Origin: Tetrapyrgos nigripes
Lineage: Eukaryota > Basidiomycota > Agaricomycetes > Agaricales > Campanellaceae
Length of the DNA stretch: 64,000 bases
Direction: 5' to 3'
Assembly: GCA_013368315.1 (NCBI GenBank)
Contig: JAACJM010000276.1
Location: forward strand, 1-64,000
Shown: positions 1-64,000 of the stretch, piece by piece
Numbering within the stretch: position 1 is the first letter of the stretch
Layout: every line of letters starts with the position of its first letter
The notes under the pieces: generated by a model
What the model was told of the DNA's origin: nothing
What the model saw: only the letters and a program-made list of their open reading frames with translations
The model's database searches: none
Made by a program: the position numbers and the translations under genes

Positions 1-849
1 TGACCTCCGTGTATTACCATAAACTTGCCGTCACCTATTCACCAAAGATGCTAGATGGAGAACTTGGCCTGGACTTTTCGAAGCCCTCTATAAACAGGTA
101 TCAGATATTAGCCTCGTTGAACTTAGTGGACATTAGGTATGTTTAGTGATTCTGTGTTTTCACCTCCCAAGATAATACTGCTGAAGGAAGTCAAACGAAC
201 TGATGTACATAGGAAGAAAGAGACGCAGATTCTGATACGTGAAAAGACGCGCCATGCAAATTAATTTGCAGTGAGTCAAGGATGCTGAGACAATAGATCA
301 ACCCCGTTGCAAAGGCTTTTGCAGAACTCAAGTCGACGCAAGCTTCGGCTCAAAGGCAGAGACAAGTAAAACAAATACAGAAAGAGAAGCGGAACGAAAA
401 AGACGCCAGGGAAAGCGGGACGCATACTCCAGTCTCTATCCCTATCCCCAGGGTTTACTGTCCCTAGTAGCAACACCAGCGTCAGCACTATTTCCATTCT
501 GTTCCTATTTCCGTCATCGCCAGACCAATGCGAATACAAGCCCATTCCTGTACTCCGAGCACTGATACGCAATATCCAATTACCCATCATCCAACGCTCA
601 ACGGTATAACCCACTAGCTTCACACATACAACCATGGGATAAGGACAGAACGAAAAAGAAAAAAAAACATAAGTAGGAAGGAGAATAAGGAACAAGGGGG
701 AAAAGGAAGTAAACAAAAAGAGAAGAAAGAAAAAAGAAGAACCGGAAGTATAAAACCGACAAATGAACAGCAAGAGTAGAGGCAGAAGCAGAAGCTGCAC
801 CACCGTATGCGACCGTCTAGCACTCTATAGTCACCAACAGCAGTGAAAC

Positions 850-1445
850 CACGGGTATAAACACTCGTCCCCGCAAACGTATTCGTATAAATGAATACCA
901 ACTCGCCATTGACACCAAAGTCACATAGTTTGATGTGCCTATAACGGAAAACGACGAGTTGGAGGTTTCGATGTCTTTTTCGTGATTTATTTTTTTGTGA
1001 AATGTAAGGGGGGAGGGAAAGGGAGAGCAAGGAGGGGGGGAAGGGGGGGGGACAGTTAAGGGGATGGAGGGCAGAGCAATGCGCAAAGAGAGAGGAAAAG
1101 AAAGAACAGTAGTTAGTGACGATGTCAACGGCAACGAGAGAGAGGGGAAAAAGACACTGAAAACAGGAAATGTGAAAGTAAGAATGAAAGAATGAAAGAA
1201 AATTAGCCGTAGTTAAGGTGCAAGACAGGAGGGGGAAATGGTAGAAGGATGCTAAACCGTGGAAAAGGCAGAAGAAACCAAAACCTTAGAAGTCATGCAA
1301 GATGAGACCCACCAATCCAATCCATACACATACATATATTCAGCTCTTGCAGGTATGCTCCGTAGGACGCAATGGTCCAGTTTCCATTGCTGATGTTATT
1401 CTTGCAATGCAAGTATGAAGTAGAGACTATTTTACTATGAGCTAT
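850..1445 (-). pseudogene. MAP kinase kinase-like pseudogene, second unit (copy A)
   Basis: Two short minus-strand blocks resemble consecutive parts of a fungal MAPKK catalytic domain. The first (about 1310-1440) reads YGAYLQELNICMCMDWI, like the hinge-preceding strand of Ste7/Fuz7/MEK kinases. The second (about 850-937) reads HIKLCDFGVNGELV followed by NTFAGTSVYT, like the MAPKK activation segment with DFG and a GTS-x-Y element. CT-rich non-coding DNA lies between them, as if introns or decayed exons. I found no HRD catalytic loop and no glycine-rich loop in open frame, and frames change between blocks, so this is a relic. MAPKKs phosphorylate MAP kinases in pheromone, wall or stress signalling; this copy should not. 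Confidence 0.6.
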
Positions 1446-2039
1446 GTACCATCTCACATCTCGTTTTAAGTTTACCCCTATTCTTTTCCCCAATCCAGGA
1501 CTAGGTGTATGGGAGGATTGAAGAGAAATAGACATAGACATAAAGAAATCACAAAGCAAAGAAAAGGAAAGAAGAAAAAAAGAATAGAATAAAAACAGAA
1601 CTTTGTGCGGAAGACAGAAAAGCATCGGGACCTCCGTGGCTGACAAAAACCAGCAGAAGCATTAACATCAACGATATTACTGCCGACATCAGCGCCGGCA
1701 GTATCATCACCATAGTCGACACTGGAACCAGACCCGAAGCTATGCAGCACTTGTAACGAAGCTCCAAAACCCAACACTAATACTCGCATCTTCAGCTCGT
1801 GAACCCAACCTCCCCTTCACCCTTCTTTTACCCTCCTTCGCTACTTTGACGCCTGATGCCTGACCCCCCCCCCCTTTCAAAAAAGAAAAGAAAAAGTAAA
1901 CCATAAACCCCAAACCCCACCTTCGCAACAAAGACGAACCTCGAAAAGCAATTGAAACTCGAACTCACACCTGAAACCAGACCGACCCCACCCTTCACAA
2001 AAACCCCAAACCACCCCCCGAAACTCCAAGAGGAAGGAA

Positions 2040-2830
2040 AACGAAAACTCGGGTTGATACAAACACTCTTCCCCCCAAACATATTCGCGAAAACTGTTCA
2101 CTAGCTTCTCCGCTGACACCAGGGTTGCATGGTGCAATGTCTTCGGAGAAGGAGAGGATGTTGGGGGGCACGGCAGGCAAAGCAGCGCGCAAAGAGAGAA
2201 GAAAAAGAAAGAACAGTAGTTAGCGACGACGTCAACGGCAACGAGAGAGCGGGGGGGGAAAGCCATGGAAAACAGAAACAATAAATTGAGAACCAAAGAG
2301 AATTAGCCGTAGTCATAGCCATGGCTGTGTACATAGACAGAGACGTAAAGCCAAGGAAACTCACCGTGATGTATAACCCCATCCTACATGAAATCTGAAC
2401 CCTCCGAGACACTCTGCGCAATCCCCCTCACCATGTTGATCGGGGTATGCCCTCGGAGCGGGGAGGTGGATTCATAGAGTCGAAGGAGTCTGGTTATAAA
2501 TAAGCCAGTCAGCATTGAAACCGTAAAACGAAAAACACGAAAACACAAGACATCAACGGTGACATCAAAGGAACAAGAGGGGAGGGAGAAATGCGAGAAA
2601 GACATGAAACGGCGCAAATGGCGGAAGAAAGCAAAACCTGGAAACCGTGCGAGAAGAGACACCCACCTCAATCCCATCCATGCATATAAATATGTTCGGC
2701 TCTTGCAGATATGCTCCGCAAGACTGCGCCATTAACTTTGGTTTTGGAGTGCTTTGTGCATATATGAAAAATGCGGAGTTCTCGGCGGAGTTGTTTGCAA
2801 ATTTGAAGTTTTGCATTTCGGGACAATCCG
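2040..2830 (-). pseudogene. MAP kinase kinase-like pseudogene, first unit (copy A)
   Basis: Minus-strand blocks follow the order of a MAPKK kinase domain. RRELRIFHIC (about 2770-2800, an alpha-C helix-like stretch) is followed, after a frame change, by GAYLQEPNIFICMDGIE (about 2670-2720). Next comes PINMVRGIAQSVSEG with DGVIH (about 2370-2450, like the region before the catalytic loop), then PNIL, CNPGVSGEASE and CLGG (about 2050-2160, the activation segment). The DFG aspartate position reads NPG, the HRD motif is missing and frames shift, so the copy cannot encode an active kinase. It repeats the 850-1445 unit, which implies a tandem duplication older than the large duplication. The family call rests on motif resemblance. 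Confidence 0.6.
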
Positions 2831-3545
2831 TTTGAGGCCGGGAAGGGGAAGGAGATAATGAGGAGTGTGGGAGTGATAGGGAGAGGTGAGAAGAAGGGTG
2901 GAGGAGATAAGGGTACGAGGGTCAGTATTTGATTTACATGAGAGGAGGAAAGACGAGCGAAGAAAGGAAGAAAAAAGGCGAGACAAAGAAACGAAACGAA
3001 AACGAAAACGAAAACGAACAACGCCAAAGGGTCCCAATGATACTGACAATGCCAGCATGAATCGGACAAGACACGATATCCCACTCCCAACAACCTGTAG
3101 CCCCAGTGTTCCAACAATGCAATACCCACAAATCCAACACGGCCCGGCCACTACTCCCAACTGGACAACGACCCGGGCCAGCTTGCCACTTCCAACCTCC
3201 TCCACTCCTCAACCAGCCATAAACACTCAAAATCACTCGTCGATGAAAAAAGAATACAAGAAGATAAACACCCACCTTGTTGGCCAACGCCATGTCCATC
3301 TCTATAGGTTTCACCATCTCCTCTGTGGTTTGCATAGGTCGTTAGGATTGTTGGGGGTGAGGTGGAGGGTCTGGTTTTACGCAGAGGTGAGGGGGCAGGT
3401 ATGAAAAGTGAGAGAGAGAAAGGGGACAGGGACAAGGTAGCGGGCAGAGCAAGAGATGCAACATTATATGAAGCGTACCAGAGAAAAGAGAAAAGAGACA
3501 TGTCAGCGTACATGAAAAAATGATGAGAAGGAGTCAAGGCGTACC

Positions 3546-3824
3546 TTCTTTGTGCTCAAGAGCACTCTTTGGGAGGAACTTGTTGAGGGAGAAGTCGTTG
3601 GTGAGGAAGCGCATGTGATGGGTATTCGGACTGTACGCGTCCTCGGAACCCAACGCCTTGTAGTACGTTTTCGTCTTCTTGAAAGGTGGGTTGGGGACTT
3701 TTTTCTGAGGAGGGATGTGGAGGGAGACGTCGAAGTTGACATGGATGTCAATACACTGGTGACGTGGCCTTCTTCCATTCCCCTCACCCTCAGTCTCGGG
3801 CTCTGTCCCATAATCTTCCATCAA
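3546..3824 (-). pseudogene. Unidentified exon-like open frame in the duplication
   Basis: A minus-strand open stretch encodes about 93 residues, including VPNPPFKKTKTYYKALGSE and HHMRFLTNDFSLNKFLP, and ends at a plausible donor (GTACGC after position 3546). The amino-acid composition looks protein-like, unlike the pyrimidine-driven frames around it. The same peptide begins in copy B (FKKTKTYYKALGSKDAY near 36300), but two deletions there remove the flanks. I do not recognise the family. It could be an N-terminal exon of the neighbouring kinase-like gene or part of an unrelated gene. Confidence 0.35.
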
Positions 3825-4586
3825 TACTCTCGCCTTTTTCTTCCTAATCCTCGAGGGTAATCGTAGCCTGGGAGTCAGAGACCACCACGCCTGCTACTGC
3901 CAATGCCATGTCCGTGTCCATTAGCGCGAGACGAATGCTAAGGGGTACGTCTGGATGAGAAGATGCAGAAGGAGAAGGCGACGCGGAGGAGATAAGTAAT
4001 GGCGGAAAGGGATTCTATTAGCGTTGGCGTTGTCGCAAGGATTGGGAGGAAGAGGTAGTAACGGCGTGTATGTAATCGTAGACGTGGTGTGAAGTTGCGC
4101 TTGGTGGCTGTGCAAGTTCGTCACTGATGAGAGTGGCAGTCAAAAGCACGCCTGAATGCACCTTAGACCACCCAGTCTCGCGTCCCAAACCCAGATCCTG
4201 GAAACGCAGTGAAGTTGCAAAAAGTCCGCTTGTGGCGTGCTAACTCCGAGTACGTTTCGTTACATGCTTAAGCAGACTTCTGCGCAGGAAACCTCTAGAG
4301 AGCGAGTCTTAGTGCAGCAATTTGTAACGTGTGAGAAGGGCTCATTTGGGACTTACTATAGCAATAAACAAGACACTTACTCATGCTGATGGTAATACTG
4401 TTATAAATAACATTTTATTGATCACAAGTGGGCGTACTTAACAAAGCAAAGTGCTACGTTGTAGAGATTTCACCATTTCACTAACCATGAAACTTCAAAA
4501 GAGTAAGTATAGAATGACTGGACAGAGCTATATACGACTTGGAGAGCAATACTACATGCTATCACAGAGAATTCTGGTTTGTACAT

Positions 4587-6907
4587 TCACTGAGCAACTT
4601 CGGCGAGACTCTCCATTTCTTCCAGAGCTTCTTCACACGTCTCTACACAATCTTGCAGCTCCCCATGAGACGCAAAAAGATCCCTAGCTTCCTGAAACTT
4701 CTTTCTAGCCTCACTATACTCGCCCATATCTTTGAAAAGCAAGCCAAATTCAAAAAGACACCATCCCATATTATAATGAGCTGTAGACTGAAGCTGAGAG
4801 TAAGATCCCAACGCATCCGTGAAGGCTTGCTTTGCCAGCTCATATTGACCCATTTTTCTGTATATTATCCCTGATCTGTCCAAACACCTACCCATCTCAC
4901 TAACATCATTTATAGTGGAATAAATTGCATATGCTTCAAGGATTAATGAAAGAGCCTCATCTAATTGATTCTGATCTTCCAGTGTCAGGCCCAGTACTAT
5001 CAAACAATCTGCAGTACCTTTCTGATCTCCTATGCTCTGGTACACAGCCCTGGCTTCAGACAATGTTTCTCTTGCCTCATTATATTTGGATTGCTGCCTG
5101 TAAATATCCCCGAGGTTCAACAGACAGTATGCAGTACCCCCTTGGTTTCCTATGCTCTGGTACAGAACTTTGGCTTCTGACAGTGTTTCTCTTGCCTCAC
5201 TATATTTGCCTTGCATCCTGTAAATGTTCCCCTGGCTCTGCAAGCACTCTGCAGTACCAAGCTGACTTCCTACACTCTGGTACAGAACTCTGGCTTCTAA
5301 AAGTGTTTCCGTCACCTCACTATATTTGCTTTGCATATAATAAATGTCCCCCTGGCTCTTCAAGCAGTTTGCAGCACCACCCTGATTCCCTATGCTCTGA
5401 AACAGAACTCTTGCTTCGGACAGTGCCGCTGTTGCCTCATTATATTTGGATTGCCCCCGGTAGATCTCACCCAGACTATATAAACAACCTGCAATCCCCT
5501 GCTCGCTGCGTATCTGTTCAAAGCGAGATTTGGCTTCTGCCAGTATTGCTATTGCCTCGTTATATCGACTTTGCATTCTGTGAACGTTACCCATCTGCCG
5601 CAGACAATTGGCTGCTTCATATTCATTGTTCATGTTTTGAAACTTGACTCTAGCTTCTGTCAAAAACTTTGCAGCATTACTGTACTGGTTAACATAGTAA
5701 TATTTATCTCCCAATGTTTGAAGACAGAGTGCAGCCTTTTCTTGTCCCCCTTGACCTTGATATTGTGAAAATGTTTTAAAAAAATTCAAAGTATGTAACT
5801 CCAAATCTTCCCCTGGTTTCGAATTGCTTGATATCATTTCTGTGATTCCAACATAAAATATCTCAATCTGGTTACGGAAGAAGTCCGAGATACTATATCT
5901 TGCTGCAATGTACTCTCTGACTGGCGCAAGCATCATGAGTGCTTCACTTTTCTCAAGCACAAGTGAGCAATCCAGCAATTGTAATACTTTGATTTCTGGC
6001 TCAGGAACATCAGGCAACATTTCACTCAGTGTTTGGTTCCAGTTAGGTACACCATTGGGTAGATATGACAATGCTCCTAAGAGATCCTTTGCCGCCGGAT
6101 CAAGTAGTCTGACAGATAATTCTATGGAAAACTCTACATTTGTCAGTTTTCCAGGCTGTGCTCCAGACTCTGAGAGTATTTTAGTCTTTAACTCATTCCA
6201 TCTCCTGAGCAAATTCTCCAGACTAATCTTTTTTGCAAGCTGGGCTATGAGTCGGATTGCCAGAGGGACACAGTCCAACTGTTCATTCAGATGATCAATT
6301 TTCCCAGAATTATCCTCTGTTTTGATCTTTCTGGAGACCTGATAGAATGCTTCTCTGGCAGCTTCCATGGATAATGTTGGTATCTGAGATTCTCCAAGTA
6401 TCTGCCATGCAATCTCTCCTGGCCCTTCCATCCCTCTCATGGTCACAATGAGAGTAACACAGCTGAAATCAGCAATCTTTTCAATAAAATGCTTGACATC
6501 TGTTCTTGCATCCTTGTAATTCCAAGGTGTTTCAAAATTATCAAGGATAAAAATAAGAGGGTTATGATTGATTTGCAGATAATCATATAAGATGTCATGC
6601 TGGCTTTTCCCTTCCTGCATCTTTAGCCCTAATACTTGAATCAAGCCTTGGATGAGACCATTTTTATCCTCCAGAATGTCACAAGGCAAGAAATGGAACC
6701 TTGGAAACTTGGCCTGAACTTCTGGCTGATTGCTGATGACAAGTGCGAGGATGTTTTTCCAATTCCTCCAGGTCCAAGAATTGCCAAGTGGTGTTGGCCT
6801 CTTCTACAGAGAATTTCAACTCCTTTGTTGACAAGTTCATCCCTTCCCATGAAAATCTTGGGTGGTGGAGGTGTTGCAAAGTGGATATCACTGTTCGAAA
6901 GTCTCAT
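4587..6907 (-). pseudogene. NB-ARC/TPR STAND (NLR-like) gene, copy A, frameshifted after the P-loop
   Basis: The gene resembles fungal STAND immune or incompatibility receptors: an ATP-binding switch domain and a superstructure-forming TPR sensor. The start (6907-6750) encodes MRLSNSDIHF and the P-loop GPGGIGKTS. One G present in copy B is missing near 6750, so the frame breaks right after GKTS. The remainder (6689-4587, 700 codons) stays open with Walker B (IFILDNFETPW), an IVTMRG sensor-like strand and CVPLAIRL. From about 5738 to 4640 there are roughly nine 40-residue TPR units (x-C-L-x-x-x-G-x-I-Y-x-x-Q-x-K-Y-x-E-A). Without a sequencing error or an intron, copy A cannot make the full receptor. 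Confidence 0.85.
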
Positions 6908-7084
6908 TAACAGTATCTTTACTAAGGAGATACAAATAGCTTACTCATATGTGATTTTCTGTGTTGATGGATAGATTATCAGCTTTAAAGGGACAAATCA
7001 GATTCCAAATTTGAAAGGCGCACCTTCTTCGAAGTGGTTGGAGACTCAGATGCACCTACTATAGATCCAGTTCAGCCTCAATCT

Positions 7085-7648
7085 CTATGGCAGGTTGAAA
7101 TGTCTACCTATTGCATAGTTGTTCATTACTGAATTATGGAATTGAAATCCTTGCGCATCACGAAACAAATCAACTTTTGGGATATTCTGTTGTTGTCCAG
7201 GACTGCTGGACCTTTTGGGAGTATGTATGCTTGCTCCTGTGTTCTGTCCATTCTTCCGATCATCACTTTCACCAGAATCAAGTGACACATTGAACGTGGC
7301 ACTATTATTTGCCCGGTCACCATCTAACTCATCCACAATCATTGCATCTTCGTCTTCGTTTTCGTTACTCGCTTGATCCTCTCTGCTTGAAATCTCTGCA
7401 ACGAAATCAAGTTGACTTGGGCTTCTTCTCTTCACAAATCTCTTCCTATCTCCGACCCGCCCATAGTTGTATTGATGAGTTTCAAAGGCTGAACTTCTCT
7501 TATCCCTGAATACATAACTCCAGTAGCCTGCAAAGCTACTGAAACCTTCAGCAGGCTCGAGCCGGCCAATTGTCAAGCCGGAAATAGTGATTTCATCCCC
7601 TTCCTCAACTCCGGGATCTGGTATATTGCTGAGGTTTCTTCGAGACAT
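7085..7648 (-). CDS. Probable 5' exon of the copy A NLR
   Basis: An open frame begins MSRRNLSNIPDPGVEEGDE and reads acidic and Ser-rich sequence, then LFRDAQGFQFHNSVMNNYAI. The last motif resembles the short segment often found just before the nucleotide-binding domain of agaricomycete NLRs. The frame nominally stops at 7085. A GTAGAC donor near 7106, a CTGAAC branch-like site and a CTATAG acceptor would instead join it to a short exon and then the NB domain. The sequence from about 7122 upward has no counterpart in copy B. No domain was identified in the first 150 residues. Exon borders are inferred. Confidence 0.55.
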   Translation of the reverse strand: MSRRNLSNIPDPGVEEGDEITISGLTIGRLEPAEGFSSFAGYWSYVFRDKRSSAFETHQYNYGRVGDRKRFVKRRSPSQLDFVAEISSREDQASNENEDEDAMIVDELDGDRANNSATFNVSLDSGESDDRKNGQNTGASIHTPKRSSSPGQQQNIPKVDLFRDAQGFQFHNSVMNNYAIGRHFNLP

Positions 7649-7731
7649 TTATGTAGGGATTTAGTCAATAATCATGCGCTCAGTAGAGAAAAGAAGGACA
7701 CCTACATGTTTAGGAACTAGGTATAGCTGTA

Positions 7732-7985
7732 AAGTGTCGAAGTGTCAGTGATATGATGGAGCGTAGCGCGAAGAAACGAAAAGTGTCTGATGCGCATGAC
7801 TGGTTGATGTAGCCTTGCGCAAGAACAAACGCGTAAACGTAAAAAGAATAAAAGGCACATACCGGAATGTAAGGAAGTAAGTGTCAAAGCGATGTGATAG
7901 AGTGTAGCGCGCAGAAACGAAAGGTGTCTGATACACGTGACTCGTTAATGTAGCCCTGCGCAAGAACAAAACTTTACAAGTACAC
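7732..7985. repeat. Two imperfect ~145-bp tandem units upstream of NLR copy A
   Basis: Two adjacent units each carry GTAGCGCG, GAAACGAAA, GTGTCTGAT and CCTTGCGCAAGAAC-like blocks. The second contains ACACGTGAC where the first has GCGCATGAC. They lie just 5' of the minus-strand NLR start at 7648. Parts of the unit (AAAGTGTC followed about 10 bases later by CACGTGA) resemble the four-unit array upstream of the copy B NLR at 45427-45925. Confidence 0.65.
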
Positions 7986-8125
7986 ACAAGAACGGAAATA
8001 AATCGTACTTTCTTATGCCAACGCAATTGTATTACGCGTTTCCACAACGCCGAAACTCGAGACGTAAGTAGAGCCTTGATAGAATTGACCAGGCCTCACA
8101 GCGAGGTTTCAGCAAGGTTTCAGTT

Positions 8126-8245
8126 ACCCAGGAAGACCAAGGAAAATTCTCCTAGAGGCTCGAAATGACTCGAACCCAGCCTGAACCCGAAAATAGAGCA
8201 GTCGTCATCTCGCATGTCCCCTAGGCCGAGCTTCACTCGCTCAGG
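8126..8245. repeat. Dispersed repeat, copy 1
   Basis: The stretch beginning AGGAAGACCAAGGAAAATTC and ending GAGCTTCACTCGCTCAGG recurs at about 62098-62257 with scattered changes. A shorter piece (CGCTCAGGGAACT..GAGGAACCGTGACTCAGGAT) is at 13399-13435. No coding potential or termini were recognised. It may be a fragment of a non-autonomous element. Confidence 0.6.
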
Positions 8246-8750
8246 AGTATATACGAGAAGAAAGAAAAAGAAAAAGATGTAGATTAGATAAATATGAGAT
8301 CTTTCTTTCTTTTCGTCGAATTCGCCGGCAGTGCTCCGGTTTCTTTCTTCTTGTCGTTTATTTATAGGCGAGAGTCCCGCCCTTTCTTTCTTCTGGTCGT
8401 CTAAGCGATAGCATAGGGCGGGAGCCTGGAGGCGGCAAAATGCTATGCGCGAGTGGGAATTGCCTAATCCGTATGACACACCAGCTTGCTTCCAACCACC
8501 GTGTTAGCCCCACGTACGTATTCTTGTAGGAGACGTCCACAGTGGCATTTACACTCAACTGGAAACAAAATAATCCCACTTTAATCACAAACATGACTGA
8601 AGACTCTGCCTCAGTGCGAAGCCCTAGGCAGCTCAATAATGGCAAACACCAGCGGTGAAGTCGGAATGGTAAGGGTCTTTTAAGGGTCTCTTATGCACCT
8701 GGTAAGCGTTCTTTACGCGTCCATTGATTGCTTCATAAGTATTTGAACTT
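8246..8750. other. No gene recognised
   Basis: Purine-rich and pyrimidine-rich tracts and several minus-strand frames without recognisable protein character fill this stretch. I see no supported feature. Confidence 0.4.
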
Positions 8751-8755
8751 TTGAG

Positions 8756-8764
8756 TATAAAAGG
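8756..8764 (+). promoter_or_regulatory. TATA box candidate for the MULE-like gene
   Basis: TATAAAAGG lies about 320 bases before the proposed start codon at 9081 and is followed by a CT-rich stretch, as is common at fungal promoters. A 5' UTR intron would be needed to explain the distance. Assignment is by position only. Confidence 0.4.
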
Positions 8765-9080
8765 CGGAGGAATGACGGTACAGCGTGTTTCTTTCTTCCT
8801 TTTCCCTCACTTCTTCCAGGTCACAGTGTGTCTTTCATGCACTAGTGAGTATCTATCTTGATTTTCGTATCGTCTCTATCTGATCCTTTTGTTTTCTTGC
8901 ATTCAGAGTCGGAATTTACACTCATTACATACCTGCCAATCCTTCATTTTCAACTAGCTTTGTCTATTTCTTTTCTCTCTGTCAGTCGTTAACCATAAAT
9001 CTTCGAGACAATTATTTCCCAACACTAAATGTATATGTAGGACCAGCCTCAAGTTACCCTGTGCAAACCCAGGTCTCGAA

Positions 9081-12000
9081 ATGTCTCGAAATGTGGGCCC
9101 GATCGCAAACGCAAGCGTAAAAGTCAGTCTTTAGACATGAAATGCTTGACGTTTTATTGACCATACCTAGCAATAGAATTATTGGATTCTGATTCAGACA
9201 CGGATAATCCTTTCCAAAAATCCTGCAAGAAAGGTAAGGGAAAGATCGAACACTCAGATCCTTCCCTTGAGCTTGTAAAAGGGAAGAAATCTGTTGTCCG
9301 TGTCATTACCATCAACGAGGCTTTGGAGGTGTGGCCAATCCCTCACGAGGATACTCCAATTGCATACATTCTTGATTTGAATGCGAAACCAGAGTGTCTT
9401 TCTAACGATGACAAAATGCTCACTGTCGATGGTTTCGTCAAGAAGGAGGTATGTCTAACGTCTCTTATCTGATTTAAAATAGTGATCTTACCGCAATTAA
9501 GTGCCAGGACGCATGGAGTGGCGATACAGGTACGGGGAAGAAGTCTGTGCTTGTTCCCCTTCTCGATCCTTCTCGTGGTGGAGTAAAATGCCGTCGTTCA
9601 ATTCTATATTGTAAAGGCTGCTACACCTGTTCCGAATTCAATGAATCACTGCTAGAGGGCTTTGAACGCTGGTGTCCTGATGAACAGACACGAGATGATC
9701 TCAACGTGAAAGCAGTCACTGAAGCAAACGAGCGAGAATGTAATAATATTTATACGCAAACCACATCGTGAGTTTTCTTCTCTTTTATTTGCATATCACT
9801 AAGTGTACTAAATCATTCGAAGATTCTATCATAGTGTCATGAGCCTCAAGTGTACAGCAGTTATAAATGAGGCTGAGTGCGATGGACATGCCGTGTTGTC
9901 AAAGTTTCGATTGGTATGCTTCTCCTTTGTACACGATATCACACTCTATAAGACAATTTTGACATAAACAGGGCCCGCAAAATGGCAAGGCTTATTTCAT
10001 AGGCTGTTCGAGATGGGAAGAAAGGCATGGGGCTCTTGATATCTCCCATCGCTTTCGTCGGATACAACCTGAAGTGGATGAGGGCCTGCTTCGGAAAATC
10101 TTTCGCGGTGAGAGACTTGGACCGGCAAATGTAGCTGACGCAGACATACTGGAGAAGAAATGTATGCAAATTTATCATCCTGCACATCTCCCTCGAGAAA
10201 AAAAGTGCAGTAAGTGACTATCTACTTATAGATGACCCGAACTAATTGAAATGTCTCGTGTTTCCAGAATACTCTCATTTTCGTGATCAACATGCTGTTA
10301 TCGGGAATATTCACCCACATACAAAGTGCAATGCAAAGATCACCATTTTTGTTTCAGAAAACTCTCAGGATCTTCGTGCAGTCATCTTTCCAGAGCCTGA
10401 CAAACCCCACAACCACCCAACGTTTGCAGGAACCAAAGTACCATATACTGTCAAGAAGCAGTATCAGGAATCCGTACGAGCATACGGTGTCACTGCGGCT
10501 TCAACCTTAAAGGTTGATAAAGGTAAGTGGTGTTATATGCAATGTTGAATGAGGCTAATAGTATCCTTGATGCCTGCGGCCTACAGCACAGTCTACACGT
10601 CTCATGCTTGGGAATAAACTCCCTCAAGAGCTTCATAGTAGTCTTATCAATGACAGAGTGCGCAGGGATATTGTTCGTGCCGTTAAGAGGGAGAAGCAAC
10701 CATTTGGATCTGACTTACTAGGTACAAAAATCTATCCAATTCACTCATCGTACTGACTACTTAACTGATGTCCAACAGCCGTTAACCATGAGCATCAACT
10801 TGAAATGGGTCGGCCAGTTCAGGAACGCTATATTCATTCCGTCGAGGTGTTTTCGGAGAATGATACACAGAAGCACATTATTGTGGCTCTCAATCCTGTC
10901 CTCGCATCATTGGTACACAATGCTACCTGGATCATGGTTGATACAACGTTCAAACCGGTCAATGGCAAGACGAACGAGTGGAAACTGGTAATATGGTGTG
11001 CTTCTATCAATAAAAGTAAGTCCAAGTGACATTATATTTGCAAGTTTTTTTGTTACGCATGCTGATGGAACATCAGGAATAGTAGCAGCCCGAGTTTGGT
11101 GCAACTCAGCTACCAGAGAAGTATTTCGACGACTTTGGTCCAGTGTATTCAATGCGGTCTACGAAATAACAGGTAAACGACTCGGATTCAAGATATTCTC
11201 TGACACTGGCCATTTGCTTGCATGTGTTGGAGACGCTGAGGGTGCCCAAGCTCAAGGCTTGGCTGACTTTATACTCACTCAGGGACTACATCATCCCTTG
11301 ATCACAAACTTGCACAACCTTGATGGAGACACTGTACTGAAGCTTCTGTGGAAGACATGCGCAGTCCATTTTCATCGGTAGGTCACCGTTGCCATCTTTG
11401 CTTTATTTAACTCACTGAAGCTTTGTGAACAACAGAGGAGTTCAGAACCTCAAGACCTACATCTCGGAAGAAGACTTCAAGTATATCAACAGTTTTCCTG
11501 ATCTTGATTCAGACCTCAATATCACCAAGTATATTTCTTACTGTGACGCTCATCCTCATGAAAAAGTTCAAGGTAAGAATCGTGATCATACTCTCTGTTA
11601 TTCATTATGTCTCAGCATTGATATTAAGCTTGGTGGAGACATAAGGAAAGCTATCCTTGGCTCCTACCGTCGTTGAATCGACACCTCTCATTGATGGATC
11701 CTTCTCATTGGGACATTGTCCCTGCGAACACAAATATGATTGAGGGCAGCCATGCACAAGACAATCAAGTAACAGGAATTCAGCACAGTCTGCTTGACAG
11801 CATTCGCTCGTGAGTTTATCATAGCACACTTAATTATGTTTGTGAACTGACACTATCACATTTACTAATAGGTGTAAGCTGTATGATGAGGACACTGCTC
11901 GAACTATTCTTGCCTCGAAGGCCAGTGCTGTGCTTTCTAAAAGCAATAACACTGTTCTTGATCGTTTCAAAGCTCGAGGTAGTCGTCAGGAGACCCACCG

Positions 12001-12732
12001 AAAGCGTCAGAAGCTATCGCAGCTGGAGGGAGATCTTACTGCAGAGCTCAAGGCCAGTCGAGACCGATCAAAACAACTGAATCAGCAGATCAAAGAAATC
12101 AAAGAGGCACGAAGACGCTCACCGACAAAGTCTCCTAGCACAGCTACAATGACCACTGGACTACTACGCTCGCAAGGTATATTGATTTACTGCATTTTGT
12201 TACTTGAAAATTCACACATCCAAGATCTTCTTGAACACTTGACTGTGCCGCAAAACCTTTTGACGCCCCGTTCAAATAGGACTGTCTCAGTTGCTATGCC
12301 ATCCCCTGGGATGTCTAGCTCAAGTGGAACGGGTACTCCGACGGATCCCAGTATGTATTACTCCTCTGACATCATGGCCGTTCACTAATATCACGAATGG
12401 CAGTGCTTATTGACTTTGACTTCGAGATTCCAGTGCTATCTCACAGTGTGGACACCCGATCACTTCATTCCCCCTTGAGATTCTCAGTTTCAGGCACATC
12501 TAATTACATGCAGACGCCGCTTCGAAAAGTCTGGAACCGTGCTACGCAGTTTTCTGAAAATGCTGATGACTGGGATTGGGAAACAATCAACGCAGCAATA
12601 GCGGAGTGCGATGGTCCAGCCCCAGCCCCAAACTCTTACTATTTTGCTGCTTCCCCGTCAGGCAAACCTAGGCTATACCCAGTGGAAGGCAACGAGGATA
12701 TTCTTGCATCATTCCCTGCTCCATTGAAATGA
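9081..12732 (+). CDS. MULE-like transposase gene, multi-exon, apparently intact
   Basis: About ten open blocks joined by small introns read as one protein starting MSRNVGPDRKRK (basic, nuclear-signal-like). A Cys-rich block (CRRSILYCKGCYTC, 9590-9640) follows, then a conserved region to 10500. The putative catalytic core has MVDTTFKPVNG (10935) and FSDTGHLLACVGDAEGAQAQ (11190), with a later NMIEGSHAQDNQ block (11735) that may supply the acidic residue. A predicted coiled coil (about 11940-12120) and a Ser/Pro-rich tail end at 12732. I see no stop inside the joined exons. This layout matches a family of basidiomycete transposase-like genes related to MULE/FLYWCH-type transposases. I could not find convincing terminal inverted repeats. 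Exon ends were judged by eye. Confidence 0.65.
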
Positions 12733-13478
12733 TTATTTAGTTGCAGCATTTTTTTTCCATTTCTCTTCCTTTACATTATGTTAGATTTTTAGTAGTACGT
12801 TCTTATATCAATACGGTCAGTACAAGTAATCATTTCCGTACAAAACGTCGGAAGAACAGCCATTGGAATGCTCGAAGATGAGAATGGGATACTGTGGGAA
12901 CTTAGACACTTTTCAGAAGATGAACCATAACTTTTGCTGTGATGTAGCCACAACCGTTTCTAACATTTTAGTATACATTCAGGGCTTAATATGTGCTCAC
13001 AAAATCATGCATTAGGCGGAGAAATGTGCACTGTCGATAGAGGACCTCACTCAAACCTTACTCTAACCTTACTCTAAGCCGCATATTACTACTATTTGTC
13101 ATTCTCACGGTTTTTCTTTTGCTCAACTTCGTCATATATTCTCGACATGCTAATTGACTCTGTCAGTGGCAGGAGAGAAGGCGGCGGCATTTCAAGTTGT
13201 GCGCGGGACTTCGTCTATTGGGAAGAAGATGCCGTTAGCGTCGGGAATACATGGCGCTGGCGTGTTTCCGGCACTTCGGTGTGCTCCGGACATGACATTT
13301 GATCTCCGGAGTCCGGACAGGACATCTTATCAGGATAGGCAGATATACCAAATACGGAAGGAAACTTTTTCTTTTTCTTTCTTTTCGTTACTACCGCTCG
13401 CTCAGGGAACTCATCGAGGAACCGTGACTCAGGATGGTTCATAGAAAGACATAGCAGGTTCGAGTTGCTGCCAACCTC
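12733..13478. other. No gene recognised
   Basis: This AT-rich stretch after the MULE-like gene contains a small piece of the dispersed repeat (13399-13435) and a poly-pyrimidine tract near 13366-13390. The tandem CCTTACTCTAA-type motif at 13055-13078 could be subterminal transposon sequence but has no clear partner. Confidence 0.35.
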
Positions 13479-13838
13479 ATGGGCCAGCACCGTGGATCCC
13501 CCCGTCTTTTTTGGAATGTCTACATTGATTCCCCAACCCGCCTTACCCCTGACTATCTTGACTGGCTAGCGCTCCTGCGCTCTCTCACATTCTCAACCGC
13601 GCTTTACGGCAGGGGAACCTCTCTCACGAATCCCTTTGACTGTCACCGCTGCTTTGGAATAGACCACCCAACTGGAATGTGCCCTCTCCCATCTCTCCCA
13701 GGATGGATTCCCGCACCTCGCAACCCCGCCAACAGCACCAACAACCCTAACCAGAACCCCCGCCGAGGAAACAGTACCCCTAAAGGTGGCAAGGGAGGTA
13801 AGGGGGGCAACGGGAAGAAGCAGGGTCGGGTATTTTGA
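13479..13838 (+). pseudogene. Zinc-knuckle gag/ORF1-like fragment
   Basis: A 119-codon frame contains a perfect CX2CX4HX4C knuckle (CHRCFGIDHPTGMC) followed by CPLPSLPGW and a Gly/Lys-rich basic tail (KGGKGGKGGNGKKQG). Knuckles of this kind bind nucleic acid in retroelement gag or ORF1 proteins, and similar CCHC + Pro/Trp proteins are common near agaricomycete retroelements. The N-terminal part is short and has no identifiable capsid domain, so this looks like a truncated copy. It is separated from the LINE ORF1 remnant by about 375 bases without coding signal; whether it belongs to that LINE is open. Confidence 0.5.
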
Positions 13839-14212
13839 TCAGAACTTTGTTGAACGCCTGCCATTCATACTCACTGTAGTATTTAGATGAACTCTCATTT
13901 GTACGCTATATGCCATGCTACCAATCTATGATTATTATCTACATTCCATCATGAAAGCTAAGGAATGAACACTCGGGAATAGGCCTGATGTGACTTATAT
14001 TGTCTGGAAACACCCCTGCAAGGCCCAAATATACTGACTGTATGTGGGACAGGAAAGCCTGAATGGTTTCTGAGTACTTAACTAATAAAGTACTCCATAA
14101 CAGTGTGGACATGCGCTGGGCTTAGTCTGTAAAAGTCTATTCTCGAACGGACTGTGATTCTATTGTCACGGTTGCTAGTACAGGTAGGCAGTGCCCACTC
14201 CCGAGGAACTAT
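13839..14212. other. No gene recognised
   Basis: AT-rich sequence with stops in all frames. No repeats or motifs were recognised. Confidence 0.4.
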
Positions 14213-14750
14213 GTGTGTCCTTTAGCCTGGGAAAAGACCGGGACTTCCGTATGCGTGGGTTGGCGCTTCGGAAAGCTAAAACCAACCGCAAACACTTCTA
14301 CCCTTTCTCAGTCGCGGCTACGAGCTGGGACGGCATTTTCCGGCCTTCCCACTCCTGGAGGAGTTTTCGACTCTTCCGCAAGTCGTGACTTCGATGAAGG
14401 GACCGGGAGGACTAGCGCGGCAACTGTGAGTAGGAGGGAACTGCTGAGAGACACAACGAACAGGCAAAGGGAGTCCGCCCAAACCAATTCCTCTGCCAGT
14501 CATGTCTCCTCATGCCCTCAAGATTATCTATCACAGAACTCGAATACCAGGAGTATAAACATTAGTTCTCAAAACATGAACCCCCCAGACCCTAGTAACC
14601 CCCACAGTATTTATACACAAGTTGAAGCCCTCTTAGATGCCCCACCACTGAACTCCAGTGCAAGACGAGAACACATACGAAACCCCAGTCCAGAATCGGA
14701 GGTAGTAATACCATCGCGCAGCTCTAAAGAGCAGCTAATGAATTCATTAG
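14213..14750 (+). pseudogene. LINE ORF1, left part
   Basis: The frame reads a Ser/Thr/Asn-rich protein (GLPTPGGVFDSSASRDFD, MNPPDPSNPHSIYTQVEALL, SRSSKEQLMNSL) and runs into the copia LTR at 14751. Beyond the far LTR (from 22536) the frame resumes as GLRTNDDVYEENMNRIDQF, so both belong to one ORF. No RRM or knuckle was seen. The assignment relies on continuity with the endonuclease downstream. Confidence 0.6.
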
Positions 14751-15149
14751 TGTTGAAATATATACCTTCCATGTATAGTAGCTATGATTCTATATGGAGT
14801 TATTATGAAACTTCTACGTAGCTATAAGTATGCTAGTCCTCCAGGACATTCTCCAGACATTACTCTTATCTTCTACTATGTAGTGATATCTCTGTAGATA
14901 GCAATATGGCCAATGGCAATATCCTCTTAGTCTCTAGGTATGTCCATGGACAATGTAGATATTAGTAATTACATGCTCTTTATCTAGTATAAAAGCTCTC
15001 TGTAAAGTCATAGATACTATAGAACAATATCCAGTTCTATCTGCTCTACAAGCAACTCATATCTAAGCTCTACTAGCTTTCTACTCAGCACTCTATTTGG
15101 TGAGCTCTACTGACTGGTCACCCTACACTGAATATTTGCTGCTTCATTA
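14751..15149 (+). repeat. Copia 5' LTR
   Basis: Begins TGTTGAAATATATA and ends TGCTGCTTCATTA, matching 22151-22530. It holds TATAAAAGC near 14989, a likely promoter. It carries about 20 bases near the start (CCTTCCATGTATAGTAGC region) absent from the 3' LTR. The end lacks the usual CA unless the LTR is taken to stop at TTCA; the position used here is set by the target duplication. Confidence 0.85.
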
Positions 15150-15993
15150 GGTTATGGGCCCCGAGGGCCATCGATGCTGGTCTTATCCCACACAACTACT
15201 GTTGTCAAGATGGATCACATTGTCGAGGTCAATGGCGAGCTCATCACCGAGTAAGCTGTCGGACTCGATGATTGTGCAGTTGGTGGATCGATGTTTCGCT
15301 TTATCTCCTTCTTCATCTATATTGCCCAGTAAAATATATAACCTGGGTTCAGTTTAGAGTCATATTAGGCACTCTTTGCTGGTTTAGTTATAGATCTAGA
15401 TAAGTCACTTTATACCTGTAACAATTATTTGTGGAACCCTTATGGATCTACAGATAGTTGTATGCAGAGTGACTGGCACGCTTTGCAGCCTCCACTTTAG
15501 TGTGGGACTGTTTTTCGCACTCAGGCAAAACTCTGTAGTCATTCAGATGAGCCAGGGGCATTTATAAAAGTCGCCGATCTAGATCTATAGAAAAACAGTA
15601 GTTAGATAGTGCTCCCCTATATGCTTTAAGGCATCTCTACACCCATTAGGAAGTACTGTGCCACTATGGTCAATATTGCGACTTCTAGAGTAATCATGTG
15701 CTCTCTGTCAAGAGTATGGTCTCTGACAGTGTGAAATTGATTGAGATGCACTGATGAAGAAGTTAATATAGGATTCCATTATGTGCATGTACCAACGAAC
15801 AGTTTTCTACTGGTATATAGTTGATTAATGCAAATGTATTATGTACATTCCTTGTCTGGGGCATTTGCTCAGAAAGGAGAAGGAATATTGCGATCATCCT
15901 ATACACTGTGGTTGTATTAGACCCTTCGATGTTCCTTGGTACTTGTGACCTATTGAATGCACATCTTTCCTGATTGATGCTTCATAGATCAAC
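15150..15993 (+). other. Copia leader region
   Basis: The untranslated stretch between the 5' LTR and gag starts GGTTATGGGCCCCGAG, where a primer-binding site should lie. I could not match it confidently to a tRNA 3' end. No ORF of note. Confidence 0.5.
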
Positions 15994-17571
15994 ATGTCTT
16001 CCAATAACGCTATCAACAACTCTGAAAGCATCTTCAACGTTCCCATCCTCAATACCACCAATTATGAGTTTTGGAACTATGCTATCACCTGCCTCCTTGA
16101 AGCCAAAGGGCTTAGCAGGGTTGCTTCAGGTACCCAGAAGCGTTATGTGAACACAAGTCCCACCGAAACAGGTAATGCACCTTCTTTTCCTGAAGGATTT
16201 GTACAAGTTTCGGATGAAGTTTTTAATGCTTTAACTAAATCTGAACAATCGTCTTATAACCAAATCATTGATACCTTCGCTGATCAATGGAATCAACATC
16301 AAATTTTGGTTAAAAAACACAATTGGGAAACAGTTGAAACTTATAAGCTTCAAAGTTCTTGGGATGACAAAGATGAACAGGCTTTGGGTTTTATTTCCTC
16401 CTTTCTTCCAAATGATGTGGGTTTGGAAATGAGAGAGTTCACTAGAGATGAAATAGATGAAGACCCTTGTGCCAAAGCAAAAGGAGATTATACCTCGCAT
16501 ATGCTTTGGGATAAAGTAGACAAGAAATACAGTTCTCCTGGCCCAACGTCATGGTTCTTAGACTTCAAAGAGTTCATGTCTTGGACGCTTGATGAGAAGA
16601 AAGATCCTGCAAACCAGATTGCATCTCTGGGAGCAGTTCTCACACGTCTTAAAGCCTATGGATTCACAGTTGATGACAAGTTTAGAGCTCTTTTCTTGAT
16701 GGATCACATTCCGCAATCCTGGGGAAACTATGCTCAATTTACACTTGCCACTATCGAACCAAAGAACCTGACCATGGCACATGTGGAAGGACTTATTCTC
16801 GTCGGGTACAAACAACGGACTGGTCAATCTTCTGAATCATCTCCTGTTACTGGCATTACTGGAGATAAACGAAAGTTTGATTCTGCACCCAATTGGAACA
16901 ACCAGAAGGCTGGATCTTCTAAACAGAAGAACCAAAACAAGGGGAAGGGTAAACAACCCAAACCTCAAGAACCTTCTAATAATGTTACAACAGGTGATGC
17001 AAATCAAGGGGGAGATAAAAAGAAGAAAACTTGTCGCAGTAAGAAGAAGGGTTCCAAAAAAGGTGCTGCTAATTTAGCTAATCCAGAAGTTGAAGCTGAT
17101 TCAGATTCTGATGATGATGCTCCTTTAATGGTGACCGCTTTTATGGCAAATCCTTTTATAAATGCCACATTAGATCCTATCGAAATCAGTGATACTGATG
17201 ATCTACCAGAGACATGTGAGCAACCCATTTATGAACTTCTTCCCTATCATAACTTTCTGATTGTCCGATCAGATTGCTTTATAGACGAGAACAATGATTC
17301 TTCTTTGAAGGAAAGAGTAAAGCAGAACTTAGCTAAACAGGTCAGACCACAAACAATTTCGGGTTACTTCATTCTTACTCATTATGAGAGACTCATGATC
17401 AATGAACTCGCACAGGAGACAGTTGATTTTGAAAGCTTTCTCAGAGTAGAAGCTCATCATCAAATGACCCATAAGCTAGCCGAAAGTTGGGATTACACAT
17501 ATAATTCTGATGGCACTCATACAGAACCTTATCTTCAAGCAAAGAGGATCTCAATGGTGATGAAGACATGA
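15994..17571 (+). CDS. Copia gag polyprotein
   Basis: The 525-codon open frame starts MSSNNAINNSESIFNVPILN and has the LNTTNYEFW motif that opens the UBN2/DUF4219-type gag of copia elements. A helical gag region follows, then a Lys-rich basic stretch (about residues 300-360) and an acidic tail. I see no CCHC knuckle; the single Cys in KKKTCRSKKKG may mark a degenerate one. The stop overlaps the next frame's ATG as ATGA (17568-17571), a -1 step. Gag would form the particle that packages the element RNA. The frame is open, although the downstream pol is broken. Confidence 0.8.
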   Translation: MSSNNAINNSESIFNVPILNTTNYEFWNYAITCLLEAKGLSRVASGTQKRYVNTSPTETGNAPSFPEGFVQVSDEVFNALTKSEQSSYNQIIDTFADQWNQHQILVKKHNWETVETYKLQSSWDDKDEQALGFISSFLPNDVGLEMREFTRDEIDEDPCAKAKGDYTSHMLWDKVDKKYSSPGPTSWFLDFKEFMSWTLDEKKDPANQIASLGAVLTRLKAYGFTVDDKFRALFLMDHIPQSWGNYAQFTLATIEPKNLTMAHVEGLILVGYKQRTGQSSESSPVTGITGDKRKFDSAPNWNNQKAGSSKQKNQNKGKGKQPKPQEPSNNVTTGDANQGGDKKKKTCRSKKKGSKKGAANLANPEVEADSDSDDDAPLMVTAFMANPFINATLDPIEISDTDDLPETCEQPIYELLPYHNFLIVRSDCFIDENNDSSLKERVKQNLAKQVRPQTISGYFILTHYERLMINELAQETVDFESFLRVEAHHQMTHKLAESWDYTYNSDGTHTEPYLQAKRISMVMKT

Positions 17572-20500
17572 CAAACCAATGGTTTGATCATGAAGGAACT
17601 ATCTTTCCCATTCAGAAACAAATCGAGGAAGAGGTTGAGTATTTTTGCCGTTATATCATGAATAAAGCTTTGTCTGATATGCGCACCCGTAAATGGATTC
17701 CACAGCAGTTTAAAAAACATGAGCCAGTTCCTTCAAAGCCTCCTTCCTTGATTGAGAGAGCTTACTGGCCTACTCCTGCTCAATCTGTTATGCGCACAAA
17801 TGGTGTTACAATCAACACTCAATTTCATGATACATCGCTATATCCTGATTTTATTTGCACTCTACCTTTCAATCATACCAAAGCGTCATCGTCATCTTCA
17901 AGTAGAAAGTGAAAGGCTGTTCGAGGTTTGTCTTCTTCTGAATCGTCAGATTCTAGATCTTCAGATCAAAGCGAAGACAGTTCCTTTAAATACATTCCTC
18001 CAAGTATTGCATTCAAAATGTGGCAAGACAGAATGTCTCACATGTTCAGAGATCCAATCCTTGAGAATATGAAAAGAGAACCTGATGAATCTGGAAATAC
18101 CTCGAAGAAACCTCGCTATGATGCACCTTTAGAAGAAGAAGCTGGTCCTGCTCAACGTGTGAAAAGTATCCATTGAATAGTATTTGTAAGAGTAAGATCA
18201 CTGATGAAATAACCTATTGGGTTTCAGATTCGGGTGCATTGACTCACATTACAAACAATTTAATGAATTTTGCTCGGTACCATAAGTTACCCAATCCGAT
18301 TCCACTTCAGATTGCTGATAAAAGATCTGAAACTTACCCTGAAGGTGTTGGAACTGTGTTTATTGAACACATCAATGAAGAAGGAGTCAAACATACTATA
18401 AAACTATACCCAGTGTTTTATCAACCAACTTGCACACATCGTTTGTTGTCTCGAGGATGTATTCTTCGTGAAGGATACTATGAAATCTCACGAGATGGCA
18501 AGTCCGAGTTTCGGAAAGAAGTAGATCAAAGTCTTCTGATGACATTATTACCAATGCATCGGAAAGACAATTTGCATTGGCTCAAATCGAAGATAATCAT
18601 TCCCGAGTCAGCAAATCTATCATCTACTTTTACTGATTATGACATCATGCATAACCGCTATGGAAATGCTGGAAAGGCAGTGGAAAGTCATATTATTAAG
18701 AATACTAAAGGCTTGAAACCTTTTAAAGTACCTAAACATAGTGTATGTGGAGGCTGTGCCTTAGGCAAGACTCCATCAAAATCTTATCCTTTGTCAGAAA
18801 AGCAAGCTACAGAAGTATGAGAACTTGTGCATACAGATGTGAAACAACAACCATCTATATCATATCACAAGTACGAATATTTCGTCGTCTTTCTAGATGA
18901 TTTTAGTTCTTTCCCTGTTACCTTTCTATTAGTTAGAAAATCTGATGTCTTTAAGTCTTTCAAAATGTATGTTGCCTGGGCAGAACAGTCTACTGGCAAA
19001 AAAACTAAAGACTTTACGATCAGATTTGGGAACAGAGTTTATGAACGAAGATTTTGACAACTTTCTTGCTGAAAAAGGCATAAGAAGACAAAAGTCAGCC
19101 CCATACATACATGAACAAAATGGTCGTGCCAAGAGAATAATTAGAACACTCAATGAGAAGTCAGAATCCATGCGCCATCATGCAAATGGACCTCCTTCTT
19201 GGTGGGAATTTTCTCTTGCCACAGCTACTTTTGTAGCATGTCGCACACCAACAAAACGACTCAATTGGAAGACTCCTTTTGAATTGTGGTACAAAAAGAA
19301 GCCAGATGTATCTTATTTCTGTTCTTGAGGATGCGCTGCATATGTATTCATCCTAGAAAAGAAAAGAGTAAATAAACTCTCCCAAAAATCGGAATTAATG
19401 ATCTTTGTTGGTTACAAAAAAGGTTCTAAAGCCTGGTTATTCATGAGACGTGACAATTCACTCTTTGTTAGTCCACAAGCACTCTTCATAGAGAAATGGT
19501 TTCCACGAGTCTTATCATCCGAAACAGAAGAAAGTGACAAATCCACCAAACCTGTCCAACCTTCTGAATTAATGCGCAGTTTGCACAAACAGGATACAAA
19601 TAATCTCCCACCTGACCCTGTAGTACCCCTCGATTTAGATGACCTGTTCCAAGATCGCTTTGATGATCAGGGTCCACCACCCGATGAAGGTAATGGTGAT
19701 CATCAAGTTATTGATGATGGAAATGGTTCGGATGTTAGTTCCGAAGACCATGATCCTGGTGCACACCAACCTTCTGATCCAAATGACTCCGAAACAGAAT
19801 CTACACAATCTTGTGAACTGACTCCACCACCTGCACCAGAACCACCTGCTCAAGTACCTGCTGATCCTGTACCTGTACAAGGTCCTCAACCAGTGAATCC
19901 ACACAATGTTGATTTAACTACTGGTAGATTTATAAATAGAGAACCTAATCTAAATCAGACTAGATCTTCAGATCGTCAATCTAGACCAAATTGGAGAATT
20001 ACAGATCCAAATATGCAACACAGTAGAGACATACCACGTGGTGGATGGACTAGAGTAACTCCGAGAGTAACTCGTTCTCAAGCTCGTGCTACTGGTTCGC
20101 AAACTGTAATAGATCCAACTCCATCTACTTCTCAAATTACAGAAGAAAGTGACAATGAAGATCAATCTGAAACAGAAGCAGGACCTAGTGGAGAAATTGC
20201 GGAGTTTCTTGAACAAGATGTTTTAGAACAACGTGTACAACAAGGGGGAGTATGGTTACAAAATTATCTCTTATCACAGGCATTTGTAAATAATAAACAA
20301 GGAAGTTCCTCTGCGACACCTCTGTTTATTCACAATACCCCTGTTGCTTTAGTGGATGAATATCCATATCATCATGATACCAATAGAGATCCAGATCCAA
20401 AAAATAAAAGAGATAAAGTTACAAAAGATCTGATAGACTATTGGGAAAATAAGACCTTCGTGCAGCACTGGACATCAACAAATGATTTCGGGAATGCTGC

Positions 20501-21982
20501 AAAGGATCTTAAAAAGCAATGGGAAGAAGCTTGTCAGTATGAGATGATCAATTGAAAAAACGAAATGTCTTTGAATTGGTAGATCTTCCTAAAGGTCGTA
20601 AACCAGTCAGATGTTGTTGGGTATTCAATATAAAATCAAACAAAAAAAATGTGCATGACTTGTTGCAAAGGGTTTTTCCCAGACAGAAGGAATTGATTAT
20701 AACAATGTATTCAGTCCAGTAGTCTGCTTCGAAACGGTTAGACTGTTACTTGCTATTGCTGCTATAGAGAATTGGGAGATCAAGGCACTAGACGTCAAAA
20801 GTGCTTTTCTCTATGGACTTCTTGATGAAGAAATCTATATGATGCAGCCTTATGGCTTTGTTAGTCAGGACAGAAGCAAGGTTTGGAGGTTACGCAAGGC
20901 ACTTTATGGTCTGAACCAAGCAAGCTTAGCCTGGTGGACTGAATGCACAAAATATATGCAATCTTTAGGCTTTAAGTGCTTACATTCAGATGCCGGCGTA
21001 TATATTTACTGTATGAATGGCAAAACCATAATAGCCATCATATATGTAGACGATGCGTTATGGATGGGTTCAGATCTGCAATTATTAAACAAATTAATGA
21101 ATCAATTCATGGCTAAATGGGAATCTCATGATCTCGGAGATGCAAAGGAATTTTTAGGCATGCGCATAGAACGTGATCGAAAGAAAAGTATTCTTACTCT
21201 CGATCAAGAAGACTATTTAAATAAAGTCATCAAACATTTTGGTGCTGAGAATATGAAGCACACAACGACACCTATGCCACAGTCATATATTCCTTTAGCA
21301 CACGATGGTAATGTTGATACCAAAGTTAGAACTCTGTTCCAACAAGTGATTGGCTCAATCCTTTATCTTATGCTTGGTACTCGACCTGATATAGCTTTTG
21401 CTGTTATCAAGTTATCAACATATTCAGCAAATCCCTCCCCAGACCATCTAAAGAAAGCGATGTACATCATAAGATATTTGCTTTCTATGAAACATTATAG
21501 ACTCATCTATGATGGATCTAAATCTAGTGGTCTTATAGGTTTTTTGTGATAGTGACTGGGCACAAGATAGAGATAATCGTCATTCGCAGACTGGCTTTAT
21601 ATTTGAGCTTGCACAGGGTTCAGTCTGCTGGTCAAGTCGAAAAAAAAAAACTGTTGCATTGTCCTCCACTGAAGCCAAGTACATGGCACTTTGTGAATGT
21701 GCGAAACAGGCTCTATGGATTAAAACTCTATTAAAGGAAGTTAATTTTAAACTAAATCATGTTCCTATTGTTGGTGACAATCAAGGCTCGATCTTTATTA
21801 GTCAAAACCCTATCACTGAATCAAGATTGAAGCATATTGATATACGTTACCATTTTATATGAGAACTGATTCAGGGGTCTAAAAAGATCCAACTCTATTT
21901 TACTCCTGGAAACGAAAATCGTGCAGACCTTCTAACAAAGAATCTTGGGCACATTAAGTTCTTAAATTCCAAAATGAGTTAG
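17568..21982 (+). pseudogene. Copia pol, broken (protease, integrase, RT, RNase H)
   Basis: Domains are read in order across frame changes and stops: protease YWVSDSGALTH (18210); a GAG-pre-integrase zinc region ending CGGCALGK (18750); an integrase core with HTD (18830), LRSDLGTEF (19015) and QNGRAKR (19117); reverse transcriptase KALYGLNQA and IIYVDDALW (21040); RNase H SSTEAKYMAL (21665); and the C-terminal NRADLLTKNL. In integrase the usual AER glutamate reads AKR, so a catalytic residue is gone. In-frame stops include TGA at 17910, 18818 and 21860. The region cannot give a working polyprotein. Confidence 0.85.
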
Positions 21983-22138
21983 GACTATTCTTTGATTCTT
22001 AAATATACTTATGGGTTAGAAACAACCATCAAGATTTTCAGAGTGGATACTACTCACATTCCATTATGTTTATGCTCATGCAAGAATCATTTAATCCTTG
22101 ATGTGCGCTTACAATGCTGCACTTAAGTCCACATCTAA

Positions 22139-22150
22139 AGCGAGGGGGAG
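22139..22150 (+). promoter_or_regulatory. Copia polypurine tract
   Basis: AGCGAGGGGGAG directly abuts the 3' LTR start TGTTGAAA. This is the expected plus-strand primer site. Confidence 0.75.
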
Positions 22151-22530
22151 TGTTGAAATATATACTGATCTATATGGAGTTATTATGAAACTTCTACGTA
22201 GCTATAAGTATGCTAGTCCTCCAGGACATTCTCCGGACTTTACTCTTATCTTCTACTATGTAGTGATATCTCTGTAGATAGCAATATGGCCAATGGCAAT
22301 ATCCTCTTAGTCTCTAGGTATGTCCATGGACAATGTAGATATTAGTAATTACATGCTCTTTATCTAGTATAAAAGCTCTCTGTAAAGTTGTAGATACTAT
22401 AGAAACAACATCCAGTTCTATCTGCTCTACAAGCAACTCATATCTAAGCTCTACTAGCTTTCTACTCAGCACTCTATTTGGTGAGCTCTACTGACTGGTC
22501 ACCCTATGCTGAATATTTGCTGCTTCATTA
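22151..22530 (+). repeat. Copia 3' LTR
   Basis: Matches 14751-15149 with several substitutions (for example CCGGACTTT against CCAGACATT) and a deletion of about 20 bp near its start. Flanked on the right by ATGAG, a one-base variant of the left target copy ATTAG. Confidence 0.88.
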
Positions 22531-22535
22531 ATGAG

Positions 22536-23560
22536 GTTTACGAACCAATGATGATGTCTATGAAGAGAATATGAATCGTATAGACCAATTCCTGAATCAG
22601 ATAGAAACCGCTATCCGCTCGAGAACGGTAAGCCAGAGACTACTAACACAGGATACACCTCCCAACCCCATGCCACAACCAAGCCAGGGTCCACCACGAC
22701 AAGCAAGACAAGCAGTCCTAAGAACAGGAAGGAGAAAAGAGACAACAAAGGCGGCTATAAAGATAGCGCCCCTCAATATCTGAGGGTATGGGGCAGAAAA
22801 CCTCAATGATAAGGATAATAAATGGAATTATATCAATCAATTAGTATGACAGCAACAAATAGGAGTCCTTCTTGTACAAGAAACACATATGGATGAAAAC
22901 AGGAGACAGGAAGTAGAAGATAAATTCTCCAAACGATCAGTTATTAGGTGTTCTGCAAACCCAGACCACCCAAGAAGCAGAGGGGGAGTTGTGATAGTCC
23001 TAAACAAAACTCTGGTAGACGCAAGAGTATTAGAGGAGAAAAGATCATACCTGGAAGGGCGTTGCTAGTTAGAATACACTGGCACTGAGAGCGGAATCTT
23101 AAAATACTGGTTGTATACACACCAAATGTCACAAGCTCAGATGGTAAGGAGAACGCAGAGTTCTGGCAAACTCTACAAACCTATTTTGAACAACACCCAA
23201 GTAAGAAACCCAACATAATGGCTGGTGACCTGAATATGGTGGAGGCTGGTATGATAGACAGTTACCTGCCCGTGATGACCCTGAGGAAGCTGTTGATGCT
23301 TTAGATGACTTCAAAATGCTGACACAGTTAAGAGATGGATGGAGGGATACATACCCTGATATGAAGGCCTTTACCTTTACCACGACACGATCTGAATCTA
23401 GAATCGATAGAATCTATGCAACAGACTCCATCCTTACCACATCACGAGAATGGAGAATCCAAGTGACTGGAGTACCTGGGGCTGACCATTGGATGGTCTC
23501 CGTGCTGGCATCTCACATGGATGCCCCAACGATGGGCAGAGGATGATGGGCCATCCCACG
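22536..23560 (+). pseudogene. LINE ORF1 end and APE-type endonuclease, with stops
   Basis: After the resumed ORF1 sequence the same frame leads into an apurinic-endonuclease-like domain. Its motifs are LLVQETHM (catalytic Glu, about 22870), MAGDLNMV (Asp/Asn, 23218), SRIDRIYA (23400) and GADHWMVSV (Asp-His, 23480). The endonuclease nicks target DNA to prime reverse transcription. The reading is interrupted by TGA codons (for example near 22780 and 22848) at places where CGA would restore arginine, by other stops, and by at least one frame change near 23240. ORF1 and endonuclease may have been one polyprotein, because no start codon or gap separates them. Confidence 0.75.
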
Positions 23561-23934
23561 ACATATACTTAAGGATAAAACATTCATGCAGTATGCTCTG
23601 AAACGGGGTAAGGAAACTGACAAGGAGCTGAAGCAGATTGATCAGCTGGGGAGAACCATAGACCAGAATGCACAACTAACGTGGTTCAAATACAAAACTG
23701 ATGTCTTAGCGGAGGCTCGCAGAAGACAGTGAATTGTGATCCCCAGGACAGAATGACAACTCAAAGAACTAGAAGAAAAGCTATCAGAGATTAATAACGA
23801 TACAGCCCTTACAGAGGAGGAACAGCTCGAGCAGTCAGCCACAATATCAGCAGACATTACTATCTTAGAGAGAAAACAATTCCAGGACAACAAGGAAAGA
23901 AACCGCAATGCATAACCGTGTAGAAGGAGAACAG

Positions 23935-26258
23935 ATATCCTGTTACTGGTCGAGTTTAAACAAGGGAACCAACCTGAGAGACATTATATATGCACTGAAG
24001 AGGGATGAGCCAGGTCCAGATGGATGGTTTGAAACATCCCCGGAAGGTATGGCTAAGTATGCCTGAGACTATCACGAGAGACTACAACAGGAAGGACAAC
24101 CAGCTGATGAGGAGCACCGAAGGAAAAAAGAATTAGTAACAGAGAAAGTACTAAGCAACCTGAATACGTGACTGACAGAGGAACAAAAATTGTACCTGGC
24201 TGTGAAATGTGAGAAAATTGATGTAGTGAAAGCACTACTGGATGCGAAGAACTATACGTCACCTGGTATTGATGGAGCGACGTACGAACTCTGGAAAGTG
24301 ATATATGCGCGCTATCTTGAAGACTCCAAAATTCGCTGCCCTGCTTTCAACATTGTAAATCTTATGACCAAAGCTTTTAATGACATCGCAAAATATGGAC
24401 TCGCAGAAAGGACTCACTTTTCGGATGGATGGATGTGCCCACTATACAAAAAGAATGATAAGTGCGACATTGCCAACTACCAACCCATTACACTCCTCAA
24501 CACAGACTACAAAATCTTTACAAGAGTCCTAGCTACCAAGCTAGGTAAAGTAGCCCCAGACCTCTTGCATCATAATCAAGCTGGCTTCATGCCCAGACGA
24601 CAAATTAGTGATCAGACAAAACTTATTAGAATGGTCATGGCCTCAGCAGAACAGAGTGCCCAGAATAGGCTAATCGTCTCCTTAGACCAAGAAAAGGCAT
24701 ATGATAAAGTGGACCACGAATATCTATGGAAAACACTAGAGAAATTTGAACTCCCAGCTGAATTTATCATGGCGGTACAACACCTGTATAAACCAGCGAA
24801 GACTTCAGTCATGGTCAATGGTGTGAAAAGCGACACGTACAATGTAATTAGAGGAGTCTGGCAGGGAGACCCCCTGTCCTGCCTAATTTTCGACCTTGCG
24901 ATAGAACTGCTCGCTGCAATGTTAAGAAACTCGACCCTCCAAGGATTCAAGATCCCGGGCGTAACTGAACGACTAATTGCCAATCTATTTGTGGATGACA
25001 CCACAGTCTTCCTCGCTGTGACTGATGACTTCTGAGACCTCCAACTTATCCTGAACAATTGGTGTGCTGCATCAATGGCGAAATTCAACGTTAACAAAAC
25101 TGCGATAATACCAATAGGAACAGCAGAATATTGACGAACTGTGATTGAAACCAGAAGAATGACCCCACACCAATATGGAATGAGCCCATACCTAAATTTA
25201 CTCCCCCCTAACCTCCACATCGCTAAGGAAGGGGAAGCAGTCAGGATTCTGGGTGCTTGGTTCAGAAACAAAATCAATGCATCTCAAATCTGGGCGCCAG
25301 TGATAGAAAAGATTGACAAAGTCCTAGAAAGATGGGCAAAGGGCTCACCTACAATGGAAGGGCGACGACTAATAGTACAAATGTTTGCTGGAGGCATGTC
25401 CCAATACCTAACCCAGGTACAAGGAATGCCAACCAAAGTCAAAAAACGACTAGCAAAACGAATAAGTAAATATATCTGGGAGGAAAAAGAAAGGAACCCA
25501 GTGAACAAAGACACAACATACCTGGAAATTAAGGATGGTGGAAGAGCCGTCCTAGACATCTCCACACGTAATGAGGCGATTGAAATAATGTGGCTTAAAA
25601 GATATTTAAGTTTCAGGCCAAATCGCCCCCTATGGGCCATCCTAGCAGACTCTCTACTAGCAATGAATACCCTGGCCACTGAAACCAACGTACCAGCCTT
25701 TATCAAACAGAATTGCTTCCTGCAATCATGGTCAACAAGCACCGGCCCAAGATCCTCACAGATACAAGAACTACGCAACATGATTAGTACTGGAAAAAGT
25801 ATGGCATAAGAATAGAGGGGCTGACTTTCGAACGAAACATACTTAGGGAAATGCCTATATGGCATCACGTTCAAGCCGACCCAAGGATACGAAGACTCAC
25901 CAGCTCTATGGCAAGTACATGCCTCATGGAAAACCATAAACTGAAAACAGTAGGGGAGGCTGTAGACCTAGCAGCCCCACTGATCACCCTCCCAAGACAG
26001 CGAAGGAAACATCACACAAATGATCGTTGTCAGTGCTGTGATTGTATAGACATAAGGCAACAAACAGGCTGTACCCACCTACACCAGTGTATCTCCAGGG
26101 CACAGGAGCTTTTAGATACCCTTCCTGCAAAATGGGATCCTAGAGAAGAACAACCGGAGGACTGTGAAGGGAGCTTCCTGGAACCCAGTGCAACAGAAAG
26201 TACCAGAATTTTTGATTATCGCATCTCTACTACTGGAAACTTGTCAGATATCTTTTGA
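23935..26258 (+). pseudogene. LINE reverse transcriptase and downstream region
   Basis: The longest open part (24190-25035) has the RT palm motifs: SPGIDGATYELWK, YQPITLLNTDYKIF, HHNQAGFMPRRQISDQ, SLDQEKAYDKVDH (first Asp), GVWQGDPLS and LFVDDTTVF (FxDD). TGA interrupts at 25033 and 25134 where arginine fits. The thumb and connection region continues to 26258 with KRYLSFRPNRPLW and a Cys-rich CQCCDCIDIRQQTGCTHLHQC block. The RT copies element RNA at the nicked target. Both catalytic Asp positions survive, so loss of function comes from the stops. Confidence 0.85.
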
Positions 26259-26343
26259 GTATTCACTGACCAAAGATGGACTCCTACCAATGAGGTCCTG
26301 ACCTGACAAATCAGACAGAATAAATGAACCGACGAAGACTGTT

Positions 26344-26919
26344 GTGACTGATGGGTCTTGCGTAAATAACGGCCAAGATGATGCTGTGGCAGGGGCTGGG
26401 ATTTTTTTAGGAGTTGGCGATGCTAGAAATAGATCAATTAAGCTACCTAAACAGGTAGGAAACATACCCATCATCCAGTCAAACCAAGCGGCAGAACTAG
26501 TAGCAGCAAAAGTAGCGCCAGAGCTAGTCCAAAGAACAACAAGGATGGAACTGGAGACAGACTCAAAATATGTGATTTCACACCTAACAAGTAGCCTAAA
26601 AAGAATGGAGGACACAGGCTATATAGGTGTTAATAATGCAGATATCATAAGAATGATGGTAGCGAACTACAGATTGCGTGAAGCACCCACTGATATCAAG
26701 TGGGTCAAAGGTCACAATGGTCATGAAGGAAATGAAGCTGCGGACGCACTAGCTGGCAATGCAACAGATAAGCTACAGGACAATGCTATTGACCTAAGTA
26801 CTCCTCCGACACTTAGAGTAACAGGTGCGAAATTGAACGCACTCACCCAGAAACTTGCATATACCACCATTCGACAATGGAAAGCAGCTAAGATGCCACA
26901 ACGGCCCAGGACACAGTAG
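26344..26919 (+). pseudogene. LINE RNase H domain
   Basis: The frame reads TDGSCVNNG (first Asp), QSNQAAELVA (Glu), LETDSKYVIS (Asp) and WVKGHNGHEGNEAADALA (His/Asp), the full type-I RNase H set. It would degrade the RNA strand of RNA:DNA hybrids. The domain itself is open for 191 codons and ends RPRTQ then a stop, near where foreign sequence begins. It is part of the interrupted LINE polyprotein, so I treat it as a pseudogene segment although the domain is intact. Confidence 0.8.
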
Positions 26920-26925
26920 TCTGAG

Positions 26926-28800
26926 AGTAAGCGCGACCACTGTGGGTTGTGTGACGAGATTATGTAACATTAGCGGGGTTTGAATTCAACGGAATCCTCT
27001 TTGGTCTTTACCTCAGCTGTTCTTACACATGTAAAATGCTTAAGCTGCTTAAGCACACCATTTTCTAGTGGGATATGAAGCTGTTGAGCACTGGCTTTCG
27101 ACAAGGGAAGGTTGAGGCAGCCGCTCTTGAAGTGCACAGCCACACTCAGAAGCCCAAAAAACAGCAGTTACATCAGGAAATTCACAATCGTATGGAAGGT
27201 ATGGAGGGTATGGAGGGTATGGGGCCCATACCTTCTTATACACATTTCGCCGAGATCTCCTCAAATGTTCCATACACATTGTGTATGGATGTATGGGCCA
27301 GTATGGGCAATATGGGCAGTATGGACAAGGTACTTTAATAATGTGCAAGCTCAGATTTTTCAACCCTTACCTTTGAAGCACGCACTGCTAGCAACCAGTA
27401 TGAGTCACCACTGCTGTCATTGTGAGGAAGTTGTCCTCACCATTGTCGGCCATTCACAATAAGACTCGGGGTGATTCAGTAAGTATAGGGTAGGGATTCC
27501 AGAACACGAGATCAGTATCGGAACTGTAATGCATGTAATGAGTAAAAAAAAATTGCATTTCCCAACGACGTCGATGATGATGATGAGCACTGCAACGCCC
27601 ACTGTTGGTGACCAGTGACCGGTGACTGTTGAACCGAGTGCCAAGAGGTGACGTGTCGCAGTCACGAGATTGATTTTAATCGGAGCTTGAAAGCTTTCTT
27701 GATCAAATTGACGCGAAACATTGACTTCTCTAACTCCCTTTCTTCCCTCAACAACATCGTTACTCAGCGTTTCCCTCCCCCTCCACCTCTCTCCCCTTCA
27801 CTGTACTGTACGTTCAGAGGTTGCATCGAGACCCTCGTCATCAAGGATTCTTCCTCCTCAACTGAAGGGTGGATAATAATATGGGATGGAATGATTGACG
27901 TCGTCTGTACTGTCTTTGTGGTGAGTTGTTACATCTTGACTTACCCTCATGTTTAACTGACCTTGTATCTTCTCTTCCAGTACTTTATCCCTTTTGTGGC
28001 CAAGGTGCGTTGTCCGTCCTTATTTCTGTCTCATTTACAAATGATACTCGCCATTTTCAGGCGCTATGTTTTGGCATCTCGGGTTGGTTTCATGGTCATC
28101 ACTTACGTTCGTATCTTTCCGCTCTCATGTTGTCTGCTGCTGAAATATCTTTCCATTAGCATTTCGTTTACATGAGCTGTGTGATTGTGATTGTGAGGGC
28201 TGTGAGTGGTAGGCTTGTAGTGCATTGGTGGTTTTACGTTTTACGAGGCCATAGGTTGATATGTACTTCGTATAGATGTCCTACTTAGTGTGTGCGTTAG
28301 TCTACAATTGAATATATCATTTTATCCATTTGTCATTACACACTGTCAGTGACAACAACGGCAATGCCGACAACGAAGCAAAATCAGGAGTACATGGAAC
28401 AGGCATGGGGTAGGTATGGAGGTGCATGGAGCATGTTTGTAGCAGTCCCATACACATGCATGGGAGGTGTATGGAAATCATGCACCCCCCCTCTGCTCCA
28501 TACACGTAGAATTTGGTATGGGGGGTATGGACCCATACCCCCCATACCGTTGCGAATTTCCTGATGTACTTTCACCATGTTTGCCCAATTTTACTACATC
28601 TAATGTCAATATAATAAACTGGTTGGGTTCAGGATACGTCTAAGGCAAAATTCAAGGATATTCCGCTTCAGAAACGCGAGAAACTGAAGGTTTTGCCGTC
28701 ACATGTGACTATATTTAGGTAAGCAATTTCACACAACCCACGGCCCTTCAGGTTATTGACAGACCCTAACTTTGTTAGGTTCGTTAGGGTCTGGCTGTGA
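26926..28800. mobile_element. Insertion in the LINE with GTATGG-rich inverted repeats
   Basis: LINE coding sequence stops near 26925 and resumes by about 28850. Inside, TACATCAGGAAATTC-CAA-GTATGG starts at 27169 and its reverse complement ends at 28569, forming terminal inverted repeats of about 55-60 bp rich in GGTATGGA-type units and a GGTATGGGGCCCATACC palindrome. The 1.4-kb element therefore looks like a foldback or MITE-type transposon. Its middle (27600-28200) shows intron-like GT...CAG signals and pyrimidine tracts but no recognisable protein. I saw no clear target duplication, and sequence at 26926-27168 and 28570-28800 is unexplained. Confidence 0.55.
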
Positions 28801-28849
28801 GAAACTAAGGTAGTTAAATCACAAACCCAATCTCTGTTCAATATTATCC

Positions 28850-29539
28850 CGACAGATACCGCTATATAGAAGTCAATCTGTTTGGGATCTAGAGAAGAAG
28901 ACGAGGTATTTCCTATGGATGATTGCAAATGACGCATATATGACAGGCACGCACTGGCTGAGGGAAAACTACAGTCCTGAAGCCAAAGAAAGAGCGATAT
29001 GTCAACATGACAATAAAACAGAGGACATCACCCACATCCTGGTTGGCTGCGAAAGCCCAGGGCAGGAACTCATCTGGGAGCTAGCCGGAAGACTTTGGGA
29101 AAGGAAAAACGGGACCCTAGCATGGGAATGCCGGCGCTGGGGACAATAGTAGGCACAGGACTAGCTGTCCTGAAAACACCCAAGGGAGCACGAAAGTCTG
29201 GCGAGGAAAGATTATGGAGAATCCTAATAGCAGAATCTGCGTACTTAATCTGGAGGATGAGGTGCGAGAGAGTCATACGCAAAGACAATGAACCCTTTAC
29301 GAGAAGGGAAGTAGATTCTAGATGGTCGTTCATGATTAACGAACATTTCCAGCTTGACCGCCACATGGCAAGCTGGAAATACGGAAAAAAAAGGAGTAAG
29401 CCCGAACTTAGTACATGCCACATGGCAAGGGCTACTAAAAATGAAACATACCCTGCCAGATGACTGGGTGACAAATACCGGGGTTTTAGTGGGTATTGAG
29501 TCAGATTTGCGCCGTCAAACGGGTCCCCGAGGCAGGTAG
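28850..29539 (+). pseudogene. LINE C-terminal region
   Basis: The frame reads RYFLWMIANDAYMTGTHWL, then CQHDNKTEDITHILVGC (a CCHC-like knuckle), typical of the segment after RNase H in basidiomycete LINEs. It shifts frame near 29100-29140 into LWRILIAESAYLIWRMRCER, and again after an A8 run (29384-29391) into DDWVTNTGVLVGIES. The frameshifts confirm decay. Confidence 0.75.
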
Positions 29540-29554
29540 GCAGAACGACCTACC
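29535..29554 (+). other. Stem-loop at the LINE 3' end
   Basis: GGTAGG and CCTACC flank an 8-base loop (CAGAACGA) just after the last LINE codon at 29539. Several LINE clades are recognised by a 3' stem-loop. A role here is only suggested by position. Confidence 0.35.
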
Positions 29555-29700
29555 CTCAGGGAGACTCTGAGTCCCACACTCATTGTGTAAAAAGCATTTC
29601 CTTGGGGAGGCTTAAAAGCCCTGTCTCGGCAGTTCTATTCTCTATGAATTATGTTCCTATGCTATGTCTTTATGCTTTTCATCTCTACTAAGCAAGGTTC

Positions 29701-30045
29701 TTAACCCTTGTGCAGACCGCAGGTTTCTCGTAGTGTGACGACCAAGTCGGTGCACTGCAAGTACATAACGCTCCTCCAAAAGACATAGAATTTATATTCA
29801 CAGCGAGACCATGCCCAGAATCCGAGGAACATTTCTACCGTATAAGAAGAATAAATCACGGACCACATTACAGTATAACAATATGCCTGAGACAGCTCCG
29901 CTGAGCGCTTGTCTACTATGTCCTGAATATTCAGGTTCTCCAAGCCCAACTTATCAATCTGCACAAATTCCACGCGGTCAGCTTTTACTGCTACGACTCG
30001 TGACCTCCGTGTATTACCATAAACTTGCCATCGCCTATTCACCAA
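29701..30045 (-). other. Unidentified ORF at the left edge of duplication copy B
   Basis: The 114-codon minus-strand frame includes RRSRVVAVKADRVEFVQIDK and LGLENLNIQDIVDKRSAELS, which looks protein-like. It overlaps the start of the duplicated block. In copy A the matching part has a TGA (positions 39-33 region) in place of the copy B Arg-Trp codons. I do not recognise the family; it may be a fragment of the gene left of the duplication. Confidence 0.3.
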
Positions 30046-30136
30046 AGATGCTAGATGGAGAACTTGGCCTGGACTTTTGGAAGCCCTCTATAAACAGGTA
30101 TCAGATATTAGCCTCGTTGAACTTAGTGGAAATTAG

Positions 30137-31653
30137 CACCACAAAAACCTACGCCCCAATATCTGCTGAGATCTCGTCTGATTTTCAGTATTTTGTCTAT
30201 TCAAGAAATGCCACAAGATATCAGTGAGATGGAGAATATTTGAGTGGATAATGGCAATATATCGAGGTCGCTTTGCAATATAATGCGGACAGGGAAAGTA
30301 ATGAGAAGTGAACGAAACATTGCAAAATGAGTGGAGTATTGCGAGACAAGCAATATATTACGAGATGAGCAAAGTACTGAAAAGTGAGTAAGATATTCTG
30401 CAGTGAACAAGATATCAACCAGTGAATACATTGGGATAGCGGACCTTACATCCAGGGCAAAGCTGATCATAAGACACGTATATTCAGAGACTATGTACAA
30501 CTACACGAGTACAGAGTGGTAATCTATGTATAAGACGAATGAAAACCATGCACGAGGGATCCAAAAGACATTGAAAGGCCGAAAAGGCAGAGACTCGAGG
30601 AAATGTGGGAGGAAGCCGGCATTGAAGAGGAGACAAAACCTAACGAACATTGAGCGTCACTATTAGAAATGGAATACGATGGAGGGAAGCTCACCAGATT
30701 ATGGTCAGGTAAATATCTATGCCCATGACACGCAATGCTGTTAGTAACATGAAGGAAGGACTTGAAGAACCGGAAACTCACCATAGAAGCGCATATATGC
30801 GCCTTATTGTTTGAGAGGTGAGCGCGCATGCAACTCTGGACAAGATAAGCAAAGAGTTGAAGCCGATGAGGGCAGAACGCGTACCTTGTTCATCCTAATG
30901 GTAACCTTCTCAAAATTTCGGTTCCAAGGGTCCGAAGAAGGTCAACGGTCGCTGTTCCGTATGACCACGGAAAGGGGCTTGAAGCTGGAACAAGAGCTGG
31001 CTTTGACAAAGATAGTCCTTGGCGGGAGCTGAAATCGAGTCCGAGACAGTCTCTAACGAGTAAGAAGGGAAGACAGAGGAGGAGGAGGAGGGATGGTGAT
31101 GGTACGGGTGCAAGAAGTGAAGGGACGCGTCACCCTGTTTTGACGCATTTTGGTCGGAGTTTCAATTACAACGTCACCTTCAAGTCTTTACGACTTTACG
31201 ACCTCCTTCCCTGCTCATCGACACGACGGTCACAATGGCTCGAACCTTTATACAATAAAGACGAGTAGTCCTTTCCTTTCTCCCTCAAGTTAGCTAGGAC
31301 GCAGTAGACTGGTTTTATATGGCGTGTGCTGTATAAGGCGAAAGTATCTATGAAACATTAGCAATATAAGTATCATTTTTCAATGTATTGAAAACGACTC
31401 AAAATTTCTTCAAAACCTGCTGAAAACCTCGCCAATATGTCGCCAAAGTTTGGACCCGTCCGTGATACTTTGCGAAATGACCCAAAATATTGCAAGATCT
31501 TGCCCCGTTTTGCAAAACACCGCGATTCGGACCCAGATATCATCAATACTTCAACAATACCTCAACGAAAGATCACCCTGTTTCAGAATCAGCCAATATT
31601 TTGCGGTATATTGGTCCGTTTTTCAATATTTTGGTCTGTCAGTTTTTGTGGTG
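30137..31653. mobile_element. 1.5-kb TIR element with a 2-bp target duplication
   Basis: The ends CACCACAAAAAC (30137-30148) and GTTTTTGTGGTG (31642-31653) are perfect 12-bp inverted repeats, flanked by AG on both sides. Copy A has a single ATTAGGTATG at the matching place (about 132-141), the empty site. No transposase was found inside, so it is non-autonomous. The interior is AT-rich with repeated GATATT/CAATATT words. CACC-type ends and a 2-bp duplication are compatible with the CACTA/CMC group, but that is a guess. Confidence 0.8.
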
Positions 31654-31833
31654 AGGTATGTTTAGTGATTCTGTGTTTCTCACCTCCCAAGATAATACTG
31701 CTGAAGGAAGTCAAACGAACTGATGTACATAGGAAGAAAGAGACGCAGATTCTGATACGTGAAAAGACGCGCCATGCAAATTAATTTGCAGTGAGGCAAG
31801 GATGCTGAGACAATACATCAACCCTGTTGCAAA

Positions 31834-32901
31834 TAGGAAACAGTACGGGTATCCCGTGGGTCAAATTTTCTGACCCGTACCCGTACCCACCAAAACCCGT
31901 ACCCGTGATGATGGGTCAAGGGTAGCAGCGGGGCAGACCGGTCAGAAGCAAAACCCGCGGGATACGGGTATATGCCGGGTACATTTATATACTACTTAGC
32001 TACATATCACTGAGTACGTCTACGATATCATTGTAACCCTCTGGCATCTCAATATCCTCTGTGTTTTGATCACTAACCTCAATCTCTGGTAGCTTTGCAA
32101 CGGTCATTACATCCTCATCTTGTATAAGCCCCATCAAACTCCATTGCCGAAGGCACATAAGAGCGCGTGTTGTATCAGCAGAAAGCCGATTGCGAACATA
32201 GGGTAGAAGGAATCGGCCCCTACTGAATACATGCTCAACGTCCGTCGAAGTTGCTAGAGGTAGTATTAATTAGACAAGATATATGAGTTGAAGATAGTGA
32301 ACGCACCGGGTATAGTCAGGTAATCCAGTCCCATACGATAAAGAGTAGGGAAATCTTTCTTCCTTCCATACCACCATCCGAGAACGTCGTCCATAGCTTC
32401 AACGTCTGCGCTGAGGTAACGATCAAGCTCGTCACCAAGCTCGCCTGCCTTAGGGGGTTTAAGTGCCGGTAAATCATCGAAACGATTATGCTTCTATGTA
32501 AAGATGAGTAGCCTAGCCGTTAAGTCGAATTGACAAACTCACCTTCAACGCAACAGGTGAAGCAGGCCTTCCGCTTTTTGTCCGTAGTTTGCAGATGCTG
32601 TGGAACGGGTGGCTCAGGGCGAGTGCCATTGAGAGAGGAAGAGGAGAAGGTTTTTTTTTTTTTGTTGTTGCTACAGTACATCTCGTAGGTATGTGACTAT
32701 GTACGAGTCTGGTAAACTATACAGTCTCTAAATTTTCAAAGGTAGTGCCGACAGCGGCGGCCCCCAGTCCTGGCAGGTCTGATTACCCGTGGGACGGGTC
32801 GCGGGTTTGATGCGGGTTGATAAAACCTTACCCATACCCGTACCCGTCAAACCCGTACCCCCTGACCCGCCAATTACCCGTGAACCCGCGCTATTCCCTA
32901 A
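31834..32901 (-). mobile_element. hAT transposon, internally deleted copy
   Basis: The insertion is flanked by 8-bp duplications GTTGCAAA (31826-31833 and 32902-32909), and copy A shows one GTTGCAAA at the empty site. The ends read TAGGAAACAG and, inverted, TTAGGGAATAG, giving short imperfect TIRs. Subterminal CCCGTACCC/GGGTACGGG words are frequent. Only C-terminal hAT exons remain, so it depends on a helper. The fuller relative is at 62258 onward, whose left end reads TAGGGAGCAGTACGGG. Confidence 0.9.
32000..32490 (-). pseudogene. hAT transposase C-terminal exons (truncated)
   Basis: Two minus-strand exons are legible. One (about 32490-32307) reads FDDLPALKPP, DELDRYLSADVEAMDDVLGW and FPTLYRMGLDYLTIPG. 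After an intron, the next (about 32253-32000) reads STDVEHVFSRGRFLLPYVRN, TTRALMCLRQWS and ends LSDM-stop. This is the hAT dimerisation region. The N-terminal zinc finger and the DDE core are missing, so no active enzyme can be made. Confidence 0.85.
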
Positions 32902-33469
32902 GTTGCAAAGGCTTTTGCAGAACTCAAGTCGACGCAAGCTTCGGCTCAAAGGCAGAGAAAAGTAAAACAAATACAGAAAGAGAAGCGGAACGAAAACGAC
33001 GCCAGGGAAAGCGGGACGCATACTCCAGTCTCTATCCCTATCCCCAGGGTTTACTGTCCCTAGTAGCAACACCAGCGTCAGCACTATTTCCATTCTGTTC
33101 CTATTTCCATCATCGCCCAGACCAATGCGAATACAAGCCCATTCCTGTACTCCGAGCACTGATACGCAATATCCAATTACCCATCATCCAACACTGAACG
33201 GTATAACCCACTAGCTTCACACATACAACCATGGGATAAGGAGAGAACGAGAAAAAATAAACAAAACATAAGTAGGAAGGAGAATAAGGAACAAGGGGGG
33301 AAAACGAAGCAAACAAAAAGAAAAGAAAGAAAAGAAAGAAAAAAGAACCGAGAACTATAAAACGGACAAATGAACAGCAAGAGTAGAGGCAAAAGCAGAA
33401 GCTGCAACACTGTATGCGACCGTCCAGCACTCTATGGTCACCAACAGCAGCGAAACTCACACTGGTATA

Positions 33470-34060
33470 AACACTCGTCCCCGCAAACGTATTCGTATAA
33501 ATGAAGACCAACCCTCCACTGACACCAAAGTCACATAGTTTGATGTGCCTATAATGGAAAACGACGAGTTGAAGGCTTCGATGTCTTTTTCGTGGTTTAT
33601 TTTCTTGTAAAATGTAAGGGGGGGAGGGAAAGGGAGAGCAAGGAGGGGGTGAAGGGGGGGGACAGTTAAGGGGATGGAGGGCAGAGCAATGGGCAAAGAG
33701 AGAGGAAAAGAAAGAACAGTAGTTAGCGACGATGTCAACGGCTACGAGAGAGGGGGAAAAAAGACGCCGAAAACAGGAAATGTGAAAGTAAGGAAAGAAC
33801 GAAAGAAAATTAGCCGTAGTTAAGGTGCGAGACGGGAGGGAGAAATGGTAGAAGGATGCCAAACCATGTAAAAGGCGGAAGAAACCAAAAACCTTAGAAC
33901 TCATGCAAGATGAGACCCACCTCAATCCACTCCATACACGTACGTATATTCGGCTCTTGCAGGTATGCTCTGTAGGACACAATGATCCAGTTTCCATTGC
34001 TGACGTTATTCTTGCAATGCAAGTATGAAGTAGAGACTATTTTACTATGAGCTATGTACC
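33470..34060 (-). pseudogene. MAP kinase kinase-like pseudogene, second unit (copy B)
   Basis: Duplicate of 850-1445. The activation-segment block reads HIKLCDFGVSGGLV and NTFAGTSVYT (about 33480-33560), closer to the MAPKK consensus DFGVSGELV than copy A. The other block (about 33910-34050) reads SYRAYLQEPNIRTCMEWIEVG. There is no HRD loop or ATP-loop in an open frame. It matches the gene fragment order of copy A, so decay predates the large duplication. Confidence 0.6.
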
Positions 34061-34739
34061 ATCCGACATCTCGTTTTAAGTTTACCCCTATTCGTTCGCG
34101 TCTTGACACATCGCCAACATCGAAGCCAACACCAAAGACCATTGCCATCCCCAATCCAGGAATGGGGGTATGGGAGGATCGAATAGAAATAGACATAGAC
34201 GTAAAGAAATCACAAAGCAAAGAAAAGAAAAGAAGAAAAAAGAATAGAAGAAAAACAGAACTTTGTGCGGAAGACAGAAAAGCATCGGGACCGTCCGTGG
34301 GTGACAAAAACCAGCAGAAGCATTAACATCAACAATATTACTGCTGACGTCAGCGCCAGCAGTATCATCACCATAGTCGACACTGGAAACAGACCCGAAG
34401 CTATGCTCAGCACTTGATAACGAAGCTCCAAAACCCAACACTAAACTCGCATCTTCAGCTCGTGAACCAAACCTCCCCTTCACCCTTCTTTTACCCTCCT
34501 TCGCTACTTTGACACCCGATGCCTGACCCCCCCCCGTTTCAAAAAAGAAAAGAAGAAAGAAAGAAAGACAAGTACACCACTCAAACCCCAAACCCCACCC
34601 TTCGCAACAAAGACGAACCTCGAAAAGCAATTGAAACTCGAGCTCACACCTGAAACCAGACCGACCCCACCCTTCACAAAAACCCCAAACCACGCCCCCC
34701 GAAACTCCAAGAGGAAGGAAAACGAAAACTCGGGTTGAT

Positions 34740-35520
34740 ACAAACACTCTTCCCCCCAAACATATTCGCGAAAACTGTTCACTAGCTTCTCCGCTGACAC
34801 CAGGGTTGCATGGTGCAATGTCTTCGGAGAAGGAGAGGATGTTGGAGGGGGACACGGCAGGCAAAGCAGCGCGCAAAGAGAGAAGAAAAAGAAAGAACAG
34901 TAGTTAGCGACGACGTCAACGGCAACGAGAGAGCGGGGGGGGAAAGCCATGGAAAACAGAAACAATAAATTGAGAACCAAAGAGAATTAGCCGTAGTCAT
35001 AGCCATGGCTGTGTACATAGACAGAGACGTAAAGCCAAGGAAACTCACTGTGATGTATAACCCCATCCTACATGAAATCTGAACCCTCCGAGACACTCTG
35101 CGCAATCCCCCTCACCATGTTGATCGGGGTATGCCCTCGGAGCGGGGAGGTGGATTCATAGAGTCGAAGGAGCCTGGTTATAAATAAGCCAGTCAGCATT
35201 GAAACCGTAAAACGAAAACACGAAAACACAAGACATCAACGGTGACATCAAAGGAACAAGAGGGGAGGGAGAAATGCGAGATAGACATGAAACGGCGCAA
35301 ATGGCGGAAGAAAGCAAAAACCTGGAAACCGTGCGAGAAGAGACACCCACCTCAATCCCACTCCATGCATATAAATATGTTCGGCTCTTGCAGATATGCT
35401 CCGCAAGACTGCGCCATTAACTTTGGTTTTGGAGTGCTTTGTGCATATATGAAAAATGCGGAGTTCTCGGCGGAGTTGTTTGCAAATTTGAAGTTTTGCA
35501 TTTCCGAGGACAATCCGTTT
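34740..35520 (-). pseudogene. MAP kinase kinase-like pseudogene, first unit (copy B)
   Basis: Duplicate of 2040-2830. It keeps RRELRIFHIC, GAYLQEPNIFICME, the INMVRGIAQSVSEG block and SPSNILSFSEDIAPCNPGVSG. The SPSNIL reading here matches the KPSN-(I/V)-L part of a kinase catalytic loop better than copy A, but the HRD and the DFG Asp are missing. Small indels against copy A (for example near 35505) show independent drift. Confidence 0.6.
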
Positions 35521-36573
35521 GAGAGCGGGAAGGGGAAGGAGATAATGTGGAGGTGGGGAGTGATAGGGGAGAGGTTGAGAGGAAGGGTGGACAGAGATAA
35601 GGGTACGAGGGTCAGTATTTGCATTTACATGAGAGGAGGAAAGGACAAGAGAAGAAAGGAAGAAAGAAAGCGAGACAAAGAAACGAAACGAAACGAAAAC
35701 GAAAACGAAAACGAACAACGCCAAAGGGTCCCGCTGATACTGACAATGCCAGCATGACTCGGACAAGACACCAATATCCCACTCCCAAGCCTGACCCTCG
35801 ACCTCAACGGCAACTGTGACCGGTCAGCCGGGCACCCCCACAGCACCAGCATGATACCGAAAGACATTTCCAACCCCAAGCCCCCAACCTGTAGCCTCAG
35901 TGTTCCAACAATTCAATACCCACAAATCCAACACGGCCCGGCCGCCTACTCCAAACTGGACAACGACCCGAGCCCAGCTTGCCACTTCCAACCTCCTCCA
36001 CTCCTCAACGCATCCATAAACACTCAAAATCACTCGTCGATGAAAAAAGAATACAAGAAGATAAACACCCACCTTCTTGGCCAACGCCATGTCCATCTCT
36101 ATAGGCTTCACCATCCCCTCCGTGGTTTGCATAGGTCGTTAGGATTGTTGGGGTGAGGTGGAGGGTCTGGTTTACGCAGAGGTGAGGGGGCAGGTATGAA
36201 AAGTGAGAGAGAGAAAGGGGACAGGGGACAAGGGAGTGGGGCAGAGGAAGAGATGCAACATTATCATAATGTACGCGTCCTTGGAACCCAACGCCTTGTA
36301 GTACGTTTTCGTCTTCTTGAAAGGTGGTTTGGGGACTTTTTCTGAGGAACGAATGCGTAGGGGGTGCATCTGGATGAGAAGACGCGGAAGGAGAAGGCAA
36401 CCCGGAGGAGATAAGTAATGCGGAAAGGGATTCTATTAGCGTTGGCGTTGTCGCAAGGATTGGGAGGAAGAGGTAGTAACGGCGTGTATGTAATCGTAGA
36501 CCGGTATAGGTAAATCTGCGGGTACCCCCTGCGGGGCTGCGGGTACGGCCCGGGTACCAGTAATCATTTGAGT

Positions 36574-39500
36574 TCACCAATGTATGACATACATACGAGC
36601 ATTTGTAACATAGTAGAGAGGCGTAAAAGTGTACATAAAGCTTGTAAATGGACTGCGTGCCACAAGTTTGTATACCACTCCATCTCTTGAACCTGAGGCT
36701 TTTGAGCCTGGGTATAGTTCACGAGGGAAATCCCAATCTGGTTGATTGCCTTTTTCATCCATACCTGGTCGGATGATGAGTACAGATGGTATCCAGCTAA
36801 TAAACTCCATTTTCTGGCACTGCCCATTGCAATAGATGTCTGGATCATTGGTGCCCTCCTTTGTGTGGCATCTCCAGCAACCCTGGATTTCCTGTGGAAC
36901 CTCCATTGAGGATAGGTTGAAAATTGACTGGAACCAGTTCTCAATCTTCCCCCCAAACAGTTGGAGATATCTTGCTGCTGGCTCTTGCCAGGTGGAAGAT
37001 GTGGTCCAAGGACTCTCAACTTGGTAATGGCCTTCACTGCAGCTTGAGAGCCTTTGTACTACAGGAAGAAAGAACTTAACAGCTTCTGGATTGACTGGTC
37101 CACCTCGTGGGCGAATGAGATAATATAGCCAATACTGTAAATAATCAGTTGCCATGCTTGATAAATTGCACTATCCTTGACTTACTAGTGCAGAATGATA
37201 TTCATGTTCCTGTGTTCATAAGCAATCAATATCTCTGATTTGTACTGTGATCAGAGTAAAACTGAATTACCATAGCATATGAGTTCTCTGCTATTGACAA
37301 GCAAAATGGAAGGCCTGCAAGGACATGTTTGAATGTATCACGTATGTTTTGAAGGATAACTGATTTTCCAGCTTTAGAGCCTGGAAAAGTGGAAAGAGGC
37401 CAAGCTCTGCGGTTGCTAAGGGTTTTGTGCAGGTGTGAAATTGGATAGGTTATGTCTGCAGCAAAACTTGAGAAGTCCTTCCAATGTCCATGACATGCCA
37501 AAGTCACATAAATGATCTCCAATGATGCATCAAGCCAACAAGAGTTATTTGCCCATGGATAGCTAGCAAATTCCTTTGCAGCAGCAAGGTTAACTATTAT
37601 GGATGTGAATGAATCAGTTGGTCTGGTTTTCCCTGGAGAAAGCTCTTTGTAGCGACCCTGAGTTAACTGCTTGTCAACTATGTCTGGAGGAGAAGGTGAT
37701 CCATCTTCTGATTCAGAGCTATTGGGGACTGTAATCTTGACTTGTTTTCGGGGCCGTTTCAGTGTAGACTGAGTGTCAGGAGCTCGACCTTCTCTGAGAG
37801 CAGATCGATCACGTTTTCGGGGAGATGGTTTGTGGCTATAACTCTGTCTTCTACGTCGAGGAATTTCTGTTAATGTTTCTGCCTCACAGCGCTCAAGCTG
37901 GTCCAGTTTACGCTGGCGTTGAGATCGACCATATCGAATGGGAAGTCCATCTGTCTCACAGATTAATCAAAGGTAAGTCCTTGAGACTGCAACTTACGAA
38001 TGTATGAGTCATGCATTCTTTGAAAGTGTCGCATAACCTTGAGTAATCCATCAAAGCCTTGGATAATATCCTTGTTTTTGCCTGTCAAATAATATCAGTG
38101 AATTATAATTAATGTAAGTATAGAAATGACTGCAAACCTGCTATTTGGTATATGACAGAGTGAACAGATTCCTCTGCATTGGTTGTATCAGGAAGCTTTG
38201 AGGCAAGTTTGCTGTCCATTTTTCGTTGGCTATGAAAAATCATACTTGCATGTTCTGGAGCCAACCACCAATTCAGCCATGCCTCCAGCCCTGGCCATGT
38301 TTCCTTCATGATCTTCACAACTCTATCAAACACAGCAGAATTCTCAGCTATAACCATCTGTCTGCACAGTTCTTCAAACTCAGCTCTGCTGTCAGGTGGC
38401 ACATGGTTACTGAGTCGAGCCACACGTGTTACAGATTTTTCAAAGTGATATCTGCATCCCTTGATCAGTGACTGAGCAGCATTCTCTAGTTCAGTGCGTG
38501 TCCGAGTGTTGTCCTCTTGGCGGATGAAATAGTCGGTGAATGCAGAGATAAATCCCAAGCGCTGAGCATCACTGAAATCAACAACCTAATCAAAAAAATC
38601 AGCTTTTTTCAAAACCATAGAAAATCTAGTGCCCTCACAAGTGCAAACAACTCATCAGTAATTTTCTCATTATGTGTGAAATGCCAATGGTAATGCTGAG
38701 TTGTAACACCATTTGCATAGCTGAACATGGAGGGAACCCATCTATCAATTACAGTATTGAATGTAGTAGTGGAAATCAACACAGCATTGGGATCTGCCCA
38801 ATACTTGTGTGCACCATCAGTCAGCATGCCCTCTAATGGCAAAGGGCCTTCAACAAGCTCAGCTTTTGGCAAGAGTTGGTCCTGCATCCACTTTGAGTGA
38901 AATGATATGACACATTCAGGCTCCCTTCCTACAGTATTGATTCTGATTTGGACTTCATCTTCATGTTGCTGGATCCAGGAGTGAAACTGGTTGATGAATG
39001 ACCATCCAACTTCTGCTGTAGCTCCTTTTGTCATTTTTTTAGTTTCATAACGGTAGGTTTCAATGTTTGCAAATTTCTGTGCCAACTGTGGTGCTGGTGG
39101 AGTTGGACCATCTAGAGTCTCTCCTCCTTCATATGACTCCAAGTGCTTTTTGTGCATGTTGTTCCCGAGATGCTGCCGAGTGTCTTTAGCCTCCTGTGCA
39201 GTGAGATGTTTGGTGTATGGAATCCGAGGATGATTGTGGCAACCAGCATGGATGTAACGATAAAGCCGTGTGGTGATGTCATCTCCCACCTGTGCATATT
39301 CAATAAGAAAAGACATTGCTCCACAGTCAAAATGTTCCAGTGAGAACCCACATATACAGTACTCATTTAAGCACTGTGCTTCCAGAATCTTTTTCTCAAT
39401 TTTTGGCCGAGTAATGACTTGACACTGAGGATTAGTGCATCGTAAGACACCAAGACACTTCTTGTAGCTCTCCTTCCCCCAGCTATTGTAGTAGCATGGA

Positions 39501-41050
39501 TTGAACCCTTTTGATTTTTCTTTCCATTGTTTCCCTTGCAGTTCCATGTAGCCCACTGAACAGCTAGCATTCCATGCTTCATGTATGTAGCATGATCAAG
39601 GTCAATGGCAAATTTTCCATTTGGCCATCCATTCCAGAAACCCTGTTCCAAATTGTCAACAGTAGTAAATTGCACATTAACATCATGCCCATGTCGGCAC
39701 TGTGGTTCAGGTTGAGGGTCCAGAGGAACAAAAGCAGTAAGCCGGGCAGGATCAGTGAGATCTACAGGGCAAGCAGCTTGATTAGTTGCTGGAGGTGGTA
39801 GTGGTGCAGTTCGAACAACTGCTGGAGGGTGTGATGAAGAGGGTGGTACAGTTTGACTAGCTACTGTGGTTGGTGGACATAGTGGTTTTTGTAAGTTCCC
39901 AACTGAGTGACTGGTAGATTGCACTGAGGGCACAACTGCAGATTTGCTTGGTATCACATTGGATTGTGGATCTGTTGGAATGGTACTAGGCTGCACTGTA
40001 GAGGTAGTTAGCAAATAACTCAATGGTACAAAAAGATAGTCTCATACTGATGGAAGGGACTGAATTTTGATATGTCTGTAGTGCATGTGTATTGAATTGC
40101 ATCTGGGATGTGTATCCTATAAGTATCAGAATAGAAGGTATTTAAATTGGTTGGAGAGAATCCAAATATGTGGCCTACTTGCCTTCGCGATAGACTTGAA
40201 ATTGAACAACTTCAGCGTTTGTAGCTGTAAAATCTATATGCATGCTATTCTCTTGTGGCAACCTGACCTGGGTTTCATCTCGACGTGTAGGTAGGTGTTG
40301 CAGGCCTTATATTACAAGAAAGTCAGAAAGATAAATATTTTGAAAAGAAATCAGAATTAACCACTCTTGTCCTCGCATGATTCATTTACGGGAGGCACTG
40401 GAATCAAGGATAACATGTAAGATCCTGCTGAACTGATTTCAAAACAATGGTACTCTTACTTGTTCTAACTTCTGGACAACCCAGCTCTCCATTGTCTATA
40501 TCCATGTCTGAGGCATTCCCTGGACAAATTCATGAAAGATATATCCACTACCAATGGGAAGTACATACCATTATCTTTCTCTTCCCCTGAATCAGGATTT
40601 CCTAGGTATTCTTCAGGCGCTATAGGGGATTCATGGTTAGTCCCTACAACTTAATGTGTTTGTGTCACTCACGGTGTACAAAACAGTCATTATTAGGGGG
40701 TAAAGAAGTAGATACATTTGTATCTTAATCAAAATGGTATAAGGATATATTCAGATGTGGTGAATACATAAGACTCACGTCTTGAAATTTCATCTTGATG
40801 TAATACAAGTGTATCTTCAGTATTGCCTGTATATCAGCTGTGAGTAGCGTGATAAACCTGCTATCAATGGACTGACTTACTGAATGTGAAATCAAAACTA
40901 TCGTCACTTTCTGAATCACTCTCAGGGAAAATAGCATCAACAGCGGGGTGTATGATGCTTTTACCAAGCCATTTCTACAAAAAGAATATTCTATGTGACT
41001 AAGGCTACATAACGTTGGATACTCATGCTTACAAGGAGTCCCATTTGCAG
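36574..41050 (-). CDS. GCM-domain transposase with USP-like C-terminal region
   Basis: Multi-exon minus-strand gene. Small 5' exons (41050-40180) are acidic, followed by a Pro/Ser/Thr-rich part (40023-39600). A GCM-type zinc domain follows (CLGVLRCTNPQC, CICGFSLEHFDCG; 39460-39310). The transposase core has LTDGAHKYWAD (38815), FSYANGVTTQHYHWHF and LPDTTNAEESVH (38190). Further on, YPWANNSCWLDASLE (about 37550) resembles the Cys box of ubiquitin-specific proteases. It is followed by a CWRC...CNGQC zinc pair and SVLII (36870-36770), as in USP folds; the His box was not found. Frames change near 39560, either an unrecognised intron or a frameshift. Related GCM + NSCWLD proteins occur across agaricomycetes. 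The protein would mobilise this element; the protease-like part has no known role. Confidence 0.7.
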
Positions 41051-41298
41051 AGACGGGCAAAGGCGAGCGCAGAGCAGGTCAGAAAGTGTCAATAATGGGT
41101 GAAGCTGAGCCTTACATATACCGCCTAATCCCATCATTTTGTATGAATGATTTTACGTAAATACCAACAGCACGTTCTATTCTTCGTGAAATAGCTATAT
41201 AACAGGCTCCGCATTGTTAAAAGACTATCTACACAATAAAAGAGTAATTATAAGGCTTAATCAACTAAGATTGTACATGATAAGCAAAGGATAATGGG

Positions 41299-41345
41299 TA
41301 CCCGCATGACCCGCATGACCCGCATGACCCGCATGTACCCGCAGT
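41299..41345. repeat. Subterminal CCGCATGAC minisatellite
   Basis: About five consecutive 9-bp units (CCGCATGAC) lie just inside the right TIR of the GCM-type transposon. Subterminal repeats commonly bind transposase. Confidence 0.75.
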
Positions 41346-41886
41346 GTACCCGCATGACGTACCCGCAGATTTCCGATACCCGATCGTAGACGTGGTGGGT
41401 AGGGATGGATTAGTGGCTGTGCAAGTTCGTCACTGCAGTCAAAAGCACGCCTGAATGCACCTTAGACCACCCAGTCTCGCGTCCCAAGCCCAGATCCCGG
41501 AAACGCATTGAAGTCGCCAAAAAGTCCGCTTGGGGCGTGCTAACTCCGAGTACGTTTCACTACAACCTTAAGCAGACTTCTGCGCAGGAAACCTCTAGAA
41601 AGCGAGTCTTAGCGCAGCAATTTGTAACGTGTGAGAAGGGCTCACTTGGGACTTACTATAGCAATAAACGAGAGACTTACTCATGCAGATGGTAATACTG
41701 TTATAAATAACATTTTATTGATCACAAGTGGACGTACTTAACAAAGCAAAGTGCTACGTTGTAGAGATTTCACCATTTTACTAACCATGAAACTTCAAAA
41801 GAGTAAGTGTAGAATGACTGGACAGAGCTGTATACGACTTGGAGAGCAATATTACATGCTATCACAGAGAATTCTGGTTTGTACAT

Positions 41887-44217
41887 TCACTGAGCAACTT
41901 CGGCGAGACTCTCCATTTCCTTCAGAGCTCTTTCACACATCGGTACATATCTTTGCAGCTCTCCATGAGACGCAAAAAGGTCCCTAGCTTCCTGAAACTT
42001 CTTTCTAGCCTCACTATACTCGCCCATGTCTTTGAAAAGAAAGCCAAATTGATAAAGACACCCTCCCATACTATAATGATCTGTAGACTGAAGCTGAGAG
42101 TAAGATCCCAATGCATCCGTGAAGGCTTGCTTTGCCAGCTCATATTGACCCATTTTTCTGTATATAACTCCTGATTCGTTCAAACAGTAACCCATCTCAC
42201 GAACATCATTTATAGCGGAAAAAATTGCATATGCTTCATGGATTAATGAAAGAGCCTCATCTAATTGATTCTGATCTTCCAGTGTCAGGCCCAGTGTTCT
42301 CAAACAATCTGCAGTACCTTTCTGATCTCCTATGCTCTGGCACACAACCCTGGCTTCAGACAATGTTTCTCTTGCCTCTTTATATTTGGATTGCAGCCTG
42401 TAAATTTCCCCGAGGTTCCACAGACAGTGTGCAGTACCCCCTTGGTTTCCTATGCTCTGGTACAGAACTTTGGCTTCTGACAATGTTTCTCTTGCCTCGC
42501 TATATTTGCCTTGCATGCTGTAAATGTTCCCCAGGCTATCCAAGCACTCTGCAGTACCAATCTGACTTCCTATGCTCTGGTACAGAACTCTGGCTTCTAA
42601 AAGTGTTTCCGTTGCCTCACTATATTTGCTTTGCATCTTGTAAATGTCCACCTGGCTCAGCAAGCATTTTGCAGCACCACCCTGATTCCCCATGCTCTGA
42701 AACAGATCTCTTGCTTCGGACAGTGCCGCTGTTGCCTCATTATATTTGGATTGCATCCGGTAGATGTCACCCAGACTCCATAAACAATCTGCAATCCCCT
42801 CCTCGCTGCGTATCTGTTCGAAGCGAGATTTGGCTTCTGCCAGTATTGCTATTGCCTCGTTATATCGACTTTGCATTCTGTGAACGTTACCCATCTGCCA
42901 CAGACAATTGGCTGCTTCATGTTCATTGTTAATGTTTTGAAACTTGACTCTAGCTTCTGTTAAAAACTTTGCAGCAGTACTGTACTGGCTAACAAAGTAA
43001 TATTTATCTCCCAGAGTTTGAAGACAGAGTGCAGCCTTTTCTTGTCCCCCTTGACCTTGATATTGTGAAAATGTTTTAAAAAGATTCAAAGTATGTAACT
43101 CCAAATATTCCCCTGGTTTCAAATAGCTTGATATCAATTCTGTGATTCTAACATAAAATATCTCAATCTGGTGAAGCAAGAAGTCCGAGATACTATATCT
43201 TGCTGCAATGTACTCTCTGACTGGCGCAAGCATCATGAGTGCTTCACTTTTCTCAAGCACAAGTGAGCAATCCAGCAATTGGAATACTTTGATTTCTGGC
43301 TCAGGAACATCAGGCAACATTTCACTCAATGTTTGGTTCCAGTTAGGTACACCATTGGGTAGATATGACAATGCTCCTAAGAGATCCTTTGCTGCTGGAT
43401 CAAGTAGTCTGACAGATAATTCTATGGAAAACTCTACATTTGTCAGTTTTCCAGGCTGTGCTCCAGACTCTGAGAGTATTTTAGTCTTTAACTCATTCCA
43501 TCTCCTGAGCAAATTCTCCAGACTAATTTTTTTTGCAAGCTGGGCTATGAGTCGGATTGCCAGAGGGACACAGTCCAACTGTTCATTCAGATGATCAATT
43601 TTCCCAGAATTATCCTCTGTTTTGATCTTTCTGGAGACCTGATAGAATGCTTCTCTGGCAGCTTCCCTGGATAACGTTGGTATCTGAGATTCTCCAAGTA
43701 TCTGCCATTCAATGTCTCCTGGCCCTTCCATCCCTCTCATGGTGACAATGAGAGTAACACAGCTGAAATCAGCAATCTTTTCAATAAAATGCTTGACATC
43801 TGTTCTTGCATCCTTGTAATTCCAAGGTGTTTCAAAATTATCAAGGATAAAAAGAAGAGGGTTATGATTGATTTGCAGATAATCATATAAGATGTCATGC
43901 TGGCCTTTGCCTTCCTGCACCTTTAGCCCTAATACTTGAATCAAGCCTTGGATGAGACCATTCTGATCCTCCAGAATGTCGCAAGGCAAGAAATGGAACC
44001 TCGGAAACTTGGCCTGAACTTCTGGCTGATTGCTGATGACAAGTGCGAGGGATGTTTTTCCAATTCCTCCAGGTCCAAGAATTGCCAAGTGGTGTTGGCC
44101 TCTTCTGCAGAGAATTTCAACTCCTTCGTTGACAAGATCATCCCTTCCCGTGAAAATCTTGGGTGGCGGAGGTGTTGCAAAGTGGATATCACTGTTAGAA
44201 AGTCTCATTAACAGTAT
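41887..44217 (-). CDS. NB-ARC/TPR STAND (NLR-like) receptor, copy B, main exon
   Basis: An open 773-codon frame from MRLSNSDIHF. P-loop GPGGIGKTS at residues 45-53, Walker B LLFILDNFETPW at 118-129, IVTMRG sensor-like strand near 154, CVPLAIRL near 213-220, and a winged-helix region to about 330. TPRs of 40 residues each run from about 391 to 755. Such STAND proteins act as nucleotide-gated switches that oligomerise when the repeat domain binds a ligand; fungal members act in non-self recognition. There is no enzymatic effector domain in this exon. Against copy A, TPR differences pile up at helix-A surface positions. The frame is intact, and upstream exons are needed for the N-terminus. Confidence 0.9.
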   Translation of the reverse strand: MLLMRLSNSDIHFATPPPPKIFTGRDDLVNEGVEILCRRGQHHLAILGPGGIGKTSLALVISNQPEVQAKFPRFHFLPCDILEDQNGLIQGLIQVLGLKVQEGKGQHDILYDYLQINHNPLLFILDNFETPWNYKDARTDVKHFIEKIADFSCVTLIVTMRGMEGPGDIEWQILGESQIPTLSREAAREAFYQVSRKIKTEDNSGKIDHLNEQLDCVPLAIRLIAQLAKKISLENLLRRWNELKTKILSESGAQPGKLTNVEFSIELSVRLLDPAAKDLLGALSYLPNGVPNWNQTLSEMLPDVPEPEIKVFQLLDCSLVLEKSEALMMLAPVREYIAARYSISDFLLHQIEIFYVRITELISSYLKPGEYLELHTLNLFKTFSQYQGQGGQEKAALCLQTLGDKYYFVSQYSTAAKFLTEARVKFQNINNEHEAANCLWQMGNVHRMQSRYNEAIAILAEAKSRFEQIRSEEGIADCLWSLGDIYRMQSKYNEATAALSEARDLFQSMGNQGGAAKCLLSQVDIYKMQSKYSEATETLLEARVLYQSIGSQIGTAECLDSLGNIYSMQGKYSEARETLSEAKVLYQSIGNQGGTAHCLWNLGEIYRLQSKYKEARETLSEARVVCQSIGDQKGTADCLRTLGLTLEDQNQLDEALSLIHEAYAIFSAINDVREMGYCLNESGVIYRKMGQYELAKQAFTDALGSYSQLQSTDHYSMGGCLYQFGFLFKDMGEYSEARKKFQEARDLFASHGELQRYVPMCERALKEMESLAEVAQ

Positions 44218-44465
44218 CTTTACTAAGGAGATACAAATAGCTTACTCATATGTGATTTTCTGTGTTGATGGATAGATTATCAGCTTTAAAGGGACAAATC
44301 AGATTCCGAATTTGAAAGGCGCACCTTCTTCGAAGTGGTTGGAGACTCAGATGCACCTACTATAGATCCAGTTCAGCTTCAATCTCTATGGCAGGTTGAA
44401 ATGTTTACCTATGGCATAGGAAATATTAGTCAATCAATTTATGCCCACCAAACATTCCATCTTAC

Positions 44466-44535
44466 CTTGTTGTCCAAAATAGTTTTGTGTGTTATACTGG
44501 GCTCCTCCCACAACATTGATTTGACTGTTGTCCAT
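44466..44535 (-). CDS. Probable first exon of NLR copy B
   Basis: A short frame, MDNSQINVVGGAQYNTQNYF then GQQ, ends at GTAAGA. It is followed by a small open block (44359-44325, reading GASESPTTSKK) flanked by CTATAG and GTGCGC, then the NB exon. Asn/Gly/Gln-rich leaders of this sort precede NB domains in many agaricomycete NLRs. The exact junctions into 44217 are unresolved. The exon has no match in copy A, which has a much longer leader. Confidence 0.5.
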
Positions 44536-44763
44536 GGAAAAATCCTTTGCCTGCCCAAGTATGCTACAAGTTCAAATTTCAAGTGAATGAATCACTGAGA
44601 TTGTGAGTCTGAGATTGAAGGTACAAACCTGACATCAGCCTGTCTTGGTCTTGAGATAGTGATCTTATTCCTGCCATAAATCTTCAATTCATTACACTTT
44701 CATGAAATAAACGGGAAAAAATCATACACAGGATTACCATTATCTGTGGAATCTACTCAGATC

Positions 44764-45222
44764 TTAGTAATATTCATAATTAAAATTCCAAAAATCACCT
44801 TGCTTGATCAAAGGCTGCTCTGTTGGGATTTCTTGCCTGATAGCGACCTTCACATTTCGAGCCAGACTGAGTAGCTTTTCTGACGCAATACTATTTCCAT
44901 GATAAGATTTCCCTGTAATAATGGGAATCTTGCTACCTGGATACTGATAAACTGATGCAGGCTGATAGACTTGAGTACTCTCAGGTTGCGTGCTCTTTGA
45001 TTTCAGAGTCCCTTTGAAACCTTTTTGAGGTTGAGGAATCTTAGAAGCTGGATGACCTCTTTGCTTCGGCAGGCCAGCAAATGTTCTTTTTGGCTGAATA
45101 ACTCGATTTTCTGTCCCACTGTATCTTTCCGAACCTGCAGGTATCTTTTTGGCTCCTCCTTGAGCCTCGCTAGCCTTGCTATGTGAAGGTCCACCTCCAA
45201 TCTTCCCACTGCGCCAAGACAT
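44764..45222 (-). CDS. Hypothetical basic protein or alternative NLR leader exon
   Basis: Open minus-strand frame from MSWRSGKIGGGPSHSKASEA to FWNFNYEYY-stop, rich in Lys, Gly, Pro and Ser (SKSTQPESTQVYQPASVYQY). An acceptor-like CACAG precedes the start. It lies 5' of the copy B NLR, where copy A has its own long leader (MSRRNLSNI...). It may be that leader's replacement or a separate small gene. No domain recognised. Confidence 0.35.
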   Translation of the reverse strand: MSWRSGKIGGGPSHSKASEAQGGAKKIPAGSERYSGTENRVIQPKRTFAGLPKQRGHPASKIPQPQKGFKGTLKSKSTQPESTQVYQPASVYQYPGSKIPIITGKSYHGNSIASEKLLSLARNVKVAIRQEIPTEQPLIKQGDFWNFNYEYY

Positions 45223-45426
45223 TGGTATAGAAATTTCACCGACCTGTGAATCATTAGCAAAATTAAAATAACCATAAGACACGTAAATAGTCGATGTTCG
45301 AGACGACTTACTGTGACCGAGTTCCTTTAATTCACTGAAAGATATCGTGGGCCTACTCTGATGTGTCTGCGCAGGATGAAAACTTTTGCGTCATGTCATT
45401 ACTAATTATAGCAGGACCACTTTACT

Positions 45427-45925
45427 TACCTGGTGAAAGTGGAAGAACAAGACCTCAGACCAAAGGAAAGTGTCCTGTTCACGTGATGCCGCTTTGATTG
45501 GTTTGCACGAGATGAAAACTTATGCCTCGTGTCACTGTTAGTGGTACACTTCTGCGAAATAATAAGGTTTGATACGTACCTGGTGAAAGCGCGAGAAGAC
45601 CGGAGGAAAATGTCCCGTTCACGTGAAGCCGCTTTGATTAGTTTGCCCGAGATGAAAACTTTTGCCTCACCGTTAGTGGCACACTTCTGTGAAATGATAA
45701 GTTTTGATACCTACCTGGTGAAAGCGCAAGAAGACAGAAAAGTGTCCAGTTCACGCGAGGTCGCTTTGATTGGCTGCGCAAGATGAAGATTTTGACCTCG
45801 TGTCACGAAATGATAAGGTTTGATACCTACCTGTAAGAAAGCGCAAAAAGACCGAAAGAAAGTGTCGAGTTCACGTGAGCCTGCTTTGATTTGTCTGCGC
45901 GAGACGATATCTTTTGGCTCGTGTC
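45427..45925. repeat. Four tandem 115-150-bp units with CACGTG-like cores upstream of NLR copy B
   Basis: Units start at about 45427, 45577, 45712 and 45827 with TACCTG(GTGAAAG). Each has the core GTTCACG(TG)A followed by CGCTTTGATT and ends with ATGATAAGGTTTGATAC. Three of four units have the palindrome CACGTG; one reads CACGCG. The array lies 5' of the minus-strand NLR. The core resembles the array 5' of copy A (7732-7985). CACGTG is a bHLH-type binding site; a regulatory role is inferred. Confidence 0.75.
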
Positions 45926-46380
45926 ATGGTTTTTACTGGAGGATAGAGGCGCAGACTTTGACTTCAGGGAATGACTCTGAATGAGCAGTTTAAAGAACCC
46001 AACTGAAAACTCCAGGGAAAACGTCTAGGGCTCCAAGCAGATTGAATGATCTGGCTGTTACCTGCAGATGGAGGCTTGGATTCAGATTGGTGTAGACAAA
46101 GCAGGTCGGTACATTACATCCGATCTGAGCGGTTTAAAGGACCCAACTAAAAACTCCAGGGGAAACGTCTAGGGCTCCAAGGAGATCAAATGATCTGGCT
46201 GTCACCTACAGATGGAGGCTTGGATTTAGATTGGTGTAGACAAAGCAGCTCGGTACATTGCATTCGATCTAAGCAGTTTAAAGGACCCAACTGAAAACTC
46301 CAGGGGAAACGTCTAGGGCTCCAAGCAGATCGAATAATCTGGCCGTCACCTACAGATGGAGGCTTGGATTCAGATTGACA
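45925..46380. repeat. 144-bp tandem repeat, about three units
   Basis: AGATGGAGGCTTGGATT recurs at 46066, 46210 and 46354, exactly 144 bases apart. Units contain AACTCCAGGGGAAACGTCTAG and ACCCAACTGAAAAC. The first unit is diverged and the last is cut at its start. No coding sense. Confidence 0.9.
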
Positions 46381-46927
46381 GAAATCGGCTTATGAGCGAA
46401 AGAGAAAAGCAAAAAAAAAACCGCTGTAAAAAATATAAAAGGCAATATTGTGGGTATTCTCTCAAATCCTTTGTACAGACAGCTAATGATAAAAGACCTG
46501 CGAAGCGCAAAAATTCCAACACGCCTAAATATCAGGAATACTTACTAGAAGCAGACTCTTACATTGCATCAGCGAAAAGGAGCACTCTCGCTATTGGAGA
46601 TAGTGCATAGATATGTCCTCTCTGCAAATCTTTTTTTCGTTATTCCTAACGTTTCATCTGTCTCGGCTCATACAGGCTTTGTGGCCGCGCACTGGATGTT
46701 TCATGACCACTTTGAACACGATTGCAAGCTAACTTCGTCTACCAAAGGCAGGGGAAAAGAATGTTTGACCTCGTATTGGGTATTGGTAGCAGAGGCAAAC
46801 GAGTAAGGATACAGTCTATGGAGCTACTGTATTTATACTCTATACATGGCTAAAATATCGCAAATAAATTCCTTATGACACCCCCCCCCCCCCCTCATAC
46901 GTCGAGGGGCCATATTCAGCTTGCTAC
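46381..46927. other. No gene recognised; 14-base C run at 46881
   Basis: Lys-rich short frames here look like chance reading. A run of 14 C (46881-46894) lies just before the third copy of the kinase-like segment. Confidence 0.4.
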
Positions 46928-47205
46928 GGCACACTATTTCCATTTCTGTTCCTATTTCCGTCAACGCCAAAACCAACGCGAATACAAGCCCATTCCTGTA
47001 CTCCGAGCACTCATACGCAATATCCAATTACCCATCATCCAACGCTCAACGGTATCAGCCACTAGCTTCACACATACAACCATGGGATAAGGACAGAACG
47101 AGAAAAAAGAAACAAAACATAAGTAGGAAGGAGAATAAGAAACAAGGGGGGAAAACGAAGTAAACAAAAAGAAAAGAAAGAAAAAAGAAGAACCGAGAAC
47201 TATTG
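46928..47205. repeat. Third partial copy of the MAPKK-like segment
   Basis: This matches about 487-760 and 33080-33360, including GAACACTCATACGCAATATCC-like and AACCATGGGATAAGGACAGA sequence. Similarity ends at AACCGAGAACTAT, followed by unrelated DNA starting TGTTAGAAGG. So a piece of the segment exists a third time outside the large duplication. Confidence 0.85.
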
Positions 47206-48475
47206 TTAGAAGGTAGTAATTCAGGGAAAAATCTCAATCTATTCAGGGTAAATGTACGCTATATGTACTAGATTATAAATCAAATAGAGATAAGGAAAAG
47301 TGGATGTTGGCAAGTATCTGGGAGTCTGAGGACGCACGTGTCATCACTCTCAACAACTATTCACCAGTCCCAGCCCAAGTTGAATCCTACCCAAATCCCA
47401 ACCTCCCAGCTCTTTCCCAGAAAGCCTCTACTTACCCTCTCGTCTCTTTCGTATCTGCTGTTTCAATTATCTTTGGTCTGTCTGCCCTAGAGTGGATAGA
47501 TCAGCACCATTTTCAGCCACTAGATTACTTTCTTGAACTTACTTCAGTTTCGGGGAGTTTTCTTATTGGTTTATTTCCCCTCACAACAATAGGAAGATGG
47601 GAACAATGAGAGGCTTTCTGGGAAAGAGCTGGGAGACTGGGACTTTGGACTGGATTGGCTTAGGCTAGGAAGAGTGAAGTTGGTAGTGTGGATGTAAGTA
47701 CTAGGTATTTATGTACTACATGCCGAGTCAGTAGTAGTAAGAAAATGAGGGATTTTGAGTCTAAAACTTGTAAGAGAAAGACATATAAGAAGAAATGAGT
47801 ATGAGATAGGGTGACGGAATTGGTATAAAACATGTACCAGGTGTGATACATGTATGAGTGTGGCGGGAGTCAAGAGAAATGAAAATATACTAGCAAATAA
47901 TGAATTTGTAAAACAAATGGAAAAGAGCTGAGAAGATGTACGGTCTGTATGAAGAAGAATAATGATAAAAGAAAAGATAGGGGCTACGACTTACGCGTCA
48001 CTTGTTCCTGATAGGTCTACACGTCTAGAGGCTGGCTATGTGTGACGTGTCCTCATACAATAGACAGTTTGCGCTTTTCGGACACGACCGAGTGTATTTT
48101 GGGGTATACTCTGCTGCAGCGAATATTCTTCCATGGATATAGTGCTTGTGGGGGACTACAGAGCTCAGCGGGTCATTATATGCCCATGAGGGATCAGTCC
48201 CAAGTGCAAAACAAGCCTTATATGCACCGTCATTTTTGGTCAGTCCGAAAAGCACAACGCAGATTTCGTACGTGGCCGCGTAGCGCAAACTGTCTAATAC
48301 CAGAAATGGTATTACAGTGCAGGAATGATAAATACACATTATTTTCTAACTGGAGAAGGGCCTCGTTCCGAGACACTGACCTTGCTTGAGCCAGTTTGCT
48401 GGGTTTCTTTCCCATTCACATGTGACTTCAAGACTTCTATTTTGTCCTTAGAAGGAGTAAGAAGAGGGCCTGATA
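47206..48475. other. No gene recognised
   Basis: AT-rich sequence with short frames on both strands and no recognisable family. Intron-like spacing is absent. Confidence 0.4.
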
Positions 48476-49897
48476 TTAACGGAACAAAAGATATGCAACT
48501 AAATACAATGAGTTATGAAGTAATATAAGGAACGAAGAGATAACAACGAATGACAGAAAAGATTGGATTAGAGGACCATTACAGAAGGTGGATATGTTAG
48601 AGGAAGGGAATGACAATGTAAGATATAGATATTTCGAGGATGGATGTGAAGCTTGATTAACCCAATTAGAAGTCGTACTAGTGTTTTGTTTTTTAGTAGG
48701 CAAAGAAGGATGGTAACGGGAAGCTTTACATTTGCGGGGTGTCACGACGGTAGGTCGTGGCGGGCAGAGGACAAGAACATCTACAACATTGGCCCGACAA
48801 GCATTGGTGGCCTTAGAACCTTCTACCCCTTTCTTAGCCGAGATCGGCCAATGAGATAGGGTAAACCTGACCTCTACGACAGCATTCTCAAGCCTGAGGT
48901 GGTACCATGCCGGGTCAATGAGGGCAAAATGGATATCGTATGCAGGAAGAGGGCAAATTTTGTACCGAGGTGGGTCCTGTGCGAGAAGTTCGGTAATAGC
49001 AACATCAACTTCATCATTGGATTTTGGCCAAGCTGCCAAGGTGGCATCTACGACAAGTGAGAAGAGGCATCAGTAGTAACTGAGAGAAAGACATACGGTC
49101 TTCATCATCAGCTAGTGACGTTATCCCATCGACTTTCTATAAGCAATGAAGTGAGCACAATTTTTAGGTGAAGTGGATGAAAGTACATACTTCAAAAAGA
49201 GGGTGTTTGAACTGGAATGCATTTCCAACAAGCAAGAACCCACTGTTCTCCACATTAGGAGTACTGACCAGTGCCTGCAGTGCTTTCACGTTTGCTTTCA
49301 CCTGTGGAAAGTCTTGGGCGAATATTGCCGCTTCAGGAGTTACTTCACTGTTGGGCGCCTCGCCTACAGCCATCAGTTCGACACTTGTGAATTTCTTGTT
49401 TCCATTGTAGGGCAATGCCCCAGCCCAGCCATCATTGGCATTGAAGCTGAACCCGTCTGGACGCAAGAGACAAACCAAGGAAAAGATAGCTGGCATAGGT
49501 GCTAAGCAGGATACCGGTTGTTAGCAATTGCATGTATATCATGTTGGTGAAATAGACTGTACCTTCTTTACTCGCAACACCTTTAATCGCCTCGGTAGAG
49601 GTCCCTGAAGTGGGTTTGCTCATAGTACCTGCATATGTAGTTCACGAGAATAAGCAATAAGTGATCTGAAGCACAAAAACATGCTTACCTTGAGCCTTCT
49701 TCATGATGACAAGATTCTCTTGTCCATTCTGGTGCCACTCAACAGCTGGCTGATCCTGCAGAGGTGTACCCAAATAAATAACCTCTTTGTCTGTGATCTG
49801 TTCCTCCCTAAATGACACTAGTTTGGCAGTCCTGGATGTTAGAGCTTCTGCAGGGGTGGCAGAAGGTTGTTGAGAAGGAGTGTAGATGGCTACCATT
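48476..49897 (-). CDS. Hypothetical multi-exon protein
   Basis: Five exons are proposed: 49897-49689 (starts MVAIYTPSQQPSATPAEALT), 49629-49562, 49501-49192, 49138-49098 and 49049 down to a stop at 48476. Introns of 50-60 bases have GT-AG ends. Legible parts are RPDGFSFNANDGWAGALPY, KFTSVELMAVGEAP, AAWPKSNDEVDVAITELLAQ and YDIHFALIDPAWYHLRLENA. The last block (AYD-H..LI.P..Y...L..A.VEV.F.L.HW.I) resembles a widespread agaricomycete protein of unknown function. No catalytic or membrane motif. The tail after about 48680 is low in complexity and may be untranslated. Probably a host-type gene or a transposon passenger. Confidence 0.5.
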
Positions 49898-50084
49898 GGT
49901 AGAAGAGAAAGAAGAGGGAAAGGTAACCAACAGGAGCAGAAACCTTGGCATTTATAGGCTAGCATCTGTGCACAGACCAGTAGCAATCAGCCAGGGTGGC
50001 CACCAGGGCAGGGTAGCTCAAGGGTTGGGATGGAACAGAGTATTGCGGTTGTGTTATTCTGCAAGTGCACCATGAGCAACAACA

Positions 50085-50363
50085 GTCACGAAGAGCTTAT
50101 ATCCCAACTCACTGTGAAAGAGCTTATTTCCATCATTCATGGTCACTTTCACCTTCCCATATCTGGTACCGCTTGTAACCAGAAAGACGAATTATTGCAT
50201 CCACTCTTCCCAAGTGTACTCGTGATCAGCTTATTGCCTACAGCTGTCCCCCCAATCCTAATAGTCCCAACTATGAAAATGAGTGTCGGGACATGGAGAA
50301 ATGTGTTGCGCAGTCAAAACAGCTGCATAAATGTGAAGTTCGTCGGTGTTTGGTGGTGGATAT
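50085..50363 (+). pseudogene. Helitron protein, segment before the chromovirus
   Basis: The frame reads a start-like MSNNSHEELISQLTVKELIS and, in the frame used later, ENECRDMEKCVAQSKQLHK and CEVRRCLVV up to the insertion point. The Cys/His spacing and the sequence right after the insertion match the segment of Helitron proteins between Rep and helicase. At least one frame change lies inside. Confidence 0.6.
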
Positions 50364-50847
50364 TGTCAAGAACGTTGTCACTTAGCAAACCACCCAAGTC
50401 ACACAATGAACAGGATAGATTCAACGAGTTATAGCGGGACGAGATAGAGATAGAGAGAATGAAAAGGAAGAGATGAGATCGAGTAGCTGACTATGCTCGA
50501 CACTGCACTGTACTAAGAGCGGAGTGGAGACGAAGTGAACAGACTAAGGAACCTAGCTACAAGATCTAAGATATATATAGAAGAGAAATGAATATGTGGG
50601 AATGTCCATGGAGTTTAGGAACCGGAGGAGATAAGGATATGAGTCAAGTAAGAAAATATATACGTGAGAATGTCCATGGAGATAAGGGAAACGGAGAGGT
50701 GAGTCATAGATCTATAAGACGATGATGAGAAGTAATCAGTATTTATGGGTTTATGGAAGGTGATAGAATGATGAATAGAGGTGAATAGTAGAAGGGAATA
50801 GAGAGGTAAGTGAAGGAAAATGAAGGAGACGGAGGCGATTCATGACA
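50364..50847 (-). repeat. Chromovirus 3' LTR
   Basis: 484 bp, bounded by TGTCA and TGACA. Single difference from the other LTR near 50561. Left neighbour is GATAT. Confidence 0.96.
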
Positions 50848-50862
50848 CTACCCCCCTTTTTA
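50848..50862 (-). promoter_or_regulatory. Chromovirus polypurine tract
   Basis: On the minus strand TAAAAAGGGGGGTAG directly precedes the LTR. The TAA of this tract is also the stop codon of the third ORF, so gene and primer site abut. Confidence 0.85.
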
Positions 50863-51402
50863 GGTCGAGCTTTCGCCGGAGCTCGGAAGCCAACTGGTCC
50901 ACTGCTTCGTCCACTGTTTCCTGATTTCTTTGTCCAAACCATGCTCGGTCGGCCAAGTACCTGGTATGTCATAGGGAAAGTTCCCCCATCCTGTTAGGGC
51001 TGACTCCCGTCTGTTCCATCCCCCTACCCATTCTCCCCACCCATCATGATTGCTGACGTTTGCTGTGCCCCACCCGGCGTCGTTGTTGTTGTTTAACTCT
51101 ATGAACCCTCCCCACGCGCTTGCATCCCCCCATCCTAGATTGTTTCGTTCGTTGAGTCGCAGGCTGGCTTTGTAGGTGATGCATCTCGAGCGGTGTCCTT
51201 CCCCCATCCTGCATCGTTTCGTTGAGTCCTGTCCTGGCCAAATGCATTGGTTGCATCCGCTATGCCTTCCTGCATGTCCTTCGTCCAGCCTACAGCGCCG
51301 ACCTGAGTGTTGACCATATCTGCAGCGTCCGGTGTTGTCCGTCAATGGATCGATCGTCGTCGTAGTGGAAGTGGTGACTGTGATCGCGATGGGTGTAGAC
51401 AT
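50860..51402 (-). CDS. Chromovirus third ORF: duplicated Cys/His motif plus WG repeats
   Basis: The intact 180-codon frame starts MSTPIAITVTTSTTTTIDPL about 155 bases after the pol stop and ends at the polypurine tract. Residues about 27-50 (CRYGQHSGRRCRLDEGHAGR) and about 53-75 (CIWPGQDSTKRCRMGEGHRS) repeat the pattern C-x(8-10)-RC-x3-EGH, likely a metal-binding pair. Residues about 85-150 contain six Trp next to Gly (LGWGD, AWGG, AGWGT, DGWGE, GGWN, TGWGN) in acidic/Asn-rich context, like Argonaute-binding WG/GW hooks. Ty3/gypsy elements usually end with pol. A silencing-related role is inference only, and chance Gly/Trp richness is possible. Confidence 0.75.
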   Translation of the reverse strand: MSTPIAITVTTSTTTTIDPLTDNTGRCRYGQHSGRRCRLDEGHAGRHSGCNQCIWPGQDSTKRCRMGEGHRSRCITYKASLRLNERNNLGWGDASAWGGFIELNNNNDAGWGTANVSNHDGWGEWVGGWNRRESALTGWGNFPYDIPGTWPTEHGLDKEIRKQWTKQWTSWLPSSGESST

Positions 51403-51558
51403 GATGATGTGTGATGGAAAGGTGAAGAGATGTTTGGGTAGGATGTGGTTGGGTTCTGTTTTGTCGTTCGAGTTCGATGTAGTTGGCTTTTAACGAGTTC
51501 GTATCCGCGGTAGCGCGGGGCGGTCAAGTTGTCTGGTGGATTGTGACAGTAGACGCCA

Positions 51559-54500
51559 TTAGTGTCGGTAAGCTCGGGGGTGTTTCTGGTGGAACTCCTC
51601 GATCATGTCCTTTACCTTGGTCAGGTTTGACGTGGGTACCCAGGTATTTTCTGAGTCGGGATAGTCCAACCATTTGATCAGGTATTGAGTACCTTTCCCG
51701 TTCCTGGTTGGCTTGGAGTCTAGTATCTTTTCGACATCGTATTCTTCGTCTGCATCTAGTAATTCCACGGGAGGTTCGGGGTAGTTTGGTCCGTGGGCAT
51801 CTGTTTCCACGTACGGCGTTAACAGGGAAGCATGGAAGACGGGGTGTATCCGCCAGGTTGTCGGTAATTTCAATTTGTAGTTAACCTGGCTGATTACCTC
51901 AATGATCTCGAATGGTCCATGACGACGATCGGACAACTTAGCTTTTGGTCTCGTTGTCTTCAGGTTTTTTCCGTCGAGTAAAACCCTATCTCCGACTTTG
52001 TATCCTGTCCAGGACATGGAGTGGTTCCCATACTGTGTCTTCATCGTTTCAGCAGCCGACGTCAGGCTTGCTGTGAGTTCGTCTCTGAGTCGGTTAAGGT
52101 TTTCCAGTCGTTCTTCTACTGTCGGTAGGTTAGAGGTTGGATTAAATGATGGGAAGAAGCGTGGTTGGTATCCGTGTAAGAGTTCGAAGGGGGATTTTCC
52201 AGTTGCAGAATGTATCCTGGTGTTATGGCTGAATTCGGCGTATGGTAGATAGTCCACCCAGTCTTCTTGTCGATAGTTGCAAAAGATCCGTAAGAACTGC
52301 TCCAATTCCTGATTGTATCGTTCTGACTCTCCGTCGGTCTGTGGGTGATAGGCGGTACTGAGAGCTGAAGTGATGCCTAGCTTCTCATGGACCGCGGCCA
52401 TGACCTTACTTGCGAACTGCGGGCCTCGGTCGGATATCATCTTGTCCCATAATCCGTATCGCTGCCAAGTATTGTCAAGCAGTAGATTCACCGTACCGTC
52501 ACTGTCAATTGTTTTTGTACACGGCGATATGATGACCGTTTTTGTTGACTTGTCAACTGTGACGTGGATTGCGTTGAATCCTTTGCATTCGGGGAGATCC
52601 GTGATGAAGTCGGTGGTGATAGTCCCAAACGGACGTTCTGGGATTTCGGTGGGAATCAAGGGAATTCGTGTGGGATGGTTGTTGGGTTTTGTCGCTTGGC
52701 ATTTGGCGCAGCCAGTTACGTAGTCCTTGACAAAGACTGACATTCCTGGCCACCAGAATTCCCTGCTGACTAGTTCATAAGTTTTGTATCGTCCGGGGTG
52801 TCCTGTTGCCAGGGAGTCATGGTGGAGTCTTACGATATCCCGTCGGAGATCGTTATCTGCTGGGACATAGATTTTCCCTCGAAATAGGATGATTCCGTCT
52901 TCGTAATTCCATTCCTGTAGGTTTTTTACCAGCGAACGTGGTCCGTTTCGTAGGATGACATCTAAGTCACTTACTACCTCTAGGTCCCTCTTGGGACATT
53001 CCTTGATCCGCCTTCGCAGTTCTACATCTCCTATAGCTGTTACTGTCCCTTGCCTAGTTGCCCGGATTCGGAAGAATTTGGGGTCAAGAAGGACTCTGTC
53101 GGTGTTGTCATTCTCGGTCCCGAGTTTGTGATCCGGTCGTCTAGATAGCGGATCAGCTTTATTCAGACTTCCGGGTTTATGTTGGAGGGAGAACTCAAAT
53201 CTAGTAAGGAATAACGCCCATCGTGCCTGTCGTCGACTGAGCTTTTGGGCGGTCTGGAAATATTCCAAGTTCCGGTGATCGGTGAAAATTTCGATAGAAT
53301 GGGGGGCTCCTTCCAAATAGTGTCTCCATGCTTCTAGTGCACGGATGATTGCCAATAGTTCCTTGTCGTGGATGTCGTAGTTTCGTTCGGTCTCTGAAAG
53401 GGATTTGGAGATGTAGGCCACTGGGTGCCATCGGTCGTCTTCCCCGGTTTGCATGAGTATTCCCCCCGTTGCGTAGTCTGATGCGTCTACTTCTACTCGG
53501 TATGGTTTTGTGTAATCTGGCATCAGTAGGACGGGTTTTGATGTGAAGGCCGTTTTGAGGGTTTGGAATGCTTTCTCGACCTCTGTTCCCCAGTTCCAGT
53601 GGTTGTCCTTCCTTGTCAGATCGAAGAGGGGCCGTGCGATTTTTGAAAAGTCTTTGATGAAGCGTCTGTAAAAGTTTCCGAATCCTAGGAAAGCCTGAAC
53701 TTCCTTTACGGTTTTTGGAGTTGGCCATTCGAGTACCCCTTCTACTTTGACTGGGTCCATAGATAGAGTATCGTGCGAGACAATCAGTCCCAAAAAGTCA
53801 ACCTTGTCTGCTTCAAATATGCATTTTTCGGGTTTGGCGTATAGGTCGTTGTCCCGTAGTCGTCGTAAGACTGTTTGGACTAATTCCCTATGTTCATCTA
53901 GGTTGCGAGTGAATATCAAAATATCATCCATGTAAATGACGATCTTCCCTTGGTCAATGAGATCCTTGAAGATAGTGTTCATCATTGCTTGAAAGGTCGC
54001 CGGTGAGTTCATTAATCCAAAAAACATGACCGTTGGCTCGAATAGTCCTCGATTGGTTTTGAAGGCGGCTTTCCACTCATCTCCTTCTTTGATACGGATA
54101 TTATTATATCCCCATCGTAGGTCGATTTTGCTGAACACATATGCGTTTTTGAGTTTGTCGATTAGTTCTGGAATGAGGGGTAGTGGGTATGCGTTTTTTA
54201 CGGTACCCTTGTTGAGCGCTCTATAGTCCTGTACTGGGTGTAGTTTTCCGTCCTTTTTCTTTACGAAGAAGAAGGGACTTGCCATTGGGGACTTCGATGG
54301 TTTAATGTATCCTTTCTCGAGGTTTTTGGTCAGGAAGGCATCGAGTTCGGACTGTTCGTTTGGGGAGAGAGGGTACGTTTTACATGCGCGTGGTTGGAAG
54401 CCGTCTTGTAGTTCGATCGCGTGGTCCCAATTACTCCGTTGGGGTAGGCGTTCTGAAGTTTTTTTATCGAACACCGACAGGTATTCATGGTATTGTTTTG

Positions 54501-55302
54501 GTATTTGTTCTTGTAACGAAGTTGCTGAGTTTGTGGATTTGTTTTCAGTGTTTTGTAGCGCTTTGTTAAAGGCAGCTCGGATACTCAGCTTAGTATCTGA
54601 TAGACCTTCATCAGGATCAGTGGGGGTGTCTAGGTATTCCATGACAAGTTCACTCCATTGTCCCGGAACACTCCATTGCCCGGTTGTGTCTTCTGAGGAG
54701 AGCATTGCTCCTAAGTCGATCCGTTGTAATCGGATCCTTTTTGGTCGTTGTGATCGACGTTGTCCCGCTATTTTGGGCTGTGGTGTTGTTTTGTGGGGAC
54801 CTATGATATCTTTGAATACCACTTGGTAGTCTCGGTGATATGTTCTGGGGTCTACTATTTCAGGTTTCTTTATTCTCGAAGGAGAGCTTTTCGACTTAGC
54901 TTCAGTCTTTACTGGGGTCTTTTCCAGTGTGCAAGTGCCGGGGCATTGCGTTAGATTGATTTCCGACGTTGTCCAGTTGATCTCTGGGTTGTGGTGTCGT
55001 AACCAATCGGTACCCAAAATGATATCGTGATCTCCGATATCCGTGATGTAAAATTCGGCGATCTCCTCGTGATGGGATTGGTGATCTGGGGCGTAAATTC
55101 GTAGTCTTTGGACGGTATAATGTCTTACCCATCCCATTACGTTTTCTGATCCGTCGACGTTTCGAACTGGAAATGGTTTTTCTAGAGGGATGCGACTGAG
55201 ATGATGTTTTTGGGCGAAGGCATTATTAATGATGATCCCTTCTGCTCCACTGTCTAGTAGAGCGGTTGCGTCGATTTTTTGTCCAGTTATTTTCCCGATC
55301 AA
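51559..55302 (-). CDS. Chromovirus pol polyprotein
   Basis: The intact frame (1247 codons from the listed start; the open frame reaches upstream to overlap gag near 55470) has the order of Ty3/gypsy pol. Protease DSGAEG is at 17-22. RT has QDYRALN (358) and YMDDILIF (457-464). RNase H has VEVDASDYATGG and TDHRNLEYF. Integrase has HHCC (HHDSLATGHPGRY...CAKCQ) and the DDE residues in TTDFITDLP, SDRGPQFAS and DGESERYNQE. A C-terminal chromodomain carries YLIKWLDYPDSENTWVP. Pol lies in the -1 frame relative to gag, so a frameshift is needed. Chromodomains steer integration to marked chromatin. All catalytic residues appear present. Confidence 0.95.
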   Translation of the reverse strand: MIGKITGQKIDATALLDSGAEGIIINNAFAQKHHLSRIPLEKPFPVRNVDGSENVMGWVRHYTVQRLRIYAPDHQSHHEEIAEFYITDIGDHDIILGTDWLRHHNPEINWTTSEINLTQCPGTCTLEKTPVKTEAKSKSSPSRIKKPEIVDPRTYHRDYQVVFKDIIGPHKTTPQPKIAGQRRSQRPKRIRLQRIDLGAMLSSEDTTGQWSVPGQWSELVMEYLDTPTDPDEGLSDTKLSIRAAFNKALQNTENKSTNSATSLQEQIPKQYHEYLSVFDKKTSERLPQRSNWDHAIELQDGFQPRACKTYPLSPNEQSELDAFLTKNLEKGYIKPSKSPMASPFFFVKKKDGKLHPVQDYRALNKGTVKNAYPLPLIPELIDKLKNAYVFSKIDLRWGYNNIRIKEGDEWKAAFKTNRGLFEPTVMFFGLMNSPATFQAMMNTIFKDLIDQGKIVIYMDDILIFTRNLDEHRELVQTVLRRLRDNDLYAKPEKCIFEADKVDFLGLIVSHDTLSMDPVKVEGVLEWPTPKTVKEVQAFLGFGNFYRRFIKDFSKIARPLFDLTRKDNHWNWGTEVEKAFQTLKTAFTSKPVLLMPDYTKPYRVEVDASDYATGGILMQTGEDDRWHPVAYISKSLSETERNYDIHDKELLAIIRALEAWRHYLEGAPHSIEIFTDHRNLEYFQTAQKLSRRQARWALFLTRFEFSLQHKPGSLNKADPLSRRPDHKLGTENDNTDRVLLDPKFFRIRATRQGTVTAIGDVELRRRIKECPKRDLEVVSDLDVILRNGPRSLVKNLQEWNYEDGIILFRGKIYVPADNDLRRDIVRLHHDSLATGHPGRYKTYELVSREFWWPGMSVFVKDYVTGCAKCQATKPNNHPTRIPLIPTEIPERPFGTITTDFITDLPECKGFNAIHVTVDKSTKTVIISPCTKTIDSDGTVNLLLDNTWQRYGLWDKMISDRGPQFASKVMAAVHEKLGITSALSTAYHPQTDGESERYNQELEQFLRIFCNYRQEDWVDYLPYAEFSHNTRIHSATGKSPFELLHGYQPRFFPSFNPTSNLPTVEERLENLNRLRDELTASLTSAAETMKTQYGNHSMSWTGYKVGDRVLLDGKNLKTTRPKAKLSDRRHGPFEIIEVISQVNYKLKLPTTWRIHPVFHASLLTPYVETDAHGPNYPEPPVELLDADEEYDVEKILDSKPTRNGKGTQYLIKWLDYPDSENTWVPTSNLTKVKDMIEEFHQKHPRAYRH

Positions 55303-55472
55303 TTCAGTTTTAAGCTCTAATGACAGGGTCTGTTGGTTTCGGGTGATTGCCGTGATTCTTAATTCAGATAGGGATCGTGGCTTACGAAAGGGTATAGGGC
55401 TCGTGTATTGCCTGTGTTTTACTGGTATGTATGTCCATGTTCCTGCTCCTGATGACGTAGCAGGGGAGGTAT

Positions 55473-57104
55473 TCAGAAATCCGCTTCCGTCACGAACTTC
55501 TTTAGCAGTCCTTCTTTCTCTTCTCCTGATAGTGCTCCGATTCTAGCCGTGAGTTCCGAGATGTTATCCGTGGTTGTATTGACCTTGGACTCCGAGGTTT
55601 CGACTGCGGCTTGTTTTATGGAGGGTCTCCAGGTCGTGTTGTTGGGATTGATTTGAGGCGTATTAGGGAATGTAGGGCAATCGTTACCCATATGGCCTAG
55701 TCCTCGACACCTGAAGCAACGTCCCTCCTTCCTCATTTTTTCTCTTTCTTGGGGGGTCAGTTTCGGTGGGTATTTCATAGTTGAAGATGCACCTGGGAGA
55801 TTATCTTGGAAGGCGTTTACTTCCATGCTTCTCGTTCGACCACTTCTTGTACTTTGTGACCCCCTTCCCGTTTGTCCTGCCTCCCTTCGAGGTTTATTCC
55901 ATGAATTCTTCTCCTCCTGCCTCTCTAACCAAATCATGTGTTGTTTTACCGCGGCCTTTTGTAGTTTCGCAAGATTCTTAGGTTGGGTGGGTAGGTAGGA
56001 GATTCGGTCTACCAACCCCCGGGGGAGTCCCTTTCAATACCATTTCATTAATGCCTTGTCGTTGTAGCCAGTATCGTCAGCGTATCATTTGAATTGGGAG
56101 TTGTACTTATCTATGTCGGCTAGAGCCCCTTCCATCCTGATGTGTTCTATCTTGGTTTGGGCCTGGGTTTCCCGAGCTGAGGGTTTGAAATCCCATAGGA
56201 ATTCTCGCTTTACTTCGTATAGAGTCCAAAGCTTCTTCTTCGTTTCTGGTTTCGGAGCGGAAGAGTCTTCGTCGGTACTCGTATATTCCTCGTCACTATC
56301 ACTAAAGTCGTCTTCTTCTTCAAAGACCTTCTTCATCATACTGCGTGCCCATCGTTTTGCTTCATCTCCTGAAAACAGCGTGAGGAAGAACAATATTTTT
56401 TCGTCTTCGGTAGGATAGACTTGATCGTTAAGCCGGAGGTAGTTGTTAAACTTGGCCATCCAATCTTTTGTTTGGTTTCGGTCTCCTGTGAATTTTTCTG
56501 GCTTTACTCCACGTTCCTTGGTAGTCGTATTAGGAAAGACCAAGGACTGAGTGTCCTGAGCCTCATCGTCTAGTGGTGCGGTGTCTCGAGGGGGTCGAGT
56601 TCCCCCTGCAGCAGCGGTGGCCGAATCAGGGTTCTCAGACATCCTGAGAGCAGCGTGAATAGAGTGGAGATCGATTGGACGTGTGGGGTTGATGGAGATG
56701 GGTTCTTGGACTGCACTAGGGGTACTGTCTGTCGGAGATCTGTTGTGAGGGGAGTGGGGTTCTGAGGGATGTTCTGGGGAAGGAGTCGGTGATGGGGTTG
56801 TAACTGGATTTGGATTTTCTGTGGTTGGTTCTGATGGGAGTGATTCGAAGAGTGAGACTGGTTCAATACCGAGTTCCTGTTCCTTGGTCGAAAGAAGTCG
56901 GTTATTTACAGAGAGTCGGTTGGGGCACAGATGGTTTGTACAAAACTCCCACCGGTTTTGGTGTGAGAAGTAGCAGTCTTGTTGTCTTCGGGGGACGTGT
57001 CTGTGAGGTCGTCTGAGACAAACGAGTATGGGAGAGGCAGTACGACTAGGGTTTTGTGAGGCTGTGCGTGATCTAGTGGTTCTTGGGATTCCGCTTTCGC
57101 TCAT
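55473..57104 (-). pseudogene. Chromovirus gag with two in-frame TGA codons
   Basis: Gag reads from MSESGIPRTTRSRTASQNPS through a Ser/Pro-rich part, an acidic stretch (EEEDDFSDSDEEYTSTDED) and the capsid region, to a CX2CX4HX4C knuckle (CFRCRGLGHMGNDC, about 55720-55680) and the end VTEADF-stop. After SQFK the frame meets TGA (near 56085), then YADDTGYNDKALMKWY and another TGA (near 56030). Both lie where related proteins have Arg, so CGA-to-TGA changes are the simplest cause. Everything else is open. The capsid cannot be completed from this copy unless stops are read through. Confidence 0.85.
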
Positions 57105-57400
57105 CCACGCGTTTCAGCCTCTGAAAATAGAAGATCCCACTGTTCCCCTGAGACGTCTTCCCAAGAGATCAGTGATCTATAGTAGTTGATTATTCTAGGA
57201 ACTTGGGTTTGGAGATATTCGTGATATTCCTCCTGGTTGAGCACGAAGATGTTGCTATCCTCGTAGTCGTCGTTACTGAACCAATATGGAAGGGTTGTTT
57301 CCCCTAGTTGGACGAGGAAGCACGTATCTACAACTGCAACGTAGCGTGGAGAGGTGTTTTCAGGTGATAGCTTTATTCGTAGGTATTCGGAGACGGTCAC
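57101..57400 (-). CDS. Chromovirus leader ORF before gag
   Basis: The listed 99-codon frame (MTVSEYLRIKLSPENTSPRY to FSEAETRG-stop) is open upstream to about 57590, including HFVNYREELETAVHKHAIEL, but with no obvious ATG there. Its stop overlaps the gag ATG as ATGA (57104-57101). It could be an upstream gag part joined by frameshift or reinitiation, or a separate small protein. No domain recognised. Its protein-like composition and position just after the LTR support a real product. Confidence 0.55.
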   Translation of the reverse strand: MTVSEYLRIKLSPENTSPRYVAVVDTCFLVQLGETTLPYWFSNDDYEDSNIFVLNQEEYHEYLQTQVPRIINYYRSLISWEDVSGEQWDLLFSEAETRG

Positions 57401-57643
57401 TTCACCTGAAATCCACGACCTCTTGTTCAGTATGATCCAATGATTGTCGAGTTCGATAGCGTGTTTGTGTACTGCTGTTTCGAGTTCTTCTCGGTAATTT
57501 ACGAAGTGTTCTGATTTTTCAATAGGAAAGGGGTAGAAAGGTGGAGGTCGGGTTCGTAGGTTGTGAATGAGGGGTTCGAAGTTAAGAGCCAGTGTTTAGT
57601 CGAGGATCTGGATGTGAGGTGGGTGTAAGAGAGTCTGTTCAAG

Positions 57644-58127
57644 TGTCAAGAACGTTGTCACTTAGCAAACCACCCAAGTCACACAATGAACAGGATAGAT
57701 TCAACGAGTTATAGCGGGACGAGATAGAGATAGAGAGAATGAAAAGGAAGAGATGAGATCGAGTAGCTGACTATGCTCGACACTGCACTGTACTAAGAGC
57801 GGAGTGGAGACGAAGTGAACAGACTAAGGAACCTAGCTACGAGATCTAAGATATATATAGAAGAGAAATGAATATGTGGGAATGTCCATGGAGTTTAGGA
57901 ACCGGAGGAGATAAGGATATGAGTCAAGTAAGAAAATATATACGTGAGAATGTCCATGGAGATAAGGGAAACGGAGAGGTGAGTCATAGATCTATAAGAC
58001 GATGATGAGAAGTAATCAGTATTTATGGGTTTATGGAAGGTGATAGAATGATGAATAGAGGTGAATAGTAGAAGGGAATAGAGAGGTAAGTGAAGGAAAA
58101 TGAAGGAGACGGAGGCGATTCATGACA
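57644..58127 (-). repeat. Chromovirus 5' LTR
   Basis: 484 bp, one difference from 50364-50847. Right neighbour is GATAT. The element's transcription would start in this LTR and run toward lower coordinates. Confidence 0.96.
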
Positions 58128-58620
58128 GATATGAGGACTGGGACCATGCGCTGCAAACGTAAAGTGCCATTTCCATTGGCTGAGGACGAATATATTGAAG
58201 AAAATGGAAAGTGGGGACCAAAACAAACCTACAAGTATATGAATGGATGGGTCAAAGCACTTGCTATCAATGCTCGGTGCAATAACGATGGCAAACTCCT
58301 TACCAATGGGGAAGAAACAAGGAACGTATCATAGTGTTTAAATACTCACTCAAGAATCAATGGTGGTTCCACTTCAGCCATATTTGCAAAGGCACTTGCG
58401 TACCACAAAAAACACAGTGCCTATCTGGAAACCCTGCAAGAGCAGCAGCGACTGCTGACTCTCTGACTCTGCCACACCATCAATCGGGAGCAGGAACTGG
58501 CTGGACCAATGGTCATTTCATACCTGATGGGCTGGGGTGATATATACAGGTCCCATAAGTATATGCCAATCTATTGGTCATCCTTTATTGGAAGTCTACT
58601 GAAGACCTTCCCTGACTTGC
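58128..58620 (+). pseudogene. Helitron protein, middle segment
   Basis: After the insertion the frame reads KRKVPFPLAEDEYIEENGKW, TYKYMNGWVKALAINARCNN and DGKLLTNGEETR. It then changes frame to INREQELAGPMVISYLMGWG and YMPIYWSSFIGSLLK. These blocks match the well-conserved part of Helitron proteins ahead of the helicase. Two frame changes and a stop mark decay. Confidence 0.75.
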
Positions 58621-59320
58621 GGAGGTAGGTGCTATAAATGGAATTATATCATTGACTTATGGTGCTGATGATGGTCATAGGGCTCAGAAAGATCAGGAGG
58701 GACAAGTGGCAGAGATCACGACAGAACCACCTACAGCGGCACACATTAATGGAGGCACAAATACAGAAGGAGATACAATAGACTCACTGGAAGAGGTTTG
58801 TCACTCAGAGTTTGGCATTTGCAATAACAGATATTGACAAGATTGACCACCAGTGTGAAGGTATAGTGACGTTGGATATTGACTCGAACGGAAGGGTGTT
58901 TGCAAAATGCCAGCTTATGGACTACCACTGTTGAGGAGAAGAATTGCAAAGTTATAACATCCTTCAATCTTTCGTGCATACATACGAGTAAGACAAGACA
59001 AAATCAAAGGCAACAGCTAGTTTGGATGATGGAGAAGACTTGTCTCATTGGCCCAGACGAAAGGCAAACAGTCGTGTCCCCTACCTTTCCAACCATCCTT
59101 GGACAAAAACCAAAACTTGAGTGTTGAGGACTTCAGGACACAATACACTGCCTAACATCATTGGCTGATTCTTCATGCGTCGTGATGACCCAACTGTTTA
59201 TGACTTATACTGTTGAAGCCATGGAGAAATCTACAAACTGACCTGAAGTCTGACGATGAGACATGGGTTTCAGCATTTGACTGATTCACTGAAACATGTA
59301 CAAAACGTGAATGAGACTTA

Positions 59321-60260
59321 ATGTCGGACATCCAACACTTCTATGAATGTGAATCGTCAGCGCGGAAGCACGAGGTGGCAGAGTTGGATGAAGAGACATT
59401 GGCACAACTGGAACGTGAAAGAGAAGATGACATAGATGACAATGACAATGCAGGTGGTGGTGGAGATGACGCACCTAATATGGCATACACCGAAGAAGGA
59501 CTTGCTGCACTGGTCACCGAGCAACAGTCACAGCGGGAGTTGCAGAATGGTATGCAAGCCGTTCAGATAGCTCAAAAAGTTGGAGTATTCAAGGGCGATT
59601 ACCAGTCATGGAGCTTGCCTGATAATGTCTCAGCTCTCAACTATGCAGGACCAGAGAACATTGAAAAGCTACAGTCCTGGAAAACTACCATGTCAGCTTT
59701 TGTCAAGGCTCAGAATATGGCTGTGTTACCAACCACCAATGTGAGTCAGGCATCCCAGGGAGATCTCTCCCAGTTGGAGGACAAATCCCCATCTCGTAGG
59801 AAGGAAAAGGAGCAGCTACCTGGTGTGGACATGATTGAGGAGACAGAGGTTGAGAAATCATTGGACTACCTGGATCCCAAAGAATTAAAAGACGATCAGC
59901 GTCGAGCATACAACATCATTACATGGCATATGGACCAAACCCTGGCTAATCAAAACCCCCCTCTGCTTTGTATGGTGCTGTATGGAGAAGGAGGTACCAG
60001 AAAATCACGGGTTATCCAAACTGTCACCCAGTATTTCCAAGAGCGATGAGCGAAACATCTTCTAATCAAGGCAGCATATACAGGAGTAGCGGCATCATTG
60101 ATTGATGGAAAAACATTGCATGTCATTGGGCATATTTTGGTAAATCATTCTGCAGGTGTTGCAATGAGAGATGATGTGAAGAAGGAGTTGCAACAATTAT
60201 GGAAGGACTATACATACCTCATCATTGACAAATATTCCATGATATTGAAGTCATTCTTGG
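59321..60260 (+). pseudogene. Helitron Pif1-like helicase, N-terminal half
   Basis: The open part (59321-60049) is acidic at first, then KELKDDQRRAYNIITWHMDQ and LYGEGGTRKSRVIQTVTQYF. This is a Walker A in which the second Gly of GGTGKS reads Arg (AGA for GGA). A TGA stop at 60047 follows. Beyond it come KAAYTGVAASLIDGKTLH and LIIDKYSMI, where the Walker B Glu of DExSM is Lys. Both changes are G-to-A type and would abolish ATPase activity. Confidence 0.8.
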
Positions 60261-60321
60261 CCTGATTGGCAGGCAGCAAGCAGGGGAGCCTCCATCGGAA
60301 AAGTCTTTTGGCAGTATTATT

Positions 60322-61420
60322 GTGTGGAGACCTGCAACCACATCACACAAAGCTCTTTTCCACCCTATCAATCTCACGAAGGACACAGTTGATGAACAAG
60401 TTGGGCAATCAATTTATGAGGAGTTTGATATAGTTGTAATTCTGAAGGAGCAGCTGCATGTAGAAGACCCAGAGTGGAGAGATTTTCTTGTTCATCCTCG
60501 TAATGAGAAAGTACAACAGCAGCATATCGAGATGCTACACACCATGGTTTTGGGACATCCTTCATGCTCCCAACCTGACTTTACAACAAGCCCATGGAAT
60601 GATGTGTCGCTAGTGACGCCTCAACATGCCATCTGGGAGCAGTGGAATGAAGACGCGATTTGTAAGCACTGCAAAGAAAAAGGATGTCAGTTACTCATCT
60701 GCAAAGCTTCAAACACCATACAAAACAAGCCACTCACTATGGTAGAGTGGTACACACTTGCCATCCGCCTTGGAAAGTGGAAGTCCCACAAGAATCTGCT
60801 GGACTAGTTGGAACTTGCCATTGGAGCAAAGGTGTTGATGACAAAGAATATCAAGACAGATCTGGACATTACCAATGGTGCACGTGGAGAGATTGTTGAC
60901 ATAGTCCTGGACCCTCATGAGCCAAAGCATGACGACGACAGACCAGTCATCCACCTGAAATATCTCCCACTTTATATTTTGGTAAAAATGAAGAGGACAA
61001 GGGCACAGAAGCTGGTGGGTTTGGACAAAAATGTCATTCCGATAGAGCCCACTTCACAAAAGATCTACCTGAAGATACAATGGGGGAAGAAGATTGTCAG
61101 CCGCACCCTGATAAGAAAACAGTTCAGCATGACATCAGCATATGCCTTCACAGATTATTGCTCACAAGGACAAACCATTCCGTATGTCTTGATTGACATA
61201 GGCAAACCTCCCACAGGCAAACTCAATCTTTTCAATCTCTATGTCACATTATCACGTAGTTCAGGATGACGGACCATACAGCTACTGCGAGACTTCCAGC
61301 CAGAAGCGTTGTTGATGGGTCATGAACCAGAGGTTATGGCAGAGGACGATAGGTTGGAGGGGCTGAACAGTAGGACAAAAAGATGGTGGGATAAAATGAA
61401 GGAAGGTTCTGTTTCAAGAT
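60322..61420 (+). pseudogene. Helitron Pif1-like helicase, C-terminal half
   Basis: Blocks FHPINLTKDTVDEQVGQSIY, then ELAIGAKVLMTKNIKTDLDI with NGARGEIVD, and YAFTDYCSQGQTIPYVLIDI with NLYVTLSRSSG are standard Pif1/Helitron helicase C-terminal motifs. Stops lie at 60807 and 61269, and the reading continues to about 61420 (LLRDFQPEALLMGHEPEVMA). The helicase would unwind DNA during rolling-circle transposition; this copy is dead. Confidence 0.8.
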
Positions 61421-62097
61421 AGTTTACAGGGGCTCAACATTGTAAAACGCGAAGTAAAAAACAGTGATGACGTAGGTACAGTTTTGGCGGGTAAGCAAAG
61501 TAAAGGCCTAGACTGATACTATGACACGACTGATTTTACACAAACTATTTGTACATGTGGACGATAAAGGTCGAAAGTGTGTCAATTGTTGGGGGCAAGG
61601 TGATTGACTTCTTTACTACTTACCATTAAGAGTATACAAGTACATGTGAAGAGACTATCAAACTACTTTGCTCGTGCATTGAATCTTCATGAACAGAATC
61701 CATAGAATCAAAAGTGGAAAAGACAAAGGGTGCATCAGAACAGAATTGGGCATTGAGTCAAAATATACAGACACCTTAGAACCGAGAGTATATTCAAAGG
61801 GGAAGGGAAATAGAACCAAAACAACAAGTGATGCAGCACTGCCACTGTGAAAGAAATCATCACTAAGCTTGCACAGAAGCAACGTTAAAGAGGGCAATGA
61901 AGCAGAGAGGTATGAGTCAACATCATTGTAGGGGAAAAGGAAGAAAGGTCCAGTTCGACATATCAAACCCTGTATATGGTCAGAAAAGAAAAGGAAACCC
62001 TGATCAGAGTGTCTGATATGAGAAATCGGGACGTAATTGACATCGTCACCTGCAGAAATGCAGTGTAAACAACTCAGCCTCATTCTTCAGCCTCGTA
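61421..62097. other. No gene recognised
   Basis: Non-coding sequence between the Helitron helicase end and the dispersed repeat. A Helitron 3' end should lie here, but I could not point to a hairpin with CTRR. Confidence 0.4.
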
Positions 62098-62257
62098 ACC
62101 AAGGAAGACCAAGGAAAATTCTTCTAGAGGCTTGAAGTGGCTTGAACCCTGCCTGAACCCGAAAATAGAGCACTCCTCATCACGCATATTTAGAGGCGTG
62201 TCCCTAGGCCGAGCTTCACTTGCTCAGGGAACCCAATGAGGAACCGTGACTCAGGAT
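62098..62257. repeat. Dispersed repeat, copy 2, with hAT inserted at its end
   Basis: Matches 8126-8245 (AAGACCAAGGAAAATTCT, CCTGAACCCGAAAATAGAGCA, GGCCGAGCTTCACT) and, at its end, 13399-13435 (GAGGAACCGTGACTCAGGAT). The hAT element begins directly after CTCAGGAT, the probable 8-bp target copy. Confidence 0.7.
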
Positions 62258-64000
62258 TAGGGAGCAGTACGGGTACCCCACGGGTAAAATTTTCAGACCC
62301 GTACCCGTACCCGTCAGAACCCTTACCCGTGAAGACGGGTTAAGGGTCATGACGGGATGGGCAGGTTGAGGCCAGAACCCGCGGGGTACGGGTTTATATA
62401 GAGGGGGGAAAGAAAAGTACATAGTCTACGCTACATATCACTTAGAGTACCTAGAATATCATCAAACCCCACCGGCATTTCGATATCCTCTGTGTCCTTG
62501 TTCTCAACCTCGATCTCTGGAAGTTTCGACACTTCTACAACATCGTTATCGTCAATAAGTCCCAGCAAACTCCACTGACCAAGGCACATTAGTGCACGAG
62601 TGGTCTCGGCAGAAAGACGGTTGCGAACATATGGCAGTAAAAAACGGCCTCGACTGAATATACGCTCAATGTCTGTAGATGTGGCTGAATGTACGAATAA
62701 GCACAGTGAAAAGAAACAATGAGACATAATTTTGCGCACCAGGAATGGTCAGATAATCAAGGGCCATGCGATGAAGTACTGGATAAGATTTTTTTCTCCC
62801 ATGCCACCATTCCACTACATCCTTTACTTTTTTGACATCCGACTTGAGATAACAATCAAGCTCATCACTGAGATCGTCAGGTCTGGGAGCCTTGAGGGCA
62901 GGTAAATCATCGAATTGATTTTGTTTCTGGAAAGAAGTGATGGTTAAAAAGATATCCGGAACAAGAAAATTGAGCGACGTACACTGGGCTTTACTGGTGT
63001 TTTGGGTTCATCTACATCCATTGCATCATTCTCCACTGTCATCTTGGACTTGTAGTCCCTCTCATACACGTCGTGCACAATCTCCAGTGCCGTGTTTTTC
63101 CAGGATTCGGGCCATTCAGCAGTCTTGAAATAGTTCAACTTGTGACGAGGATGCAATACTAACATACAACCTTTAGTACTCCCATTCAATGAAATAATTT
63201 ATTACTCACCCATAGCTACACGATAGACTTCAGAGTAGTCAAATTTTCCATAGTACTTGTTGAGAGTCTTCTTTGCCAGGGAAACAGCGGCACGGATAGC
63301 TGGGTCAAGTGTAGTGTTGAGGGCCCATTCAGTAAACTTGCAGTCTATCTTGTCCAAGGCAGGCACAACTGTGGCCAAGTTTGGTGTTGAGCAAGAAAAG
63401 AAGAGAGTATATCACGCAGAACCTGCAATCGGAAGAGAGTCAGTTTAGCTCTAGATAGCTTAGTCAGCATGACATGGCTCACCTCGAGCACGTCCTTCAG
63501 CTGCTCAGCGAGTTTCCACTCCCTCTTCGTCAATGCATACTGCTGAAGACCGTTCTCTAGGTCTTCACTCGTGATGGCCCTGTAGTATTTCTTCTTCTTG
63601 ATGCAGTACTCTATCATATCACAACTTGAGTTCCAACGTGTAGTAACATCATGCGGGATAACAGTTTGTGGCTGCTTCTCTTCATGGAGTATGTGCCGCC
63701 ACTCAGGTAGAAGGCCAGTTGGGGAGTTGATGATCTTGTAGGACGTCTTTCAGAACTATCAAGATACCCAGTGAGTAAATCATGCATCGTCCTTATATCC
63801 ATGTCTCACCTTCACTACGACTTGCTGCACTGGAACTATCTGCTGCCGCAGTTCTTCCTTTTCCACTGGCGACATCCCTTCCATCATATCAACGACAAGG
63901 TCTGGGTCATTGTTAACCACCTCCCCTCCTTCTTCAGCCTCTTTCAGCCGTGTCTGCAAGTCTTCAAGGTCCACGCCTGCTGCCAGATCGAGTAGTGCAT
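62258..64000 (-). mobile_element. hAT transposon, fuller copy, runs off the window
   Basis: The left end TAGGGAGCAGTACGGGTA matches the end of the deleted copy at 31834 (TAGGAAACAGTACGGGTA). The GGGTACCC/CCCGTACCC words are shared too. The transposase gene is on the minus strand, so its 5' end and the other terminus lie beyond 64000. Confidence 0.85.
62431..64000 (-). CDS. hAT transposase, 5' end beyond window
   Basis: Several exons are legible: DLEDLQTRLKEAEEGGEVVN (about 63974-63800), TTRWNSSCDMIEYCIKKKKY and LTKREWKLAEQLKDVLE (63640-63490), then FTEWALNTTLDPAIRAAVSL (about 63310), LVLHPRHKLNYFKTAEWPES (63160), FDDLPALKAPRPDDLSDELD (62926-62740), and STDIERIFSRGRFLLPYVRN ending LSDM-stop (62684-62431). 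This is the order of a hAT transposase from the DDE/RNase H-like core to the dimerisation region. Introns have GT-AG ends. Exons near 63400 and 63700 show frame changes that may be introns or damage, so activity is uncertain. It is the possible helper for the 31834-32901 copy. Confidence 0.8.

Follow-up and report, generated by a model that had tools for sequence, protein, structure and literature searches.

Do the differences between paralogous receptors of a fungus gather on the surface expected to touch their ligands, and has selection put them there? Basidiomycetes carry large sets of NLR-like genes, and we know of none with a proven ligand. Two genes raise the question in the window (the whole 64,000-nucleotide stretch of DNA analysed here, contig C271 of the 98.5-Mb genome of the Agaricales mushroom Tetrapyrgos nigripes). 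These genes, gene A and copy B, both contain arrays of nine 40-residue TPR units, with two additional residues between units 8 and 9.

The main exon of gene A (41887..44208, minus strand, stop codon included) is an open frame of 773 residues encoding an NB-ARC/TPR receptor. It has Pfam matches to NB-ARC (residues 26-226, 43531..44133, minus strand; 26.0 bits, cut-off 23.5) and TPR_12 (146.9 bits, cut-off 30.1). The intact P-loop expected of a fungal NLR is present (GPGGIGKT at residue 45), as are C-terminal superstructure-forming repeats: there are nine units (41947..43032, minus strand) that AlphaFold2 folds into a superhelix, with helices A and B in each. On the minus strand, units 1-3 lie at 42913-43032, 42793-42912 and 42673-42792, units 4-6 at 42553-42672, 42433-42552 and 42313-42432, and units 7-9 at 42193-42312, 42073-42192 and 41947-42066. 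Copy B is 90% alike in protein, an open frame from a TTG (4587..6689, minus strand) whose nine units (4647..5732, minus strand) keep the register of gene A. A one-base deletion in its P-loop, at about window position 6750, breaks the frame and hence interrupts the NB-ARC domain; P0004, the database model of this copy, begins downstream of the deletion. Unless the deletion is a sequencing error, copy B is probably a pseudogene or a truncated copy. Plus-strand open frames lie antisense to both TPR arrays (42225-42932, 235 codons; 4925-5647, 240 codons) and probably arise from codon usage in the repeat. Retroelement genes are present in the window too: one pol-like frame includes reverse transcriptase, integrase and a chromodomain (51559-55302), and another frame is copia-type and gag-like (15994-17571).

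Upstream of the main exon, a short exon (44466..44553, minus strand), with boundaries inferred from splice-like GT/AG and a counterpart in the annotated protein P0006, encodes QAKDFSMDNSQINVVGGAQYNTQNYFGQQ, perhaps a candidate amyloid-like signalling motif. An exon ahead of the NB-ARC domain encoding FSMDNSQINVVGGAQYNTQNYF is found in copies of both of the NB-ARC types described below (seven loci, one strict pattern). Amyloid-like motifs have been described at Agaricomycete NLR N-termini, and gene A resembles Agaricomycete NB-ARC/NACHT receptors in its short N-terminus with a candidate motif ahead of the NB-ARC; however, that source, in its available text, covers the annotation of N-termini rather than selection on sensors, and the motif of gene A is a candidate (PMC9815663). 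In our inferred gene model, an open stretch at 44766..45222 (minus strand), with no known domain, is a possible first coding exon. No N-terminal Pfam domain was found among the matches listed for three annotated relatives (for P0002, the best 25 of 32 families). Further upstream are tandem repeats at 45464-45806 and 45982-46377, with periods of 135 and 144 bases. Copies of this block that are 93-100% alike occur on contigs C387, C429, C417 and C286, each with a family member, and 69-84% copies on C18, C27, C132 and C123; it is possibly the family's promoter region.

The original prediction, drawn from gene A and copy B alone, was that the two arrays differ mainly at ligand-facing TPR positions, through diversifying selection or repeat shuffling. 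Its count proved exact. With unit 1 set aside, the remaining eight units differ at 24 of the 48 sites formed by positions 2, 5, 6, 9, 12 and 13 (5, 8, 3, 4, 2 and 2 differences, respectively) and at 18 of the 272 others (Fisher p 2.9e-12, sites treated as independent). With the published set of concave positions (2, 5, 9, 12 and 13), the figures are 21/40 and 21/280 (p 4.5e-11). Position 38, which was absent from the predicted list, differs in four of eight units and matches positions 2 and 9 in strength when more paralogues are included. When the two genes are compared, the TPR half has a pN/pS of 0.072/0.068 and the NB-ARC half one of 0.021/0.046. The closest of all pairs, gene A (L009) and L010 on contig C417, differs by two bases over 773 codons, and the single replacement (K to R) falls at position 12 of unit 4.

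A protein search of the genome gave at least 30 loci (L009-L038) from the 100 matches listed. From these we assembled 14 distinct in-frame TPR arrays, gap-free over 371 codons. Three loci (L014, L016 and L030) were included up to a late TAG and not beyond, and copy B (L018) contributed its TPR part only. Among the loci left out, L010 is near-identical to L009; L019, L022 and L026-L029 are diverged or partial; and L023-L025 and L033-L037 are broken or partial or lack a full TPR array. L038 and L031 are one and the same gene. We then fitted a custom codon model in which positions 2, 5, 9, 12 and 13 had silent and replacement rates of their own, distinct from those of the remaining sites.

In the 14 arrays, concave dN/dS was 5.2 on the whole tree, 3.35 on per-unit trees and 6.6 on a star tree, compared with 0.82-0.93 in the rest of the array, and dN/dS = 1 at concave sites was rejected in each case (p 1.6e-10, 3e-6 and 1.3e-13). 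The signal does not depend on the pair in which it was discovered; the 12 paralogues other than gene A and copy B gave 5.0 and 3.1 (p 6e-9 and 6e-5). In neutral simulations, with trees reshuffled every 20 codons (300 runs) or every 7 codons (150 runs) and a threefold raised neutral rate at concave codons, the largest concave dN/dS was 1.56 and 1.82, respectively, so that none of the 450 runs reached 3.35. The 5% test was passed with dN/dS > 1 in 13/300 and 6/150 runs, which is about the nominal rate, and an earlier set of 40 runs had the same outcome. Neither a dN/dS near or below 1 at these positions in the codon models, nor equal variability elsewhere in the units once more paralogues were aligned, was found. 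The data therefore support selection for change at the concave positions of the family's TPR arrays, which is the first of the two processes originally predicted.

The strongest alternative is that concave sites are merely unconstrained within the TPR scaffold, and that the copies drift while they decay. Several copies are indeed broken: besides copy B, the frame is interrupted or a stop is present in L022, L023, L024, L025, L035, L036 and L037. Concave positions are also the most variable in TPRs at large, such hypervariability being general among TPR families according to the available text of PMC1261162. Furthermore, a tree-free minimum-change count puts the concave ratio near 1 (1.13 when concave sites have a silent rate of their own, and 0.70 at other sites), because silent change is also raised at concave sites in that count (0.77 per site v 0.34 at others). 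However, relaxed sites would reach a dN/dS of 1, not 3-5, and a value of 1 was rejected on three kinds of tree, without the discovery pair, and also among the 10 open copies only (concave dN/dS 4.5 and 3.7; p 6.5e-7 and 1.6e-5). The six type-A open copies gave 3.3 and 3.0, and four broken or shortened copies 6.4 and 5.0. The NB-ARC domain remains constrained (dN/dS 0.25 in 10 type-A copies, and 0.31), as does the TPR core, with 16 positions of the 40-residue unit below dN/dS 1 at p < 0.05. We consider drift unlikely.

Very unlikely, in our judgement, is a mutation or conversion bias that speeds all change at concave codons, silent change included, without selection. The simple counts speak for it, since they show raised silent change: in addition to the minimum-change figures above, all-pairs pS is 0.120 at concave and 0.080 at other sites, with overlapping intervals. 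The ratio counted over all pairs is likewise weaker than in the codon model, 1.88 (bootstrap 1.23-3.09) at concave sites versus 0.71 (0.51-1.00) elsewhere. The codon model, however, found no increase in dS at concave sites relative to others (0.62 v 0.85, 0.92 v 0.75 and 0.97 v 1.49 on the three kinds of tree; p 0.32, 0.50 and 0.18), and the simulations with a threefold neutral rate at these codons stayed at or below 1.82. Concave sites with two bases are split evenly between transitions and transversions (32 of each; 113 and 63 elsewhere), and none of the bases is favoured, as expected of selection on replacements and not of a base-specific mutator. Slightly less probable still is an artefact of recombination or chimaeric assembly among paralogues about 92% alike: recombination in the arrays is strong and, according to the available text of PMC12222747, conserved NLR repeats are not reliably assembled from short reads, but mixing of paralogues hits all positions alike and cannot favour one helix face, simulated recombination left concave dN/dS unraised, and the units within a gene differ (mean DNA identity 54%; at most 84% for units 2-8 in 14 genes) and so are not easily confused.

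We also tested each of the 40 unit positions. With a shared dS, positions 2, 5, 6, 9, 13, 15 and 38 pass Bonferroni correction for 40 tests, while 12, 31, 36 and 40 are nominally significant. When each position has its own dS, only 2, 5, 9, 15 and 38 remain below p 0.05, and positions 6, 12 and 13, tested singly, are not significant (p 0.17, 0.18 and 0.20). Position 5 is occupied by up to six different residues per unit among the 14 arrays (units 4, 7 and 8). In canonical 34-residue TPRs, positions 33 and 34 are hypervariable too, according to the available text of PMC1261162; unit positions 33 and 34 of the 40-residue unit show no signal (p 0.4 and 0.55), and the residue directly ahead of the next helix A is here position 38.

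An AlphaFold2 model of the array, built from 59 sequences (the 58 relatives came from the best 120 of 444 proteins), has a mean pLDDT of 91.2 and a pTM of 0.74. In its predicted layout helix A begins at position 37 and ends at position 13, and helix B occupies positions 17-33. Mapped onto this model, positions 38, 2, 5, 6, 9, 12 and 13 lie within 63 degrees of one direction of helix A (moment p 0.004) and share a single stripe; change on helix B has no preferred direction in the model (p 0.63). Position 15 falls outside the stripe, position 40 (nominal p 0.002) is on the opposite side of helix A, and position 31 is on helix B. Among solved structures, a STAND-TPR protein (6mfv) and ligand-bound LGN come closest to the model; by sequence, LGN and kinesin light chain do. 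6mfv has the same overall STAND-TPR architecture as gene A, and LGN/Pins forms a superhelix of 40-residue TPRs with ligands bound in the LGN groove, although both are only 14-17% identical to gene A in sequence and LGN is a polarity protein without an NB-ARC. The diversified residues are predicted to line up as a single stripe along the groove of a superhelix resembling that of LGN.

Shuffling, the second process originally predicted, holds in one form. The arrays are mosaics that have been exchanged in register between paralogues, even across two NB-ARC types, whereas units changing place or number were not seen: none of 98 units (units 2-8, 14 arrays) matches better out of register. Mean DNA identity between units is 0.92 in register and 0.54 out of register, and all 14 paralogous arrays of this genome have nine units and no indels. 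Recombination among the arrays is significant (PHI-like p 5e-4), with an Rmin of 43 at 106 sites. The fraction of incompatible site pairs rises from 0.35 within 30 bp to 0.55 at 60-120 bp and is then flat, linkage being lost beyond about 60 bp, and within any one array the nine units have between them 4-7 different nearest neighbours. L014, L016, L030 and L023 carry the same TAG, seven residues short of the usual end, which would fit exchange of the 3' end as well, or its co-inheritance.

Two deeply diverged NB-ARC types carry TPR arrays of one pool. NB-ARC pS is 0.71 between the types (32 pairs) and 0.07 (28 pairs) and 0.12 (6 pairs) within them, and aligned pN between types A and B is 0.21; TPR pS is 0.079 between and 0.087 and 0.084 within the types. 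Overall, NB-ARC and TPR distances show no correlation (Mantel r -0.12, p 0.72). Within types, the pS values of the two parts are correlated (Spearman 0.41, from non-independent pairs), indicating that exchange is incomplete. The neighbouring genes L031 and L032 have an NB-ARC pS of 0.015 and a TPR pS of 0.080, and L020 and L021 have 1477/1483 upstream bases in common, yet a TPR pS of 0.087. In some pairs of one type-A and one type-B locus the flanks are alike on both sides, which leaves either the TPR array or the NB-ARC cassette as the module that moved. The NB-ARC of L035 (C276) looks mosaic, first about 70% like gene A and then more than 92% from about locus position 2250.

It is possible, and we propose it tentatively, that many loci, with at least two deeply diverged NB-ARC chassis among them, draw on one shared pool of nine-unit TPR sensor arrays, which moves between them in short, in-register tracts, while selection rewrites a seven-residue stripe in each unit; this would be a third mode of germline library. 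If true, new combinations of sensor and chassis could arise with no change in array length, with about 60 contact residues per receptor.

Relatives in other species show a similar distribution of differences. Among 48 of the 55 listed proteins of Dendrothele bispora (444 pairs, 1819 unit comparisons), positions 2, 5, 9, 12 and 13 differ at a frequency of 0.52 versus 0.23 elsewhere, and all five are within the eight most variable of 40, with 15, 24 and 36 ranking alongside. In Collybiopsis confluens (8/8 proteins, 11 pairs, 69 units) the frequencies are 0.48 and 0.22, with a less clean ranking in which position 2 is outside the top ten. Pairs were 70-99.5% identical and not independent; because they overlap, we give no p-value for either species. 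Tetrapyrgos nigripes itself also has long arrays of 42-residue, kinesin-light-chain-like TPRs (L001 on C332, L003 on C37, L004 on C54, L006 on C11, and C343:50549-53308). By eye, their units look near-identical with few varying positions (for example SNLAxTYxSxGKWEAAEQLGEQVVGLxKEVLGExHPxTLTSM), like those of the conserved-repeat NLRs of Podospora, and both modes of diversification seem to coexist in this genome.

Selection on concave TPR positions has been published for Podospora, and our finding of selection is therefore of a known kind: according to the available text of Dyrka et al. 2014 (PMC4986451), three such positions are positively selected in one Podospora NLR. The same text describes TPR NLRs which, like gene A, have an NB-ARC/TPR architecture with selected variable sites on the concave face. 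However, the high internal conservation (HIC) TPR/ANK NLRs of Podospora anserina have units more than 85% alike and from 2 to more than 14 TPRs between strains, unlike the units of gene A (at most 70% alike in protein), the nine units in 14/14 arrays and the in-register exchange between paralogues (PMC4986451). Unit identity above 85% over at least 100 residues, which characterises HIC repeats, was accordingly absent from gene A (maximum 70% in protein, for units 1-7); positive selection at concave positions, another of their characteristics, was found in the 14 arrays, more weakly in tree-free counts (1.1-1.9). The HNWD genes het-d, het-e and het-r of Podospora, as described in the available text of PMC12222747, resemble the present family in having few selected positions per repeat, a predicted interaction surface and exchange between paralogues, but they differ in having a WD40 propeller, genetically proven recognition of HET-C and predominantly within-gene exchange, while gene A is known from sequence. 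The brown algal NB-ARC-TPR and LRR-ROCO genes are likewise candidate receptors with diversifying repeats, and positively selected concave sites are reported for brown algal LRR genes; their repeats, however, are on separate shuffling exons, whereas the array of gene A lies within one open frame of 773 codons (PMC11378527, PMC10197012 and PMC12258605, in the text available).

Among the papers listed in our searches of an open-licence library, there was no codon test across basidiomycete NLR paralogues. As far as these searches show, what is new here is the paralogue-level test in a basidiomycete, the fixed length and register of the arrays, positions 15 and 38, and one TPR pool shared by two NB-ARC types.

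The explanation we consider likely is that the gene A family encodes NB-ARC/TPR proteins that probably act as intracellular immune receptors. Selection would diversify the predicted ligand-facing residues on helix A of each of their units, while in-register exchange keeps the nine-unit scaffold alike. In STAND proteins, ligand binding releases the NB-ARC, which binds nucleotide and oligomerises, bringing the N-termini together. By analogy, ligands would differ from copy to copy, and would probably be proteins that are non-self or altered-self. A ligand in the TPR groove would release the NB-ARC for nucleotide binding and oligomerisation with its N-termini gathered, and the signal would pass to the N-terminal part, perhaps through an amyloid-like motif.

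Given that the paralogues differ mostly at predicted groove residues and that codon tests favour change there, the mushroom probably maintains a varied set of detectors. The family also uncouples two features that occur together in Podospora, since selection can diversify a repeat surface without closely similar units that grow and shrink in number. The family offers a readable recognition code, with the same stripe in each unit, a fixed geometry and many copies per genome; one could read the contact residues directly from the sequence, group receptors according to predicted specificity, and use swapped stripes to screen for ligands.
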